DNA of 64,000 nt from Candidatus Helarchaeota archaeon (GTDB lineage: Archaea; Asgardarchaeota; Lokiarchaeia; Helarchaeales; RDOG01). The notes under the pieces were generated by a model. The model did no database searches. It worked only from the letters and a program-made list of their open reading frames with translations, and was not told the origin of the DNA. Positions within the stretch are counted from its first letter, which is position 1. Every line of letters begins with the position of its first letter. Below are positions 1 to 64,000 of this stretch, piece after piece. Made by a program: the position numbers and the translations under genes. The DNA lies in assembly GCA_019058315.1 (NCBI GenBank), contig JAHPZH010000001.1, forward strand, positions 1,191,432 to 1,255,431, written 5' to 3'.

Positions 1-378
1 TTCAATACGAACTTTTTCTTCAGGATCTTCTAATAATTTAATGAGAGGATCGATTGCCTTTGTAATACCATCTATATTTCGGATGGAAATAATGGCAGCA
101 ATTCTTACATCAACATTTTTATCGTTTAATAAATCAATAAGATGATGTTCCTTCCCTTCTGGATTCCTTCCAATTGCAAAAGCCGCCTCTTCTCGAATTT
201 TTTCATACTTATCTTTTGAAGCTTGAACTAAAGTTGAGAAAATTTTTTTTCCACCAATTTCCCCTAAGACTTTTAACGCTTCTTTACGAATAAGATAATT
301 ATATTCATCAGAATTATTGTAAATTTCCTTTAATTTATCAGTATCTCTTTTTTCTTTCGATGACTTTACAACAAACAA
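1..378 (-). CDS. HEAT-repeat protein, 3' end outside window
   Basis: This open frame runs off the left edge, so only about 126 N-terminal residues are visible. The peptide shows HEAT/PBS-lyase-like repeats: segments such as IRKEALKVLGEIG, IREEAAFAIGRN and VRIAAIISIRNI recur about every 30 residues, each a pair of short helices. There is no ATG; I chose the TTG at 376-378 because an in-frame stop precedes it directly and a GGAAG lies about eight bases upstream. It is divergent from the helical-repeat gene that begins at 582, with about 200 bp between them. The function is unknown. HEAT proteins of this kind are usually protein-binding scaffolds, and nothing visible assigns a partner. Confidence 0.7.
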   Translation of the reverse strand, partial: MFVVKSSKEKRDTDKLKEIYNNSDEYNYLIRKEALKVLGEIGGKKIFSTLVQASKDKYEKIREEAAFAIGRNPEGKEHHLIDLLNDKNVDVRIAAIISIRNIDGITKAIDPLIKLLEDPEEKVRIE

Positions 379-539
379 TTAATTCATCTTCCATTATTTA
401 TTTTCTTTCAATAATAATAACTAAAAGTTGATTTCTTTTTAAAAAACTTTCATTTGATTATTTTTTAATCAATAATTAAAGTTTATATCATGAAATAATA
501 CTTTAATTAATGCAATTAAAAAAATTTAATTACATTAAA

Positions 540-573
540 TTATAAAATTTTCTAGAAATTGGGTTCGATGGAG
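540..573 (+). promoter_or_regulatory. Probable promoter and ribosome binding site of the RT operon
   Basis: A TATA-like box (ttataaaat, 540-548) lies in very AT-rich DNA about 35 bases before the ATG at 582, and GGAG at 570-573 sits eight bases before that ATG. This fits an archaeal promoter with a short leader. No comparable signal is needed before the next two genes, which begin 12 and 5 bases after the preceding stop codons, so the three genes are probably transcribed together. Confidence 0.5.
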
Positions 574-581
574 AAAAAAAC

Positions 582-3500
582 ATGAATTTCGGTGAAACCT
601 ACTTATTTTATTTAAAAAGTGCAGATGAGAAGTATTATCGAGTTTCTATCTATGAAGAAGAAGAAAGAACGTATTATTACAGACGAGAATACAAGAAATT
701 TCGGTATTGTATGAGAATTTTATATGATAAAAAGAATGGAAACAGGTTTAAAAAACTCGATGTTGAAAAAGATAAACAAAATAAGGCAAGATCCCCATTT
801 TATAAGCGTATTGGCAAACCTAGAGCAGGTTATGATCCTTATTATGTGTCATATTATGATAAATTTGAAGAACTAATCCCCGAAACCCCCGAACAATTTC
901 TAGAAGTTCTAGGTTTAGAAGATTGCGAATATATTACCGAAGATGAATATGTTAATGCTATTTTTTCATCAATTAAAGATATAGTTGCCCCTGAAGACTA
1001 TGTAAAAAAAGAGAGACGATACCCACACGACTTAAAACGACTTTTAATGATAGCCATGGCAGGCGGCAGACCAACTCAGCGTAATTCGGCCATGAAACGA
1101 ATTTTAAAATGGAGCGATCAAGCTTCTGAGTCATATCATTTCCTAATAGAACATGGTTTGCAAGAAACTATGTTTGGGGCATTGATTTTAGCTACTAAAT
1201 ATAAGATTCTAGGTCTCGAAGATGTGGTAAAGAAAATTGCTGATTCAACAGACGAAGAAAGGGCTTGGATAGAAGGTTATAGCTTCAAATTTGCTCCAAT
1301 TTATGCTAATTTATATTTACATGCTATAACGAACGGTCAACAACCATACATTTGGAAAGACATAGAAAAAATAGCTAATTTAATGCCATCAGATTTTGAA
1401 AACGCTATAAATTTCTTTACAAGTTACACAAAAAAGCCAGATAATGCTTCCACTTATTCTTTTGGTTATGATTTTAAAAAGAAGTATAATGTTGATGACA
1501 ACAACTGGCTACTTATACCAGAATATTTGAAGAATAAAACCATGGATGAAAAATATGAACTTCTTTTAAATGTGGCTAATGGTATTAAATTGACTTATGA
1601 TTATTCAAAATTACATTTTTTATTCAGAACTCCATTTAAAGTTGCTGAGTTAGGCAGGTTTTTGGATCTTCTAGCTTTTATAATGCATCTTATAGACCGA
1701 GACAATTGTACTTGTGGAACTTGTGCTTATTTAAGGCGAAGAGCTAAGCGAGTATTGAAAGAATGGGGAAGGGAAAAGTCTGAAGATTATATTAAAACTG
1801 TAGCCTTATTTTTTGCGCTTCAACCAGAATGGGTTGCCCCATCTTATTATTCTGAACGTTATAGATGGCAATTATTTTACAATAGGCGTATTATTAGGGA
1901 TTTACTTTATGGTAAAAGTAAAAGATCGGGATGGAATGGTCAACTAGTCCGAGGAGACTCGCCCGATATTTTATCTGACGAGCATTGGCAGACTCGTGAA
2001 GAATTCTTCCCCGAATTGTGGAATGAATATCCAAATTATGTGTGGTGGATTTTAGGGAAGACCAAAGTTCCTGCAATTTTAGATTTTTGTTTAAGAGTGC
2101 TTAACCAATCAGATAAGGGTAAAGAATTTCTTAATTCATTAAATCTAAAAGATGTTGTTTCAACACTAGAAATACCATATAATAGAATCCAAGATTTCTT
2201 TTATGAAATTTTGATGAATAGATTAAAAGCGATTGATAAATTACCAGAAGATTTAATTAGTATATTAGTAGAAAGTAATGGACCAAGGGCTTGGGAGCTC
2301 GCTGTTCAGCTTGTAAAAGACAATAAAGCAGAATTAACAGAAGATCAATTCATAATGCTTTGTATAAAGCCCAATCAACGTTTAATAGACTTTTGTAGAG
2401 ATCGTTTAGTAGGATTAGACGAAAATAAAAAGAAAAATATGACAATTCGTATATTTGAGCTTATTAGCATTGAAGAAGATGTTTATAGAATCAATCTTGG
2501 GCTTATAAAGAGTTTAATTGAACGAGCTGAATTGCCAATCTCTGGAGAAACATTAGTTCCACTATTGAGAAGTAAAAATACATTAGGTCAAGAACTAGTA
2601 TCAAGTCTGATAGAAAAACAAGCTCCAAAAGCAGGATTTCTTACTAAAGAGGCTTATATTTCAACTTTTGAAAATTCAGAGGTTTCCTTGGATCTTTGCA
2701 AAATGGTGTCAAAATTTTTAGATAAGGATATAGAAACCTCAACTTTTTCACTAAAAGAAAGTATAGAAATTATTTCAAGCCTATTACAATGTCCTCATGA
2801 AGAAATATTCCTAATCTATGATAGATTATCTGAAAATTTGATATCAAGGACTCCTGAGGGTTCAAATTTATTGCTAGACGGTATAGTTAAAAACTTGGTT
2901 AGAAAGGAAATAAGTCAGAAATTAAGAGAAACATTCCTAGAATTATTAAGGAAGACAAATATTGATATTTGGAAATCAATAGATTCTGAAATTGTTAATA
3001 ATATATCGAAATTAGAAGATCCAGATATTGCGATAATTGGAAATTTAGTTCTAAAATATCAAACTGTAGCAATGCCTGCCAAAGAAACTATTGATGTAGT
3101 AGTGGGTTCGGAAGCCCTTGTAATAAGAAGATATTTAATAGATATATTAGATCTCATCTCTTCAAGGATTGATATAGAGATAAATATTTTAACACCAATA
3201 ATTGAAAGCGATTTTAATGATCTTTTTACTTGGACTTCAGAATATATTAAGAAAGCTGCAATTGATGTCTCAATAAAAACCAAGTATCTACGTAAAATTA
3301 TAGATTCACCTGTAGTTAGGGTTCAGGAATTTAGTTTTAATGTTTTAAAAGAAATTTACAAAGAAAAACTCCCTTATGATATGATTCTCCACTTACTTGA
3401 ACACCCTTCGGAATATGTTAGGGGAGCTATCGCTGAAGAAGTTTCTGATATTAAAGTTTTTGAAAAATTAGTTAATGAAGAACCAGATCTTTTTCTTAGA

Positions 3501-3698
3501 TATATTAAATCAGTAATTTATTTACCGAATAAGCTTGCAAAAGCGAAAGATCGTCTTTTTGAATTGATGATTGATTTTGCTAACTCCTCTCCAAAATATA
3601 AGAAGAATATCAAGGATATTCTCTTGAATGTGGGTGGAGGAGCTATTATTAAAGATAAGGAGCGTGCACTTAAAGCATTTGTTAAGATAACTGATTAA
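582..3698 (+). CDS. Large helical-repeat protein, first gene of the RT operon
   Basis: This 1038-residue protein is unrecognised beyond its architecture. The N-terminal ~120 residues are rich in Tyr, Lys and Arg and look like a small globular domain. The remainder is alpha-helical with HEAT/ARM-like repetition, clearest near the C-terminus (segments such as VRGAIAEEVSDI). A cysteine cluster, C376, C378 and C381, lies in the middle next to a basic stretch (LRRRAKRVLKEW) and may bind metal or nucleic acid; that is inference. No signal peptide or membrane segment is visible. The next gene starts 12 bases after the stop, so it is very probably co-expressed with the SWIM protein and the reverse transcriptase. 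It could be a scaffold or effector of that system. WGR/MolR-like bacterial proteins are a possible relation, but I cannot show it. Confidence 0.85.
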   Translation: MNFGETYLFYLKSADEKYYRVSIYEEEERTYYYRREYKKFRYCMRILYDKKNGNRFKKLDVEKDKQNKARSPFYKRIGKPRAGYDPYYVSYYDKFEELIPETPEQFLEVLGLEDCEYITEDEYVNAIFSSIKDIVAPEDYVKKERRYPHDLKRLLMIAMAGGRPTQRNSAMKRILKWSDQASESYHFLIEHGLQETMFGALILATKYKILGLEDVVKKIADSTDEERAWIEGYSFKFAPIYANLYLHAITNGQQPYIWKDIEKIANLMPSDFENAINFFTSYTKKPDNASTYSFGYDFKKKYNVDDNNWLLIPEYLKNKTMDEKYELLLNVANGIKLTYDYSKLHFLFRTPFKVAELGRFLDLLAFIMHLIDRDNCTCGTCAYLRRRAKRVLKEWGREKSEDYIKTVALFFALQPEWVAPSYYSERYRWQLFYNRRIIRDLLYGKSKRSGWNGQLVRGDSPDILSDEHWQTREEFFPELWNEYPNYVWWILGKTKVPAILDFCLRVLNQSDKGKEFLNSLNLKDVVSTLEIPYNRIQDFFYEILMNRLKAIDKLPEDLISILVESNGPRAWELAVQLVKDNKAELTEDQFIMLCIKPNQRLIDFCRDRLVGLDENKKKNMTIRIFELISIEEDVYRINLGLIKSLIERAELPISGETLVPLLRSKNTLGQELVSSLIEKQAPKAGFLTKEAYISTFENSEVSLDLCKMVSKFLDKDIETSTFSLKESIEIISSLLQCPHEEIFLIYDRLSENLISRTPEGSNLLLDGIVKNLVRKEISQKLRETFLELLRKTNIDIWKSIDSEIVNNISKLEDPDIAIIGNLVLKYQTVAMPAKETIDVVVGSEALVIRRYLIDILDLISSRIDIEINILTPIIESDFNDLFTWTSEYIKKAAIDVSIKTKYLRKIIDSPVVRVQEFSFNVLKEIYKEKLPYDMILHLLEHPSEYVRGAIAEEVSDIKVFEKLVNEEPDLFLRYIKSVIYLPNKLAKAKDRLFELMIDFANSSPKYKKNIKDILLNVGGGAIIKDKERALKAFVKITD

Positions 3699-3710
3699 GG
3701 AGTTAAAAAA

Positions 3711-5354
3711 ATGAGTATATCATACCAATTTAATTATGCAACACCTTCCACTTTTGTCGAAAGTGCAGATCTTACTTCATTAGTCTTTTCTACAGATTTA
3801 AATCGCCCTGAAAAAGTTTCATTCAAAGGACGTTTGAAAAACATCTTGCTTTATAGGGACGCAATGCTTGCATTACGTCAAGTTGTAGTTTCTGACCTTA
3901 GAACACCAGTTAAAGATAGATCAGCTTACCTTGAGTGGGAAGGAAAATTTGTTGAACAACTCGCAAGAGAACGCTTAGGTAAAGTAGAGTCTATGAGGGA
4001 AGAAGTATTAAAAGATATAAAATTGCTAGAGCAAGAAAGAAAAGATATCGAAGCTTGGGAAAAAGAGAATTGGAAACAATATTACAAATTAGAAAGACCA
4101 TTTTGGAAATTCATTCAAAATAGGGATAAGGATTTGTGGTGGGTTTTAGATCCTGTAATTTCAGTTCAACCTGATATCGTATCATTTGAGGCTTTTTCTA
4201 AAGATGAATCTACATATGCCAGCTTGAGTGTTAATAGAGATGAATTTGTGATGGAAGAAGAACCGACGCTTGGAACCACTAATATTGACTTTAGTAAAAG
4301 GCTGGCTGATGAATTTCTTAGAATTAGAACAGACAATCCATTAGATTTATCTATTGCTCCAGAAGGGTTTACAGTTGAAACTGGAGAAAGACCAGCTTAT
4401 TTAGAAAAGAAAATAGATTTACCCGAGAGTTGGGTTAGAGGTTTTCTCCAAGTATCCTCAGCTTCAGCATTACCTGGTTATGATTTCAACCTCTCAAAAG
4501 TTGATGTTTATGTTATTTGTAGCTATTTAAGACGAAGAAGAGCTCGTTGGTCTCCTCGCTCTCTACGATGGGAATTAAAACCAAAATATAACATAAGAGT
4601 TGTATTTGAGCCTTGGGAAGAGGTAATTGAACTATCTGCTAAATATTTTGGTCCCGAACCTCAAATAATTCGCACATGGGGTAGAAGAAGGTTATTTCTA
4701 CTTGAAGGCTTAATCCCACATGCCAAAAAGTTTAGAGTACATTTACTGGGTAAAGGACTTCCAGCTTTTTACATCGCAGAAATGCCCGGTATGGTCTTTA
4801 CCTTGGGATTATCAGGTTGGGTTGCAAAAGACTGGTCTGGTGGAGCTGTTTTTAATGCATTATCAGGATTTATCGGAGATACAGTAGTAAAAGATATTGT
4901 TACAAAATTTAAGGAAAATAGACAATACGAGATAGATAAATTACCAAGCGAATTTAAAATTGATCAAAAAGATATAAATTCAACAATTGGCTATCTTTAT
5001 CGCCATGGTAGAGCTTATTATGACTTAGTTAGCTCCAAGATTAGATATAGAGAATTATCTCAAATCCCCTTCCCGAAACACTTGACAGAACCTTCACAAC
5101 TTGAAAAAGATGCTCGGAAATTCATGCCAAGTCTAAAAAATTTCAGAGTTAAACATAACCCAGATAAATCGATCGATGCAACTGCCAAGATGAGAGTAAA
5201 GGATAAAATAAAAGAAATTTCCTTGACAATGTCAGGAGATGGGCAGGTTAAAAAAGCAGATTGTCATTGTAGGGCATTTCAACGCAAAAAACTAACTGGA
5301 GGACCCTGCATTCATTTATTAGCCCTTCAATTCAAAACATTAGATTTGGATTAA
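3711..5354 (+). CDS. SWIM zinc-finger protein
   Basis: This 547-residue protein ends in a SWIM-type zinc finger with the pattern CxCx(n)CxH: C518, C520, C533 and H535. SWIM fingers are known in MuDR transposases, SNF2 relatives and bacterial proteins, and generally bind DNA or protein. The N-terminal ~500 residues match no family I recognise. They contain a charged helical stretch (about residues 80-125) and an aromatic-rich middle with clusters such as LRRRRARWSPRSLRW, which would suit nucleic-acid binding. A good Shine-Dalgarno (AAGGAG) overlaps the end of the upstream gene, and the RT gene begins five bases after the stop. The layout suggests an accessory subunit of the RT system, perhaps recognising the RNA or its cDNA. 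That role is inferred from context only. Confidence 0.85.
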   Translation: MSISYQFNYATPSTFVESADLTSLVFSTDLNRPEKVSFKGRLKNILLYRDAMLALRQVVVSDLRTPVKDRSAYLEWEGKFVEQLARERLGKVESMREEVLKDIKLLEQERKDIEAWEKENWKQYYKLERPFWKFIQNRDKDLWWVLDPVISVQPDIVSFEAFSKDESTYASLSVNRDEFVMEEEPTLGTTNIDFSKRLADEFLRIRTDNPLDLSIAPEGFTVETGERPAYLEKKIDLPESWVRGFLQVSSASALPGYDFNLSKVDVYVICSYLRRRRARWSPRSLRWELKPKYNIRVVFEPWEEVIELSAKYFGPEPQIIRTWGRRRLFLLEGLIPHAKKFRVHLLGKGLPAFYIAEMPGMVFTLGLSGWVAKDWSGGAVFNALSGFIGDTVVKDIVTKFKENRQYEIDKLPSEFKIDQKDINSTIGYLYRHGRAYYDLVSSKIRYRELSQIPFPKHLTEPSQLEKDARKFMPSLKNFRVKHNPDKSIDATAKMRVKDKIKEISLTMSGDGQVKKADCHCRAFQRKKLTGGPCIHLLALQFKTLDLD

Positions 5355-5359
5355 ATAGA

Positions 5360-6748
5360 GTGGTGAAAATGGGTAGAAGAGAAGAATTATACGAAGAAAT
5401 TAAGAAATCATCCAAAGAAGTTGTAACTCTAAGAGAAATGATAAAATTTGGATTTTGGCCAAAAGATATTCCACTACCAGAAATAAATATGGAAATGGTA
5501 GAAAGAAAGAAGGAAGTAATTAAAAAAATTAGGGAATTAAACAAAGAATTGGTAAGAGAACGAACTTTTGATGATGTAGTGAAAGAAATTCGAAAGGAAA
5601 GAATGGCTGAATCTAGAAAAAGAAAAAAATTACGACGTGAAGAAAAAAAGAGATTATACGAAGAACGTAAAGCTGCTTGGGCCAAAAAGCGAGAGGAAGA
5701 AATAGTTCATGTTGGGAATAAGTATTCTGGAATGTTACATAAAAACGAGACCAATATAGAAGCTCTCAAACGTTTTAATTTACCCATAATTCAAAATCAT
5801 ATTGATTTAATTAAAGAATTGCAGATTGATCTCTCTACATTACGATGGCTAACATATCATAGAGATGTAGTTAGTATTTCCCATTATGTTCAATTTGAGG
5901 TTCCCAAGAAATCAGGTGGAATGAGAACAATTTCTGCACCGAAACCTAAAATTGCTGCTGCTCAAAGATATATTTTTGAAAATATTTTATGTAACATACC
6001 ATCATCTAATTGTGCTCATGGTTTTATACAGAAAAGATCAATATTAACTAATTCTAAAGTTCATATTGAAAAAAATCCAAATTTAATTATTAACATAGAT
6101 TTAAAGGATTTTTTTCCATCAATTACGTTTATTAGAGTTAGAGGTTTATTTCAAAAATTAGGCTATTCAGGACAGATCGCCACATTATTAGCAATGCTTT
6201 GCACGGAACCCCATAGAAAAGAAGTTCAAGTAGATGGCGATAAATATTATGTGGCTCTTGGAGATAGAGTGTTACCTCAAGGTGCATGCACAAGTCCAGC
6301 CATCACTAACGTAATATGCTGGCGGCTTGATTCTAGATTAAATGGCTTGGCACGTTCAAAAGGATTTGGCTATTCACGTTATGCTGATGATATAACCTTC
6401 TCTATTCCAAATAAAGAATTCAGGAGTGAAATTGGTAAATTTGTAAATACAGTCAATAAAATTATAAAAGATGAAGGTTTTAGGATTAATAAAAAGAAGA
6501 TTAGAATCCTTGGTAAACATAGAAGACAAGAAATTACTGGATTAGCAGTAAATGAAGGTTACCCGACCATATCCCGTAAATGGCTTCGAAAGCTTAAAGC
6601 CATTTTATATAATTGTAAGACCAAAGGAATAGAAAGTCAAAATATATCCTATCAAACATTACAGGGAATGGTCTCTTTCGTTAATATGGTATCGCCGAAT
6701 AAGGCAAATAAATTTAGAGAGGTATTAAGTAAGATTAAACCAAGTTAA
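5360..6748 (+). CDS. Retron-type reverse transcriptase with basic N-terminal extension
   Basis: This is a 462-residue RNA-directed DNA polymerase. The catalytic aspartates are D247 (in DLKDFFPSI) and D343-D344 (in YADD, 341-344). LPQGACTSP forms the nucleotide-binding motif. Retron hallmarks are present: NSKVH at 231-235 matches the NAxxH motif, and ITGLAVN at 392-398 matches the VTG motif. From memory, the palm resembles myxobacterial retron RTs of the Mx162 kind. Unlike compact retron RTs it has about 115 extra N-terminal residues, including a highly basic predicted coiled coil at about 84-113. There is no maturase or endonuclease domain, which argues against a group II intron. The start may instead be the ATG at 5369, behind GGTG. 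It is the third gene of a tight operon, and three structured RNA units follow immediately; these are its likely templates. Confidence 0.93.
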   Translation: MVKMGRREELYEEIKKSSKEVVTLREMIKFGFWPKDIPLPEINMEMVERKKEVIKKIRELNKELVRERTFDDVVKEIRKERMAESRKRKKLRREEKKRLYEERKAAWAKKREEEIVHVGNKYSGMLHKNETNIEALKRFNLPIIQNHIDLIKELQIDLSTLRWLTYHRDVVSISHYVQFEVPKKSGGMRTISAPKPKIAAAQRYIFENILCNIPSSNCAHGFIQKRSILTNSKVHIEKNPNLIINIDLKDFFPSITFIRVRGLFQKLGYSGQIATLLAMLCTEPHRKEVQVDGDKYYVALGDRVLPQGACTSPAITNVICWRLDSRLNGLARSKGFGYSRYADDITFSIPNKEFRSEIGKFVNTVNKIIKDEGFRINKKKIRILGKHRRQEITGLAVNEGYPTISRKWLRKLKAILYNCKTKGIESQNISYQTLQGMVSFVNMVSPNKANKFREVLSKIKPS

Positions 6749-6762
6749 TTATATAGGAAAGT

Positions 6763-6959
6763 TGGAAACCTTGGCTATTAGTTGCGGTGTCACGCCGTGC
6801 ATGCCGGACCGTTTACCATCCTTCACCGGTCCTTTCATCACTGCCGGCACTATCGACACTATCACAATTTGCGAAGCCAACCTAAGAGGTTCAAATTGCG
6901 ATAGTGTCACGTGCCGTTGAGTAGAAAGTCCCGATCTTGGACTTGATGCAAGGTTTCCA
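6763..6959 (+). ncRNA. Retron-like structured RNA, unit 1
   Basis: This 197-nt unit begins 14 bases after the RT stop codon. An 11-bp terminal inverted repeat (6763-6773 with 6949-6959) closes it like retron a1/a2. TTAG at 6778-6781 is a candidate priming-guanosine site. Inside are a GGACCG/CGGTCC hairpin (6806-6811 with 6827-6832) and a clamp CGGCAC/GTGCCG (6845-6850 with 6911-6916). The clamp leads to a 17-position stem, 6855-6871 with 6892-6908, that is perfect except for A6864.C6899. The stem is capped by a bulge (CGAAGCC) and the hairpin AACCT-AAG-AGGTT. A last hairpin is AAGTCC/GGACTT (6926-6931 with 6939-6944). The unit is far richer in G+C than its surroundings. The + strand is chosen because it matches the RT gene, TTAG and the T-rich tail. 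Production of msDNA is inferred. Confidence 0.85.
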
Positions 6960-6980
6960 TTACTTTCTTTCAAAGATTTT

Positions 6981-6990
6981 AAATATTTAT
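6981..6990 (+). promoter_or_regulatory. Possible TATA box of RNA unit 2
   Basis: The sequence aaatatttat lies about 30 bases before the first paired base of unit 2 (7019), at the usual archaeal TATA distance. The spacer is AT-rich throughout, so the evidence is positional and modest. Confidence 0.35.
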
Positions 6991-7018
6991 AGAAAATTTG
7001 CAAACCTAAAATAATTAG

Positions 7019-7211
7019 AAGACCTTGGCTATTAGTTGCGGTGTTACGCCGTGCATGCCGGACCGTTTACCATCCTTCACCGGTCCTTTCGTCACTGCCG
7101 GCACTATCGACCCTATCGAAATTTGCGAAGCCAACCTGAGAGGTTCAAATTCCGATAGGGTCACGTGCCGTTGAGTAGAAAGTCCCGATCTTGGACTTGT
7201 TGCAAGGTCTT
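7019..7211 (+). ncRNA. Retron-like structured RNA, unit 2
   Basis: This second copy begins 60 bases after unit 1 ends and is displaced 254 bases from it. The terminal stem is nine pairs (7019-7027 with 7203-7211) and shows two compensatory changes relative to unit 1. TTAG is at 7032-7035. The clamp is 7099-7104 with 7165-7170, and the 3' hairpin is 7180-7185 with 7193-7198. The variable stem, 7109-7125 with 7146-7162, starts GACCCTATCG and pairs fully except for A7119.C7152, one position deeper than the mismatch in units 1 and 3. Between the terminal and variable stems the scaffold differs from unit 1 at only three positions: T7045, G7091 and T7200. A run of eight Ts follows. Confidence 0.85.
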
Positions 7212-7218
7212 ACCTCTC

Positions 7219-7226
7219 TTTTTTTT
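7219..7226 (+). terminator. T-run after RNA unit 2
   Basis: Eight consecutive Ts follow the closing stem of unit 2 by seven bases. Archaeal RNA polymerase terminates at such runs, so this may set the 3' end of the second RNA, or thin out read-through into the third. Confidence 0.5.
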
Positions 7227-7242
7227 AAAAAGATTACGAAAA

Positions 7243-7251
7243 TTATATATA
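7243..7251 (+). promoter_or_regulatory. Probable TATA box of RNA unit 3
   Basis: The sequence ttatatata is centred about 28 bases before the first paired base of unit 3 (7275), which is the expected archaeal spacing. With the T-run that ends unit 2, this suggests unit 3 can be transcribed on its own. Confidence 0.45.
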
Positions 7252-7274
7252 CATAAAAATAGACAAAAATAACT

Positions 7275-7471
7275 GGAAGATCTTGGCTATTAGTTGCGGT
7301 GTCACGCCGTGCATGCCGGACCGTTTACCATCCTTCACCGGTCCTTTCATCACTGCCGGCACTATTGACCATAGTATATTTTGCGAAGCCAACCTAAAAG
7401 GTTCAAAATACACTATGGTCACGTGCCGTTGAGTAGAAAGTCCCGATCTTGGACTTGTTGCAAGGTCTTCC
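7275..7471 (+). ncRNA. Retron-like structured RNA, unit 3
   Basis: This third copy is displaced 512 bases from unit 1 and is again 197 nt. The terminal stem is 11 positions (7275-7285 with 7461-7471) with one G.U pair at T7281/G7465. TTAG is at 7290-7293. The clamp is 7357-7362 with 7423-7428, and the 3' hairpin is 7438-7443 with 7451-7456. The variable stem, 7367-7383 with 7404-7420, starts GACCATAGT and is the most divergent of the three. It still pairs at all positions except A7376.C7411, the same position as the mismatch in unit 1. Outside the stems the scaffold differs from unit 1 only at T7366 and T7458. A poly-T run follows at once. Confidence 0.85.
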
Positions 7472-7479
7472 CTTTTTTT
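7461..7479 (+). terminator. Terminator of the RNA array
   Basis: The 3' arm of unit 3's closing stem runs into CCTTTTTTT, ending at 7479. A stable stem followed by seven Ts is a good terminator. Only AT-rich DNA with no gene separates it from the convergent gene whose stop codon begins at 7604. Confidence 0.55.
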
Positions 7480-7603
7480 AATCTATCCACGATTAAATTT
7501 TATTAATTTTCAAAATTAATTAAAAAACTACTAATTTTTAAATCAAAATCAGGAGTAAATTAAGAAATATGGAAGAAAAAGTAAACGTTATTAACCCATA
7601 TAT

Positions 7604-8653
7604 CTAAGATGGGGCATATTTCCTTATTTTATTCGAAAATTTTTTAATTTTATTAATAGAGCTTGGATAATTTACAATCAAAGTTTTTTCAATAATTTCT
7701 AATATATCCTTATTAATTTTTTTACCAAATTTTTTTAAATCAGCATCTGAAACGGTTTCAGTATTTATGATATTTAGCAATTCTACAATTCTTTCAAATA
7801 ATAAATTAATTTCATCAACATATACTGCCCTGGCTTGGAAAGTGTCTAAATCCTTTATTTTTTTCACTAAATTATTAAAATATTTATTATTTTTTATACC
7901 AATTAGGGTATTTTTTTCAAGATCAATAATCACAGAATCTATTACAAAAAGCCCAAGAAGATCTTGAGGGACTCCAACAATATCAACTAGGGTCTCAGCA
8001 AGAGTGTTTGCCCAATAATTTGTTTTTAAAATGCGATTTGGTGTAAACAATTTTAAAGAATCAATTAATAATTTAATCAGAGCTCGATCGCCAGAGATAA
8101 CAATTCGTCTTCCAATAAATATAGAATAAATCACTTTTGCAAAATTTTTCTTTAAAGTATTAAATAAAAAACTAAGGCTTATTTGTCTTGGTTTAATATT
8201 ATATTTTTCTTTAAAGTATGCGATTTTAGACTGATCTATTTCCTCATCCCCCATTCTTTCATTTATTATTTGAATAGTTTTGTCTACATATTTTTCAAAA
8301 GGTTTAAGATACCTATAATTGATTAATTCAGAATTTATATGCTTATCCTTATATATATTCAAATATTGCTCACTTAATTGACTTAGAACAATTTTTAAAG
8401 CATCATCATCGTCATTCTGATCTGCAATAATTATCAGATTAAGGTCATGTTTAATATCAATTGAACGATAGAGGATTTTTGATTTGCCTAATATTATCGC
8501 TTCTACCTCATCACTACTTATATTTTTAGCAATCATAGAAACCGCTGATAAAAATGAACCAAATAAACTTGGTTGCATGGAAATTTCAGTGTCAAAACTC
8601 CTTGAAAATATACAAACAGAACGGTTATTTATTAAAACCATTTTTATAGGCAA
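7604..8653 (-). CDS. Longin/roadblock-like protein
   Basis: This 349-residue soluble protein has an N-terminal ~110 residues resembling the longin/roadblock-like fold common in Asgard archaea. A first strand (VLINNRSVCIFSRSF) is followed by a helix in LFGSFLSAVSMIAKNI, then strands such as KILYRSIDIKHDLNLIIIAD, then a helix. The remaining ~230 residues are helical, Ile- and Lys-rich, and unassigned. Such domains bind or regulate small GTPases in eukaryotes; a similar role here is inferred from family knowledge. The first start is TTG (8653), with an ATG four codons in at 8641. It converges on the RNA array but shows no link to it. Confidence 0.75.
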   Translation of the reverse strand: MPIKMVLINNRSVCIFSRSFDTEISMQPSLFGSFLSAVSMIAKNISSDEVEAIILGKSKILYRSIDIKHDLNLIIIADQNDDDDALKIVLSQLSEQYLNIYKDKHINSELINYRYLKPFEKYVDKTIQIINERMGDEEIDQSKIAYFKEKYNIKPRQISLSFLFNTLKKNFAKVIYSIFIGRRIVISGDRALIKLLIDSLKLFTPNRILKTNYWANTLAETLVDIVGVPQDLLGLFVIDSVIIDLEKNTLIGIKNNKYFNNLVKKIKDLDTFQARAVYVDEINLLFERIVELLNIINTETVSDADLKKFGKKINKDILEIIEKTLIVNYPSSINKIKKFSNKIRKYAPS

Positions 8654-8885
8654 TTATAATTCCTCTAATAAAACAAAGCCTAATTAATGTTTTATTTGTT
8701 CTTTTTCAGTTGGTTAACTTAATTTATACTTTTTAAATTTCAATATTTCTAATCTTTCATTGATTATAAATAATTTGAAAAACAAATTCTTTTTTTTCAA
8801 TTTATCACAAAACAGACAAGAATTTTTTTGAATGGTATCTTGATTGTTTTTCATAAAAAATAAAATTTTTAAAAAGTGAGAAATT

Positions 8886-9410
8886 ATGCCAATAGTATCA
8901 ATTAAGAAAAAAGATAAGGTTATTGAACCCGAGATAGATCCTACTGCATGGATTTCAAAGCATGCAGTAATAGTTGGGAAGGTTTCAATAGGTCCAGGAA
9001 CTGTAGTTTATCAAGGCGCAGTAATAAGAGGGGATTTTGCAGCTGTCAAAATCGGTGCGAATAATGTTATTCAAGATGATGCAGTCATTAATACGGCAGA
9101 TGGTTTTAAAACAAAAATTGGTGATAACAACTTAATTGGTTTTAAAGCTATTGTTCATGGAGCTACAGTTGGTAATAACGCAGTAGTTGGAATTGGTTCG
9201 ACAATTATGATCGGTGCAAAAATTGGAGATGACGCATTAATAGGCGCAGGTGCGTTTATTGGAAACAATAAAGTTGTTCCTCCAGGCAAATTCTGGATTG
9301 GCACTCCTGCAGTAGAGAAAGGTGAAAATAAACAAGGTGCTATGTGGGAGATTGGCCGAAAATCTTGGAGAGAAAATGTAGAAAAGCGTTTCAAAGGAAC
9401 AGAAGCATAA
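8886..9410 (+). CDS. Gamma-carbonic-anhydrase-fold hexapeptide protein lacking zinc ligands
   Basis: This 174-residue left-handed beta-helix protein has repeated hexapeptides (for example IGPGTV, IGANNV, IGDNNL, IGAKIG) and a C-terminal helix, as in gamma-carbonic anhydrase and PaaY/YrdA proteins. In active enzymes three histidines bind the metal. The matching positions here are N69 (in VINT), F86 (in IGFKAI) and H91 (in VHG), so two of three ligands are gone. The family arginine and aspartate (R48, D50) and the Gln-Asp pair in IQDD remain. Carbonic anhydrase activity is therefore unlikely, and a structural or acyl-binding role is more plausible. It stands alone, followed by about 200 bp before korD. 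Confidence 0.88.
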   Translation: MPIVSIKKKDKVIEPEIDPTAWISKHAVIVGKVSIGPGTVVYQGAVIRGDFAAVKIGANNVIQDDAVINTADGFKTKIGDNNLIGFKAIVHGATVGNNAVVGIGSTIMIGAKIGDDALIGAGAFIGNNKVVPPGKFWIGTPAVEKGENKQGAMWEIGRKSWRENVEKRFKGTEA

Positions 9411-9608
9411 AAATATATCTTCTTAATAACTTAAACTTATATTTTTTTACCTTTTTTAAAATCTAAATCCAAAAATCGTTGAAAGAAAATTGATTTAAGG
9501 GATTTTCATAAATAAAATTTCTTCTATATTATAATAGAAAATATTTTCAAAGCGATTTACAAATAAAAATTAAAAAATAAAGTCTACTATTTAAAATTTT
9601 AAATTTCA

Positions 9609-9878
9609 ATGGAGAAGTTAGATTTGCCAGCTTTATACAAAAGTAAAGAAAAAGGAAAGATGCTTTTTTTACAAAGGGATAGATGCAAGGCTTGTAATCT
9701 TTGCATTAATATCTGTGCAGTAAAAGCAATAATACCAGATACAGAACTAAATAGCAGAGCAGGTTACCCACCAGCACCAAACCCTGAATCTAAGGGATGT
9801 ACATACTGTGGAACTTGCGAATTAGTATGTCCTGATTTCGCTATATATATTACTGATTTGAGTTTATTGGAGGAATGA
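9609..9878 (+). CDS. korD: 2-oxoacid:ferredoxin oxidoreductase, delta (ferredoxin) subunit
   Basis: This 89-residue ferredoxin-like subunit has two [4Fe-4S] motifs, CKACNLCINIC and CTYCGTCELVC, separated by the insertion with APNPESKGC typical of KorD/VorD proteins. It passes electrons from the catalytic subunits to soluble ferredoxin. It is the first gene of a four-gene operon in the order D-A-B-C, and korA starts one base after its stop codon. The start could be the ATG at 9609. Alternatively it could be the TTG at 9624, which lies behind a GGAG inside the annotated frame. Confidence 0.93.
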   Translation: MEKLDLPALYKSKEKGKMLFLQRDRCKACNLCINICAVKAIIPDTELNSRAGYPPAPNPESKGCTYCGTCELVCPDFAIYITDLSLLEE

Positions 9879-9879
9879 T

Positions 9880-11055
9880 ATGTCAAAATATAAAGATTAT
9901 GATGGAAAACCTGGAAAAACGGTTTTAATGGGTAATTCGGCCATGGCTGAAGGATGTATTGCAGGAGGGTGTCGATTTTTTGCAGGATATCCAATAACTC
10001 CACAAAACGAAGTGCCAGAATATATGAGTAGAAGATTACCCCAAGTTGGTGGTAGATTTCTTCAGATGGAGGATGAGATTGGAAGCATTGCAGCAGTGGT
10101 AGGAGCTGCAATTACTGGTGTAAAAGCTATGACAAGTACAAGCGGGCCAGGTTTTTCGCTTATGCAAGAGATTTTCTCTTGGGCTGCGTGTATAGAATTA
10201 CCAATTGTAATTGCTGATGTGCAGCGGACAGGTCCCGGAAGTGGCGTTGTTTCATTACCACATCATTCAGATATTATGCAAGCACATTGGGGAGGAAATG
10301 GAGAGTATCAAATAATTGCTTACGCCCCATGTACTTGTCAAGAATTATTCGACTTTGGGATTGAAGCTTTTAATGATTCAGAAACATGGAGAACACCAGT
10401 AGTTATCTTTAGCGATGCTTGGCTGGGACATATTTACGAACGTGTCATAATTCCTGAATCTGATGAATTAAATAAGAAAATTGTCCAGAGAAAAATCTAT
10501 GAAGGTAACCCAGCAACATATAAAGGTGCTTCTTGGAAAGATAGGGACGGAAATATTGTTATTTCAGAACCTCCTATTCTTGGTAATGATTTTTTCCCTG
10601 ACTGGTTACCTTCAGTGACACACACTCCAACATATTTTGCCTCAGAAGATTCAGATGTTTCCTATAAGATGATTGAGGCAATTAATCAAAAAATTCTCGA
10701 TAATGAAGAAAAAATCGTTAAAGTTCAAAAGTTAAATTTAGATGATGCAGATATTGCGATTATATGCTATGGATTACCATTTAGGACTGCAAAAACAGCA
10801 ATGAAACAAGCACGAAAAGAAGGCATTAAAGCAGGAATTTTAAGATTAGTAACACCATGGCCTTTTGCAAAACAAGAAATTAAAAAATTATCAGAAAGTG
10901 TGAAAAAAATAATTGTTTTAGAAATGAATTGGGGCCAAATTCTCACATATGTTGAAGCAGCAGTAGAGGATGGAACATCCGTCCATTTTATCCCTGAAAT
11001 ATCTAAAATACCTGAACCAAAAAAGATTCTTGATAAAATTAGGGAGGTTATGTAA
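9880..11055 (+). CDS. korA: 2-oxoacid:ferredoxin oxidoreductase, alpha subunit
   Basis: This 391-residue subunit carries the pyrimidine-binding half of the TPP site (GYPITPQNEV), followed by the conserved region around MTSTSGPGFSLMQE. The C-terminal transketolase-like domain includes LRLVTPWPFA. The family oxidatively decarboxylates 2-oxoglutarate or branched-chain 2-oxoacids to acyl-CoA with reduction of ferredoxin. The DABC order and subunit sizes fit KorDABC; exact substrate preference cannot be read from sequence. The stop overlaps the start of korB by one base. Confidence 0.92.
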   Translation: MSKYKDYDGKPGKTVLMGNSAMAEGCIAGGCRFFAGYPITPQNEVPEYMSRRLPQVGGRFLQMEDEIGSIAAVVGAAITGVKAMTSTSGPGFSLMQEIFSWAACIELPIVIADVQRTGPGSGVVSLPHHSDIMQAHWGGNGEYQIIAYAPCTCQELFDFGIEAFNDSETWRTPVVIFSDAWLGHIYERVIIPESDELNKKIVQRKIYEGNPATYKGASWKDRDGNIVISEPPILGNDFFPDWLPSVTHTPTYFASEDSDVSYKMIEAINQKILDNEEKIVKVQKLNLDDADIAIICYGLPFRTAKTAMKQARKEGIKAGILRLVTPWPFAKQEIKKLSESVKKIIVLEMNWGQILTYVEAAVEDGTSVHFIPEISKIPEPKKILDKIREVM

Positions 11056-11924
11056 TGTCTATAAGAATTCCTGAAGATGAAAAACCTGACCATCCTTATA
11101 CTCCTACGACGTTTACTGGACGAAAATTCGGTACAGTAGTTTCTTTCTTTTGTTCGGGTTGTGGCTATGGAGCTATTGCGCAGATGCTTTGTAGAATATA
11201 CGAAGATAATAAGCTAGATATGAACAAATATCCCATAGTAAATGGTGTTGGATGTTATACAATGATCCCTTTGATCTTGCCTGGGAAAACATTTATGTGT
11301 CTCCATGGAAGAGGTCCTGCAGTTGCTACGGGCATCAAGATGGCACATCCTGAAATGAAACCGATTTCAATTCAAGGTGATGGAGATGCACTTTCAATAG
11401 GAACTAATCATTTCATTCACGCTGCCAGAAGAAATGTCGATATGGTCCTTTTATTATTACACAATAAAGTCTATGGTATGACAGGAGGGCAATTAGCACC
11501 AACTATGCCTGAAGAATGGAAGGCATCAACTGCACCCTATGGATTCAAAGAATATACAATAGATGCAGTGAAATTAGCTTTGACTGCGGGTGCAACATAT
11601 GTAGCAAGATGGACTACAGCTCATCCCAGACAATTTATGAAGTCAATGACAAAAGCTTTAATTGAGCATAAAGGATTCGCATTAGTTGAAATAGTGAGTC
11701 AATGTCCTACATATTTCGGAAGGAGAAATGATATGGGAGATCCAGTAGAGTTATTCAATTGGATCAAAGATAATTCCATTAATATCAATAAGGCTAAAAC
11801 GATGAGTGAAAAAGAGTTGTTAGATAAAATTATAATTGGAGAATTTCATGAAGAAAGAAAACCTACTCTGTCAGAAAGATATATGGAAATAATAGATTCA
11901 CTAGATAAGGAGAAGAAAAAATGA
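11055..11924 (+). CDS. korB: 2-oxoacid:ferredoxin oxidoreductase, beta (TPP-binding) subunit
   Basis: This 289-residue subunit binds thiamine diphosphate. The GDGD motif at 108-111 and the downstream HNKVYGMTGGQ, which matches the usual NN-x-YGMTGGQ, form the diphosphate/Mg site. CSGCGYG near the N-terminus supplies cysteines that normally hold a [4Fe-4S] cluster. It overlaps korA by one base and korC by four, so translation is probably coupled. Confidence 0.93.
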   Translation: MSIRIPEDEKPDHPYTPTTFTGRKFGTVVSFFCSGCGYGAIAQMLCRIYEDNKLDMNKYPIVNGVGCYTMIPLILPGKTFMCLHGRGPAVATGIKMAHPEMKPISIQGDGDALSIGTNHFIHAARRNVDMVLLLLHNKVYGMTGGQLAPTMPEEWKASTAPYGFKEYTIDAVKLALTAGATYVARWTTAHPRQFMKSMTKALIEHKGFALVEIVSQCPTYFGRRNDMGDPVELFNWIKDNSININKAKTMSEKELLDKIIIGEFHEERKPTLSERYMEIIDSLDKEKKK

Positions 11925-12481
11925 CTCGAACGGAAATTAAAATTTCAGGTTACGGTGGACAAGGTGTTATTACTTTAGCTAAATTAATTACTGCTGCAGT
12001 TATTATGCACTCTGATAACTTGGAAGCCACTCAAACGGAAAGCTACGGAGCTGCTGCGAGAGGTGGAGCTTGCTGGGCAGAAGTCGTTATAGATGAGGAA
12101 GAAATTGATTATCCTAGGGCAGTTCCTGGAAATGTTGACATTGGAATATTTTTCACTGATGAGGCAGTAGGTTCGTTCCTGAAGAGTGTTAAAAAGAAAG
12201 GAGGAACAATAATCTATGATCCGCTTACTATTAAAAAGGTTAGAGCTAAAAAAGCTCAAAGTTTATATGCTGTTCCTGCATTAGAAACAGCTAGAAAAGA
12301 ATTTTCTCCCGTTGTTGCTAATGTAATCATGTTCGGAGCCGTATTAGGTCTCACTAATATATTAAGCAAAGAAATTGGAAAGAAAGCAGTAGAGGGTTTT
12401 GTACCCAAAAAAGCAGTCGATCTTAACCTTAAAGCTTTTGAAAAAGGATACCAAATGGGTCAAGAAATTAAAATTCAATAA
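11921..12481 (+). CDS. korC: 2-oxoacid:ferredoxin oxidoreductase, gamma subunit
   Basis: This 186-residue subunit has the signature GYGGQGVITLAKL near the N-terminus and YGAAARGG further on, both characteristic of the gamma domain of 2-oxoacid:ferredoxin oxidoreductases. It closes the korDABC set. The stop is followed by a short AT-rich gap and then the convergent small-GTPase gene. Confidence 0.93.
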   Translation: MTRTEIKISGYGGQGVITLAKLITAAVIMHSDNLEATQTESYGAAARGGACWAEVVIDEEEIDYPRAVPGNVDIGIFFTDEAVGSFLKSVKKKGGTIIYDPLTIKKVRAKKAQSLYAVPALETARKEFSPVVANVIMFGAVLGLTNILSKEIGKKAVEGFVPKKAVDLNLKAFEKGYQMGQEIKIQ

Positions 12482-12506
12482 ATTTTTTTATTTTAAGATT
12501 TTATAT

Positions 12507-13388
12507 TCACATTTTCTTTAAAATTGAAGAACATTTTGAGCAAGAATATACTCCATCTGTTTTAACTTGATAATAAATTGCACAATTTTCGCAATATAGA
12601 ATTATATCTTTTTTTTCTACAGCTGTATCCTTATTTAATAATTGAGTTATATATGCAATTTGGGTTTCTGCCCAACGAACTCCATCTTCATATTCAGCAG
12701 TTTTTGCCCAATGTAAAGCGTTTTCAAGAGAGAAGAGTGCTTCCAAATTATTTCCAGATTGAAAATTTGCACTAGCTCGATTTGCAAATTTATTATAATT
12801 TTCATATGCCCCATCATAAAGTACTTTAGGTTGTATCTCAGCCTCTTCGGTCTGTGTTAATTTATCAATAAATTCTGGGTCGAGAACCATTTGAACAAGA
12901 GTCCTAAATACCAGATCTATAAATTTTCCAGATTTTGCACTAGTATCAAAATATATGGTTTCATGTTTTTTGGCAATATTTGTGCCCTCCTCAGAAGTAA
13001 CTACATGGTTTGGTAAATCAAATTTATTACCGACAATTACTATTGGAATCTTTCCTCGGTTATCAAATACTTCTTTAATCCATTTATCAATATTATTAAA
13101 ACTTGTTCGATTAGTTTTATCGAATACTACAAGTCCACATGATGCACCCGTATAATACATGGGTCGGATATAACTAAATTGCTCTTGACCGCCAGTATCC
13201 CAAACTTGAAATTTAACACGTTGACCATAGACATCCATCATTTTTACGCTAAAATCAACCCCAATTGTAACTTTATAATCATCTCTAAATTTTCCTTCTG
13301 CGAAACGAACACTAATAGCAGTCTTACCTACAGTTGCATCCCCAACTATAATACATTTTAATAGATAATCGTACCGATCCTTGCTCAG
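12507..13388 (-). CDS. Ras-like small GTPase with C-terminal zinc ribbon, probable CTG start
   Basis: All five G motifs are visible: G1 GDATVGKT (16-23), the switch I region KVTIGVDF, G3 WDTGGQE (63-69, with Q68 at the Ras Gln61 position), G4 NKFD (121-124) and G5 TSAKS. A short helical region follows, then a zinc ribbon (CENC...CSKC) at the C-terminus, which ordinary Ras/Rab proteins lack. The first ATG (13241) falls after the P-loop and would destroy it. In the open frame upstream, which begins after a TAG, there is no ATG, GTG or TTG. I chose the CTG at 13386-13388 because GGGGTAGG lies six bases before it and it gives a normal Ras N-terminus (SKDRYDYLLK). Small GTPases with added domains are typical of Asgard genomes. 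Confidence 0.85.
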   Translation of the reverse strand: MSKDRYDYLLKCIIVGDATVGKTAISVRFAEGKFRDDYKVTIGVDFSVKMMDVYGQRVKFQVWDTGGQEQFSYIRPMYYTGASCGLVVFDKTNRTSFNNIDKWIKEVFDNRGKIPIVIVGNKFDLPNHVVTSEEGTNIAKKHETIYFDTSAKSGKFIDLVFRTLVQMVLDPEFIDKLTQTEEAEIQPKVLYDGAYENYNKFANRASANFQSGNNLEALFSLENALHWAKTAEYEDGVRWAETQIAYITQLLNKDTAVEKKDIILYCENCAIYYQVKTDGVYSCSKCSSILKKM

Positions 13389-13571
13389 TTTTTTCCTACC
13401 CCAAATTATATTTCGTTTTTTCTTTTTAATATTTTTAGTAAAATATTTCTATTTAAATTAGATTTAATATTAATGATTAATATTGAAATAAAACAGTCTA
13501 ATTGCTGTTAAATAATCATTAACCGATAATAAAGAATCTTTCGAGATATAAAAGGAGAATAAGAAAGAAAC

Positions 13572-13856
13572 TTATTCTTTTGCATAATATATGGTCCCTT
13601 TATCAGCAAAAACATAGTCTTTTTTACGCTTCGTTACTACTTTGACTCCAAGTAACTCAGCAACTCTTAATAACTCAGTAGGTGACTTAAACCTAATCCA
13701 CATTTTCGCTCTTGGAATACTGACAGTGTGAGTTTGGACAATAGTATTACCTTTAGAATCAGTTGTTGTAGTTTGATATCTAACAGGGACACCTTTATGC
13801 ATAAAATCGTTTTTACTTTGACCCATCATATCTTTAGCTTCTATAATTTCTACCAA
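13572..13856 (-). CDS. Small tandem paralogue 3, unknown function
   Basis: This 94-residue soluble protein is the last of three tandem paralogues. It shares the N-terminus MVEIIEAKDMMGQSKNDF, a central MWIRF strand, a helix (LLRVAELLGVKVV) and a C-terminal KKDYVFADKGTIYYAKE with the other two. It differs by an insertion of about 25 residues, rich in Thr, between the first and second blocks. I do not recognise the family. The compact alpha/beta pattern could be a small ligand- or partner-binding domain. It lies about 20 bases after the preceding copy, so they form an operon. Confidence 0.75.
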   Translation of the reverse strand: MVEIIEAKDMMGQSKNDFMHKGVPVRYQTTTTDSKGNTIVQTHTVSIPRAKMWIRFKSPTELLRVAELLGVKVVTKRKKDYVFADKGTIYYAKE

Positions 13857-13875
13857 CTTTATAACTCCTTCATTT

Positions 13876-14112
13876 TTAATATTCTTGGCAATAATAAATC
13901 GTCCCTTGGTCCGCGAACACGTAATCGTTGCCCCTTTTATTTATTACCTTTATCCCTAACATTTCCGCGGTCCTTTTTAAATCACTTAACGAGTCGAATT
14001 CAATCCACATCATTGCACGAGGTAAACTATCAATTCCAACCTGAATTCCTTTATGTAAAAAATCATTTTTAGATTGACCCATCATATCTTTCGCTTCAAT
14101 TATTTCTACCAT
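13876..14112 (-). CDS. Small tandem paralogue 2, unknown function
   Basis: This 78-residue middle member of the tandem trio has the shared N-terminal block (MVEIIEAKDMMGQSKNDF), the MWIEF strand, the LKRTAEMLGIKV helix-strand and a C-terminal DYVFADQGTIYY. I start at the ATG at 14112, which has GGTG six bases upstream, rather than at the GTG three codons earlier that would sit in that Shine-Dalgarno. Function is unknown. Confidence 0.75.
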   Translation of the reverse strand: MVEIIEAKDMMGQSKNDFLHKGIQVGIDSLPRAMMWIEFDSLSDLKRTAEMLGIKVINKRGNDYVFADQGTIYYCQEY

Positions 14113-14130
14113 TCTTAACACCTAACTTGC

Positions 14131-14337
14131 CTATTCTTTCGCGTAAAAGATCGTACCAGCCAATGCAAACACATAGTCGTTTTTTCTTTTAATAATGAAC
14201 TTAATTCCATATGCCTCGGCAGCACGTTTAAGTTCTGCGACATCCTCATATTCTATCCACATATTAGCTAGAGTTTTATTTCGAAAGTCATTTTTAGAAT
14301 GACCAACCATGTCCTTTACTTCAATTATTTCTACCAT
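14131..14337 (-). CDS. Small tandem paralogue 1, unknown function
   Basis: This 68-residue protein is the first and shortest copy of the trio on the minus strand. It has the block MVEIIEVKDMVGHSKNDF, then directly the ANMWIEYEDVAELKRAAE region and the C-terminal KNDYVFALAGTIFYAKE, without the insertion seen in copy 3. Its ATG follows a TAGGG. The three copies share a core of about 65 residues but are well diverged, so the duplication is not recent. Confidence 0.75.
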   Translation of the reverse strand: MVEIIEVKDMVGHSKNDFRNKTLANMWIEYEDVAELKRAAEAYGIKFIIKRKNDYVFALAGTIFYAKE

Positions 14338-14562
14338 TTTTCCCTAACTCATTTATTTTTTTTAATTAAGTCTATTAATATTTCAAATTTGTTCTTTATG
14401 GAAAATTAATTTGTATTTAATAATATGCTTTAAAAAAAATTTAATATTTTGGATTATTAAAAATAGATCAATAAAATCAGTTATATTATTAAAAATTAAG
14501 TAAGAAATATTATTATTAATAAATTACAAAATTTTTTAAAAATGGAATAATAGTGAGAACAA

Positions 14563-15078
14563 ATGCCTGATTTTCAAGCAGAAGTAGAGATAATGGAGTT
14601 AGATGGGTTCGGTTATAAGATGAAAGAGTTTCTTGGCGTATTTAAAGGGGAATTAATAGATTATCGAATTAGAATTGAAAGGTCAAAGGATGTAAAAACT
14701 AAGGATCCAATGACAAAAGCAAAAGTTATTGTTGGAAATAAATTTAAAATTGAAAAAGATAAGATGAAACTAATTGTACAAGCTACAAAAGATAAAGATT
14801 ACTTAAAAGTAATTATTGCTCCTGAAAAACCAGATAAATTTGTATCAGATGAATTTTATGATATAGTTACCTCATGTCTTGCGAAAGCCAGAGAGGTTAT
14901 GATGAAGAGAGATGAACGAGAGGAATTTGAAGATTTTATATTGACTAAATTATCACAGATAGCAGATGGAACAGAAAAACAAACAGCTTTAACATGTATT
15001 AAATGTAAAGCACCTTTACCACCAACAAGAGTAGGAAATGTTGTTTGTCCTTATTGTAGTACAACAAATGTAATTTAA
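14563..15078 (+). CDS. Zinc-ribbon protein of unknown function
   Basis: This 171-residue protein has an N-terminal ~110 residues forming an alternating strand/helix domain I do not recognise. It ends in a classical zinc ribbon, CIKC...CPYC, over the last ~30 residues. There is no signal or membrane segment. It converges with the next gene, the two stops overlapping by four bases. Confidence 0.8.
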   Translation: MPDFQAEVEIMELDGFGYKMKEFLGVFKGELIDYRIRIERSKDVKTKDPMTKAKVIVGNKFKIEKDKMKLIVQATKDKDYLKVIIAPEKPDKFVSDEFYDIVTSCLAKAREVMMKRDEREEFEDFILTKLSQIADGTEKQTALTCIKCKAPLPPTRVGNVVCPYCSTTNVI

Positions 15079-16715
15079 CTATTTAAAAAGATAAGATTAA
15101 AATAATTAATTAACACTTCTTTTCTTTCAAACTCATTAGTTATCTCTTTAAGTTGTTTAAAAAACAAATCATTATAATAGTCTGATTGTTCTTTTTGTTC
15201 TTTTAATTTATTTTGATTCAACAATTCTAATAATAATAAACATTTCTCTACTTCAGAATGAGCCTTTTCAACTATTTGAAGGGGATTTTCAATTATCTTT
15301 GTATAATTAAATCTAAAAGCTTGTTTTATTAAGAATTTTAAATACAAAAAATATTGTTCTGTAAAAATTTTATTATTTGAAACATAGGGTTTACTTATTA
15401 GTGCCATGATTTTTTCAATGTCTTTGAGTTTTTCATGTAAATTCATATTTTCAATTTGTATTGTTAAATTTGATAATATTTTTGTTTTTTGACAATTATC
15501 GTCAAGTTCATTTAATTTCGATATATAAAATGAGATCAAATCTTCGTCTATCATTTCATTTATGTCAGATAATAAGTCAATTAGTTGTTGATTGATTTTC
15601 AAAAATAAATCTTGATTTGATATTAAATTCATTTGTAAAATAATTTCTTTAAATAATTCCTTACCAGCTTTGAACCTCTTCAAATTATAAAAGGACTTAA
15701 GAAGCTCAAGTTTAATTATTAATGAACTAAAGTTGTCTTGATATTTTGTGATCATTTCATAAATTTTTTCATGATATTGAATTTTTTTCGATTTGTTATC
15801 TAAATTTTGAATGATTTTAATGAATGTTTTAAATAAAGATGCTCTAGAAAAATCTCCAGGAGTTTTCTGGATAAGTAAAATTAAGAAATCCAATAATTCT
15901 TCAATTTCATCAAATCTGCTTTTTGTATATAAAAAATCAGAATAATTCACAAAAGTTTCAGCCCTAAACACATCATCTTCTACTATTTTTGATAACTCAT
16001 TAACTCTAAGTGCAATTTCCTTGTTATTTGTTTTGATTGCTAAAAGATAATAATTATTTATTATCTCTTTGAGAGTTTCGTCACGTAAAATCTGAAACTT
16101 AATTAATTGTGCCCTCTGAATTGCAAACTTAATCAAATTTTCATCAAGAAGATGTACAGCAATTTCAGATGAATAGATTACAAATTTTTTGTTTATAGAA
16201 TCTATTGAAGTATATTCAGTTAGAATCTCGGGCGACAAATAAATATTTTTTGGTTTAAAAAGCCAATTAAGCATAATTATTGTATTTATTTTAAAAATAT
16301 TTTCTATCTCTGCTTCAATTTTCTTGATCTCTTCTAATAAATAGTTCTTATTAGCATAAAATGATAAAAATTTTAATTTTTCTAACCAAGATTGTATTTT
16401 GTAATAAGGAACCTCAATTTTTGGAATCAGTTTATTCATAATACTTTCAATACTTTTAAAATCATCACATTTTAAGGATTTAAAAAGTGTATTTATAGAT
16501 TCATTTATTATTTTGGACCGTGCAAGAATATTTGGTTCCAAATCTATTGTTGAAATAAATTTTTTAATGTATTTTTCAGCATATTTAAAATTTTTCCTAG
16601 AAATGAAATATTTAAGAATATAAATTAGTATTTCTGATTTGTTTGAAGTATATTTTAAATTTCCTAATTCTTTTTCCACTTTTTCAATAGAATTGGTCAA
16701 ATATATTAATTCCAA
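15075..16715 (-). CDS. TPR-like alpha-solenoid protein
   Basis: This 546-residue protein is almost entirely helical and rich in Lys, Ile, Asn and Leu. Helical hairpins recur with TPR-like spacing, for example around ISRKNFKYAEKYIKKF and LYTKSRFDEIEELLDFL. No catalytic motif, signal peptide or membrane segment is visible. Such solenoids usually bind other proteins; the partner is unknown. Its strong AT bias matches the surrounding genome. Confidence 0.8.
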   Translation of the reverse strand: MELIYLTNSIEKVEKELGNLKYTSNKSEILIYILKYFISRKNFKYAEKYIKKFISTIDLEPNILARSKIINESINTLFKSLKCDDFKSIESIMNKLIPKIEVPYYKIQSWLEKLKFLSFYANKNYLLEEIKKIEAEIENIFKINTIIMLNWLFKPKNIYLSPEILTEYTSIDSINKKFVIYSSEIAVHLLDENLIKFAIQRAQLIKFQILRDETLKEIINNYYLLAIKTNNKEIALRVNELSKIVEDDVFRAETFVNYSDFLYTKSRFDEIEELLDFLILLIQKTPGDFSRASLFKTFIKIIQNLDNKSKKIQYHEKIYEMITKYQDNFSSLIIKLELLKSFYNLKRFKAGKELFKEIILQMNLISNQDLFLKINQQLIDLLSDINEMIDEDLISFYISKLNELDDNCQKTKILSNLTIQIENMNLHEKLKDIEKIMALISKPYVSNNKIFTEQYFLYLKFLIKQAFRFNYTKIIENPLQIVEKAHSEVEKCLLLLELLNQNKLKEQKEQSDYYNDLFFKQLKEITNEFERKEVLINYFNLIFLNS

Positions 16716-16821
16716 TAATTGTTTTTAACGAAAAATTAAATAGATTTTCTCTTTATTTTTATATTTTCTTATTTATAAAAATTTAAAAATCATTTAAATT
16801 TAAAAGATTTAGTGAAAAAAA

Positions 16822-17781
16822 TTGCCCAATCTTGATGTAATGCTTATCGGTATGGGACTTTCGTTATTTTCAGCATGCATTTTTAATCTGGCTGGAGTTC
16901 TACAAAAAAGGGAAGTGGATAAACTTCCGGAATTACGATTTGATCAGGGTGTTAAGCATATAATTGAAACATTTATGGAATTTGCTAAAAATAAATTATG
17001 GGTTTTAGCTGTCATATTAGGGATTGCTGGAGCTCCATTTTATATGATTTCATTTGATATAATCGGTATAACTCTTGCACAGCCCTTGCAGGGTTTTGGT
17101 GTATTAGTGCTGGCTATCTTCTCAGTAAGGGTTTTGAAAGAACCATTAAATTCTTACGAAAAAATAGGAATTATCTTTCTATTGATCGCCCCTTTGTTAT
17201 TGGGTCTTGGAAGTATTCAAGGAAAAGTTGCAATTATAGAAAATTACGAATATTTCGCTCCTGTAATCTTGGGTTTATTGGGAATTCAGGAAAAAATTAC
17301 TAATATTAATGATTTTGGATTATTACTAATACTCTCCATTTTTACTATTATAGTCTTCATAGTTTCGGTAACCCTTTATTTGATTCATTTCAAAACTACT
17401 AAAGATCATGAAAAAATCTTTGCCATATTGGCAGGAATTGATTTTGCTATCGGTGCAATATATCTACAAATTCTTGTTCCAATCTTGGGAATTTTGTTAA
17501 GAGGGAATTCTCAAGCATTTTCAAATTACAGTTTATTATTTCTAATATCGGGCTTTATTTCAATTGCAGGAAACATCTTAGGTATTATGTTTATACAGGG
17601 TGCATTCCAAAAAGGCAAGGCAATTACTGTAGTTCCCTTCCAATCTACCTTTGGGACTCTACTACCAATCCTTGCTGGACTAATTATTTTTAGACAATCA
17701 ATTTTACAGCCGATCTTATTTATATTAGGTGTAATATTCATGTTAATTGGTGTAATCTCCTTATCAAGAATGCAAGAATGA
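16822..17781 (+). CDS. DMT-superfamily membrane transporter-like protein
   Basis: This 319-residue integral membrane protein has about nine or ten hydrophobic helices. The N-terminal GMGLSLFSACIFNLAGVLQKR and the later LAQPLQGFGVLVLAIFSVRVLKEPL resemble the drug/metabolite and NIPA-type transporter superfamily, in which two repeats of about five helices form the pore. The substrate cannot be inferred. It starts with TTG at 16822. Confidence 0.8.
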   Translation: MPNLDVMLIGMGLSLFSACIFNLAGVLQKREVDKLPELRFDQGVKHIIETFMEFAKNKLWVLAVILGIAGAPFYMISFDIIGITLAQPLQGFGVLVLAIFSVRVLKEPLNSYEKIGIIFLLIAPLLLGLGSIQGKVAIIENYEYFAPVILGLLGIQEKITNINDFGLLLILSIFTIIVFIVSVTLYLIHFKTTKDHEKIFAILAGIDFAIGAIYLQILVPILGILLRGNSQAFSNYSLLFLISGFISIAGNILGIMFIQGAFQKGKAITVVPFQSTFGTLLPILAGLIIFRQSILQPILFILGVIFMLIGVISLSRMQE

Positions 17782-17864
17782 ATAATTAATACTATTGAAG
17801 ACTCATGAAAAAGTAGATTTTGAATATTATGAGGGTTCAAGATCACCTATAATATCGATTTATC

Positions 17865-19289
17865 CTATTTGGTTGATCTACTTAATTCTCTTACAAATGC
17901 CCCCATATTGGGTAATGCATTCGCTAAAAAACCTGGAACCATTCGCCAAAACCAAAGAAATTGAGGTTTTAAGAATTGCGGCAACTTTCGCAAGAGGAAA
18001 CCGTTAAAAAAACCTCTTAAATAAAAAGATTGATAAGCTTCTATAACTAAATCCCTGATTTCATCTATTGAAAGGTCTGGAGTTGCCATGATAGGATCAC
18101 ATAGATTCCATTGGTCAAAATCTGGTTCTTTAATCCACCCTTTTTCAATTGCTTCTTCATATAATTTTGTTTGTGGATAAGGAGTTAAGGGTGTGAATTG
18201 CATTATATCAATATCTAGGTCTTTTGCAAACTTGATTGTGTTGAGAACATCTTCTTTATTTTCACCTATATTACCAATAATTATTGAACCAAAAATAGTA
18301 ATTCCCCGGTCATGTAACATTTTCACCGCTTTTTTAATTTGTTCGATAGTAATCTTTTTCCCAATTTGATCAAGTGATTTCTGATAAACGCTCTCAATGC
18401 CAATAAGAAGCATTTTAAATCCAGCGTTTTGCATTTTATCAACAACATCGGGATTTTTTACAACATCATCTACTCTACCTTGAGCACTATACCATTTTCT
18501 TTGTAATCCATGTTCGATTATAAGATCACAAATTCTTCCGACCCTTTTCATATTTAATGTAAAGCTGCTGTCATAAAAAATATGCCAATATCTTCTTTTA
18601 TTCATTTGTAGCAATTCTTGAATTACTCTTTCAGGTGATTTTCGTCTCCACTGACGATGGTGGAACTTTGTAACACAGCAGAAATAGCAATTATGAGTGC
18701 AACCCCTGGCAGATTCCAACACGTCAACAGATGCGCCCATATAAGTATAATAATTATTTTTTACCAAAGTTCGATTTGGAAATGGAAGTACATCGAGATC
18801 TTCAATTAGAGGACGATCTTCGTTATGATATACACTTCCATTTTGGGAATAACTTATACCTAAAATATCTTTAACACTACTCCCCTGTTCAATTGCTTTT
18901 ATCAGTGCTGGAAAAGTAATCTCGCCTTCACCGCGAACAATATAATCTATCTCTGGCTTTTCAATTGTTTCTGGAACTAAAGTCGGTTGATAACCACCAA
19001 CAATAGTCGTAACATCATGTTCTTTTGCAATTTTGCAGATTTCTCCGGTTGTTGAGGTTGAAGGTGTCAGATTTGTAACTCCTATGACATCTGCACTGGC
19101 AATTTTTTTTGAAATCCTCCAAGCTGATTGTTTGCGATATTTAAGATCTAAAATTTCAACATCATGTTCTGGTACTGTAGCCGCAATTGACATTAATCCC
19201 AAGGGTGGCGCTTTTATAAAACGCTCAAGACCAATAACACCTTTTTTACTCTTTTCTGGATTCGTCGGATTAATTAACAAAATTTTCAA
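17865..19289 (-). CDS. B12-binding-domain radical SAM protein
   Basis: This 474-residue protein has an N-terminal cobalamin-binding-like Rossmann domain (MKILLINPTNPEK at the start, VGGYQPTLVPE later) followed by a radical SAM domain with the cluster motif CTHNCYFC (Cx3Cx2C). Family members act as methylases, cyclases or other carbon-skeleton enzymes on hydrophobic substrates. The product here is unknown, and the neighbours give no pathway. The ~80 C-terminal residues are hydrophobic and may associate with membrane. Confidence 0.9.
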   Translation of the reverse strand: MKILLINPTNPEKSKKGVIGLERFIKAPPLGLMSIAATVPEHDVEILDLKYRKQSAWRISKKIASADVIGVTNLTPSTSTTGEICKIAKEHDVTTIVGGYQPTLVPETIEKPEIDYIVRGEGEITFPALIKAIEQGSSVKDILGISYSQNGSVYHNEDRPLIEDLDVLPFPNRTLVKNNYYTYMGASVDVLESARGCTHNCYFCCVTKFHHRQWRRKSPERVIQELLQMNKRRYWHIFYDSSFTLNMKRVGRICDLIIEHGLQRKWYSAQGRVDDVVKNPDVVDKMQNAGFKMLLIGIESVYQKSLDQIGKKITIEQIKKAVKMLHDRGITIFGSIIIGNIGENKEDVLNTIKFAKDLDIDIMQFTPLTPYPQTKLYEEAIEKGWIKEPDFDQWNLCDPIMATPDLSIDEIRDLVIEAYQSFYLRGFFNGFLLRKLPQFLKPQFLWFWRMVPGFLANALPNMGAFVRELSRSTK

Positions 19290-19445
19290 TTAAAAATCCC
19301 TCAATTAAGTAATAAATAATGAAATCTTTTATAAAACGATATTTTTTCATATTTAAAGATATTTATTCAATTTTCTAGTTATAAAATACTTTATAAATAT
19401 AAATCTTCAAAATTATGATAAAAGATTTGATTGAAATTGAGTTAA

Positions 19446-20684
19446 TTAATCATTTTTCCCTAGAATTCCAATTCTCGTTTGTGCTGTAACACATTTAAGC
19501 CCTGTTTGCTCTAATAATCTTTTTATACCCTTCATTTCTTCATATGTAGGTGTTTTAAAACTAGGAATTAAGCGACTTCTGAATTCTGGTCGATAATCTA
19601 ATATACAAACTTGTATATTAGGATCAATCCCAGCCAATTTTTCTCCCCAATGAAGAAGTTCATTCTTCATCTTTTCATTATCTTCATAGAAAAAATTATT
19701 ATAAGGGAGTCCTACGCCCATAAATACTTTTTCAGGATAATAATTATTCGCAATATATTTTACTGCATTCCAAGCGGTTGAGAGATATTTTTTAGCAAGA
19801 CTCTTATCTTTCACGCAAGTAATTTTTATAAAAGTATCTAATTCAAAGGATTTTAAATCTGGACCGATATCTGTTACGCCGACTTCTATTAGTTCATCGA
19901 TATAATCTTCAGTCAAAATGCTCGCATTAGTATCAAGATGAAGTCTTGCATCCTTATCAGGATTTAGTTGCTTTAAGTGTTTAAAAAATTGAATTAACCA
20001 TGGACGATTGAGAGTTGCTTCGCCTCCTGAAATCGCCATTCGATCTACTCCATATCTCCATCTTATAATGCTTAATTGGCTAGCTGCATCTTCAGGAGTC
20101 ATAGGTAGAATTGTAGAATTATAGGTGATATCGTAGTTTTGGCATGTTCTACAACGAAAATTACAACCTGCTGAAAAACAAGCAACTTCTATATAACCCA
20201 TGCGCTTTTTCAAATTGTAGGGAGTTCCAACTCCCCCTACAGAGTGAGGAGTAAATCCTCTTACAATTTTTTTTGGTGTATAATCTTCTGGTAATTTTAA
20301 TCTAATTATCATATCTGCTTTTACTTGAGTATGACACGAAGGAACAATTTTCTCATTCACAACCACACTGCAGCTATAACAACCACCTGTTTCACATGGT
20401 GCAAAAATTTCCCCCTCATCTGGAAATTGAGAAATTTGAACCCCGACATATTCGAGAGCGTTTTTTATGGTTATTTTTTCAGGAACATAATGATTTTCAT
20501 CATTTATATATATTTTTATTAAATTTTGGGTTTTATATTCTTGTTCGTAGATTGCTTCAAATGGACAACCTAAAAAACAGCTTTTACACCCAATACAATA
20601 TGAAGGATTGGGACATTCAATTATTTTTGTGCAAAAATTACATTTTTTACATTTCTCTTGGTCTTTGAAATATTGATGAAACAT
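19446..20684 (-). CDS. Radical SAM protein fused to 2[4Fe-4S] and [2Fe-2S] ferredoxin domains
   Basis: This 412-residue protein joins three iron-sulfur modules. Residues 12-40 form a bacterial-type 2[4Fe-4S] ferredoxin (C12, C15, C18, C24 and C30, C33, C36, C40). Residues 65-125 contain a plant/CoxS-type [2Fe-2S] pattern (C97-x4-C102-x2-C105-x11-C117). Residues 165-412 are a radical SAM domain with C174-x3-C178-x2-C181 and the SAM-binding GGE. The radical SAM part resembles pyruvate-formate-lyase-activating/AmmeMemoRadiSam-type proteins. The fused ferredoxins could supply its electrons directly. The substrate is unknown and no glycyl-radical enzyme lies nearby. Confidence 0.9.
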   Translation of the reverse strand: MFHQYFKDQEKCKKCNFCTKIIECPNPSYCIGCKSCFLGCPFEAIYEQEYKTQNLIKIYINDENHYVPEKITIKNALEYVGVQISQFPDEGEIFAPCETGGCYSCSVVVNEKIVPSCHTQVKADMIIRLKLPEDYTPKKIVRGFTPHSVGGVGTPYNLKKRMGYIEVACFSAGCNFRCRTCQNYDITYNSTILPMTPEDAASQLSIIRWRYGVDRMAISGGEATLNRPWLIQFFKHLKQLNPDKDARLHLDTNASILTEDYIDELIEVGVTDIGPDLKSFELDTFIKITCVKDKSLAKKYLSTAWNAVKYIANNYYPEKVFMGVGLPYNNFFYEDNEKMKNELLHWGEKLAGIDPNIQVCILDYRPEFRSRLIPSFKTPTYEEMKGIKRLLEQTGLKCVTAQTRIGILGKND

Positions 20685-20766
20685 TTCTTATCGTGTATCC
20701 TAAAATTAAATAAATTATTAATTTTTATTTTTTAAGATAATTAATGTTTGAATAAGAGGTAATTTC

Positions 20767-21324
20767 ATGGAAAGTAAAAAGAGTATTTTAGAAATTATCA
20801 AAGGACGGCGGAGCACACGAAGATTTAAACCCGATGCAGTATCAGATGAAGATATTATGGCAGTTTTAGAAGCTGCAAATTGGGCACCTTCAGGGGAAAA
20901 CTTCCAACCATGGAGATTTCTTGTTATTAAAAACAAGGAAATGATGGAAAAAATTGTCGAATTACTTCCGTACAAAAAATATCAGAAATTTTTAATGAAT
21001 GCTCCAGTGCTTATTGTGGTTTTGGTAAATTCAAGAAAATCCTTATGGCATATTCTTGATGGAACTCTTGCAACCCAAAATTTAATGCTTGAGGCATGGG
21101 CAAGAGGACTTGGAACATGTTTCTCGGCTTGGTACCCTACAGTTCCAGAAAAAGCTTTGAAAGAGGTAAAAAAACTATTAGAAATCCCTGAAAAATGGAT
21201 AATTATCACAATGACGCCTTTAGGATACCCTATAGATCCTCCAGAAAGGGCATTCAGGCTTCCACCTTCGAGGAAACCCTTAGAAAAAGTTATTTTTTAT
21301 GAGACATTTCATGGGTCGAAATAA
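20767..21324 (+). CDS. Nitroreductase-family flavoprotein
   Basis: This 185-residue protein has the FMN-binding start GRRSTRRFKPD, the WAPSGENFQPWRF motif and the C-terminal MTPLGYP segment of the nitroreductase family. These homodimeric FMN enzymes reduce nitro compounds, quinones or flavins with NAD(P)H. The natural substrate is not apparent. Confidence 0.9.
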   Translation: MESKKSILEIIKGRRSTRRFKPDAVSDEDIMAVLEAANWAPSGENFQPWRFLVIKNKEMMEKIVELLPYKKYQKFLMNAPVLIVVLVNSRKSLWHILDGTLATQNLMLEAWARGLGTCFSAWYPTVPEKALKEVKKLLEIPEKWIIITMTPLGYPIDPPERAFRLPPSRKPLEKVIFYETFHGSK

Positions 21325-21430
21325 TCTATAAAATTATTTCATGTTTTCCAATTACTTTTTATTTTGATTCCAAATTAATGAAGCACTTATATAACAGATT
21401 TTAAATAATTTTTCATAAAGGTGGTTAAAA

Positions 21431-22570
21431 ATTTCTGAGGAAGTTCTTTTTAAAAGTCGAATTCAATATTTAAGAAACATTTCTTGTGTTTTTTTTAGTA
21501 TTGGGATATTTGTACCATTTCTTGCATATATTCTTGCAGCTGCACTAGTTTTTTCGAGAATGGATGCATTAGAAATTATGATTGTTCACCTAATAACCTT
21601 AATCCCCCTCTGTATTTTTATTATAATTGCTATCTTTGCTGCTAAAACTTTCCTAATAATCTATCCAAATGGTTTTAAAGTAAAAAGAAATCCTTGGTTA
21701 CCTTTTTACAAATTTATAACTTGGATGGAAATAAAAGAATTAAAAATATATGAAAAGACTAAAATGATGAGAGAAATGGATGGTAGTTTATTAACTTATG
21801 AAATAATATTTGTTTTTCTTAAAAATCATTCAAAACCTTTAAAAATCCCTGAAATATGGATAGGTGAAATTCAAGAGGCATATCAAATTATGAATGAGTT
21901 CATTGGACCCTTTCAAAGACCTGATTTTTGTAAGAATCATCCTGAAAAAGAATCGACAAGACAGTGTTGTATTTGCAGTGATTATTTTTGCGATTCATGT
22001 ATAGATCAACGTGATTTTTCAATGGAAAAAGATACAATTATTACAAATTGTGTTTTGTGTAGTTATATAAATGGTTTTAAGAAAATGGCTATCTTATATT
22101 CAGTAACATTAATTTTTCCTTTCATAAGTCTAATATTTTTACTATTCAATATCTCATTAGTTGGAGAAATTGCTACATTACAAAGGAACTTTTATTATTT
22201 TTTTAGTTCTTATAATAATGCGTTTCGTAATGACTTTTTCCCAAAACAAATATACGCTCTCTTTGAATATAATACATTTTTTATTGCTCTAACTATCCCT
22301 ATAGTTCTGATAAATCCTTATTCCTATAGTATATATTTTACTAATTTAATAAGAGTTAGTAGATTGAATAAAGATAAAGTGCAATATAATACAATATTGC
22401 CTATCATATTTACATATTTTACATTTATTACTATTTTATATTATACAATCTTATTTTCCATGGTTCGTCCCTATTTTATATTATATATAATTGGTACAAT
22501 AATATTGACTTTAGGTTTTCTAGGGGGATTTCGACTATTAGGGAAATTAAAATATGGGACATATGATTGA
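21431..22570 (+). CDS. Membrane protein with B-box-like zinc finger, probable ATT start
   Basis: The first ATG (21560) cuts into a membrane region. The frame is open upstream, and an ATT at 21431-21433 follows AAAGGTGG (21417-21424) by six bases. That start adds 43 residues containing one complete extra membrane helix (VFFSIGIFVPFLAYILAAAL). The protein has two N-terminal helices, then a cytosolic-looking stretch with a B-box-like zinc finger (CKNHPEK...CCICSDYFCDSC...CVLC), then about four more helices. No enzyme motif is visible. It may be a membrane adaptor. Confidence 0.75.
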   Translation: MSEEVLFKSRIQYLRNISCVFFSIGIFVPFLAYILAAALVFSRMDALEIMIVHLITLIPLCIFIIIAIFAAKTFLIIYPNGFKVKRNPWLPFYKFITWMEIKELKIYEKTKMMREMDGSLLTYEIIFVFLKNHSKPLKIPEIWIGEIQEAYQIMNEFIGPFQRPDFCKNHPEKESTRQCCICSDYFCDSCIDQRDFSMEKDTIITNCVLCSYINGFKKMAILYSVTLIFPFISLIFLLFNISLVGEIATLQRNFYYFFSSYNNAFRNDFFPKQIYALFEYNTFFIALTIPIVLINPYSYSIYFTNLIRVSRLNKDKVQYNTILPIIFTYFTFITILYYTILFSMVRPYFILYIIGTIILTLGFLGGFRLLGKLKYGTYD

Positions 22571-22621
22571 TTTTTCTTCCACTAAAATTTTCTATGTAAA
22601 TATAATGAATTTTTTAAGTAA

Positions 22622-23368
22622 TTATTTAATAAAATAGCCACCAAAGTCTTTCTTAACTAAATCCACCGCATCTTCAAAAATTAAAGTGTCTCCCGTCCAA
22701 GGATAAAGTTCAATCTTATATTTTTCATTAAACTCTGATAAAAATTCATGTAAAAGCCTTTTTGCTAATAAAGTTTCCTTGTTAAGAAGTAGAACACCAA
22801 CTATATCTCCAATGTATTCAAAAATTAATTGTTTCTCTTGAATATCGATCGAGTCTAATGATGTATTTGTTTGGGTTATTTCCATTAATAGACTATTAAT
22901 AGCATTAAGAGCACTTGTAATTAGAGATGAGTCCCCTATTTCCAAAGGTTCGAGATTATATGAGAATAAACAAACCCCACTTTTATACATAACGAATAGA
23001 TTATATATAATTAATCGTTCAGAATCTTCCAAGTGTTCATCGATTACGGTTTCTATTTTCCTCTTTTGTTTCGTAGGAAGTGCATTAATAATCATCCCGA
23101 TCATATTTCTTTTACTTTTTTTACTAACATTTAACTCTAAAACTTCACAAATTTGTCGGAGACCATCCTCAGTAAATAAAATATTTAAAATTTCATCCAA
23201 TCCATAGACCGATTCATATAAGATTTTCAGAGCTAGTGAGGTCTTGGTTTCAGTTTCTTTTCTAGAAATGTTTCCTAATACAGCTAAACTAACTAATTTT
23301 TCATCAGAAACAAAATTAGAAGATAATAAATCATCAAAGAATTCGAATTTTGTTATTTTACTCACCAT
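22622..23368 (-). CDS. Protein with C-terminal longin/roadblock-like domain
   Basis: This 248-residue soluble protein has a helical N-terminal half containing a winged-helix-like stretch (residues ~25-130). The C-terminal half begins with SGVCLFSYNLEPLEIGDSSLITSALNAINSLL, which matches the strand-strand-helix start of the longin/roadblock-like fold, and continues with alternating strands and a helix (LLAKRLLHEFLSEFNEKY). The domain is assigned by pattern, so the family is probable rather than certain. A role with small GTPases is inferred. Confidence 0.75.
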   Translation of the reverse strand: MVSKITKFEFFDDLLSSNFVSDEKLVSLAVLGNISRKETETKTSLALKILYESVYGLDEILNILFTEDGLRQICEVLELNVSKKSKRNMIGMIINALPTKQKRKIETVIDEHLEDSERLIIYNLFVMYKSGVCLFSYNLEPLEIGDSSLITSALNAINSLLMEITQTNTSLDSIDIQEKQLIFEYIGDIVGVLLLNKETLLAKRLLHEFLSEFNEKYKIELYPWTGDTLIFEDAVDLVKKDFGGYFIK

Positions 23369-23415
23369 ATTTAAAATATATTTATATTTTTTTAATTTTA
23401 ATTTAGTGTAAGATA

Positions 23416-23763
23416 TTATTCCGAAAACAATTTTTTAGTTTTAATATTAGATAATTCATTATCAAGCCATTTTAAATAAGACTTACTCCCATCAATAAAC
23501 GGAAGGGCAATAATTTCTGGAGTTTCGTATGAATGAACTTCTTTAATTGACTTTTCAACCTTTTCAAATAAATTTTTTTTACTCTTAATTAGACAAAGCC
23601 ATTCTTCCGATGTTTCAATGTTTTCTTTCCACCAATAAGTACTTAAAATTGGTCCAATTATCTGAACACATGCGGCTAGCCTCTTGTTAACTAATATTTT
23701 AGCTATTTTATTAGCTTCTTCCTTTTTTTCAGTTGTACAAAAGACTTGAATATAGTTTTCCAT
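23416..23763 (-). CDS. cutA: CutA1-family protein
   Basis: This 115-residue protein is the normal length for CutA. It shows the family pattern QVFCTTEKKEEANKIAK, then LAACVQI, YWWKENIE, and the C-terminal VHSYETPEIIALPF. CutA forms stable trimers and has been linked to divalent-cation tolerance, but its molecular function is unsettled. It stands alone. Confidence 0.93.
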   Translation of the reverse strand: MENYIQVFCTTEKKEEANKIAKILVNKRLAACVQIIGPILSTYWWKENIETSEEWLCLIKSKKNLFEKVEKSIKEVHSYETPEIIALPFIDGSKSYLKWLDNELSNIKTKKLFSE

Positions 23764-23854
23764 AATTAAATACCTCTTTTTTTAATCACTTTCAATCTAT
23801 AATTTAATAATTTACAAATTAAATCTTAATTCGTATTTTTTAAAAGGTAAGAAA

Positions 23855-24718
23855 ATGACGCGAAAGAAATTATTTGACCCCAAAGTCCGGAAAGGACCAA
23901 TGCGAGTAGCCGGATTTATGTCTGGATCAGGAACAAATATCATTAAAATAATTGAGAATCAAATAAATTATAGAAAAGAAGGTGCTAAAGTAACTAAACA
24001 CCCAATTTCTGGAGAAACTATTCTTAAAAAGATACTCATAACTTCTCCTTATAAAGTGGTTCTGTTATTCAGTGATAGGACAGATTTTAAAAAATGTAGG
24101 ATTTCTGAAATTTCTAAAAAATACAATATCCCATTTGAGGCCAATGATATTAGAGAATTTTACAGAAAAAGAGGATATAAAGACAGAAGAAATATGGAAG
24201 TTAGAAAGGAATATGATCAAACAACTTTGGGATATTTAGAAAAATATGAAATAGATTGTGTGGCATTATGTGGTTATATGAGTATTGTCACTAATGTAAT
24301 ATATGACAATTTCCCTACAATCAATGTCCACCCTGCAGATTTATCAATTCTGAACGATAAGGGAAGGAGAAAATATATAGGAGAACATACAGTCCGAGAT
24401 GCAATCTATGCTGGAGAAAAACATGTCCGCTCTAGTACTCATTTAGCAACTGCTGAAGTGGACGGAGGACCTTTATTAGTCCTTTCTGCACCTTTAACTG
24501 TTAATTTACCCCCAAACGTAACACTTGAATCTTTAAAAAAAGAAGAGAATATAGAACTTTTAAATAAAATCGCAGATTCACATCAAGATAAGTTAAAAGA
24601 ACTTGGAGATTGGGTTATTTTTCCAAAAACACTCGAGCTTATGGCAAAAGGCTTAATCGAGAAAGATGAAAAAGGTAAAATCTATATTAATAACTCTCCT
24701 GCCCCATTAAGATTGTAG
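23855..24718 (+). CDS. Formyltransferase-like (PurN-related) protein
   Basis: This 287-residue protein is related to glycinamide ribonucleotide formyltransferase. The catalytic trio of that fold is present: N157 and H159 in NVHPADLS, and D203 in VDGGP. MSGSGTN near the N-terminus matches the phosphate-binding loop. It is longer than bacterial PurN, about 210 residues, with insertions around 50-110 and a long C-terminus, so the acceptor may differ. The AK6-like kinase gene starts eight bases after its stop, so the two are probably co-transcribed. Confidence 0.85.
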   Translation: MTRKKLFDPKVRKGPMRVAGFMSGSGTNIIKIIENQINYRKEGAKVTKHPISGETILKKILITSPYKVVLLFSDRTDFKKCRISEISKKYNIPFEANDIREFYRKRGYKDRRNMEVRKEYDQTTLGYLEKYEIDCVALCGYMSIVTNVIYDNFPTINVHPADLSILNDKGRRKYIGEHTVRDAIYAGEKHVRSSTHLATAEVDGGPLLVLSAPLTVNLPPNVTLESLKKEENIELLNKIADSHQDKLKELGDWVIFPKTLELMAKGLIEKDEKGKIYINNSPAPLRL

Positions 24719-24726
24719 AGATTGAT

Positions 24727-25305
24727 ATGAAAAAAATAGTTATTATAAGCGGAACTCCGGGAACGGGAAAAACTACTATTGCTAAAATATTGAGTAAAGC
24801 ACTTAATGGAAAACTGATTGATATAAACCAAAAAGTAGTTGAGAATCAATTTTATACATTAGATTCAGAGAGAGAAACCAAAATTGCGGATATCCAAAAG
24901 CTTGAAAAACATTTAGTAAAGTTAATACAAGAAATAAATTCTGAATATATTATAGTAGAAGGGCATTATGCCGATATTCTTCCTGATGAATTAGTTTATA
25001 GAGCTATTATCCTCCGAACACATCCAGAAATTTTAAGAGACCGTTTAGAACAAAAAAAATATTCTAGAACAAAAATATCAGAAAATCTTCAAGCAGAAAT
25101 TTTAGGTGTTTGTTCCTCTCATGCCTACGAAAGCTATGAGGCTCATAAAGTCTATGAAATTAATACATCAAAAATGTCTATAGATAAGACTATAAATATC
25201 CTTATTTCCATAATTAAAAATGATAAATCTAATTATCATCTTGAAAAAATTGATTGGTTAGGAGATTTAGAAAAAAATAATCTATTAAATAAATATTTTG
25301 ATTGA
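24727..25305 (+). CDS. AK6/Fap7-type adenylate kinase-like NTPase
   Basis: This 192-residue P-loop protein carries GTPGTGKT at residues 9-16, a following EGHYADIL segment and ILRTHPEILRDRLEQKKYS, which together match the archaeal/eukaryotic AK6 (Fap7) family. Those proteins combine adenylate kinase and ATPase activity and help mature the small ribosomal subunit. It follows the formyltransferase-like gene by eight bases. Confidence 0.9.
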   Translation: MKKIVIISGTPGTGKTTIAKILSKALNGKLIDINQKVVENQFYTLDSERETKIADIQKLEKHLVKLIQEINSEYIIVEGHYADILPDELVYRAIILRTHPEILRDRLEQKKYSRTKISENLQAEILGVCSSHAYESYEAHKVYEINTSKMSIDKTINILISIIKNDKSNYHLEKIDWLGDLEKNNLLNKYFD

Positions 25306-25308
25306 AAA

Positions 25309-25689
25309 TTATAATTCAGCTTTAACTTTTTTACTGCTTTTTGGACTTTTTTCTTCTTCTTCCTCTTCATCTTCGAAAATATCAAATGAAACACCTTCGA
25401 AGAACATAAGAATTGCGCCAAAAATACCTAAAGCCATTCCAACATAAACATTAATTGAACTACTTTCAATTTGTTGAAATGCTTGGAACGTAGTAAATAG
25501 TAATATTGTAAGAAGATCAGATCTATAAGGCTCTGGATTTATTGGATATCTACTCTCAAATTGAAATAGCATTAATAAAAATGTTGTGGCATTTGACATT
25601 AAATTTGGATATATTACTGAATATAATACAAAAATCCATCCCATTCCTATTAGAACAAGCACAAATCCAATCAATCTTTGATTCTGCAA
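25309..25689 (-). CDS. Small membrane protein with charged C-terminal tail
   Basis: This 126-residue protein has a hydrophobic helix at about 8-30, less hydrophobic stretches near 35-45 and 60-70, and a second clear helix near 80-100. It ends in an acidic run (EDEEEEEEK) followed by a basic tail. There are no recognised motifs. It converges on the AK6-like gene three bases away. Function is unknown. Confidence 0.65.
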   Translation of the reverse strand: MQNQRLIGFVLVLIGMGWIFVLYSVIYPNLMSNATTFLLMLFQFESRYPINPEPYRSDLLTILLFTTFQAFQQIESSSINVYVGMALGIFGAILMFFEGVSFDIFEDEEEEEEKSPKSSKKVKAEL

Positions 25690-25844
25690 TCCAGATACAT
25701 CCTTTTAATAAATTTAAAATTAATCCACTAGTACTAAAATAAAAATAGTTTTAAATTAAATTGGTATGATCAATTGGAGCATTTCCTTTAAAAAATTATT
25801 TCTATGTGAACAAAAAGAAAAAAAAAAGAATTTGAAAGATCTTT

Positions 25845-27554
25845 TTATTTACTTTCTTCTCTAAGTTCCCGTTTAAGAACTTTTCCTATTGTTGTTAATG
25901 GAAGTTCCTCTCTGAATTCCCAGAGCTTTGGTTTTTCGTATTTTGAAAGATGTTCTTCTGCGTATTTTTTAAGACTTTCTTTAACAGTTTCAATTGGTTT
26001 TTTTCCTTCTTTAAGTTGAACTACAGCTTTAACAATTTCACTACCTGGTCGCTTTGGATCTTTAACTCCAATTAGAGCACACATTTCAACATCAGGATGT
26101 TTTGTCAGTACATCTTCAACATGGACGCTATAGACTTTAAAACCTGAAACTATTAACATATCTTTAGTTCGGTCAACTATCGAGAGATATCCATTTTCAT
26201 CCATTACAGCTACATCTCCTGTATGAAGATAGCCATCCTCCGTGATTGTTTTTTTATTCGCCTCTGGTTTATTATGATACCCTCTCGTAACTTGTGGGCC
26301 TTTACATAATAATTCACCTGCTTGACCGATTTCAACGGGTTCACCAGTTTCAACATCTACGAGTTTTACTTCTGTATCTGGGAGGGGCAAACCTACAGAT
26401 CCGATTTTCTTTTTTCCATCCTTTGGGTTCATAGTAATGAGAGGGCTTGTTTCTGTCATTCCATATACTTCTAATAATTTATTTTCACCATACATAGCTT
26501 TTTCAAAGTCCTTGATTGATTCTGCTGGAAACGGAGCAGCACCTGAAATGTAGATTTTGACATTTTTCAATATGTTTATTGGAATTTTCTTCTTTAATGG
26601 ACTAGTAGAGATATTTATGAAAAGAGTTGGTACATTTACTACAAGAGTTGGTTTTTTATCAATGATTTCATTAATAATATGCTTCGTATCTCTCGGATCT
26701 GCAATTAAAACTTGGGGTCCACTAAGCCAAACTGTAGTTTGACAGAACGCCAAACCAGCGAGATGAAACATTGGGAATGCTGATAAACTTACCTCTTTAC
26801 CTTTTTCCAAATTCATCCAAATTTCAGTCTGATACAAATTTGAGATTAAATTATAATGTGTAAGCTCAGTCCCTTTAGGACGGCCAGTTGTACCACCCGT
26901 GTACTGAAGTAATGCAAGATCATTTTTTATATCAATATCAACTTTTTTTACATCTATTGGGGTTTCCATTACGTCTTTAAACCAAATTACTTTTTTACCG
27001 GGATATGGTTTAACCTTTCCTTTTGGGATTTTTCCTAGTAATTTTCCTAAAAATACTTTAAATCCTGAAAATCCCATATATTCACTTATATTAGTAGCTA
27101 TTATACATTTAAGATTAGGAACTTTACCTAGAATCTTTCGTGTTATATCAGCGTATACTTTATCCAAAGTAATCATGAATTTAGCTGAACTATCATTTAA
27201 TTGATATTCAATTTCATCATCACTTAAAAGTGGTGAACATCCCGAGGCAGCCCCACCTGCTAATAGAGTTCCAAAATGTGCTGCCATATATTGAGGACAA
27301 TTTGGTAAATTAATAGCTACAACATCCCCTTTTTCCAGTCCATTCTTCTGTAGAAAAGTTGCAAAACGTTTTATCATATCTAATAATTCTCTATAGGAAA
27401 TCTCTCTTGCCATAAACCAGCATGCTGGCTTATCTGGAAATTCTTCCATGGCTTGAGTAAATATAGTTCCAAGGTCTTCAGTAGGATAATCTAAACTTGG
27501 CTTAACAAATGGATCATATGATTTGGTCCAAATTTTTTCATCATAAATTGTCAT
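25845..27554 (-). CDS. Acyl-CoA synthetase (AMP-forming), copy 1
   Basis: This 569-residue adenylate-forming enzyme has the AMP/ATP signature YTGGTTGRPKGTELTH, the VYGMTETSP motif, YLHTGDVAVMDE and the C-terminal catalytic lysine region (TTIGKVLKREL). It activates a medium- or long-chain carboxylate to acyl-CoA using ATP. It is strongly similar along its whole length to the next gene upstream. The first ~40 residues also match, so the pair arose by tandem duplication. Acyl chain specificity is not readable. Confidence 0.93.
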   Translation of the reverse strand: MTIYDEKIWTKSYDPFVKPSLDYPTEDLGTIFTQAMEEFPDKPACWFMAREISYRELLDMIKRFATFLQKNGLEKGDVVAINLPNCPQYMAAHFGTLLAGGAASGCSPLLSDDEIEYQLNDSSAKFMITLDKVYADITRKILGKVPNLKCIIATNISEYMGFSGFKVFLGKLLGKIPKGKVKPYPGKKVIWFKDVMETPIDVKKVDIDIKNDLALLQYTGGTTGRPKGTELTHYNLISNLYQTEIWMNLEKGKEVSLSAFPMFHLAGLAFCQTTVWLSGPQVLIADPRDTKHIINEIIDKKPTLVVNVPTLFINISTSPLKKKIPINILKNVKIYISGAAPFPAESIKDFEKAMYGENKLLEVYGMTETSPLITMNPKDGKKKIGSVGLPLPDTEVKLVDVETGEPVEIGQAGELLCKGPQVTRGYHNKPEANKKTITEDGYLHTGDVAVMDENGYLSIVDRTKDMLIVSGFKVYSVHVEDVLTKHPDVEMCALIGVKDPKRPGSEIVKAVVQLKEGKKPIETVKESLKKYAEEHLSKYEKPKLWEFREELPLTTIGKVLKRELREESK

Positions 27555-27751
27555 AAATTCTTACCTCTTTTTAATTTTAAAAATTGATCAGATTTTACAC
27601 TTTTAATTTATATTTTAATGACGATTTAAAATTTATTTTAAATATTAAATAAATGTTAAATGATTGAAGATTAAATCTAGAGTATGATATAAAATAATTT
27701 AAGGTTATACCATTAAAAATAAAAAAATTAAAAAGAAAAAATTAGAATATT

Positions 27752-29461
27752 TTATTTATTTTCGTCTCTAAGTTCCCGCTTTAAGACTTTACCAACAGTT
27801 GTTAATGGAAGTTCTTCTCTAAATTCCCACATCTTTGGTTTTTCATATTTAGAAAGGTTTTCATCAGCAAATTTTTTAATCTCGTTTTTTATCTCTTCAG
27901 TTGCTTTAATTCCCTCTTTAAGCATAATATAACATTTAACTATTTCACTGCCAGGTCTACTCTTGTCTGGGATTCCGACTAAGGCTGCTATTTCAATTTT
28001 ATCATGTTTTGTTAAGACATCTTCTACATGAACAGAATAAACCTTGAATCCGCTGACGATGATCATGTCTTTAACACGATCCACAATCTGTACATGCCCA
28101 TCCTCATCCATGGTACCCACATCTCCCGTGTGTAACCAACCATCGGGTTCGATTGTTTTTGCTGTAGCTTCCGGTTTATTATGGTACCCTTTAGTAACTT
28201 GTGGTCCTCTAAACAGTAATTCACCAGGTTTTCCTAGTTCTACTGGTTCTCCAGTCTCTATATCCACGATTTTTATTTCAGTATCTTGAAGAGGTAATCC
28301 TACTTTTCCAATTTTCTTTTCACCAAGATATGGATTTGCTGTAACTAAAGGTGATGTCTCGGTCTGTCCATATACCTCCAAAACTTTATTTTCTGCTTTC
28401 ATTGCTTTTTCGAAATCTTTAATTGCCTCTGCTGGAAATGGGGCAGCCCCAGAAACATAAGCCTTAACCTTATCAAGTGTAGACTTTGGGATCTTTTTAG
28501 ACTTTTTATCATTCACGATCATATTATATAAAGTTGGTACATTAGCCAAAATGGTAGGTCTCTTTTCAATCCATTCTGCAATTATATGACCTGTGTCCCT
28601 CGGATTTGCTATTAGGATTTGTTTACTTTGAGTATAAACAGCAGCATGTGCAACTAAGAGTCCTGCTATATGGAACATAGGAAATCCGGAGAGGACCAGT
28701 TCATCATGAAAATCGGCCCAATTTTGCCATTGGAGTAAATTTGCGCTGATATTTTTATGAGTTAGGCGGGTCCCTTTAGGTCGTCCAGTTGTACCACCAG
28801 TATATTGAAGACAGGCTAAATCATTTTCAACATCTATTGAAACTTCTTTTACGTCGGGGGGTGTTTCCATTACTTCTTTAAACCATGTAACTTTTTTTCC
28901 AGGGTATGGTTTAACTTTACCTTTTGGGATTTTTCCTAATAATTTTCCGAGAATCACTTTAATCTTTGATAATCCCATGTATTGGCTAATATTAGTTGTA
29001 ATAATTATCTTAAGGTTGGGAAGTTTACTTAAAATTGACCTTAAATGAGCTGCATATACTTTATCTAAAGTAACAATAGCTTTTGCATTACTATCTTTTA
29101 ATTGATATTCAATTTCATCTTGACTTAATAAAGGAGAACACCCACTGGCAACTCCACCAGCTAGAAAGCAACCGAAATTAGCAACAAGATATTGTTGACA
29201 ATTTGGTAAGCAAACAGCAACAACATCCCCTTTCTCAAATCCATTCTTTTGAAGGAATGTAGCTAAGCGATGGCACATATCTCTAAGTTCTTTATATCCC
29301 ATTTCTCTTTCCATGAACCAACATGCTATCATATTTTTTTCTGCTGCCCCTTTCATTTTTTCATCGAAAATCTTTCCTAGCCCTTCAGTTGGATAGTCTA
29401 AATTAGGTTTTACATGTTTATCGTAATTTTTCGTCCAAAATTTTGATGCATATTTCTCCAT
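27752..29461 (-). CDS. Acyl-CoA synthetase (AMP-forming), copy 2
   Basis: This tandem paralogue of the downstream gene has the same length of 569 residues. It carries YTGGTTGRPKGTRLTH, VYGQTETSP, WLHTGDVGTMDE and TTVGKVLKREL. The substrate-pocket regions differ more than the adenylation core, suggesting different acyl substrates; that is inference. About 200 bp of AT-rich DNA separates the copies, so they may be separately transcribed. Confidence 0.93.
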   Translation of the reverse strand: MEKYASKFWTKNYDKHVKPNLDYPTEGLGKIFDEKMKGAAEKNMIACWFMEREMGYKELRDMCHRLATFLQKNGFEKGDVVAVCLPNCQQYLVANFGCFLAGGVASGCSPLLSQDEIEYQLKDSNAKAIVTLDKVYAAHLRSILSKLPNLKIIITTNISQYMGLSKIKVILGKLLGKIPKGKVKPYPGKKVTWFKEVMETPPDVKEVSIDVENDLACLQYTGGTTGRPKGTRLTHKNISANLLQWQNWADFHDELVLSGFPMFHIAGLLVAHAAVYTQSKQILIANPRDTGHIIAEWIEKRPTILANVPTLYNMIVNDKKSKKIPKSTLDKVKAYVSGAAPFPAEAIKDFEKAMKAENKVLEVYGQTETSPLVTANPYLGEKKIGKVGLPLQDTEIKIVDIETGEPVELGKPGELLFRGPQVTKGYHNKPEATAKTIEPDGWLHTGDVGTMDEDGHVQIVDRVKDMIIVSGFKVYSVHVEDVLTKHDKIEIAALVGIPDKSRPGSEIVKCYIMLKEGIKATEEIKNEIKKFADENLSKYEKPKMWEFREELPLTTVGKVLKRELRDENK

Positions 29462-29686
29462 TTCATCAACTCAATTTTGTATTTTTAATTAGCATATATA
29501 TGTTAACTTCATTATTACATTTTTCATAGAATAAGTTAATTTAAACTAAGTGGGGAGTAGAGAAATTTGCATTTTTTTTAACAGAAATCCATAATGGATT
29601 TAAAAATTGAGTTAAATTAAAATTTTAACTAAATATAAATAAGGGTTGACTTTTTTAAGCTATAAAAAATTATAAATTGGGTTTTT

Positions 29687-30763
29687 TCAGAAACCCATAA
29701 AGCTTTCACCTTTTTCTGGAATAAAATCTTGAGCTCTGATTTGTTTTAATGTTATAGCAGATTCAGGGCAATTAGTAGCACAATTTCCGCATCCCCAACA
29801 ATTATTTTGGTTTATAACTGATTTACCATCTTCAATCGTTATAGCATCGAACTGGCATTTATCAATACATGTTTCACAACCTATACAAAGTTCGGGATCG
29901 ACAGATGCTTCATATCGGGATTGATTTACAATATCTTTATAGCCATGGACAACAGCTCCTCTAATAACTCCACAAGCACATGAACAACAGTTGCAGATAA
30001 AGTACAGTCCTTTTTGCTTATTATCCACACAATGAACTAATCCGGCTTCTTCAGACTTTTTTATTACTTCTAATGCTTTTTCTTTTGTAATTTTTCTAGC
30101 AATTTTTCTTTGAATTAACATATCAGCAGCAAGATCGAGACCCAAACAAACCTCCGATGGATGGTCACATCGTCTAGCTCTTTTTCTGCATACACAATCT
30201 GTTAAGCTAATTTTTTTAGCATTGTTAATTATTTTTTCTACTTCTTCATAAGGTAATATATTGGTCTGATTCACTGAAATAGTTTCATTCACTGGTAAAA
30301 CTCTAAATAAGGGTTTTTTAGAACGTCCTAGAACATACACCATCCCAGTTTCATAATATTCATCTAATAAATCTAATAATTCTTTATGAGTATCTGGTTG
30401 AAATTTTGGATTGATGAAGACCATATCATGAAGCAATAAAGATGAAGTCGGTTTCCAATCTACCAGACCCGTTTCTTTATTTGGTTCCGGATGGACTATC
30501 CCTTTGTTTAGGAATATATCATTTAATTTTTTTACCAACTCTTTTCGATCCATGGATAATTTTTCTGCTAATTCTGGAATGGTTCCGCCATCTTTTCCCA
30601 TTTTAATTAAAAGTTCCCCATCTTCTTTAGTAAGCACTTCATATTTTTCTAAAGCCTTCAATAATTTTGCCAAAGCTTTTTGTTCTTTTATTTTATCTTC
30701 AGGAACTGATAAACTCTTCATTAGATTTTCCATATAACTATCAATTATAACTTCAATCGTCAT
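29687..30763 (-). CDS. Winged-helix/ferredoxin iron-sulfur protein
   Basis: This 358-residue protein begins with a helical, wHTH-like region (TIPELAEKLSMDRKELVKKL). A cysteine-rich middle follows (CVCRKRARRCDH...CNCCSCACG), then two C-terminal [4Fe-4S] motifs (CIGCETCIDKC and CWGCGNCATNC). Similar archaeal proteins are annotated only as 4Fe-4S proteins. It could be an electron-transfer partner of the nearby acyl-CoA enzymes, or a redox-sensing regulator. The sequence does not decide between these. Confidence 0.85.
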   Translation of the reverse strand: MTIEVIIDSYMENLMKSLSVPEDKIKEQKALAKLLKALEKYEVLTKEDGELLIKMGKDGGTIPELAEKLSMDRKELVKKLNDIFLNKGIVHPEPNKETGLVDWKPTSSLLLHDMVFINPKFQPDTHKELLDLLDEYYETGMVYVLGRSKKPLFRVLPVNETISVNQTNILPYEEVEKIINNAKKISLTDCVCRKRARRCDHPSEVCLGLDLAADMLIQRKIARKITKEKALEVIKKSEEAGLVHCVDNKQKGLYFICNCCSCACGVIRGAVVHGYKDIVNQSRYEASVDPELCIGCETCIDKCQFDAITIEDGKSVINQNNCWGCGNCATNCPESAITLKQIRAQDFIPEKGESFMGF

Positions 30764-30787
30764 TCTCTAACTTCCATTTCTTTAAAA

Positions 30788-32266
30788 TTATAATCTGTTA
30801 AATTTATTACATAAAATAAAATAGATTGTATAAATTAAATAAACAACTTTAAAGTAAGTATAGTCTGAATATTCAAATTCAAAAAGAGAGTGGACTAATA
30901 AAAATTTTCTAAACATATCTGGTTTCGCTGTAATTGCTAACATACTAATAATTGCTGTGGTTTGAACCAATATTTCTTTACTTTGAATTGCTTTTTCAAG
31001 AAGTTGAAAAGCTAATTCTAAAATTTCATCATCAATCCTAGATAACATCCGTAGAGTATATATACCCCAGCCTATACCAAGAGTTGCACCAATTTTAAGA
31101 CGTGTAAGATTCCAAGATGTGTCTATAATAGAAGCTTCTTCACTATCTTTTTCTTCATTTGTTTGATATTTAGATTCAATAATTGGTGAATATTCTTCTT
31201 TTAACATTTTAATAAATTCTTCTTTTGGATTTTCTTTAAACGGAATAACTATCCCTTTGTTCGATAAAGATGCAAAGTTAATATCGGCAGATCCTCCCCC
31301 ATAAGGTTTTATAACTCCAGCTTGATTACTATAAATGAACCCTTTCAGATCTTCTGCTGCAATACTAATCAGCAATGAGACAGAGAGTTCTAAGCCGATT
31401 TCTTCATATATAGATTCTGGCGGGATTTTTGCAGCAAATGGATAATTTGAAAATTCTTCATCTGTTAATTTATCTTTTTTTGGGATTATATACAGTGGAT
31501 AACAAGCATACATGGCCAATACCGCCCACAATCCGGCATCTGAATATTTGTGAGAATTTTCCATCGCTTGAGCTTCGTCTGATAAATTTGCACTCATTAA
31601 CGTATTAGCTAAAATGGAAGCAATTCTCTTTTCATAAGGCTGTTCAAATTCGATAATTGGTTCAACTTTTTTAATTGAGCTCTTCACTTGATTCTCATCT
31701 TGAGGCGTAAACCCATAACAAATAAGTGCATTAGAAGCAACATCATAATATTCATGGTCTATTAATTCATCTAAATCTTTTGTAATTTCTTTGTATGGTA
31801 CTTTTCCAGTTTCAAGCATATATAAACATGCACCTACAGTAGCTCCCCAATTATACTCTTCCCCTTTTTGGCTCAAAGCTTTTTTGATAATCTGTTCAGA
31901 TTGAGATAATGAACCCAATCCAGCAATTATAGCAATTGCTTCTTGAATATTTTTTTTGGCTGAATCATATTCCATGTCATATTTTTTTAGATCTATTATC
32001 TCCTTGAAACTTGAAGAAAATATAAACCCTAAACCTATTGTTGCGAAGACACTTAGTAGCTCATCTTTTTCCTCAAATTTTGGTCCAGTTAATTCAACTA
32101 ATTTCTTTACAATCATAGAATCTTCTGAAATCCTTTTTTCCACTAAACCTCCAGCATTTAAAACTCCCAAAGCAAGCGCTGCTGTTTTAATTACAAAATC
32201 ATGACCCATTGAAATAAAATCTAAAAGCTTTTTCTGAATTTTTTCATACATTGGCATCCAATCCAA
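30788..32266 (-). CDS. Helical protein of unknown function
   Basis: This 492-residue soluble, mostly helical protein includes alanine/glycine-rich helices recalling proteasome/cyclosome or HEAT repeats (AIAIIAGLGSL, ATVGACLYMLETG, IGATLGIGWGIYTL). I do not recognise the family. It has no signal peptide. The start may be TTG (32266) or the ATG three codons later. It lies upstream of the iron-sulfur gene on the same strand with a 24-base gap and may be co-transcribed with it. Confidence 0.75.
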   Translation of the reverse strand: MDWMPMYEKIQKKLLDFISMGHDFVIKTAALALGVLNAGGLVEKRISEDSMIVKKLVELTGPKFEEKDELLSVFATIGLGFIFSSSFKEIIDLKKYDMEYDSAKKNIQEAIAIIAGLGSLSQSEQIIKKALSQKGEEYNWGATVGACLYMLETGKVPYKEITKDLDELIDHEYYDVASNALICYGFTPQDENQVKSSIKKVEPIIEFEQPYEKRIASILANTLMSANLSDEAQAMENSHKYSDAGLWAVLAMYACYPLYIIPKKDKLTDEEFSNYPFAAKIPPESIYEEIGLELSVSLLISIAAEDLKGFIYSNQAGVIKPYGGGSADINFASLSNKGIVIPFKENPKEEFIKMLKEEYSPIIESKYQTNEEKDSEEASIIDTSWNLTRLKIGATLGIGWGIYTLRMLSRIDDEILELAFQLLEKAIQSKEILVQTTAIISMLAITAKPDMFRKFLLVHSLFEFEYSDYTYFKVVYLIYTIYFILCNKFNRL

Positions 32267-32355
32267 TATTTTCAGACAATATAGAAAAATTTAATATTTG
32301 TTAATTAGTGGAACTTAATTTAAATGTATATAAAAATTAGATTTGGGTTTTTTTT

Positions 32356-33129
32356 ATGTCAAAAAATGATAATATTGAAGAATTAACTAAAAAAATTAAA
32401 GCTTACGTTAATAAATTAGATATTGATACTATAGGAATAGCGGATGCTAACAATGAGCTTTTTTTAGAGGCGCCTGAAAACCATCGCCCTAAAAATATTT
32501 TAGAAGATGCAAAATCGATTATAGTATTTGGGAAAACCCTCCCTAGAGCTATTTTTAAAATGAAATACCATCAAGAACAAATGGTACATAGACTCTATCA
32601 TAGTATCTATAAATTTTTAGATATAGCTGCTACTAGATTATCAGATTATATAGAAACATTAGGTTATTATGCAATTCCCATTCCGTCTTATATTCCTTTT
32701 AGAATAGAAAACCTCGAACCATGGGGAATTATTTCACTAAAACATGCAGCTTTAGCAGCAGGTTTGGGTCGTATAGCTAAAAATGGCTTATTAATTCATC
32801 CGAAATATGGAACTCTAATCAGATTATCAGCTGTTATTACAACAGCTAAATTGACACCTGATAATCCTTATACAGAAGAGATTTGTCTCGATTGTAACTT
32901 ATGTATTGAAAATTGTCCAGTAAAAGCCTTTGGGAAGAAAACTGGTAAATTTAATAAAATGAAGTGTTTGAACAATGTAGTTAAACATGGGCTAAATATA
33001 TTACATCCATACGACCAGAATTATGTTAAAAACATTGAACTTGTTACAAATACACTACTTATTGAATATACAGTTGGATGTACTAAGTGTTTAGAGGTAT
33101 GTCCTTTGAATTCACAGCAAAAAAAATAA
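32356..33129 (+). CDS. QueG-like iron-sulfur protein
   Basis: This 257-residue protein resembles the epoxyqueuosine reductase/reductive dehalogenase iron-sulfur family. GLGRIAKNGLLIHPKYG matches the cofactor-site region, and CLDCNLCIENCP plus a later CTKCLEVCP supply two [4Fe-4S] clusters. It is shorter than typical QueG, about 350 residues, and lacks the C-terminal HEAT-like region. Queuosine synthesis should not be assumed. It begins 90 bases from the divergent helical gene. Confidence 0.8.
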   Translation: MSKNDNIEELTKKIKAYVNKLDIDTIGIADANNELFLEAPENHRPKNILEDAKSIIVFGKTLPRAIFKMKYHQEQMVHRLYHSIYKFLDIAATRLSDYIETLGYYAIPIPSYIPFRIENLEPWGIISLKHAALAAGLGRIAKNGLLIHPKYGTLIRLSAVITTAKLTPDNPYTEEICLDCNLCIENCPVKAFGKKTGKFNKMKCLNNVVKHGLNILHPYDQNYVKNIELVTNTLLIEYTVGCTKCLEVCPLNSQQKK

Positions 33130-33334
33130 ATCAATTCTAATAGGATTTTTTTTTTATGTTTGCCTTATAGGCTTTTCATCTTGCGTTATCTAATTATTTT
33201 TTAACCAAATTATCTATATTTCTTCTAATTTTTATATCTAAAAGGGGATTTGAACCTTCTTTAAAAATTTAAAAGGCTATGTGAGAAATAATAATAAATT
33301 CATACTATATGGAAATAAAAATGGCGGAATAATT

Positions 33335-34342
33335 ATGTCAAAAAGCAAAAAGATGAAAAAAAAATATGGTCCTGAATATCTTTTTGGCTTTGCACAATCA
33401 TTCCACGAATTATTGGTAATTACTTCAGGAATTGAACTGAATTTATATGATTTAATTAATCATCATAAATCAATTTCATCTAAAAAATTATCATCTTTAA
33501 AAGGTTATTCCGAAACTCTAATAAATTCATGGTGTAAAGCTGCTACCGCAATTGGTCATTTAAAATTCGAAAATACAAATTATTCTCTTTCTAAATTTGC
33601 GAAAAATTTTCTAACTAAAGACTCACCTAGTTATTTAGGATTTATCTTTCAAAATATAGAAGGCTTATTTTTTATTTATAACACTTTAAAAGAGAGGTTT
33701 GATGGGCATTATCCACCCATAAAAGGTTCTCATGCTGTTAGTACTATTAAAAGTATAGCACCTCTAGCAAATATAATAGTCCCCATCTTACGAAATGAAA
33801 TTCCAAGATTAAATGAAAAGTGTGAATTCTTAGATTTAGGTTGTGGTCTTGGTAGTTATTTAGTAAAACTAGCAGAATTGAATCCCCAATTTCAAGGAAC
33901 GGGAATAGAAGGTGGATGGGGATTAGAAGTGGTTAATGAGGCAAGAAACTATATTAAGCAGAATAACATGGAAAGCCAAATTAAAATTATTAATGCCGAT
34001 ATTTTAAAATTTAAACCCGAACAAAATTTTGATGTAATTTTTATGAGTGGTTCCATTCAAGCTTTCCGAGAAAAAGATGCACAAAAGATTTTAAATAAAT
34101 CTTATGATTGGTTGAAAAAACAAGGAACAATTGCTATTCAAGAATTTATAATCAATGAAAATAGATTGGAACCTCAGTCAAATGCTCTATTTGATTTTTA
34201 CTTACGTTTAGCATCTCCAAATGCCGGATTATATTCATATCAAGAATTATATAATATGTTAGAGATTGCGGGATTTATAGAAATTAAAAAATATGATATT
34301 ATATCTGGATTGAGTCATATTATAGCTAAAACCAAAAATTAA
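33335..34342 (+). CDS. SAM-dependent methyltransferase with N-terminal dimerisation/wHTH domain
   Basis: With the ATG at 33335 the protein has 335 residues. GGCGGA lies a few bases upstream, whereas the earlier GTG at 33281 has no ribosome binding site. Residues ~10-100 form a winged-helix dimerisation domain as in plant-type O-methyltransferases. The Rossmann domain carries the SAM motif LDLGCGLGSYL and the acidic-loop residue in GTGIEGG. The substrate is unknown. The thiolase-like gene follows 58 bases after the stop, on the same strand. Confidence 0.85.
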   Translation: MSKSKKMKKKYGPEYLFGFAQSFHELLVITSGIELNLYDLINHHKSISSKKLSSLKGYSETLINSWCKAATAIGHLKFENTNYSLSKFAKNFLTKDSPSYLGFIFQNIEGLFFIYNTLKERFDGHYPPIKGSHAVSTIKSIAPLANIIVPILRNEIPRLNEKCEFLDLGCGLGSYLVKLAELNPQFQGTGIEGGWGLEVVNEARNYIKQNNMESQIKIINADILKFKPEQNFDVIFMSGSIQAFREKDAQKILNKSYDWLKKQGTIAIQEFIINENRLEPQSNALFDFYLRLASPNAGLYSYQELYNMLEIAGFIEIKKYDIISGLSHIIAKTKN

Positions 34343-34400
34343 AATTTTATAGGAATATGTTTTCCTATTAGAACAGAATTAATAATTTTGAGTAGATTAC

Positions 34401-35624
34401 ATGCGAGAAGTAGCAATTATTGGAGTAGGACATACAAAATTTGGAAGGCTTAAAGATAAAGATTTAATGGATTTATTGATAGAATCTTCTATTCAAGCCA
34501 TTGATAATTCAAAAACTTCTGATAACGATTATGATGCAGTCTACGTTGCGAGTATGTGTTCTGGAGAATTTAATCAAATGACTGGTGTTGCAAGTGCTTT
34601 AGTAGATCGGATTAATCTACTTCCTGCAGCTGCCGATCATATAAAAAATGGACCAGCAAGTGGTGGTTCTGCAATAAAAAATGCGTTTTATTCTATTGCT
34701 TCTGGTTTATGTGATTTAGTTCTTGTTACAGGAGGAGAAAAAATGACTCATATTACAGTCCCAGGATTTGTAACCTCCGCTGTAGCAACAATAACCCATC
34801 ATTCAGCTGAGCGTATTCATGGTGTATCCCTACCCTCGTTTGCAGGACTTCTAACTCGAGCATATTTGGATAAGTATAATGCAAAAATCGAATGGTTGGA
34901 CAGTATTGCAATTAAAAATCATAAAAATGGTGCATTAAATCCTAATGCTCATTTTCAAAGAGATATAGAAGGTTTTATGAAAAGTGCAATTAAAAAAGGG
35001 AGAGGTAATTGGAATAATATAAATGAATATTTAAGAGATTTAAAAGCAAACCCCATTATCGCAGATCCTCTTCAATTATTTCATATTTGTCCTATTTCTG
35101 ATGGTGCCGCATCAGTAGTTTTATGTCCTGCAGATCAAGCTAAAAAATATTGTGATACTCCGATAAAGATTACTGGTGTAGGACAAGCTACAGATACCCA
35201 TATTATTTATGAACGAGAAGACATGACAGTCTTGGATGCATTACAAATTTGTTCAAAACAAGCTTACAAAATGGCAAAGAAAGTTCCTATGGACATAGAT
35301 GTTGCAGAACTTCATGACGCATTTGCTATATTAGAGGCGGTACAAAGTGAAGATATGGGATTTTTCAAAAAGGGCGAAGGAGCAAAAGCAGCTGCAGAAG
35401 GAAAAACTGAAATTGGTGGAGAAATTCCGATTAATCCATCAGGTGGGCTAAAAGCAAGAGGTCATCCTTTAGGAGCAACTGGAATAGCCCAAGTGGTCGA
35501 ATTGGTATGGCAACTAAGAGGTGAGGCTGGTAAACGTCAAGTTGAAGGAGCTAAGAGCGGAATTACCTGCAATTTTGGAGGATTTGGAAATAATATAGTA
35601 AGTATTTTAGTGGAGAGAATGTAA
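34401..35624 (+). CDS. Thiolase-like protein lacking the nucleophilic cysteine
   Basis: This 407-residue SCP2/archaeal-type thiolase fold has IGVGHTKFG at the N-terminus, VTGGEKM, the catalytic-histidine region ELHDAFA, GHPLGATG and CNFGGFG. At the position where active enzymes carry the nucleophilic Cys (ACASGG), this one reads GPASGG, with P85. The downstream His and Cys are kept. Normal Claisen condensation or thiolysis therefore looks impaired, and an altered or scaffold role is possible. The DUF35 partner starts at the next base, as in archaeal thiolase/HMG-CoA synthase complexes, so the pair is probably a complex. Confidence 0.88.
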   Translation: MREVAIIGVGHTKFGRLKDKDLMDLLIESSIQAIDNSKTSDNDYDAVYVASMCSGEFNQMTGVASALVDRINLLPAAADHIKNGPASGGSAIKNAFYSIASGLCDLVLVTGGEKMTHITVPGFVTSAVATITHHSAERIHGVSLPSFAGLLTRAYLDKYNAKIEWLDSIAIKNHKNGALNPNAHFQRDIEGFMKSAIKKGRGNWNNINEYLRDLKANPIIADPLQLFHICPISDGAASVVLCPADQAKKYCDTPIKITGVGQATDTHIIYEREDMTVLDALQICSKQAYKMAKKVPMDIDVAELHDAFAILEAVQSEDMGFFKKGEGAKAAAEGKTEIGGEIPINPSGGLKARGHPLGATGIAQVVELVWQLRGEAGKRQVEGAKSGITCNFGGFGNNIVSILVERM

Positions 35625-35984
35625 ATGGGTGAAATTACAGAGAAAATTATTTGGCATAAATGTAAAAAATGTGGTAAACTTCAATATCCTGAACATTTAA
35701 GATGTTTAACCTGTAAAAATAAGGAATTTGAAGAAATTGAGGCTCCAAGTGAAGCTATTTTGCTAACCTATACAATTTTAACAGCACCTCCAAAAGAATA
35801 TCGCAATAAAGAATCATATGCTTTAGGAATTGTTGAATTCCCAAATGGTATAAGAGCTCTTGGTCAAATTACGAGCGAGAAAAATCTTAAAATAGGAATG
35901 AAATTAAAGACCGAATATGCAGAAATTTGTGCAGATTTAGACGGAAAAGCAGTTCGTACCTTTGTTTTCAAACCAATAAGTTAA
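35625..35984 (+). CDS. DUF35/OB-fold acyl-CoA-associated zinc-ribbon protein
   Basis: This 119-residue protein has an N-terminal rubredoxin-like zinc ribbon (CKKCGKLQYP...CLTCKNKEF) followed by an OB fold (LLTYTILTAPP, ALGIVEFPNGIRALGQI). DUF35 proteins pair with thiolases and in archaea bridge thiolase and HMG-CoA synthase. The gene touches the thiolase-like gene end to end. Confidence 0.92.
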   Translation: MGEITEKIIWHKCKKCGKLQYPEHLRCLTCKNKEFEEIEAPSEAILLTYTILTAPPKEYRNKESYALGIVEFPNGIRALGQITSEKNLKIGMKLKTEYAEICADLDGKAVRTFVFKPIS

Positions 35985-36061
35985 AATCTCTTTTAAAAGT
36001 AATAATTATTTATATTATAAAAATTTAATTCAATTGTAAAAATAGCTGGGAGATATAAATA

Positions 36062-36907
36062 ACGTTTTTACTTAATATGGAGGATTTTCTTAAATTTTGG
36101 GCAGTTTATACATATCATACTTATTATTATCCCCCTGGAACTATGCCACTACGATCTCAAACAATGTTATTTTTAATTATTCTCCTCGTTTCATTTCTCC
36201 CAGTAGCGATTCCTTTGGTTTATTACGCTTTTAAATTACAAGGGTTTACTAAACATTCTAAAATGTGGAAACCATGGAAAAAATTCGCTTTAGGTTGGTT
36301 ATTGCTAGTTATAGCTATATTTACAGGAATAACGGAATTTAGTCTCATGATCGTATTTGAAGTTCTTAAACAACGTTATATTACATGGCTTACGATAGGA
36401 TTAATTATTTCACCGCTCATGATTTTTACTTTTATTACCATTTTTTTGACAATCCGAGGAATACAACAGTTTTATAGAAGTGCCACAATAAGCGTATACC
36501 CAGAAAAAGAAATAGAAAAATTACGTTACATTCTCGTCATTCATAGAAAAGTGGGTGCTACGATTTATGATAAAAAATTAGGGGATTGGGAGTTAGATTC
36601 AGATTTAATTGGAGGATTTTTAGGTATAATACAAGAATTTAGTTCAGAAATTAAGAAAGTACGGGAACCAATGCGAAAATTGGAATATAAAAACTTTGAA
36701 ATTATATTGGAACAAGGAAAATATGCAATTTTTGCATTATTTATTGATGGTGTTGAGTCATATTGGCTTAGAGAAAAATTAAATTTATTTTCAAATGATT
36801 TTGAAAAACAATTCGAAGAAATATTTAAAGATTGGTCAGGAGAAATAACAACTTTCGAAAAAGCTGAAATTTTAGTTGATAGGATTTTTGAATTATATCG
36901 ATTATAA
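36062..36907 (+). CDS. Membrane protein with longin-like cytosolic tail, tandem copy 1
   Basis: The protein has three or four hydrophobic helices over residues ~30-140. A cytosolic domain follows, beginning LRYILVIHRKVGATIYDKKLGDWELDSDLIGGFLGIIQEF, split here only by description; its strand-strand-helix pattern matches longin/roadblock-like domains. The first ATG is at 36077. I take the in-frame ACG at 36062 as a likely start because GGGAG (36048-36052) lies nine bases before it, the spacing seen in the next two copies. If the ATG is used, five residues are lost. The copies may be a receptor or anchor family for small GTPases; that is inference. Confidence 0.72.
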   Translation, partial: TFLLNMEDFLKFWAVYTYHTYYYPPGTMPLRSQTMLFLIILLVSFLPVAIPLVYYAFKLQGFTKHSKMWKPWKKFALGWLLLVIAIFTGITEFSLMIVFEVLKQRYITWLTIGLIISPLMIFTFITIFLTIRGIQQFYRSATISVYPEKEIEKLRYILVIHRKVGATIYDKKLGDWELDSDLIGGFLGIIQEFSSEIKKVREPMRKLEYKNFEIILEQGKYAIFALFIDGVESYWLREKLNLFSNDFEKQFEEIFKDWSGEITTFEKAEILVDRIFELYRL

Positions 36908-37025
36908 TTGTTTTTTTAATTTTAAAATATTGAATTAAAATATATATGAATAAATAAATTTTAAATAATTAATCCATTTTAATAAAACCGAGAATCTAAA
37001 AAATTTGTTTTTGGGAGATTATAAT

Positions 37026-37871
37026 ACGCAAGTGCTACAGGGCGATGAAAATCTTAGATATATCTTGACATATTACTATATTAATCATTTTACTCCTGCA
37101 GATATGTTACGATTAGGACCACAAGTGTTATCATTTATGATTGTTTTACTTATTGCGATGCTACCAGCCTCAATACCAGTTGTTTATTACTCTTTTAAAT
37201 TAAGAGGTTTTGCAATTTATTCCAAGATGTGGAGACCTTGGAAAAGGTTAGCTTTAGGTTGGTTTATGATGCTCATAGCAGTAATTACGGGAATAACTGA
37301 ATTTGGTATATTGTTAGTAACCGGTATTTTTAACCAACGCATCATATCTTGGTTAACTATGGCTTTACTTGTATCCCCAATGGGTGTTTGTGTATTTGTG
37401 ACTTTATTTTTAACTATTACTGGGATAAAGCAGTTCTATTTAAGTGCAAAAATTGCAGTTAATCCAAATAAAGAAATTGAAAAATTGCGTTATATTATTG
37501 TAATTCATAAATCGGTGGGTGCTACAATATACGATAAACAATTGGGGGAATGGGAAATAGATCCCGATTTGATTGGGGGTTTCTTAGGAGTATTACAAAA
37601 TTTTAGTACTGAAATAAAGAGAAAAGATGCACCAATGCGCAAAATGGAATATAAAGATTTTGAAATTATTCTAGAACAAGGAAAATATGCTATTTTCTCG
37701 TTATTTATTGATGGAAATGAATCTGATTGGATTCGTGAGAAATTACACCAATTTACAAGAGAATTTGAAAATAAATTTGAAGATAATTTTAAGAAATGGT
37801 CCGGTGAAACTACTACTTTCGAAAAATCAGAATTTCTAGTTGAAAGAATCTTTGAGTTATATCGTTTATAA
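37026..37871 (+). CDS. Membrane protein with longin-like cytosolic tail, tandem copy 2
   Basis: This paralogue of the preceding gene is similar along its length: membrane helices over residues ~25-140, then a longin-like tail (VIHKSVGATIYDKQLGEW, LIGGFLGVLQNFSTEI). Candidate starts are TTG at 37005, which precedes the Shine-Dalgarno GGGAG (37013-37017), ACG at 37026 and GTG at 37032. I chose ACG because it is eight bases after GGGAG, matching copy 1. It lies about 120 bp after copy 1 and may be co-transcribed. Confidence 0.7.
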   Translation, partial: TQVLQGDENLRYILTYYYINHFTPADMLRLGPQVLSFMIVLLIAMLPASIPVVYYSFKLRGFAIYSKMWRPWKRLALGWFMMLIAVITGITEFGILLVTGIFNQRIISWLTMALLVSPMGVCVFVTLFLTITGIKQFYLSAKIAVNPNKEIEKLRYIIVIHKSVGATIYDKQLGEWEIDPDLIGGFLGVLQNFSTEIKRKDAPMRKMEYKDFEIILEQGKYAIFSLFIDGNESDWIREKLHQFTREFENKFEDNFKKWSGETTTFEKSEFLVERIFELYRL

Positions 37872-37953
37872 TCATCTTGTAAAGATTTAAATAACATTTT
37901 ATTTTAATTATTAAATCAATTATTTAGTAATATAATATTTGGAGATAAAATAT

Positions 37954-38406
37954 TTGCTAATATTAGATTCAGAATTAGACTTTTTCGTTACTTTAGCAAG
38001 TTATTTATACATTAGATACTTCTATCCGATAGGAACAATACCAATGTCACCAGAACTGTTACTTACTTTAATCATAGTCCTTATTGCTCTAATTCCATTT
38101 TCTTTACCACTTCTTTACTATGCATTTAAGTTAAAAGGGTTTGTTCAATATTCAAGAATGTGGCAACCTTGGAAGAAATTGGCATTGGGATGGTTTTTAT
38201 TAGTCATAGGAGCGGTTTCAGGGGTTCTAGTATTTGTATTTCTGCTTGTAAGTGGGATGGTAAACCAACCATTTATATCGGTGGTATTTCTATTACTGAT
38301 GATGACTCCTTTGCTTGTATTTATGGGGTTAACCATGGCTTTGACTTATATTGGAATAAAAGATTTCTATAAAAACGCGAAGGAAGCTGTAGAAGCTTCT
38401 CAATAA
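37954..38406 (+). CDS. Membrane-only paralogue, tandem copy 3
   Basis: This 150-residue protein matches the membrane half of copies 1 and 2 (LYYAFKLKGFVQYSRMWQPWKK is the equivalent loop region) but stops right after the last helix (IGIKDFYKNAKEA). The longin-like tail is absent, and no continuation is visible after the stop, so this is a clean truncation rather than a frameshift. TTG at 37954 follows GGAG (37941-37944) by nine bases and is preferred to the TTG at 37939. It could act as a partner subunit that modulates the two full-length copies. Confidence 0.72.
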   Translation: MLILDSELDFFVTLASYLYIRYFYPIGTIPMSPELLLTLIIVLIALIPFSLPLLYYAFKLKGFVQYSRMWQPWKKLALGWFLLVIGAVSGVLVFVFLLVSGMVNQPFISVVFLLLMMTPLLVFMGLTMALTYIGIKDFYKNAKEAVEASQ

Positions 38407-38550
38407 CATCTTTTTTATAAAATTCTATTATTTTTTATAAAATTTATTTATAAAATTATATAGTTTATAAATTGAAAATCATTATTGAATTTAATAATTG
38501 AGTTAATTGTTGTTTTTTATTCACTTATAGATAAATAAGGAATTATTAAT

Positions 38551-40002
38551 ATGGTGACAGAAGAAACAAGTGAAAAATTAGTTCATACCAAAGCAGAATT
38601 ACATTATCTTCATGATTACTTTTTTCCTAAATCGATTGCAATAGTTGGTGCAAGTCAAAGATTAAATTTTGGCTCAACGTTCTTTTTATCTAGCTTAAGG
38701 CATGGATATAAAGGTAAGGTATTTCCGGTTAATCCAAAATATGAAGAAGTTCATAAAATGAAGTGCTATCCCAATCTTACTGTTATCGGTGAACCGATGG
38801 ATATGGTCATTTCTTGTATCCCTGCAAAATTTGTTCCCAATTTAGTTCGAGAATGTGTAAAAACAAATGCAAAATTTATTACCGTTTTTACATCAGGTTT
38901 TGCTGAAGTGGGAAATTATGAACTTCAAAATGAATTGATAGATATAATAAAAGGTTCTAATACTAGAATTGTAGGTCCAAATTGCCTTGGTGCCCATTGT
39001 ACAAAGTCAAGGATTACTTTTAATGGAGATGCGTCTTTTAAAGAAGGCAATGTTTCTTTTTGTTCCCAATCAGGTGGTCATGCTTCTACGTTTTTAGAAA
39101 TAGGTCCAACAAGAAAAGTATATTATTCCAAAGGAGTTAGCTTTGGAAACCAGAGCGATTTGAATTGTGTTGATTTTTTAGATTATTATTCAAAAGATGA
39201 AGATACTGAAGTTATTGGAATGTATCTAGAATCATTTGGATCTGCTGATGCTAGAAAATTTTTAAAAAAATTAAAAGAGACTACTAAAAATAAATGTGTG
39301 GTAATATGGAAAGGGGGTCAAACGAAAGCAGGACAGAAGGCAGCCGCTTCTCACACTGGTGCAATTGCAGCATCTATGAAACTATGGGAAGCTGCTTTAA
39401 AACAAAATGGAGCAATACTTGTTAGGAATAAAAATGAATTCATGGATTGTTTACATTTAGCTTCTGTTTTAGATAAAAAGCCAAAAGGCGAAAATATTGG
39501 CATAGTATTTATTGGTGGCGGTGGTTCAGTTGAAATTACAGATGTTTTTTCGACGTATGGCTTTGAAATCCCCGAATTACTTCCTGAAACTCAAGAAAAA
39601 TTAGATAAGATTTTACCAGATGTCAATACATCACTAAAAAATCCAGTTGATCTTGGTGCGACTGGGATTCTAGTAGATGTTTATATGAAAGTTTTAAAGA
39701 TTGTAGCTAACGACCCAAATGTTGATATTTTATTAACTCAATATTCAATCGATAGATTAATAATGTTTGAAGAAGAAATGCGAGTGCCTAATTTTGCAGT
39801 AACATTTGCTAGATCTTTTGGTAGATTAAAAAGAAATATCGATATCCCTTTAATTTTTCTTGCTACTGTATTTAGAAATAGTGATGTTGTTACACGAACG
39901 CTTCTACGCTTTACTGAGACTTTACATGATAAAAATATTCCTTCATTCTCATCAATTGAAAGGGCAGCTAACAGTTTAGCATATTACTTAAGAATGAAAT
40001 AA
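38551..40002 (+). CDS. NDP-forming acyl-CoA synthetase alpha-subunit-like protein, copy 1
   Basis: This 483-residue protein has an N-terminal CoA-binding Rossmann domain (AIVGASQRLNFGS) and ligase-CoA domains with FTSGFAEVGN, VGPNCLGAHC and SQSGGHAS. H268 in ASHTGAIAAS lies at the position of the phosphorylated histidine. Family members make ATP or GTP from acyl-CoA with release of the acid. No beta subunit with an ATP-grasp domain is adjacent, and the ATP-grasp half is absent here. A second such protein is encoded at 61405-62925. Confidence 0.88.
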   Translation: MVTEETSEKLVHTKAELHYLHDYFFPKSIAIVGASQRLNFGSTFFLSSLRHGYKGKVFPVNPKYEEVHKMKCYPNLTVIGEPMDMVISCIPAKFVPNLVRECVKTNAKFITVFTSGFAEVGNYELQNELIDIIKGSNTRIVGPNCLGAHCTKSRITFNGDASFKEGNVSFCSQSGGHASTFLEIGPTRKVYYSKGVSFGNQSDLNCVDFLDYYSKDEDTEVIGMYLESFGSADARKFLKKLKETTKNKCVVIWKGGQTKAGQKAAASHTGAIAASMKLWEAALKQNGAILVRNKNEFMDCLHLASVLDKKPKGENIGIVFIGGGGSVEITDVFSTYGFEIPELLPETQEKLDKILPDVNTSLKNPVDLGATGILVDVYMKVLKIVANDPNVDILLTQYSIDRLIMFEEEMRVPNFAVTFARSFGRLKRNIDIPLIFLATVFRNSDVVTRTLLRFTETLHDKNIPSFSSIERAANSLAYYLRMK

Positions 40003-40050
40003 TATCTGAAAAAATTAAAAAATGGGGAAATGGATTTTACAATCAAGTAC

Positions 40051-40263
40051 TTAGGGAGTTGCAATCATTACATTCGAAGCTTTGATTACTGCCCAAACTT
40101 CCTTGCCTTCTTTCAACTCTAATCTTTCTGCTGATGATTTGGTGATGATTGATACTATTTCTAAACCACTATCTAATTCAACCGTGATTTCAGAATTGAC
40201 GGCACCAACGACGATCTTCTTTATTTTTCCCTTTAAAACATTTCTTGCACTAATTTTGGTCAT
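40051..40263 (-). CDS. Molybdopterin-binding (Mop/TOBE) protein
   Basis: This 70-residue single Mop domain reads SARNVLKGKIKKIVVGAVNSEI, then strand-rich sequence ending VWAVIKASNVMIATP, the standard pattern for proteins that bind molybdate or tungstate, usually as oligomers. It is probably a storage or buffering protein for Mo/W. No molybdate transporter is seen nearby. Confidence 0.92.
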   Translation of the reverse strand: MTKISARNVLKGKIKKIVVGAVNSEITVELDSGLEIVSIITKSSAERLELKEGKEVWAVIKASNVMIATP

Positions 40264-40333
40264 TTTTATCCTCCAATTAATAATTTGGAAAAGAATAAAA
40301 TAAAACTTTCTTTTATTTCAAATTGGTATAAAA

Positions 40334-40864
40334 TTGAAATTATATATACATAGGATTTCAAATGATTGGCTGAAAACTACCTTAAAATGGTTTAAAAACG
40401 AATATTTACCATTTTTTACTAACAAAATCTCTAAAATCTTCTCTTTCGATATAGGAGAGTTACAAGATTTAAATATTTATTTTGAAAAGCAAAATTTTTC
40501 TAAGAATATGATTCATATAGTTGCTAAAACTCAAAAACTAAATGAAAAACAGTTTTTACTACAATTAAATGAATTTAAAATCAAAAAAATTTCTGAAGTT
40601 ACAAATAATGTTAGAAAATATATAATTTCAGTGATAATTGGACATGAATTAATTCACATTTTTCAATTCTATTTAAAAATAATTGGATCTAGAAAGGAAG
40701 AGCTTTATTCTAAGACTTGGATACCATTTCTACGTGAAGTAAAAGCATATAAATATAGTCAAATAATAGCCGCAAAACATTATACAATTAGTAATGGATT
40801 TCCGGAAAACCAAGCTCTAAAGCTTTTTAGTCCTATCTTTAATTATTACCATAGTTTACTTTAA
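40334..40864 (+). CDS. Small protein with HExxH metallopeptidase-like motif
   Basis: This 176-residue protein starts with TTG at 40334. GHELIHIFQFYLK near residue 100 contains HExxH, with a downstream conserved-looking Glu (LREVKAYKYSQ) that could be the third zinc ligand of a gluzincin-like site. No signal peptide or membrane segment is visible, and I do not recognise the family. Protease activity is a possibility only. Confidence 0.65.
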   Translation: MKLYIHRISNDWLKTTLKWFKNEYLPFFTNKISKIFSFDIGELQDLNIYFEKQNFSKNMIHIVAKTQKLNEKQFLLQLNEFKIKKISEVTNNVRKYIISVIIGHELIHIFQFYLKIIGSRKEELYSKTWIPFLREVKAYKYSQIIAAKHYTISNGFPENQALKLFSPIFNYYHSLL

Positions 40865-40898
40865 CTAAAATTATCGCTTATTATTTATTAATAAAACA

Positions 40899-41888
40899 TC
40901 ATATTTGAATTTTGACGACATTACAGCCTATTTCTTTGAATTTTTCAATAAGATTTTCATACATTTTTTCATTTTTAAATGTCCCAATGATAGCTCCTCC
41001 CGATCCTGGAAATTTTGAAGTTGCCCCAATTGACCTAGCTAGCTTTATCATCCGCAAGTTTTTTTCTGTAATTGGATATATACTTGATCTTAAATCGAAA
41101 TTTTTATTGATAAGGCTATTAAATTTTTCTAAATTTCCCTGCATAAGTGAATCATATCCCTCTTGTGCATTGTTACCAATTTTTGACATAATTTCTCTAA
41201 TATTTTTATCCCCTCTTTCCCATCTTATCCTAACATCATTATGGGCAATATCTTTATGAGTTAAATCTACTTGATAAGCGAGATACAAAGAAGGAAATAA
41301 ATCAGGATTTATGGATTTATAAATACCATAGCTATTTTTTTTCATAGTTTTTTCGTTGAAATCCATAAAAACAGGTTCGTTATAAACTTGAACTACTCTA
41401 TCTTGAAGACCAGCAGAAATACCTAACTCTTTTGATTCGGCCCATAAAACATAGTTCGCCATAATAGGCATTTCAATATTTATTTCGTAAAATTTCGATA
41501 ATGCTTTAATAGTTGATGTAATAATTGCACTAGAACCAGCAAGCCCTACTTGTCGGGGTATATTTGAGGTATATTGAATCTTGAAATTTATTTCAGGAAC
41601 GGTGATATTATTAATTTTAATATAATCATAGAATTGCTTTAAAGCAGCTTTAATTAAACGGAATCCACCATAATATCCATGAATTTTAATATCATTAATC
41701 ATTTCTTCTAATGTACCGAAGTCAATATGGTCACTTGGACCGGGTAGTATCTTAATTCTATCTGATTTAGATAATTTAATTTCTGCATGAAAGTTTCTAA
41801 TTGGAATTGAAATAGTTTTTCCAAAAAAACCATCAGAGGGATTTCCAAGAAGACCAGCTCGTGCAGGTGTCTTTATTATGATATCAGT
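40899..41888 (-). CDS. GHMP-family sugar kinase, glucuronokinase-like
   Basis: The protein has 329 residues from the ATG at 41888. Motif 1 is PARAGLLGNPSDGFFGKTIS, very similar to plant glucuronokinase, and motif 2 is GLAGSSAIITS. Motif 3 is PGSGGAIIG near the C-terminus. The family phosphorylates sugars or mevalonate-pathway intermediates. A C1-phosphorylating uronic acid or heptose kinase is plausible from motif 1, but the substrate is unproven. A start at 41927 would overlap the upstream nitroreductase gene by 20 bases and adds residues unlike the family. Confidence 0.85.
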   Translation of the reverse strand, partial: TDIIIKTPARAGLLGNPSDGFFGKTISIPIRNFHAEIKLSKSDRIKILPGPSDHIDFGTLEEMINDIKIHGYYGGFRLIKAALKQFYDYIKINNITVPEINFKIQYTSNIPRQVGLAGSSAIITSTIKALSKFYEINIEMPIMANYVLWAESKELGISAGLQDRVVQVYNEPVFMDFNEKTMKKNSYGIYKSINPDLFPSLYLAYQVDLTHKDIAHNDVRIRWERGDKNIREIMSKIGNNAQEGYDSLMQGNLEKFNSLINKNFDLRSSIYPITEKNLRMIKLARSIGATSKFPGSGGAIIGTFKNEKMYENLIEKFKEIGCNVVKIQI

Positions 41889-41907
41889 CATGAGAATATT
41901 CGCTTTT

Positions 41908-42531
41908 TTATTTGTCTTCAGATTCATATAAAGGACTGTTCTTTACATCCGAACTGGTATCTATTAATCTCTTTGTCACAAATGAGAAAGGTCCAGACTT
42001 TGGAAGAATTGTTCCTTTGGATTTGGTTATGGGATTCCTCCATTTGTTAAGATATGTAATTTTACCCAAATCCAATCTTGGTGGAGGATCAGGTTGTTCA
42101 GAATAGTAACCTAATAAGATTAAAGCAATTATTTTATAACTATTTGGAACTGACAGTAATTTTCTAACCGTTGATCTATTAAAAGCCCCAATCCAACATG
42201 TTCCTATTCCTAATTCGATTGCCATTAGCAAAATATTTTGTATAGCTGCACCTACTTCTTCGATCCATGAATCGGAATCTATACAGACAACAATCATTGA
42301 AGAACACTGTGCAGCATGCCTTTGACGAAAAAATACTATTTTTGAATTATTAGCAATCTCTTTGAGCAAGTTTTCATCCGTAACCACTATAAAACGGGTT
42401 TTTTGCCTATTGGTGGCTGTCGGTGCCCATCTTGCAGCTTCTAAAATTTTGATTAAGTCATCTTGAGGTATTGGTTTTGAGGAAAATTTACGAATACTCC
42501 TTCTATGTAAAATTGCATTGCCAACATTCAT
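41908..42531 (-). CDS. Nitroreductase-family protein 2
   Basis: This 207-residue protein has the FMN-binding HRRSIRKFSSKP, WAPTATNRQKTRF, and the central GIGTCWIGAF region typical of nitroreductases. It differs from the one at 20767 and has an extra C-terminal ~30 residues. It lies directly upstream of the GHMP kinase on the same strand, and the two may be co-transcribed. The substrate is unknown. Confidence 0.9.
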   Translation of the reverse strand: MNVGNAILHRRSIRKFSSKPIPQDDLIKILEAARWAPTATNRQKTRFIVVTDENLLKEIANNSKIVFFRQRHAAQCSSMIVVCIDSDSWIEEVGAAIQNILLMAIELGIGTCWIGAFNRSTVRKLLSVPNSYKIIALILLGYYSEQPDPPPRLDLGKITYLNKWRNPITKSKGTILPKSGPFSFVTKRLIDTSSDVKNSPLYESEDK

Positions 42532-42614
42532 TCTTATTCAGCTTCAATTTATTAAAATAAAAAAAATAAGAGATAACTAAAATTTAATCTTACTAAATAT
42601 AAATAATGTTTAAA

Positions 42615-43754
42615 TTATCTATAGCGTAAAAATTTCTTCTTTATTTTAGTTTTATATTTTTGTTCGATTTGAAATATCAAAGGATGTTCATCTAATGATA
42701 CAAATGTATACGCCAACCCTTCTTTGCCCATTCTCCCCGTTCTACCAATACGATGAACATAATTTTGAATCTCATTAGGCATATCGTAATTAATTACACA
42801 AGTAACATTTTCGATATCAATACCTCTAGATACTACGTCTGTTGCAACTAATATCATTCTTCTATTTTGAAATTCTTCTAATGTTTTTTCTCTAGCTGCT
42901 TGAGACAGATCACTATTGATAAACTTTGCCTTAAACCCTAAACTGTATAAAGTATTTGCTAATTTTCTAGTAGCGACTCTAGTTTTAACGAAAATTAATA
43001 TTTTTAATTGATTACTTCCATTGTAATTATTTTCCAAATCACTTATTATATTGATTAAATGATTTAGCTTATCACTAGATTCTGCAACAACATAATAAAA
43101 TTGCTTAATTGATGATGGAATTCTTTCATCATGTTCTTTTCGTATTGTTATCATAACGGGATCTTTCATGTAATTTTTTGACAATTCTATTGTTTCGTCA
43201 GGGATAGTTGCACCAAAAAACATGAATTGCTGATTGCCCTGGCCCCTAATTAGCTTGAGAATGTAGCTTACATCATCATAAAATCCCATGTCAAACATTT
43301 TATCTGCTTCATCTAGAACTATAATTTTGGGTTTAATTTTCAAACCTTTTGTTAGGTGATCTATTAACCTACCGGGAGTTCCAACGACTATTTGAGCCCC
43401 TCTTCTTATTTGGTTTACTTGATTTTGAAATGAAACTCCCCCATAAATGGTCATAGTTTTAATATTTGTAAATTTTGCAGCTTTGGATATTTCTTCAGCT
43501 ACTTGTTTTGCCAATTCCCTAGTTGGAGTTATGATTATTGCTTGAATTTCAGGACGATTTTCATTAATTCGCTCAATTATTGGAATTCCAAATGCAAGAG
43601 TTTTACCTGATCCCGTTTTAGCTTGACCTATAACGTTTCTGCCTTTTAAAAGGTGAGGTATTACTTTTTCTTGTATAGGAGTTGCTTCTAAAAAATCGTG
43701 AAATTTAAGCCCTTTTAATAATTTTTGTCTTATTTTAAATTCTGAAAATTGCAT
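42615..43754 (-). CDS. DEAD-box RNA helicase
   Basis: This 379-residue protein is the minimal two-domain helicase core. Motif I is AKTGSGKT (45-52), Ia is PTRELA, II is DEAD (148-151) and VI is HRIGRTGR. Motif III reads GAT rather than the usual SAT, a mild variation. There is no added RNA-binding domain. It probably unwinds RNA during ribosome assembly or RNA decay; there is no operon context. Confidence 0.95.
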   Translation of the reverse strand: MQFSEFKIRQKLLKGLKFHDFLEATPIQEKVIPHLLKGRNVIGQAKTGSGKTLAFGIPIIERINENRPEIQAIIITPTRELAKQVAEEISKAAKFTNIKTMTIYGGVSFQNQVNQIRRGAQIVVGTPGRLIDHLTKGLKIKPKIIVLDEADKMFDMGFYDDVSYILKLIRGQGNQQFMFFGATIPDETIELSKNYMKDPVMITIRKEHDERIPSSIKQFYYVVAESSDKLNHLINIISDLENNYNGSNQLKILIFVKTRVATRKLANTLYSLGFKAKFINSDLSQAAREKTLEEFQNRRMILVATDVVSRGIDIENVTCVINYDMPNEIQNYVHRIGRTGRMGKEGLAYTFVSLDEHPLIFQIEQKYKTKIKKKFLRYR

Positions 43755-44093
43755 AAAATTAACCTTTTCTGTCTGTCTTATTCCGTCTAGTCCGTTAAAA
43801 TCTTTTCTAAAAGGCTTAATTCTATAAAGTTATTAAGTAATCCTTAACTTGAAAATTTCAAAGTCTCGACAGAATCTGAAATGATACTGAAAAAATTCCC
43901 TATTATCATTTCATGTTTTTTTAAAAATATAAATGAAACAAGCTTTTTTAATCTTCTTATTGATAATTTTTTTTCTAATCACTAAATTAGATTTAACTAA
44001 TTTAATAAAGTAGCTGTAAAAGCTTTATATTCAGTATATTAGTAATCTAATCAACATTTTTATTAAGAATCAAATTATAATTAAAATGATCAT
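43755..44093 (+). other. AT-rich intergenic region with an orphan terminator-like hairpin
   Basis: This is a 339-bp gap between the divergent helicase and zinc-ribbon genes. The only structure seen is an inverted repeat, TGAAATGATA (43877-43886) with TATCATTTCA (43904-43913), followed by TG and seven Ts. Read on the + strand it resembles a terminator, but no gene on that strand ends here. It could close a short untranslated RNA starting near 43780. Nothing else was recognised. Confidence 0.35.
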
Positions 44094-44273
44094 ATGAAGA
44101 AAATAAAATGTAAAATTTGTGGTAAAGAGGTTCAAATTGAAAAATTAAATGTTAGTTTTTATGCGAAATGGATTGAATTTAAGCCCGGAATATGGGTTTG
44201 TCGAGACTGTGAACAGTCAGCTATTTGGCCAAATATTATTCAATATAAAATTCCCGATGATTATCGTTCTTAA
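44094..44273 (+). CDS. Small zinc-ribbon protein
   Basis: This 59-residue protein has an N-terminal CKICGKEV and, 35 residues on, VCRDCEQ, giving a CxxC...CxxC zinc ribbon. The start ATG at 44094 opens immediately after AT-rich DNA. Such mini-ribbons are common in archaea and usually unassigned. It stands alone. Confidence 0.6.
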   Translation: MKKIKCKICGKEVQIEKLNVSFYAKWIEFKPGIWVCRDCEQSAIWPNIIQYKIPDDYRS

Positions 44274-44439
44274 GATTTTTTATTGATATTTTAAAAATGA
44301 AACGAACCGTTATTTGATTTTTAGGTCTATCTTTCTTTAAAATAATAAATTTTTTATAGGATGTGTTAGTAACATTAAGTGAGTATAAGTATTTATGATT
44401 AAAATATCCGTATTTAGGACAAAAAATGGACGTGATTAA

Positions 44440-45012
44440 TTGGATGAACAAGATTTGTTTGATTCTCTTTTAAGAATTTTGGGCAATAAGACTCGACGAA
44501 TGATGTTAGAACTATTAAGTGAACGTCCCAGATTCCTTAGTGACATTTCAAAAGAGCTCGAAATTGGTCAACAAGCTATTTTACGCCATATTGAAGAATT
44601 TACAAAGGCAGGAATATTAGAAGTAGCAGATGAATCAGTACTTGATGAAAAGAAAATAGGAAGAAAACCAAAATATTATAAGATTGCCGAAAATAAACGA
44701 ATTATTATAGACATTACACCTGGACGATTTGACGTTGATTTAATTCCATCATTTCTGGATGAACAAGAGGAACTAAAAGAAGATATTGATATTAAGTTTT
44801 GTTCTGATTTAGCTGAAATCGAGAATAAAATTAATTCATTGGAAGAAATCAAAGATCCAGACACACGATATAATAAAATCAAAATTTTAGAACAAGAACT
44901 TAAGGAAGAAATAAATTCTTTAATTGATGCTAAGCATTATGCTGAATTATTATTAGAAAAATTAAGTCCTAAAAGAAAGATTGTTGAAGATTATTTAGGA
45001 ATTAGTCAATAA
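44440..45012 (+). CDS. ArsR-like winged-helix regulator
   Basis: This 190-residue protein starts at TTG (44440). Residues ~5-85 form a winged helix (LGNKTRRMMLELLSERPRFLSDISKELEIGQQAILRHIEEF is its helix-turn-helix region in outline), with the wing at GRKPKYYKI. The C-terminal ~80 residues are acidic and helical, likely for dimerisation. It lies 79 bases before the CDC48 gene on the same strand and may control it; this is inferred. Confidence 0.82.
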   Translation: MDEQDLFDSLLRILGNKTRRMMLELLSERPRFLSDISKELEIGQQAILRHIEEFTKAGILEVADESVLDEKKIGRKPKYYKIAENKRIIIDITPGRFDVDLIPSFLDEQEELKEDIDIKFCSDLAEIENKINSLEEIKDPDTRYNKIKILEQELKEEINSLIDAKHYAELLLEKLSPKRKIVEDYLGISQ

Positions 45013-45088
45013 ATAGAAATTTTAAAATAGGTATATTAATCATGAATCCAATTATAAATTAAATTAATTATGATAATAGAGGTATTAA

Positions 45089-47365
<2,277 letters not shown>

Positions 47366-47454
47366 GTTTTAAAATCTTTATTTTTTTAAGATTCCTATCA
47401 AATAGGAATTAAAATTTTATTTATAATTTTAAGTTTAAAAAAAGTGTGAAATAA

Positions 47455-48258
47455 ATGGATGGAAATATTCCAATAATAAAAGTTGTAAAAGTAAAAGAGT
47501 TTGATGAAGCAAAAAGAGAATTAAAAAATCCTATTTGTATCCATGGTATGCCAGGTATGGGCATGACTGGAAAAACTGTTATGGATCACTTTATTGAAGA
47601 ATTAAAACCTAATATTAAGAAAATTTGTGAAATTTATTCAACTGCCTTTCCTGCTAATGTAATTATACAGGAAGATGGGTCGATTTCTCCACCAAAAATC
47701 ACAATTTACGCCTATGTAAATGGAAATGGAGAAAGAAAAAATGATTTAGTTTTGATAACTGGAGAAACACAACCCAATTCTGTAATTGGAACAAATAATC
47801 TTTCCATCGAAATCGTTAAAATTCTGAATGATTTAAACGTTAAGCTGTTAATTTCCCTCGCCGCTACTCCAGTTATGAACCCGAAATCTTCACCAACGGT
47901 GTATATAACTGTAACATCCAATAAACTTATAGAAGATTTTAAAAAAGCAGGTGTGAGGAAGGAATTTATAAGTGGGGTTATTACTGGAATGAATGGTATT
48001 ATCCCAGGACTTGCCAAATTTGAATATAACATTGATGGATGTGCATTATTAGCCGAAACTTATCCCCAATTTGGTAAAGATATAAATGCATCTATTTCTT
48101 TAATAAGGATATTAAACAAATATTTGAATTTAGAAATAAAGACAACAGAATTAGAGGAAAAAGCGAAGAAAGTCGAAGATTTATATCAATCTTTAGTTGA
48201 TAAGAGAAAAAGAAGAGAAAAAAGGCAAAAGAAGAAAGATTTGGGTTATATTAGTTAA
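47455..48258 (+). CDS. PAC2-family proteasome assembly chaperone-like protein
   Basis: This 267-residue protein has GMPGMGMTGKTVMDHFIEEL, GETQPNSVIG and ITGMNGIIPGLAKF, as in the archaeal PAC2 family, then a basic helical C-terminus (KRKRREKRQKKK). Eukaryotic PAC2 helps assemble proteasome alpha rings, while archaeal members are less studied. Being next to CDC48 supports a quality-control role. Confidence 0.9.
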   Translation: MDGNIPIIKVVKVKEFDEAKRELKNPICIHGMPGMGMTGKTVMDHFIEELKPNIKKICEIYSTAFPANVIIQEDGSISPPKITIYAYVNGNGERKNDLVLITGETQPNSVIGTNNLSIEIVKILNDLNVKLLISLAATPVMNPKSSPTVYITVTSNKLIEDFKKAGVRKEFISGVITGMNGIIPGLAKFEYNIDGCALLAETYPQFGKDINASISLIRILNKYLNLEIKTTELEEKAKKVEDLYQSLVDKRKRREKRQKKKDLGYIS

Positions 48259-48280
48259 GAACATCCTAGGAGGACTTTAT

Positions 48281-48772
48281 ATTTCAGTCGGAAATTATGT
48301 AAATGACACTCTAAATGTTGTAATTAATTATCTACCTTCTAATTTCAGACTCTATGAAGAAACTGGGGACGAAAAGAGTGGAAAACTAATATTTAAAAGC
48401 TTAGAAATTTATGATGAGACTTGGGGACCTTATTTAACTTTAACTTTTTCTTGGATCTCATACCCAATAGAAAATTTTCATTCTGGAGATGCAATTCAAG
48501 ATATTTTAAATTTATTCGCAAAACTTAATATGAATTTAGACGATCGAATAAATGACTATATACTCGGGCATTTTTTCCAGTCTGCTGTAGGATCTCGTAT
48601 CATACTAAAGAAAGGAACCCCATATACAGTCAAAGAAATTCATGGAATTTTATATTGTGAGCATTCACAACGTGAAATTTCTATAATAGTAGTAATAAAT
48701 AATATACAGAACATTTTTCCTAGTTGGAAAGACACAATTATTAGAATTATTAAATCAATCAAATTTCATTAA
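48281..48772 (+). CDS. Unknown protein with probable ATT start
   Basis: This protein has 163 residues from the ATT at 48281-48283. The first ATG in frame (48197) lies 62 bases inside the PAC2 gene and would add a lysine-rich shadow of that frame. A perfect AGGAGG at 48268-48273 lies seven bases before ATT, just after the PAC2 stop codon. The protein is soluble and alpha/beta, with many strands (LNVVINYLPSNF, YLTLTFSWISYP, SIIVVINN). It has no family I recognise. It is probably in the CDC48-PAC2 transcription unit. Confidence 0.75.
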   Translation: MSVGNYVNDTLNVVINYLPSNFRLYEETGDEKSGKLIFKSLEIYDETWGPYLTLTFSWISYPIENFHSGDAIQDILNLFAKLNMNLDDRINDYILGHFFQSAVGSRIILKKGTPYTVKEIHGILYCEHSQREISIIVVINNIQNIFPSWKDTIIRIIKSIKFH

Positions 48773-48816
48773 AAACAATTTAGACTTAAATAAAACAATA
48801 ACATGATGTGATATAA

Positions 48817-50190
48817 TTGAAAAAATCGAAGAAACAAACGGTAGTAGTAACTCTTGAGGAAAAGGAGAAAATAACAGTTCCTATTGTGAAATCTCCTTCC
48901 CGCATTCTAGATAAGAGATTAGGTAAAGGATTTAGTATTAAAGAAATACAAGCCGCTTCAATTCCTATTGGTGAATTTCAACGTTTAAATTTAAGAATTG
49001 ATCATAGAAGAAGAACAATTTATGATTCAAATGTAGAATATATAGGTAAGAAATATCGTGAATTATTATCTGAAGAATTAATCGAGAGAGAAGCTTTAGA
49101 TAAGTTGGAAAAACGCGAAAAAGATATAATGAAAACCCTGACAAAAATTCCTTCGATCTCAAAGAAATATGCTAAAAAACTTATTGGTGCTGGAGTGAAA
49201 TCAATCGAAAATTTAATCAAAGAAGATGCATCATCTTTAGCAATTGATATCGGGGAAAAAGAAAAAATTGTTAATCAATGGATAAAAGACGCTAAGAAAT
49301 TTAAAAGTTTACTAGAATTAGATAGTTCAATTAATAATTTAACTCAAATTGATATTTTAAACGAAGAAAAAGCAAAACTTATGGCTTCCATTGGAATAGT
49401 TAACCTTGAAATCCTCGCAGAAGAAGAAGCTTCAGTACTTTCAAAGGATCTAGGAGTTTCAGAGTATTTAGCTAACGAATGGATAAACAAGGCAAATGCT
49501 TTAATAAAAAAAGACGTTAAAGGCAAAAAAGTTGAGAAAAAGAAAAAAGAAGTTAAGAAAAGAGAAGAACCTCTTGCCAAAGTTACTAAAAAGGCTAAAA
49601 TTAAACCCATAGAATTAAGTCTAAAGGATATTAGTGGAATTGGTAAAAAAGATTTGAATAAATTAGAAACTTTAGAAATTACCACATTAAAACAATTAGC
49701 TGATGAAGATCCTCTGGAGATTTCGTCTATTTTGGGTGTTGGAAAAGATCAAGTGTTTGGGTGGATTAATAAGGCTAGAGAACTCCTAGGAATGCCTAAA
49801 TTAGAAGAGATAAAGAAGAAGAAAGCTCCGAAAATTAAAAAAATCGAAAAAGAAGAAGTAGTTATGGAAGAAACCGTAGATTTTTCTACTCTTGAAGAAG
49901 AGCTTGAGGAACAAATTGAGGAGGAATTAATAGAAAAAGAACAAGAAGAGCCTGAAACAAGTGAGATTCAAAAGAAATTTGTGATTTCTGAAGAAGATAA
50001 AAAAGAAATTCTAAAAGAACTTCTTAAAATTAAAGGTGTTGGTAAAGTAAGTGGTGAGAAATTGATAAATGCAGGTATTAGATCTATCCAAGATCTTATT
50101 GAAGCTAATTTAAAGGAATTATCCTCAAGTACAGATATTAAAGAACAAAAACTCCAGAATTTTATTGACGAAGCAAAAAAATTGGAATAA
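48817..50190 (+). CDS. L13e-like domain fused to helix-hairpin-helix repeats
   Basis: This 457-residue protein starts at TTG. Residues ~25-85 resemble ribosomal protein eL13 (LGKGFSIKEIQAASI, then LRIDHRRRTIYDSNVEYI). After that come four helix-hairpin-helix units at about 110-155, 165-225, 265-325 and 405-457. Each has a core like LKIKGVGKVSGEKLINAG and a helix such as VNQWIKDAKKF. Basic and acidic linkers separate them. HhH repeats bind DNA or RNA. A stand-alone eL13 is about 100-200 residues, so this is a lineage-specific fusion or a relative with a different job. Confidence 0.8.
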   Translation: MKKSKKQTVVVTLEEKEKITVPIVKSPSRILDKRLGKGFSIKEIQAASIPIGEFQRLNLRIDHRRRTIYDSNVEYIGKKYRELLSEELIEREALDKLEKREKDIMKTLTKIPSISKKYAKKLIGAGVKSIENLIKEDASSLAIDIGEKEKIVNQWIKDAKKFKSLLELDSSINNLTQIDILNEEKAKLMASIGIVNLEILAEEEASVLSKDLGVSEYLANEWINKANALIKKDVKGKKVEKKKKEVKKREEPLAKVTKKAKIKPIELSLKDISGIGKKDLNKLETLEITTLKQLADEDPLEISSILGVGKDQVFGWINKARELLGMPKLEEIKKKKAPKIKKIEKEEVVMEETVDFSTLEEELEEQIEEELIEKEQEEPETSEIQKKFVISEEDKKEILKELLKIKGVGKVSGEKLINAGIRSIQDLIEANLKELSSSTDIKEQKLQNFIDEAKKLE

Positions 50191-50526
50191 TATACTTGAT
50201 TAATTTTATAATTTAGAAATTATTTTTTTATTTTTTTATTAAACATTATACTAAGTATTATAATTCTGTTAAATACGTTATTTAACTCTATATTATAGAT
50301 TTTAAATTAAATTATTTTGATTTAATTTTTATATCCACACTTCTTTTCTTTAAAAATGTATTAAAATTTGAATTAATGGTGGTGTTCATTTACTCTCTGA
50401 AATTAGATACATTAAGACATATATAGTCATTCAAAGAAAAAAGATTTAAACTACTTATCTTCATGTTTATTCGGATCATGTCCAATTTTCTTTTAAATTG
50501 CATAATTTTCAAGTGAGCGAATAAAG
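50191..50526 (+). other. Intergenic region, no gene seen
   Basis: These 336 bp are AT-rich, with no open frame of merit, tRNA-like fold or repeat. The 3' part probably holds the promoter of the coiled-coil gene, whose TTG start at 50527 follows a GTGAG. Confidence 0.5.
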
Positions 50527-51969
50527 TTGATCGAAAATAGCGATGATTTAGAGAGATTACTAAAATTAACAAAAAAAATGAGTGTAAAAATAGCTCAACT
50601 TAGTCCAGAATCTCAATTTTCCGCTCAACTGGAGAGATTAACTTTTATTAACCAAGATTTTGAAAATATAATTGGGGAATATAAACAACAAACAGATCAA
50701 GTCACAAAACTCGTGCAAAAGATTTCTAATTTAGAAAAAGAAGTAGACGAGCACCGAACAAGATTTGATTCTAAAGCAAAATCAACAATAACTCAAATTC
50801 AAAAAGAGAAAGGAGATTTAGAATCTGATCTTGAAAAAATTTCTGAGGATTATATAAAAGCAAATAATGAAATAGCAACTCAGAAGGAATTAATCAATAA
50901 ACTTATTATAGAAAATGAAAGAATCAACAATAAGCTTGTGGGAGAGTGGAAAGCTAGTCAAGTTCTGCGGAAAACTCTGCAAAGAGAACGTGATATGCGA
51001 GAGGACTTAAATAATCAAATTAATGAACTAAAACGCACATTAAGAAGATTACAAAGACGTTTAAGCCGAGGTGGAAGGTTATTTGGACTTCATATCCCAG
51101 TAGAAAGAATAGAAGAATCGGAGGTTTCTGGAAAAGAGGGAATTGATAAAGAACAAATTGAGCAGTTGAAGTTCGAATTACAAAAACGGATGGATAAAAT
51201 TACCGAACTTGAGATGAAAAATCGAGAATTGAAAGGTCAAATTATAAAATCGCCCACTAAGGATTTGGAATTACAAATTCAATCCTATAAAAAAGATTTG
51301 GACGTCAAAACGGGAAAAATTGCGACTTTTGAAGCAGAAAGAAAAAAATTAGAACAACAAATTGGAATTTTGCAAAATCGCATTACTGATTTACAAGTCA
51401 ATTTTCAAGAACAGAGTAAAACCATAAACGATAGAGAAAAACGAATAGGTGATCTGGAAAAAACTATGCGCCTTGGAATTCATGAAAAAAGTGCTCGTGA
51501 TTTAATTGTAAATTTACAGGAGAAAAACAAAGAATTACAAGCAAGTTTAAGAGATAAAGAAAGAGATATTAAAAATTTAGATAAAAATGCTTTCTTTTAT
51601 AAACAACAATTAGACGTCGTTAAAGGACAAGTTCAAACTTTATATGCTAAAAATAGAGAATTATTGACAAGATTACAACAAGGGGGATCTATATCAGAAG
51701 CAGAAATTAGAAGAAGTGTAGATATATTTGAGGGAGAAAGCCCATTTGATAAAGATATGAAAGATCAGCAACATAAATTAAAAAGATTAGAGAGCAGAAC
51801 CGAAAGTTTAGAACAAGAGGTTTCAGATCTTCGATTTGCACTTCATAGTAAAGATGCTAAAATAGAAGAATTAAACCAGATTATGAATGAATTAAAAGTA
51901 GTTTTAGCAAAAGCTAAAATCGAAATTGGCCCTAAAGGGAAAAAAGGAAAGAAGACCAAGCGTAATTAG
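50527..51969 (+). CDS. Long coiled-coil protein
   Basis: This 480-residue protein is almost wholly coiled coil with heptad repeats, interrupted near residue 180 by a short basic and glycine segment (RRLQRRLSRGGRLFGLHIP). The C-terminus is strongly basic (KGKKGKKTKRN). It has no membrane segment. It precedes the 2021-residue receptor-like gene by nine bases, so it is probably co-expressed and may be its cytosolic partner. SMC-like ATPase motifs are absent. Confidence 0.85.
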   Translation: MIENSDDLERLLKLTKKMSVKIAQLSPESQFSAQLERLTFINQDFENIIGEYKQQTDQVTKLVQKISNLEKEVDEHRTRFDSKAKSTITQIQKEKGDLESDLEKISEDYIKANNEIATQKELINKLIIENERINNKLVGEWKASQVLRKTLQRERDMREDLNNQINELKRTLRRLQRRLSRGGRLFGLHIPVERIEESEVSGKEGIDKEQIEQLKFELQKRMDKITELEMKNRELKGQIIKSPTKDLELQIQSYKKDLDVKTGKIATFEAERKKLEQQIGILQNRITDLQVNFQEQSKTINDREKRIGDLEKTMRLGIHEKSARDLIVNLQEKNKELQASLRDKERDIKNLDKNAFFYKQQLDVVKGQVQTLYAKNRELLTRLQQGGSISEAEIRRSVDIFEGESPFDKDMKDQQHKLKRLESRTESLEQEVSDLRFALHSKDAKIEELNQIMNELKVVLAKAKIEIGPKGKKGKKTKRN

Positions 51970-51978
51970 GTTATTTTT

Positions 51979-54900
51979 ATGAAGAGAGATAAGAAACTTA
52001 TAATATTAATTTATATATTCTTTTTATCCTCCTTATTCTTTATCCCAATCAATAATTTTAATAATTCTGACATTTTTAATAACTCAATTTTTAAAAAGAA
52101 CGCAATTAAAAAAGATTATATAATTAAATCTGATAGTGTTAATTCAATAAGCCTTCAAGGAACAGGATCAAATCTTAAAGGTGAAGAATATCCTTATAAT
52201 GTGAGTAATGAACAAGGACTTATTAATAATGATGAAATTAATTGGAGTGTTCCCAATACTTATTCTGGAAAAGAATTTTGGGTTAAAATTGAGAATTTAA
52301 CAGCGAACGGTTCCTTTACTAGTCCACAAAACGCAGATCAAGCTGTCATATTTGAGGGGGACTATGCTAGTGGAAGTATTGGAGACACTAACACTACGGA
52401 CGGTAATTATTATCAAGTAAATGATGATATAACACCATCTCAAGATGCACTTGATTTTGATTTTGAATTTGACATTAGTGGAATTTCTAAAACTGATGTA
52501 AATTCAATCTTTTTTTATGTTGTAGGTCAAAGATCTATTTTGGGACAAGATGTTCAAATTCGCATATATAATTTTTCTAGTTTAAGTTATGTGAATATTG
52601 GTACTATCACAAATTTTTTTACATGGGATACCGACTTCGGTACAATATATGGTAATGATTGTTTTGATAATTCTGATCCTCGAATTAGATTGAATTTTTA
52701 TAGTTCGGATTTGGATGGTAATTATGTTAGATTGGATCATGTTTATGTTATAGTCAATTACAGTGTATCCTTTGTATCTGTCAATCCAGAAACTATTAAT
52801 TTCCGAGTTCGACATGAAAGTACGAATTATCCAATAACTTCAGCTAATTTTAATTCTACAACGATTCAAGGAAATTGGTTAGCACCAACAACTGAAACTT
52901 TTACGTTTTTATCGGACTATTCCGCCAACTTTGATATTGAGACTATTTTCCTATTAAATAAATCTAGAAATGCAGATATTTACTATTATTTGGCAGGAAA
53001 TGAGAATTTTGAAAATACTTGGAAGGTAAATTATTCTGTTGGTTCCATACCATCAGGTTATCAAAATATAAATTTTACAGTAAATCTTCCGAATGATTGG
53101 GAATATTTAAATACTACAGCTCCAGACGGGTCCGATAATACAGCACAAACAAACACTGTAATTATTGGTAATAAATTAGTAGTATCAGTTAGCTCGAGTG
53201 CTATAGATCCATTTGTAGCACAATTACCATTAAATTGGTCAATTTGGGCTAATTCTTCTAATTATATCTCAACAATTCAATTTTTTCAATATCCGGATTT
53301 TGTAACTCCAATGCTAAGTCCAATTATTTACAATTTAACGGATAATATGACAGTCAAGTGTCCATTAAGCACTCCTACAAATTCTCCTTCTAGCGCAAAT
53401 TTAACTATATTTAATAGTACAGATGATATAGTCCATCAAGAATTAAATGTTGATGTAATTGGAAGTACAATAACATTTACAGGTTGGAATACATCAAAAT
53501 ATAATTCGAATGGACAATACAAAGCTCAAGTTACGTGGTTTAATGGAACGCAAATAGGATTTAAGAACTCAACATTTTGGTGTGTTTATAAAACTACTGT
53601 GCAAATGGTAGTTCCGAGTTTAAATCCGTTTGATTGGGGTTTTAACCGGACTCTTGAAGTAACTGTAAGATTCTTAAATACTTTTACAAACCAAGGAATT
53701 CCAGGAGCTAGTATTGCTCAATATATTTTTAATAGTAGCATATCTCAAAATTTATTTGATAAATCAAATGGTAATTATAATTTAACCGAAACAAATATGG
53801 AACTAGACTTAAAACCCCATGATTTATTCATAAATTTTTCTAAATTCGGCTATCATAATATAACAAATTTCCATATCGTGGTAAATATAATTAATGATAC
53901 AGAATTAAATTTAATAGTTGAAAATTTTACTCTACAATTAACCAATCCTACTATTATTAATTCATATTTTCCTGAGAATATTACAATAACTGCAAATTAC
54001 ACTCAATTATGGGTTACTCTGCCGAATCCTTTAACTAATGCAATATTGAACATTTCAATAAATGAGAATTATTATGCAGATATGATTCCAAAAATTGGAC
54101 AACCTGGACTTTATTACTTAATTATTAATTCATCAGACTTGGTTTTTTCATTCTTTGATATTGGACAAAATAATATAACTATTTCTGCGTGGAAGAATGG
54201 CTATTTTCCACATGTAAAAACTTTTTTATGGAATATAATCGAAACACCTACGAGTTTATCAGCAAATATTTCTACACATGCCGATTATGGAGGTATACCC
54301 TTCAAGGTCGAACTTTATTTTAATAATACTTATCATAATTATAAATATAACATCACAGATGCGAATTTTACGATAAAATTTGGCGTTAGTCAGACATTTT
54401 ATGAGTTACATAATGACAATATTACAAATTACTACAATGGAACTTATATAATAGCAATTTCCTTTGATATCTATAATTACAACTATAATTTTCAGTTAAA
54501 TATAACTGCATGGCGACCGGGTTACGATAATAAGACGGTTTCGATAGACACTGCAATTTGGGTTTATAATACTTCCATTGTTTACTGGGATTATTCTTCA
54601 ATTATACCACTCTACGCAAATCAGACCATTGATATTGGGTTGAATCGATCAATTTTTGGAAATTTCACATTTCCTATTGGGATTCAACCTGACATCGATG
54701 TTAAAATTAATCAAACATATGGAGTTTTTTGGGAAAATATCACCAATGAAGGAAATTATACAATTACTTTAATTACAGATCATGATATTTCAAACATTAA
54801 TGCAAGCATACAGAAGGTTAATATTACAATAAATAAGACAAATCATAAAATTATCTTCTTATTATCAAGTTTTATAATTAGAGAAAATAATACCCGAGCA

Positions 54901-57900
54901 TATATTACTCAAAGTTATGAAGATTTTAATTTTCTTAAATTTGAATACGGTAATTGGTATGACCTTAATATTTATCTTAATCAGACACTAGATATCTTCG
55001 TAAATTATACAAATAACGAAACAGGTCCAAATTATAAACTACAAAATGAGACTAATGACAATATTGACATTAATATAGATTTGTATAATAGAACTGACAT
55101 GAGTTGGATGGGTTATTATAATGCAACAGCATATATAAGCAATCAGTTTAATATAACCATAGATCCTACAAAATATAATCTTTTAGTTGGTGATTATTTT
55201 CTAAATATTTCTTTTAAGAAATTTAATTACGAAAGAGCTTATATATTTGTAAACCTTTCAGTGAATCCATGGCGTTCCTATCTTATTCCAATAGGTCAAG
55301 CAGGAATTAATACAACGATTAATCAATGGCAAGATCAAACAATTATATTTCGAGCAAATTACTCTAAAATAATTTTTAATAAGACTTCTCCACGTTTTGG
55401 AATTGTTGAAGTCGTCACGGATGCAATTCAATGGAATGCTGTGATAAATTACACAATTAAAACTTTAACAAATCAAACTATTAAGACAGGTTCTAATCTA
55501 TCATATAATAACATTACAAAATTATGGGAACTAACCGAAATAGTGTATTTGAAATCAGATTTAAATAATACAATTCCACCAGGTTTATATAAGATATGGT
55601 TGAATTCTAGTGGAAATAATATTGCCCCAATGAACGCTATAATCAATTTACGAGTTTTGGAATGGCTTCCTTCAGAAATTATTTTTCTTTCTCCCCCTGA
55701 AATTTCTGAAGATGGTATGTTACTTATATTCTTACAATATAAGGCAAATAATACACCAATTCAACAGGCATTAAGTCTAAAATTGACTTTAATTTTAGAG
55801 GGAGGGCTACCTATTCCATTAGATTTCTCAATAAAAACAGGCTCGGATGGATCTCTCCAAACATCTTTACCCGTATTTGCGGGTGTTAAATCTATTTTAT
55901 GTTGGGTAGAATTTATGGGCACGAATGATTCGTATCCTAAATGGTCTATAAAACCAAGTCAATCTATTCCATTATCTACTTCAATAACATCAATATGGAC
56001 ATCACTAGTTCCGATATTTGTTATTGCAGTAGTTGTTTTTATAGGTGTAATAACAATATATGTCATAAATAGGAAAGTTAGAGTAAAAAGACAATCGAAA
56101 GTAATGGTGGAAGCAGAAAAGACCTTTGATTATTTTAATGATCTAATTAGCCTTCGTAAAATATACATAATGCATAAGAAATTACAAACAACTATTTTTC
56201 AACAAAATTATAACATGGAAGATTTTAATGATTTTACTAATAAAGCATTAATAAATATGATCAAAGGATTTGGGAAAGGCAAATCAGGTTATAGTGCTTC
56301 GTTAGATTTAGTTCGTTTTCAAGATTTGGTGATAATAATTGATGATGGAGATTTAACAAGGACTGCCTTTATTTTATCTAAGCTTCCTACTAATAAGTTC
56401 TTAAAAGGAATAGTTCGTTTCCTTCAATTTTTTGAAATAAATAATTATGATATTTTGAAAAAAGATGGGCAATTTGCAAAAGAAAGTAAAATTGAAAGAC
56501 TTTTAGATTATATTTTTGAAATTTCAATAATTTTACCTTATAGGGTTACTATGAAAGGTATGAATATGAAGTTAAATGCTTTTAGAAGCCAATTAGTAAT
56601 GACCGCATATGAATGCTCTCCAGAGGGATATTTCTTCATAGCTGATCTCTTCCAAAAAACCTTAAAAAAATCAGTAATACCAGAAATGATGATTTTCAAG
56701 GAGATTTCGTATTTAATTGATAGACGTGCATTTATTCTTTATTCATTAAAGCAATTAAAAGAGAAAGGTGGAAAAATTAAATATATATCAACAAAAGAAG
56801 TTAAATTTGGGAAGCCGGAAGAAAAATTAAAAGAAACTCCAAAGGGCGGTGAGGAACCTATAGATGAAGAATACATTACTCCCGTAACAGCACGTATAAT
56901 GGAGGATTATGAATTTCCAGAACCTACTTTACCAACTAAATTACTAACAACTGAATTAGATACATTCGAAGAACCTTTGATTGAAGAAGAAATTGATGAG
57001 GATGGAAAAACTCCCTTTGAATTAATTGTAGAAAAAGAGTTCGAAAAACCATCAATAGAAGAAAAAGTTGAAATTATAGAACCTGAAATTAAAAAAGTTG
57101 ATATTGAAAAAAAGGTAATTCCAAAAAAAACAATTACTATTAAACCAATCCCTATTAAACCTGTTATTAAGCCTAAACCAATAGAAGTTATAAAAATAAA
57201 ACCCAAACCAATTAAGATAATTAAACCTGTTGAAAAACCTGAGCCAATTATTAAAAAGATTAAACCAAAACTCATACAAGAGGAACTAAAACCTAGTAAA
57301 TTTATTCAAATAGGTGAAATTGAAGATAAAAAAATTGATAAGACCGTAATCGATGTTGTTAATAGAACTAATAAACTTATTACTACAATGGATGAAATTG
57401 AGAAGTATATTGGAAAGTCAGTAAAAGAAATTGTGGCAAATAAAGAAGATATAGATGCTATTACGCTTGAAGTCTTGAAAATATTTGAAGATAAAAACCT
57501 AATTATTGAAAATGAAATTGAAACTGCAAAAACTAAGTTAAAGAGTGCAGAAAAAATTGTAGAAAAGCTATTATTTTATTTAATTGATATTGAAAAAGAA
57601 CTTGAGAAAAGTGACAAAGAATTTAGTATAATATCAAAAGATATTAGATTAATAAGAAAGAAATTTGAAAAACAATCTAAATCCGAAGTGGAAATAGATT
57701 TACAAAAACTAGATCAAGTTCAGCAAAAATTAACTGAAATTGATGATAAAATTGTCAAATCGCTAGAAGTAAGAGAAAAATTTGAAGCTAGTCTCAACGA
57801 ATCAGCTAAAATAGTTGAAAAACTTGATGATAAAATCAAAGATTTAGAGAAAAATATGGAATCAGATAAGATTGAAAAACAAGAAATTATAGACGAAAAA

Positions 57901-58044
57901 GCTAAAACATACGATTTGAAACTCCATTGCCCATCTTGTAATAAAATAATTGAAGATAGGGAATTAAACCTTCTTAAAAAGGGCTTCACTCCAGAATGTC
58001 CAGCATGTGGGAAAGTTTTAAAACCATCGGAATTTGATCTGTAA
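51979..58044 (+). CDS. Giant receptor-like membrane protein
   Basis: This 2021-residue protein begins with a signal peptide or anchor (LIILIYIFFLSSLFFIPI, residues ~8-25). An extracellular region of ~1300 residues follows, rich in Asn, Ser, Thr and Tyr, with many N-x-S/T sequons and repeated beta-sandwich-like segments. One membrane helix is at ~1342-1365 (PIFVIAVVVFIGVITIYVI). The cytosolic part has a longin-like domain (~1385-1560, beginning RKIYIMHKKLQTTIFQQN), a Pro/Lys/Ile repeat linker (~1700-1765), coiled coils (~1775-1970) and a C-terminal zinc ribbon (CPSC...CPAC). The layout suggests a sensor that signals through the longin module; that is inference. Confidence 0.85.
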   Translation: MKRDKKLIILIYIFFLSSLFFIPINNFNNSDIFNNSIFKKNAIKKDYIIKSDSVNSISLQGTGSNLKGEEYPYNVSNEQGLINNDEINWSVPNTYSGKEFWVKIENLTANGSFTSPQNADQAVIFEGDYASGSIGDTNTTDGNYYQVNDDITPSQDALDFDFEFDISGISKTDVNSIFFYVVGQRSILGQDVQIRIYNFSSLSYVNIGTITNFFTWDTDFGTIYGNDCFDNSDPRIRLNFYSSDLDGNYVRLDHVYVIVNYSVSFVSVNPETINFRVRHESTNYPITSANFNSTTIQGNWLAPTTETFTFLSDYSANFDIETIFLLNKSRNADIYYYLAGNENFENTWKVNYSVGSIPSGYQNINFTVNLPNDWEYLNTTAPDGSDNTAQTNTVIIGNKLVVSVSSSAIDPFVAQLPLNWSIWANSSNYISTIQFFQYPDFVTPMLSPIIYNLTDNMTVKCPLSTPTNSPSSANLTIFNSTDDIVHQELNVDVIGSTITFTGWNTSKYNSNGQYKAQVTWFNGTQIGFKNSTFWCVYKTTVQMVVPSLNPFDWGFNRTLEVTVRFLNTFTNQGIPGASIAQYIFNSSISQNLFDKSNGNYNLTETNMELDLKPHDLFINFSKFGYHNITNFHIVVNIINDTELNLIVENFTLQLTNPTIINSYFPENITITANYTQLWVTLPNPLTNAILNISINENYYADMIPKIGQPGLYYLIINSSDLVFSFFDIGQNNITISAWKNGYFPHVKTFLWNIIETPTSLSANISTHADYGGIPFKVELYFNNTYHNYKYNITDANFTIKFGVSQTFYELHNDNITNYYNGTYIIAISFDIYNYNYNFQLNITAWRPGYDNKTVSIDTAIWVYNTSIVYWDYSSIIPLYANQTIDIGLNRSIFGNFTFPIGIQPDIDVKINQTYGVFWENITNEGNYTITLITDHDISNINASIQKVNITINKTNHKIIFLLSSFIIRENNTRAYITQSYEDFNFLKFEYGNWYDLNIYLNQTLDIFVNYTNNETGPNYKLQNETNDNIDINIDLYNRTDMSWMGYYNATAYISNQFNITIDPTKYNLLVGDYFLNISFKKFNYERAYIFVNLSVNPWRSYLIPIGQAGINTTINQWQDQTIIFRANYSKIIFNKTSPRFGIVEVVTDAIQWNAVINYTIKTLTNQTIKTGSNLSYNNITKLWELTEIVYLKSDLNNTIPPGLYKIWLNSSGNNIAPMNAIINLRVLEWLPSEIIFLSPPEISEDGMLLIFLQYKANNTPIQQALSLKLTLILEGGLPIPLDFSIKTGSDGSLQTSLPVFAGVKSILCWVEFMGTNDSYPKWSIKPSQSIPLSTSITSIWTSLVPIFVIAVVVFIGVITIYVINRKVRVKRQSKVMVEAEKTFDYFNDLISLRKIYIMHKKLQTTIFQQNYNMEDFNDFTNKALINMIKGFGKGKSGYSASLDLVRFQDLVIIIDDGDLTRTAFILSKLPTNKFLKGIVRFLQFFEINNYDILKKDGQFAKESKIERLLDYIFEISIILPYRVTMKGMNMKLNAFRSQLVMTAYECSPEGYFFIADLFQKTLKKSVIPEMMIFKEISYLIDRRAFILYSLKQLKEKGGKIKYISTKEVKFGKPEEKLKETPKGGEEPIDEEYITPVTARIMEDYEFPEPTLPTKLLTTELDTFEEPLIEEEIDEDGKTPFELIVEKEFEKPSIEEKVEIIEPEIKKVDIEKKVIPKKTITIKPIPIKPVIKPKPIEVIKIKPKPIKIIKPVEKPEPIIKKIKPKLIQEELKPSKFIQIGEIEDKKIDKTVIDVVNRTNKLITTMDEIEKYIGKSVKEIVANKEDIDAITLEVLKIFEDKNLIIENEIETAKTKLKSAEKIVEKLLFYLIDIEKELEKSDKEFSIISKDIRLIRKKFEKQSKSEVEIDLQKLDQVQQKLTEIDDKIVKSLEVREKFEASLNESAKIVEKLDDKIKDLEKNMESDKIEKQEIIDEKAKTYDLKLHCPSCNKIIEDRELNLLKKGFTPECPACGKVLKPSEFDL

Positions 58045-58063
58045 ATCATTTTGTGGAATCAAA

Positions 58064-59188
58064 ATGGATGTAGGTATATTCATTTTTCCTCAATATATCA
58101 AAAAGGAGGAAATTAACCAGATATTAGAAAACCTTACTAATTATTCTATTAGTCAAATCCATGTAAGTTTTAATTACAGTTCCTTATTAGAAAATAAACC
58201 TAATCAAGACGTTCTATTTTTTAAACCAGATAATTCTTACTACCAAATCGATAATAAATTGCTGCAATATTCCCGAGAAAATTGGAATATTTTTCAAAAA
58301 TTTATTGAGAGCGCTAATAAATCAGGATTCAAGATTATTGCTTGGCTTAATTGTTTAGAAAATCAAAATATTTTATTGAAATATCCAGATTGGGCACAAG
58401 TGAATCATATTGGAGAAAAAAGTAAAAGATTTTTATGCCCAAATAATTTATCGGTCCAAAAATACTTTTCAAGTCTTATTAAAAATATAATAGAAAAATA
58501 TCCAGTTCAAGGTATTGAATTATTTAATGCTAGATTTCCATTTCCATATAAAGAAGAATTATGTTGTTTTTGTGAATCTTGTGAGAGAGAGGCAACAAAA
58601 CCACGTGCATTAGAAGATTTAAAAGAGCGAGAAATTGTGGATGAATCATGGAAAGGATTTAGCATCAAACAGCTTCGTAAATATTTTATTAAAAATTCTC
58701 ATTTGTTATCGGAAAAAACTCTTGGTGAAGATAGTGTATTTCAATCTTGGAATAGATTTCGATACAATTCTATAACACGATTTGTTGGAAACATATTAAT
58801 TTCAGCCCGTCAAACGGATCAGAATATATCTTTAGGTACTGATATATGGCCTATTTCAAAAGCGGAATTAATAGGTCAAAATTATGCTGATCTAGCTACT
58901 TATCAAGATTTAATTTATCAAATCTTATTTATGAAGGATAAACATTTTCAAAAATATACTGAAATAATTAAAGAAATTAATGAATTGAAGAAGTTGATTA
59001 AAAAAGCAAGAGGACTAAAAAAATTCTATACGTGTATAAGTTTGGATGAACAAATACAAAAGAACGAATTTCAACGAATAATTAATGCTACAAAACAAAT
59101 AGGAGTTAAGGGAATAGTATTTTTTCATTATAAAAAAGAATTTGAATTAAGATTGGAAATTATTAGCGAATTTTTAAAAAATTCATAA
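58064..59188 (+). CDS. TIM-barrel glycoside-hydrolase-like protein
   Basis: This 374-residue protein is counted from the ATG at 58064, 19 bases after the receptor gene's stop; the earlier GTG or ATG overlaps that gene. Alternating strands and helices, with IIAWLNCLENQNIL, VQGIELFNARFPFP and LGTDIWPIS, match a barrel of the putative glycosyl-hydrolase kind. A CCFCESC cluster near 170 could bind metal. No catalytic acid pair is certain, and there is no signal peptide, so it is probably cytosolic. Confidence 0.7.
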   Translation: MDVGIFIFPQYIKKEEINQILENLTNYSISQIHVSFNYSSLLENKPNQDVLFFKPDNSYYQIDNKLLQYSRENWNIFQKFIESANKSGFKIIAWLNCLENQNILLKYPDWAQVNHIGEKSKRFLCPNNLSVQKYFSSLIKNIIEKYPVQGIELFNARFPFPYKEELCCFCESCEREATKPRALEDLKEREIVDESWKGFSIKQLRKYFIKNSHLLSEKTLGEDSVFQSWNRFRYNSITRFVGNILISARQTDQNISLGTDIWPISKAELIGQNYADLATYQDLIYQILFMKDKHFQKYTEIIKEINELKKLIKKARGLKKFYTCISLDEQIQKNEFQRIINATKQIGVKGIVFFHYKKEFELRLEIISEFLKNS

Positions 59189-59203
59189 TTTAGAATAAAA
59201 GTA

Positions 59204-59989
59204 TTAATTATGATTTACTAATCCTATTTTTCGAGCGATATTTTCCACTGCTTTATAAGCTTCTGAATCTTTTAATCCAGTTATAGGTTTACCCAGAAAA
59301 TTAAACTCTGAAATCTGTTCATCTTGAGGAATAATGCCAGCAAATTCGATTCCAATTTTTTTTGCAGATGCTTTCAATTTTTCTTCCATTTCCGGAGTAA
59401 ATCTATTTCCGACTATAAACATTTTCTTGAAAGATATATTTACTTCTTTTGTTAATTCTTTAATTCTTTCAGCCGTTTTTATACCCATTTGACTAGGATC
59501 AGTAATGATAAACATGATATCAACGTCTCTAGCAGTTCTCCTACTTAAATGTTCAAGACCAGCTTCCATATCCATTAGTGTAATATTGTAGTTGTTGCTC
59601 AAGCTATCTACAATTCCTGTAAGTAGCTGATTAGGGAAACAATAACAACCATCTCCTTCACAGCGCCCCATTGTTAGTAAATCAAAGTCATCTTCTTCTT
59701 TTAATATTTTAAAAACATCAGATTCTAAAATTTGTTGTTTTGTTGTGCCTGGAGGAATCGTTCCTTTTTCTATTTGTTTTTTTAAAGAAAACGCCGCTCC
59801 GCCAACGGTATCACACCTTGGAACTTCAATACCAAGTAAATCAGGCAAATTAGAATCTGGATCAGCATCCACTACTAAAATATCTAAATTTTTGTTATTT
59901 TTAATTAGCACTTGTAATAATAATGCAGAAAAAGTGGTTTTTCCTACTCCACCTTTTCCAGAAACAGTTATTACTATATTTTTTGTCAT
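59204..59989 (-). CDS. cooC: CooC-type nickel-insertion ATPase
   Basis: This 261-residue MinD-family ATPase has the deviant Walker A SGKGGVGKTT (10-19). The CooC hallmark GRCEGDGCYC follows, with C115 and C117 forming the metal-binding CxC of the dimer. CooC loads nickel into the C-cluster of carbon monoxide dehydrogenase. It implies a CODH/acetyl-CoA synthase elsewhere in the genome; none is in this window. Confidence 0.93.
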   Translation of the reverse strand: MTKNIVITVSGKGGVGKTTFSALLLQVLIKNNKNLDILVVDADPDSNLPDLLGIEVPRCDTVGGAAFSLKKQIEKGTIPPGTTKQQILESDVFKILKEEDDFDLLTMGRCEGDGCYCFPNQLLTGIVDSLSNNYNITLMDMEAGLEHLSRRTARDVDIMFIITDPSQMGIKTAERIKELTKEVNISFKKMFIVGNRFTPEMEEKLKASAKKIGIEFAGIIPQDEQISEFNFLGKPITGLKDSEAYKAVENIARKIGLVNHN

Positions 59990-60084
59990 TTATTCAACTC
60001 CATCTTTCTAATTAAATAAACTGAAAATTTATATTAGAAATTTATTATTACGGATTGAAACTTTAGACTAATAGTTAATAGAAA

Positions 60085-60489
60085 CTAAGCCGTTTGTTGT
60101 TTTTTGGGTTGAGGAATTTTTCTTTTTCTTTTATTTCTCTTAGTCTTATATTGAAATTTTCCCCTTTCGTCTTTAATATCCTCATAAGTGTCAATGATTT
60201 TCCTAATAAATCCACTAAGCTTTTTGTATGTGATTTTTTCTGGGTTATTTAATATTTCTAAAATATCTTTATTATCAGAATCCACATTTAAGCCCAAATA
60301 TTCCAAAGGTACTTGAAATGATTGAATAACATAGCCGGTATCTTTATCCATTTTTCCTCTAATTTGTTTAACGCCCAATTTTGGATCAAAATCATATTGT
60401 TTAAGACCTATCATCTTTTTCTCATTTCTTATTCGAATAGTAATGAAATTTAGGTCCTCTTCTTTAACTTTTTTTGGACGTTTTGGCAT
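60085..60489 (-). CDS. Small basic protein of unknown function
   Basis: This 134-residue protein has basic N- and C-termini (MPKRPKKVK, KRNKRKRKIPQPKKQQ) and a small alpha/beta middle (KKMIGLKQYDFDPKLGVK). The charge suggests nucleic-acid binding. The family is not recognised. It is separated from its neighbours by short AT-rich gaps. Confidence 0.65.
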   Translation of the reverse strand: MPKRPKKVKEEDLNFITIRIRNEKKMIGLKQYDFDPKLGVKQIRGKMDKDTGYVIQSFQVPLEYLGLNVDSDNKDILEILNNPEKITYKKLSGFIRKIIDTYEDIKDERGKFQYKTKRNKRKRKIPQPKKQQTA

Positions 60490-60533
60490 TTTTTTCCCTT
60501 TTAAATGAATTTATACAAATTATTTAAATTCAA

Positions 60534-61400
60534 TTATATAAAATTGATTGAATCTCCTTTAAAACCCATTTTTTGTAGTATGAGCTCAGCTTCATTTATA
60601 ATGTTATTAATAAATTCCTTAACTGTTAAAATCTGATCTATGACTCCAACCGCCATAGAGGGAACAGCAGAATCACGTAGTTGTAGATGAAAAACTTTTT
60701 TATGAAGGTCTTCATCGAATGCATCTTGTTCAACAAGTTTATGCTGTTTAAATTTATCGGGTATTGGACATTCTTTACAAGCCATAAAAGCTGTTCCCAT
60801 ACAGACAGCTTGAGCTCCCATGGTTAGGGCAGATAGAAATCCTCTCGCATCTCCAATTCCGCCAGCAGCAATGACAGGAATTTTTAGTTGTCTGACAGCA
60901 TTTGTCATATTAATTAAAGTAGTATTTTGAACTGGGTTTTTGTAACCAGTCCCTTCTAATCCTACAATAGTTACTCCATCTGCACCTTGTCTTTCAGCAG
61001 CCAAGGCATGCTTCATAGTTGCTACCTTATGGAACCAATTGATTCCATGTGATTTTACTTTTTGTCCAATTTTCATTGCTTTATAAGCAGAAGTAAAGAC
61101 TGTCCTAATATCCTCTTCTATAATAATATCAACCATTTCATCAAAAAAATTTTCACCAAAACCCCTTTCTCTTAATATTGAAAAATTAACACCAAATGGT
61201 TTATTTGTTAACTTTTTGCATTTTTGAATATCTTCTCTCAGTTTATCAGGACTTCTAAATGCAATTGCTGTGATAACGCCCATTCCGCCAGCCTCAGATA
61301 CCGGAGCGGCTATTTTGTGTGTTCCAAATGTTGCAAATGCTCCTTGTATTATTGGGAATTCACAGCCCGTTATTTCAGTAAATTTAGTTTTCCATTTCAT
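60534..61400 (-). CDS. Nitronate monooxygenase/FabK-like flavoprotein
   Basis: This 288-residue TIM-barrel protein of the 2-nitropropane dioxygenase/FabK family has PIIQGAFATFGTHKIAAPVSEAGGMGVI at the N-terminus in the FMN-binding pattern, then VAAGGIGDARGF-like IPVIAAGGIGDARG and GAQAVCMGTAFMA. The family oxidises nitronates or acts as enoyl-ACP reductase. The substrate is uncertain. It follows the acyl-CoA synthetase gene by four bases and is likely in the same operon. Confidence 0.9.
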   Translation of the reverse strand: MKWKTKFTEITGCEFPIIQGAFATFGTHKIAAPVSEAGGMGVITAIAFRSPDKLREDIQKCKKLTNKPFGVNFSILRERGFGENFFDEMVDIIIEEDIRTVFTSAYKAMKIGQKVKSHGINWFHKVATMKHALAAERQGADGVTIVGLEGTGYKNPVQNTTLINMTNAVRQLKIPVIAAGGIGDARGFLSALTMGAQAVCMGTAFMACKECPIPDKFKQHKLVEQDAFDEDLHKKVFHLQLRDSAVPSMAVGVIDQILTVKEFINNIINEAELILQKMGFKGDSINFI

Positions 61401-61404
61401 TATC

Positions 61405-62925
61405 TTAATCTCCTAATTTCTTATTAGATTCTTGATGTTTCTCTAGAAAATGAGTATAATCTATTAAATATTTCAGAGCTCTTGCTGCATCCTCCACACT
61501 GCCATATGCAGGAAATTTTTTCAAAAACAATTTTGTATCATCTACTCTTTCATGAGGATAACAAACATCAATAACCGCTACTGCAACTAATTTTCCCGCT
61601 TTTTTAAGTCTAGATAAATTTTTAAATAAATTTTGATAATAAATATCTTTCATGCTTTCTACGCCAAAAAAATCAAGGCGAGGAAAATAGATATATTGTA
61701 AAGATATTTCAAAAATAATTGAGCTAATTGGAAGGTCTATTAAAACATCGAATATATTTTTAATTCCTGAAAAATTAAAGAAATCATAAGCAAGATCAAG
61801 TGGATTTGTCGAGTTCACTCCTATTGTATATATCATAATATCTTCAATTTTTTTTATCGTTTCAGGTGAAAATTTAGGAACATTTAAACCTACCTTCATA
61901 ACATCATCAGTATTTGTGACAGAGCTACCTCCTGAAATTGAAAGCAGAACTACATCCTTATTAATATTATTAAGTGCAAGGTTACTAGGTTTATAATGTT
62001 TGAATGTAATTATACAATTTACAAATTCCCGGAAGTTATTGACTTTAATGATACCTGCTTGTTTTACTGCAGCGTTCCAAATATCTATTGATCCCGATAA
62101 AGCTCCTGTATGAGTAAATGCAGCTTTTGCGCCAGCATCAGTAACTCCTCCTTTCCAAAGAATAACAGGCTTTTTTAATGATGCTTCTCGAAGAATTTTA
62201 AAGAATCTTGGGCTATCTTTTTTGCGTACTCCTTCAATATAAGCACAAATAATTTTTGTTTTTTTATCATGTGTTAAATATTCAAGAAAATCAGTACAAG
62301 TCAAATCTATTTGATTTCCATAACTAATAAATTTACTGATTCCGATTCCTAAATCTTTCAATTTGTACGCTAAATTTTGAGCTAGTCCACCCGATTGGGC
62401 GATAAAACCGATATTACCCACCCGTAATGATAGATCTTGTCTAAAAGAAACTTTAGATTCAGGGCAATATATTCCCATGCAGTTAGGACCAATAACACGT
62501 AAGGGTGGATTGTTTTTTTGATTGTTTAAAATTGAAATTAACTTATTTTCAAGCAAAGTACATTCATTTTTTCCTGTTTCAGAAAAACCTGATGTGAAAA
62601 TTGTAACTAATTTTGCTTTTTTTTCAATACATTCCTTAAGAACTTGGGGAACTCGTGGTGCGGGAACGGTTATTACCGCATAATCTATAGGTTCAGAAAT
62701 ATCCAATATTGATTTATAAAAAGGAATTCCATAAGCTGCATTTGGACCTTTGGGATTAATTGGGAACACTTTTCCGAGAAAACCAGCTAAAACAAAATTT
62801 TGTAGCCAAAAATAATCATTTTTTTTCGATACCCCAATTAAAGCTACTGACTGTGGTTTAAAATATGAATCAAATTCTTTAAATTCTTCTTCATTCAAAA
62901 ACAAGTCACCATCAAACGAATACAA
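61405..62925 (-). CDS. NDP-forming acyl-CoA synthetase alpha-subunit-like protein, copy 2
   Basis: This 506-residue protein starts at TTG. A CoA-binding Rossmann domain (VALIGVSKKNDYF) and ligase domains carry FTSGFSETGK, VIGPNCMGIY and AQSGGLAQN. H272 in THTGALSGS matches the phospho-histidine. It parallels the protein at 38551-40002 but is clearly diverged. No ATP-grasp beta subunit is visible nearby. It is probably co-transcribed with the flavoprotein gene that follows. Confidence 0.88.
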   Translation of the reverse strand: MYSFDGDLFLNEEEFKEFDSYFKPQSVALIGVSKKNDYFWLQNFVLAGFLGKVFPINPKGPNAAYGIPFYKSILDISEPIDYAVITVPAPRVPQVLKECIEKKAKLVTIFTSGFSETGKNECTLLENKLISILNNQKNNPPLRVIGPNCMGIYCPESKVSFRQDLSLRVGNIGFIAQSGGLAQNLAYKLKDLGIGISKFISYGNQIDLTCTDFLEYLTHDKKTKIICAYIEGVRKKDSPRFFKILREASLKKPVILWKGGVTDAGAKAAFTHTGALSGSIDIWNAAVKQAGIIKVNNFREFVNCIITFKHYKPSNLALNNINKDVVLLSISGGSSVTNTDDVMKVGLNVPKFSPETIKKIEDIMIYTIGVNSTNPLDLAYDFFNFSGIKNIFDVLIDLPISSIIFEISLQYIYFPRLDFFGVESMKDIYYQNLFKNLSRLKKAGKLVAVAVIDVCYPHERVDDTKLFLKKFPAYGSVEDAARALKYLIDYTHFLEKHQESNKKLGD

Positions 62926-63198
62926 TAATTGGGTATTATTTTAATTTACGGTAATAAAAATTCATTTTAAATTTAATCCGATATCTTTTTAAAAAAAAGA
63001 AAAAATGACCTAATATCAAAAATCTTTACGCAGAATGATGAAAATCTTTTTCATAATGAAAATCTGAAGTGTAATATAAATAACCTGATATAAAATTCCA
63101 TTATCAATAAAAGGACAATTATTATAAAGTTTTTTTCAAATTTTTATTTAGAAATATACAGATTAAATATAGCAGAAATAATATGAGATGTTGAAATT

Positions 63199-63420
63199 AT
63201 GTGTTTAGCCATTCCAGCTAAAGTTTTAGAGATTGAGGGCGAATATGCTAAAGTAGATTTTGGGGGCATAATTAAGAAAGTATTAATTAACCTATTAGAA
63301 AAGGTCGAGATTGGAAATTACGTTATTGTTCATGCAGGTTATGCAATTGAAGTAATGAGCGAAGAAGAGGGAATAAAAACCAAAATTCTTTTGGATGAAA
63401 TGCTCACCTCTCTTGATTAA
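63199..63420 (+). CDS. hypC: HypC/HupF hydrogenase maturation chaperone
   Basis: This 73-residue protein begins MCLAIP, where the N-terminal Cys2 is essential in HypC for binding HypD and the hydrogenase precursor. VIVHAGYAIEVM matches the conserved beta-barrel segment with its histidine. Its length is normal. It implies a [NiFe] hydrogenase in the genome; other hyp genes are not in this window. Confidence 0.95.
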   Translation: MCLAIPAKVLEIEGEYAKVDFGGIIKKVLINLLEKVEIGNYVIVHAGYAIEVMSEEEGIKTKILLDEMLTSLD

Positions 63421-63634
63421 TTTCATTTTTCAATTTCCTTTTTAATTCCAAATAAAACCATAAATGATTTATTTTTAACTCTTTTAACTTTATTAGTTTA
63501 ATTTTTCATTTGTATTATAATAATACAAAAGATTTGTTTTATTCGAATTATTAAAACAAAAATTTAAAAATTATGATAGAAAATTCTTTACAAAAATTAA
63601 ATTCATCACATAATTTTACATTAAGGATAATTAC

Positions 63635-64000
63635 ATGAGTTTAAATTTAACAATGGCTGCAATAATTGCTTTTATCTCAGCAGCTATTGTATTGGTATTA
63701 TTTTTCCAAAAATGGAGTGATTATTTAAAGACAAAATTTCCACAAGACTTAGCTCTGGCGTGTACATGGCTTTCCGTCTTTTTATATTCTTCAGCACAAG
63801 GATTAGCTTTCCAATTTCTCTCATTAGATTTATATCGTATTAGTTATTTCATTGCTGCATTTGTTAATATTTTTCTACTTATATTTAATGATTATATTTC
63901 GAAAGAATCAATTCATCCAATAAGATTAACTATAATAACGGGATTGTTTATTGTAGCATTAATTTCTTCATTTCTTCCAAATTCGATTATTCTCGATTTC
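63635..64000 (+). CDS. Membrane protein, 3' end outside window
   Basis: This is an open frame from the ATG at 63635 to the right edge, 122 codons. It has four hydrophobic helices: MAAIIAFISAAIVLVLFF, LACTWLSVFLYSSAQGLAF, ISYFIAAFVNIFLLIF and LTIITGLFIVALISSFL. No family is recognised from this part. Several Asgard sensors start with such a helix bundle, so a C-terminal cytosolic domain may lie beyond the window. Confidence 0.7.
   Translation, partial: MSLNLTMAAIIAFISAAIVLVLFFQKWSDYLKTKFPQDLALACTWLSVFLYSSAQGLAFQFLSLDLYRISYFIAAFVNIFLLIFNDYISKESIHPIRLTIITGLFIVALISSFLPNSIILDF

Follow-up and report, generated by a model that had tools for sequence, protein, structure and literature searches.

A type XIII retron gene set followed by three ncRNA units in an Asgard archaeon

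Retrons are usually treated as systems in which one reverse transcriptase (RT) works with one ncRNA along one trigger path. Retron Eco1 (Ec86), for instance, carries a single ncRNA upstream of its RT and uses an effector other than those considered here. The upstream msr-msd is given as the standard layout, with variations named, in the review PMC6868368, which also names Methanosarcina acetivorans with a putative retron; archaeal hosts as such are not new. The same review describes Retron-Nex1 (Ne160) of Nannocystis exedens, in which several duplicated msr-msd repeats are found with no RT within a kilobase and for which retrotransposition of msDNA was proposed (PMC6868368). A type XIII retron appears in PMC11953036 only as a PADLOC prediction in Variovorax. 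In the openly licensed PMC literature we found no functional study of a type XIII retron by expression, cDNA or phage assay, and no paper on tandem or multiple retron ncRNAs, which is not proof that none exists. DRT2, DRT9 and DRT10 are likewise defence RTs that make DNA from an ncRNA; the RT studied here differs in being a retron RT by motif and family, with an RNA that carries retron arms and an msd hairpin.

The locus that we describe lies in a stretch of 64,000 nt from a Candidatus Helarchaeota archaeon (the window, Table 1). It shares all three proteins with the type XIII retron and its RNA family with bacterial type XIII-like RT loci, and it differs in that the RNA follows the RT, is present in three copies with differing stems, and occurs in an Asgard host. 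Because duplicated msr-msd and msDNA-like repeats of Nannocystis are already on record (PMC6868368), the novelty is at the level of a variant, and the window holds a new form of a described system.

Table 1. Features of the locus, in window positions. Unit borders are set by the perfect outer arms. The msd placement borrows from the Loki-type RNA form, and no model links the two RNA forms.
Feature	Position	Strand	Basis
WGR/HEAT-ARM protein, type XIII retron, 1038 aa	582..3698	+	PADLOC WGR_XIII E 4e-47, HEAT-ARM_XIII E 8e-15
SWIM zinc-finger protein, type XIII retron, 547 aa	3711..5354	+	PADLOC SWIM_XIII E 7e-172; Pfam SWIM E 7e-5
Type XIII retron RT, 462 aa, YADD intact	5360..6748	+	PADLOC RT_XIII E 8e-164, top among 51 families
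ncRNA unit 1 (msr-msd), 195 nt	6764..6958	+	outer arms 6764-6773 / 6949-6958; R1 match 6769-6953, 108.5 bits (unit 1 was among R1's own training sequences)
Tentative msd (putative reverse-transcribed part), unit 1	6812..6947	+	placed by hand from Loki-type unit layout and ends of dispersed Loki-type copies
Variable hairpin, unit 1	6855..6908	+	arms 6855-6871 / 6892-6908; sequence
TATA-like TTTATA, possible own promoter, ~30 nt upstream of unit 2	6986..6991	+	scan without background control; tentative
ncRNA unit 2 (msr-msd), 193 nt	7019..7211	+	outer arms 7019-7027 / 7203-7211; R1 match 7023-7207, 109.6 bits
Tentative msd, unit 2	~7066-7201	+	placed by hand, as unit 1
Variable hairpin, unit 2	7109..7162	+	arms 7109-7125 / 7146-7162; sequence
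TATA-like TTATATA, possible own promoter, ~31 nt upstream of unit 3	7243..7249	+	scan without background control; tentative
ncRNA unit 3 (msr-msd), 197 nt	7275..7471	+	outer arms 7275-7285 / 7461-7471; R1 match 7281-7465, 105.9 bits
Tentative msd, unit 3	~7324-7459	+	placed by hand, as unit 1
Variable hairpin, unit 3	7367..7420	+	arms 7367-7383 / 7404-7420; sequence

The three protein genes lie on one strand, separated by gaps of 12 and 5 nt, so that matches to WGR/HEAT-ARM_XIII, SWIM_XIII and RT_XIII occur in one operon, and on the evidence of these models the window locus is a complete type XIII retron gene set in an Asgard host. The original prediction of an undescribed RT system therefore fails, since all three genes match type XIII retron models. 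Its identification of a retron-type RT with the motifs NSKVH and ITG, which we take to correspond to the retron motifs named NAxxH-like and VTG-like, is upheld by the RT_XIII match and by an alignment of 24 sequences: at the NSKVH motif N and A occur in at least 90% of them and H in all, and the T and G of ITG are invariant. Together with YADD these give the RT all three general retron motifs, and among solved structures in the PDB the RT of retron Ec86 ranks first (E 6e-43); Ec86 also resembles the window in having an msr, a long msd hairpin and outer arms. The CxC...CxH motif of the SWIM protein is intact and close to the C terminus, and a Pfam search of the WGR/HEAT-ARM protein gave no match. 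The closest protein match, 90% identical, is named Promethearchaeota, consistent with an archaeal origin, and in viral contigs the best match is 35% identical in its best segment and the second 39%. Among 14 control genomes, that of Methanosarcina acetivorans alone matches SWIM_XIII and RT_XIII.

The usual order of one ncRNA upstream of the RT, which is not strictly defining, is replaced in the window by three units downstream, the first beginning 15 nt after the RT stop codon. The units are direct copies, with 88% and 90% identity to the middle unit across 214 nt, and each is enclosed by perfect outer arms of 10, 9 and 11 bp for units 1, 2 and 3, respectively. Arms, folds and consensus agree with a retron RNA in which a1/a2 enclose one or more msr hairpins together with a long hairpin in the msd. 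The predicted minimum free energy is -80.8 kcal/mol for unit 1 (z -6.0) and -75.7 kcal/mol for unit 3 (z -6.3), and for neither unit did any of 200 shuffled sequences fold equally low; the shuffle test covered these two units, and unit 2 was folded. Between the two spacers there is no relationship: their local alignment scores 11, where shuffled sequences average 10.25 and reach 15. The claims that three structured, msr-msd-like units of 193-197 nt follow the RT, and that they are conserved between unrelated spacers, thus stand. No further copy was detected in the genome of the window at E <= 1e-3.

The original prediction had proposed a covariance search for such units beside related RTs. With a single RT as query no relatives were found in genome contigs; with an alignment as query there were 575 relatives, of which the best 80 were used. 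At E <= 1 model R1 gave 73 matches, of which 70 also pass E <= 0.001. Three of the 73 lie in the window and the other 70 are bacterial, distributed over 59 of these best 80 of 575 loci and each upstream of the RT. An alignment of 32 units contains 29 predicted pairs, 21 of which show changes on both sides. A model built from bacterial units only detected window units 1, 2 and 3 at E 3.7e-9, 2.6e-12 and 5.1e-8 and nothing else in the window at E <= 1, and because of this we assign the window units to the same RNA family as the units of bacterial type XIII-like RT loci. The check for units occurring widely without an RT, named in the original prediction as a refutation, has a mixed outcome: across 227 Asgard genomes this form was found only in the window and as one solo unit (G083), but in bacteria several units are located away from an RT.

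Our preferred reading, to which we give a probability of roughly 0.55, is a type XIII retron whose one RT copies each of three units into its own RT-DNA and thereby widens sensing. It builds on the gene set, the RNA family, the three units, their paired but differing stems, the recurrence of arrays and the msd copies of Loki-type relatives described below. Each unit would be transcribed, with a promoter of its own probable for unit 2 and for unit 3; the RT would bind the common msr scaffold, prime at the G that ends a1, and copy back to a point just past the first hairpin, so that each unit would yield an RT-DNA with its own hairpin stem. The complex of RT, RNA and RT-DNA would keep the SWIM and WGR/HEAT proteins inactive until a virus or mobile element frees these effectors by cutting, methylating or binding one of the stems, whereupon growth would stop. 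Methylation of RT-DNA is given as the trigger in other retrons (PMC12548924). Three different stems would allow broader sensing by one effector set and make escape harder; we infer three baits for one guard. If one RT does serve several bait stems, the sensing range could be changed without new proteins, and the stems would become useful both in the search for triggers and in the simultaneous production of several RT-DNAs.

Arrays recur outside the window. They are present at three of four Asgard loci, namely the window (3 units), L177 (3) and L179 (2), and at 8 of the 59 unit-bearing bacterial loci from the best 80 of 575. The proposal of several interchangeable templates fits the data, because other type XIII-like loci also carry arrays whose stems differ. 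We compared 19 unit pairs from 11 arrays. Scaffold positions are identical at 2041 of 2294 (89%) and hairpin stem positions at 881 of 1255 (70%). Between array units 413 stem base pairs are the same, 139 are changed on both sides, 16 on one side, and 56 are broken; changed pairs are mostly compensated. The broken pairs are concentrated in unit 1 of L177 (18 and 10) and unit 3 of the Saprospiraceae locus L034 (11 and 5), which contribute 44 of the 56; either pairing is not kept everywhere in arrays or the alignment fails at those places. In the window 6 of 30 stem pairs differ between units 1 and 3, all on both sides. As the units differ mainly in one hairpin, a single RT likely makes three different small DNAs, which may act as separate alarm baits against viruses.

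The most serious competitor, in our view somewhat unlikely, is that duplication simply raises the dose of a single RNA, with stems that differ only because pairing rather than sequence is selected. Drift of the stems under such a constraint accounts for the differences with no need to invoke selection for variety. Consistent with dosage, the stem is less conserved than the scaffold in 18 of 19 unit pairs, the window stems are still 80-93% identical and far from replaced, and 51 of the 59 unit-bearing bacterial loci (best 80 of 575) have one unit in the stretch examined. Three arrays (L024, L030 from Planctomicrobium, and L062) fit it poorly, since in them both partners of 7-12 stem pairs have been exchanged, no pair is one-sided or broken, and the scaffold remains 96-98% identical. 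Stem make-up is also non-random: in 68 arms GTA/TAC occurs 116 times and CTA/TAG 91 times, against 45 expected for each, and AAG/CTT 10 times against 46, figures inflated by related arms and inclusion of the conserved tip. For the same reason we do not claim a shared stem sequence motif.

Indirect evidence that array units are copied comes from Loki-type Asgard relatives, which have the same gene set and a second RNA form. With filters off, the Loki-type model scored at most 5.1 bits on the window units and R1 found none of the Loki-type array units. The bacteria-only profile found no Loki-type unit either, and membership of this form in the bacterial type XIII-like RNA family is unsupported. 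Profiles of the two forms meet only in one weak match (E 0.0017), located where unit 1 has its 5' end, and only a profile trained on both forms jointly detects both. One RNA family for all Asgard units is therefore unsupported, as the two covariance models do not cross-detect, and what connects the forms is limited to gene set and layout.

Of the 60 places at which the Loki-type form was found, 54 are on contigs without an RT_XIII match. Forty of these 54 were examined: 1 is complete (L251), 3 have the first hairpin and 36 lack it. Of the same 40 copies, 33 have their start in the 26 positions that follow the first hairpin, and 33 have their end in a stretch of 20 positions whose last is the first base of a2. 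By comparison, the Loki-type profile is covered at least from position 8 to 219 of 225 by the 7 array- or RT-linked units from which it was built. The solo places look more like the output of reverse transcription than like independent RNA genes, and we read the dispersed msd cores, which lack the outer arms, as integrated reverse transcripts, and hence as an indirect sign that array units were copied. Both array stems of one genome (G160) are represented among its dispersed copies, four being closest to unit 1 (L238, 100% over 121 nt) and four to unit 2 (L236, 99.2% over 128 nt), none extending to a2 or to the first hairpin; in such msd-only copies of both array stems the Loki-type form differs from the bacterial Retron-Nex1. 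In the genome of the window no dispersed copies were found. Such copies would supply natural in-genome ends for Loki-type RT-DNA and would point to entry of retron DNA into the chromosomes of archaea. A broader version of the preferred reading, in which ncRNAs are swappable, some are encoded in trans, and Loki-type RT-DNAs apparently written back into the chromosome record the templates used, is tentative and falls somewhat short of even odds.

An alternative that we judge unlikely is that the dispersed copies are an independent MITE-like small repeat, or that they arose in assembly, where plentiful free msDNA or a collapsed repeat could bridge contigs that do not belong together. The copies show no target-site duplication, and none of 10 joined flanks of G158 and G160 copies gave an intact empty site, a search that in three of the four genomes scored 40 first-look candidates each, out of 94, 65 and 59. 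Flanks are often gene fragments, and homologues of both flanks of L259 and the right flank of L258 continue differently, so these copies mark either breakpoints or wrongly joined contigs. Moreover, G158 has 11 copies and no RT_XIII match in an 88% complete assembly, and 21 of the 25 genomes with R2 matches have no RT_XIII match. Against this alternative, copy ends fall on the borders between first hairpin and a2; copies match two different units of one array; and three (L263 and L264 in G160, L274 in G104) lack the 5' half only, like cut-short reverse transcripts. One copy is inherited at the same intergenic site in two species, and a 94% homologue (L284) of the right flank of L242 keeps the msd end at the same junction.

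A further possibility is that the units serve different proteins (SWIM, WGR/HEAT and RT, one RNA each) rather than different triggers. Three genes accompany three units in the window, and the units differ mainly in the one hairpin; G154, with the same three genes, has a single unit behind its RT, bacterial loci (best 80 of 575) vary from one to four units, and the scaffold, the simplest target for protein recognition, is common to array units, making this very unlikely. Finally, that an unrelated guide or regulatory RNA array lies behind an RT by chance agrees with the lack of Rfam matches at gathering scores, yet it is scarcely credible given what the bacteria-only model detects and the presence of the family at 59 of 80 bacterial loci (best 80 of 575).

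Some minor features deserve mention. GU pairs make up 162 of 3057 pairs in the msd, 101 of 711 in the first hairpin and 80 of 1213 in a1/a2; a shortage of wobble pairs in the msd was considered as a mark of function as DNA and dropped, as GU is also scarce in a1/a2. The scan that gave the TATA-like boxes found none at the usual distance before unit 1, and units 2 and 3 are followed by runs of 8 and 7 T. A TTAG close to the 5' arm, as originally noted, does occur (ggctatTAGttgc), yet it is not what the family conserves; invariant across 32 aligned units is the TTG that closes a1. The window reads TTGGC there, compared with the classical AGC with its priming guanosine.

The three co-directional genes at the head of the locus encode a WGR-type protein, a SWIM protein and an RT, and because they match the PADLOC models WGR_XIII, SWIM_XIII and RT_XIII respectively, they are assigned to a type XIII retron gene set. 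The original prediction had allowed for an undescribed RT system; type XIII retrons are already described. Archaeal hosts are, judging from the same models, not new either, because Methanosarcina acetivorans, alone among 14 control genomes, matches both SWIM_XIII and RT_XIII. The nearest RT protein, 90% identical, is named Promethearchaeota, and the host of the window is therefore placed among the Asgard archaea (Promethearchaeota). Three copies of the ncRNA (msr-msd units) lie 3′ of the RT, with perfect outer arms (a1/a2) of 9-11 bp. Identity to the middle copy is 88% and 90% over 214 nt, the folds of units 1 and 3 have z scores of -6.0 and -6.3, and the spacers between units are unrelated in sequence. 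A genome search found no fourth copy of the unit in the same genome. We found no report of tandem or multiple retron ncRNAs in the openly licensed PMC literature.

Features of the type XIII retron locus in the window
Feature	Position	Strand	Remarks
WGR-type protein, 1038 aa	582-3698	+	PADLOC WGR_XIII, E 4e-47
SWIM protein, 547 aa, C-terminal SWIM zinc finger	3711-5354	+	PADLOC SWIM_XIII, E 7e-172
RT, 462 aa	5360-6748	+	PADLOC RT_XIII, E 8e-164
Unit 1	6764-6958	+	Perfect outer arms
Unit 2	7019-7211	+	Perfect outer arms
Unit 3	7275-7471	+	Perfect outer arms
349-aa protein	7604-8653	-	Directly behind the array and facing it; no Pfam or PADLOC match

An alignment-based scan of bacterial genomes gave 575 relatives of the RT, and the loci of the best 80 form our bacterial set, labelled type XIII-like by RT match and not by SWIM or WGR content. 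Several carry repeats of ~250 nt ahead of the RT. A bacteria-only profile, run on the 64-kb window, returned the three units (E 2.6e-12, 3.7e-9 and 5.1e-8) and nothing else at E <= 1. The 3 window and 29 bacterial units align over nearly their whole length, and the consensus of this 32-unit alignment has 29 pairs, 21 of them with both-sided changes. The covariance model built from it (R1, which its training sequences match by construction) found 73 places at E <= 1 in 87 sources (70 at E <= 0.001). Three of these places are in the window, and the other 70 are spread over 59 of the 80 loci in the bacterial set (57 loci at E <= 0.001). All 70 bacterial matches are upstream of the RT and on its strand; R1 has no match in the other 21 loci, some being cut or having the unit elsewhere. 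Alignment and covariation thus place the units of the window and those of the type XIII-like loci in one RNA family.

At least two units occur in 8 of the 59 bacterial loci with an R1 unit. Arrays of two were found in Saprospiraceae (L021 and L062), Planctomycetes (L024 and L030), Pyrinomonadaceae (L047) and Beggiatoa (L037, 1.3 kb apart), and a further Saprospiraceae locus (L034) has three. In Aureispira, three units stand upstream of the RT and the end of a fourth lies at the start of that contig; since this end is 98% identical over 64 nt to a complete unit at the edge of another contig (L311), behind HEAT and SWIM genes, the array probably has four units in all. Among 227 Asgard genomes, SWIM_XIII has a nearly full-length match in four and any match in 10. 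Of these four, the window genome and genome G098 have three units after the RT, G160 has two, and G154 has one, ~3.2 kb after the RT. The RNA is downstream of the RT in these four Asgard loci and one Clostridium locus (L079), and the RTs of these five fall in one clade (nine rows including P0001-P0004, support 80/85).

Two forms of the RNA are found among these loci. The window units are of the bacterial form, and those of G098, G154, G160 and the Clostridium locus are of another, termed Loki-type, whose alignment (A4) yielded the covariance model R2. Both have the gene set, the position behind the RT, a length of ~180-200 nt, the outer arms, the first hairpin and a long second hairpin in common. 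The bacteria-only profile detected no Loki-type unit, and R1 with filters off detected no Loki-type array unit and gave 13.1 bits on the Clostridium unit. R2 with filters off reached at most 5.1 bits on the window units, at the first hairpin, and the single match of a Loki-only profile, at the 5′ end of unit 1 of the window, is weak (E 0.0017). The two forms, which no model links, may be diverged relatives. RTs of another Asgard class (L222-L225, from genomes G033, G034, G035 and G037) score 364-412 bits against RT_XIII; neither R1 nor R2 has a match in these genomes, and the RTs may represent an additional retron branch whose RNA differs.

Within arrays, we compared the long variable hairpin of the msd (the stem) with the remainder of the unit (the scaffold) in 19 unit pairs drawn from eight bacterial and three Asgard arrays. 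Identical positions number 2041 of 2294 in the scaffold and 881 of 1255 in the stem, and in 18 of the 19 pairs the stem is less conserved than the scaffold. Stem base pairs are unchanged in 413 cases, changed on both sides but still paired in 139, changed on one side in 16 and broken in 56, of which 44 come from unit 1 of the G098 locus (L177) and unit 3 of L034. One Planctomycetota locus has 12 stem pairs replaced, none one-sided and none broken, in a scaffold 96% identical; a Planctomicrobium locus (scaffold 98%, 7 pairs replaced) and Saprospiraceae L062 (97%, 9 pairs) are also clear cases. The window stems are 80-93% identical among units, and all six pairs that differ between units 1 and 3 are compensated. 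As changed pairs are mostly compensated, the stem appears to be kept as a stem, with part of its sequence free, or favoured, to change; by sequence alone, the differences fit free drift and selection for variety alike. Across the variable stems of 68 units, GTA/TAC and CTA/TAG are enriched and AAG/CTT and CTC/GAG are scarce, a bias that stems partly from the conserved tip and related loci; even so, purine runs look avoided.

A review (PMC6868368) describes duplicated msr-msd repeats of Retron-Nex1 with no RT nearby, and two titles cited there refer to msDNA-like repeats and likely retrotransposed msDNA in Nannocystis. With stricter filters, R2 matched 60 places in 25 of the 227 Asgard genomes. 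Six are at type XIII RT loci and 54 are on contigs with no RT_XIII match at E <= 1e-20, a match also absent from 21 of the 25 genomes. Forty of the 54 were fetched and aligned to a full-unit profile of 225 positions, over at least 8-219 of which its training set of seven array or RT-linked units aligns. Thirty-three copies begin directly past the first hairpin, at 61-86; the starts of the other seven are 121-125 (three copies), 29-37 (three) and 13 (L251). At the far end, 33 stop at 182-201, no further than the first base of a2, two fall short (132 and 138) and five extend to 207-215. The G160 array has two units with differing stems; four copies in that genome are closest to unit 1 (including one that is identical to it across 121 nt), four to unit 2 (including one at 99.2% across 128 nt), and a ninth is equidistant. 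Eleven copies in G158 have differing flanks and are 96.6-100% identical to their own consensus across 117-130 nt. Because borders are shared, shortening is one-sided and both array units have descendants, the copies show the pattern expected of integrated reverse transcripts, and they would indirectly support reverse transcription of each unit of such a Loki-type array. By layout, the window msds would lie at about 6812-6947, 7066-7201 and 7324-7459, a tentative transfer because the two RNA forms are not linked by a model. No dispersed msd copy was found in the window's own genome. Copies L236-L275 (G160, G158, G157, G151 and others) form a candidate retron-derived repeat family of Lokiarchaeia.

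None of ten joined flanks of G158 and G160 copies was contiguous, as a clean empty site would be, in any of the genus's four genomes (scoring covered 40 first-look candidates per genome in the three that had more). Both flanks of copy L259 and the right flank of L258 have 94-97% homologues that continue differently; these copies sit at breakpoints, and represent either DNA captured at a break or a 125-nt repeat mis-resolved in assembly. That some copies, at least, are real is argued by a copy that G151 and G140 share at one intergenic site (93% over the 1056 nt holding it, 88% over the next 2428) and by L284, a 94% homologue of the right flank of copy L242 in which the msd end meets the flank at the same point. 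In G160 (L241:1577-2563), an msd copy lies in two parts ~860 bp apart, as if another element had inserted. At locus L180 (G151:C116), which lacks an RT, a weak and short R2 match lies ~0.8 kb from a partial SWIM_XIII match (E 2e-25) on the opposite strand; the locus is perhaps a decayed retron.

R1 matched in 28 of the 30 bacterial genomes searched (30 of the 80). Eight places apart from known RT loci (L304-L311) were fetched from these, and no fetched stretch holds an RT. The unit is near a SWIM gene at L304, L305, L306 and L311, three of them also near HEAT; L307-L310 have no match to any of the three window proteins at E <= 1e-10. L311 carries the second half of the Aureispira array; the L310 stretch may have broken off next to an RT that lies at the end of a contig. 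L304-L310 are candidate split or trans-encoded retrons. One Asgard MAG (G083, 66% complete) has a solo unit with outer arms (G083:C99:960-1138, L187), with no RT in the open frames of its partly masked 9.7-kb contig and no RT_XIII or SWIM_XIII match in the MAG. One RT may serve units placed elsewhere.

TATA-like boxes lie 27-38 nt upstream of six of eight Asgard array units in a scan without background control, which suggests that array units are separately transcribed; in the window they precede units 2 and 3 and are absent at that distance before unit 1. For other retrons, PMC12548924 describes phage products that perturb RT-DNA and so free a toxic effector, naming RT-DNA methylation as a trigger, and a review (PMC6868368) describes msr and RT as paired and the msd as variable. 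Given these triggers and this pairing, RT recruitment would be expected to depend on the shared scaffold and sensing on the variable stem, with the SWIM and WGR/HEAT proteins as the effector side. Long stretches of leucine-rich repeats occur in the WGR_XIII proteins of G098 (L177:787-5826) and G154 (L178:9876-14069), and the G160 RT (L179:9129-11378) has a C-terminal BRCT domain. WGR and BRCT domains are found in DNA-break sensing proteins such as PARP1.
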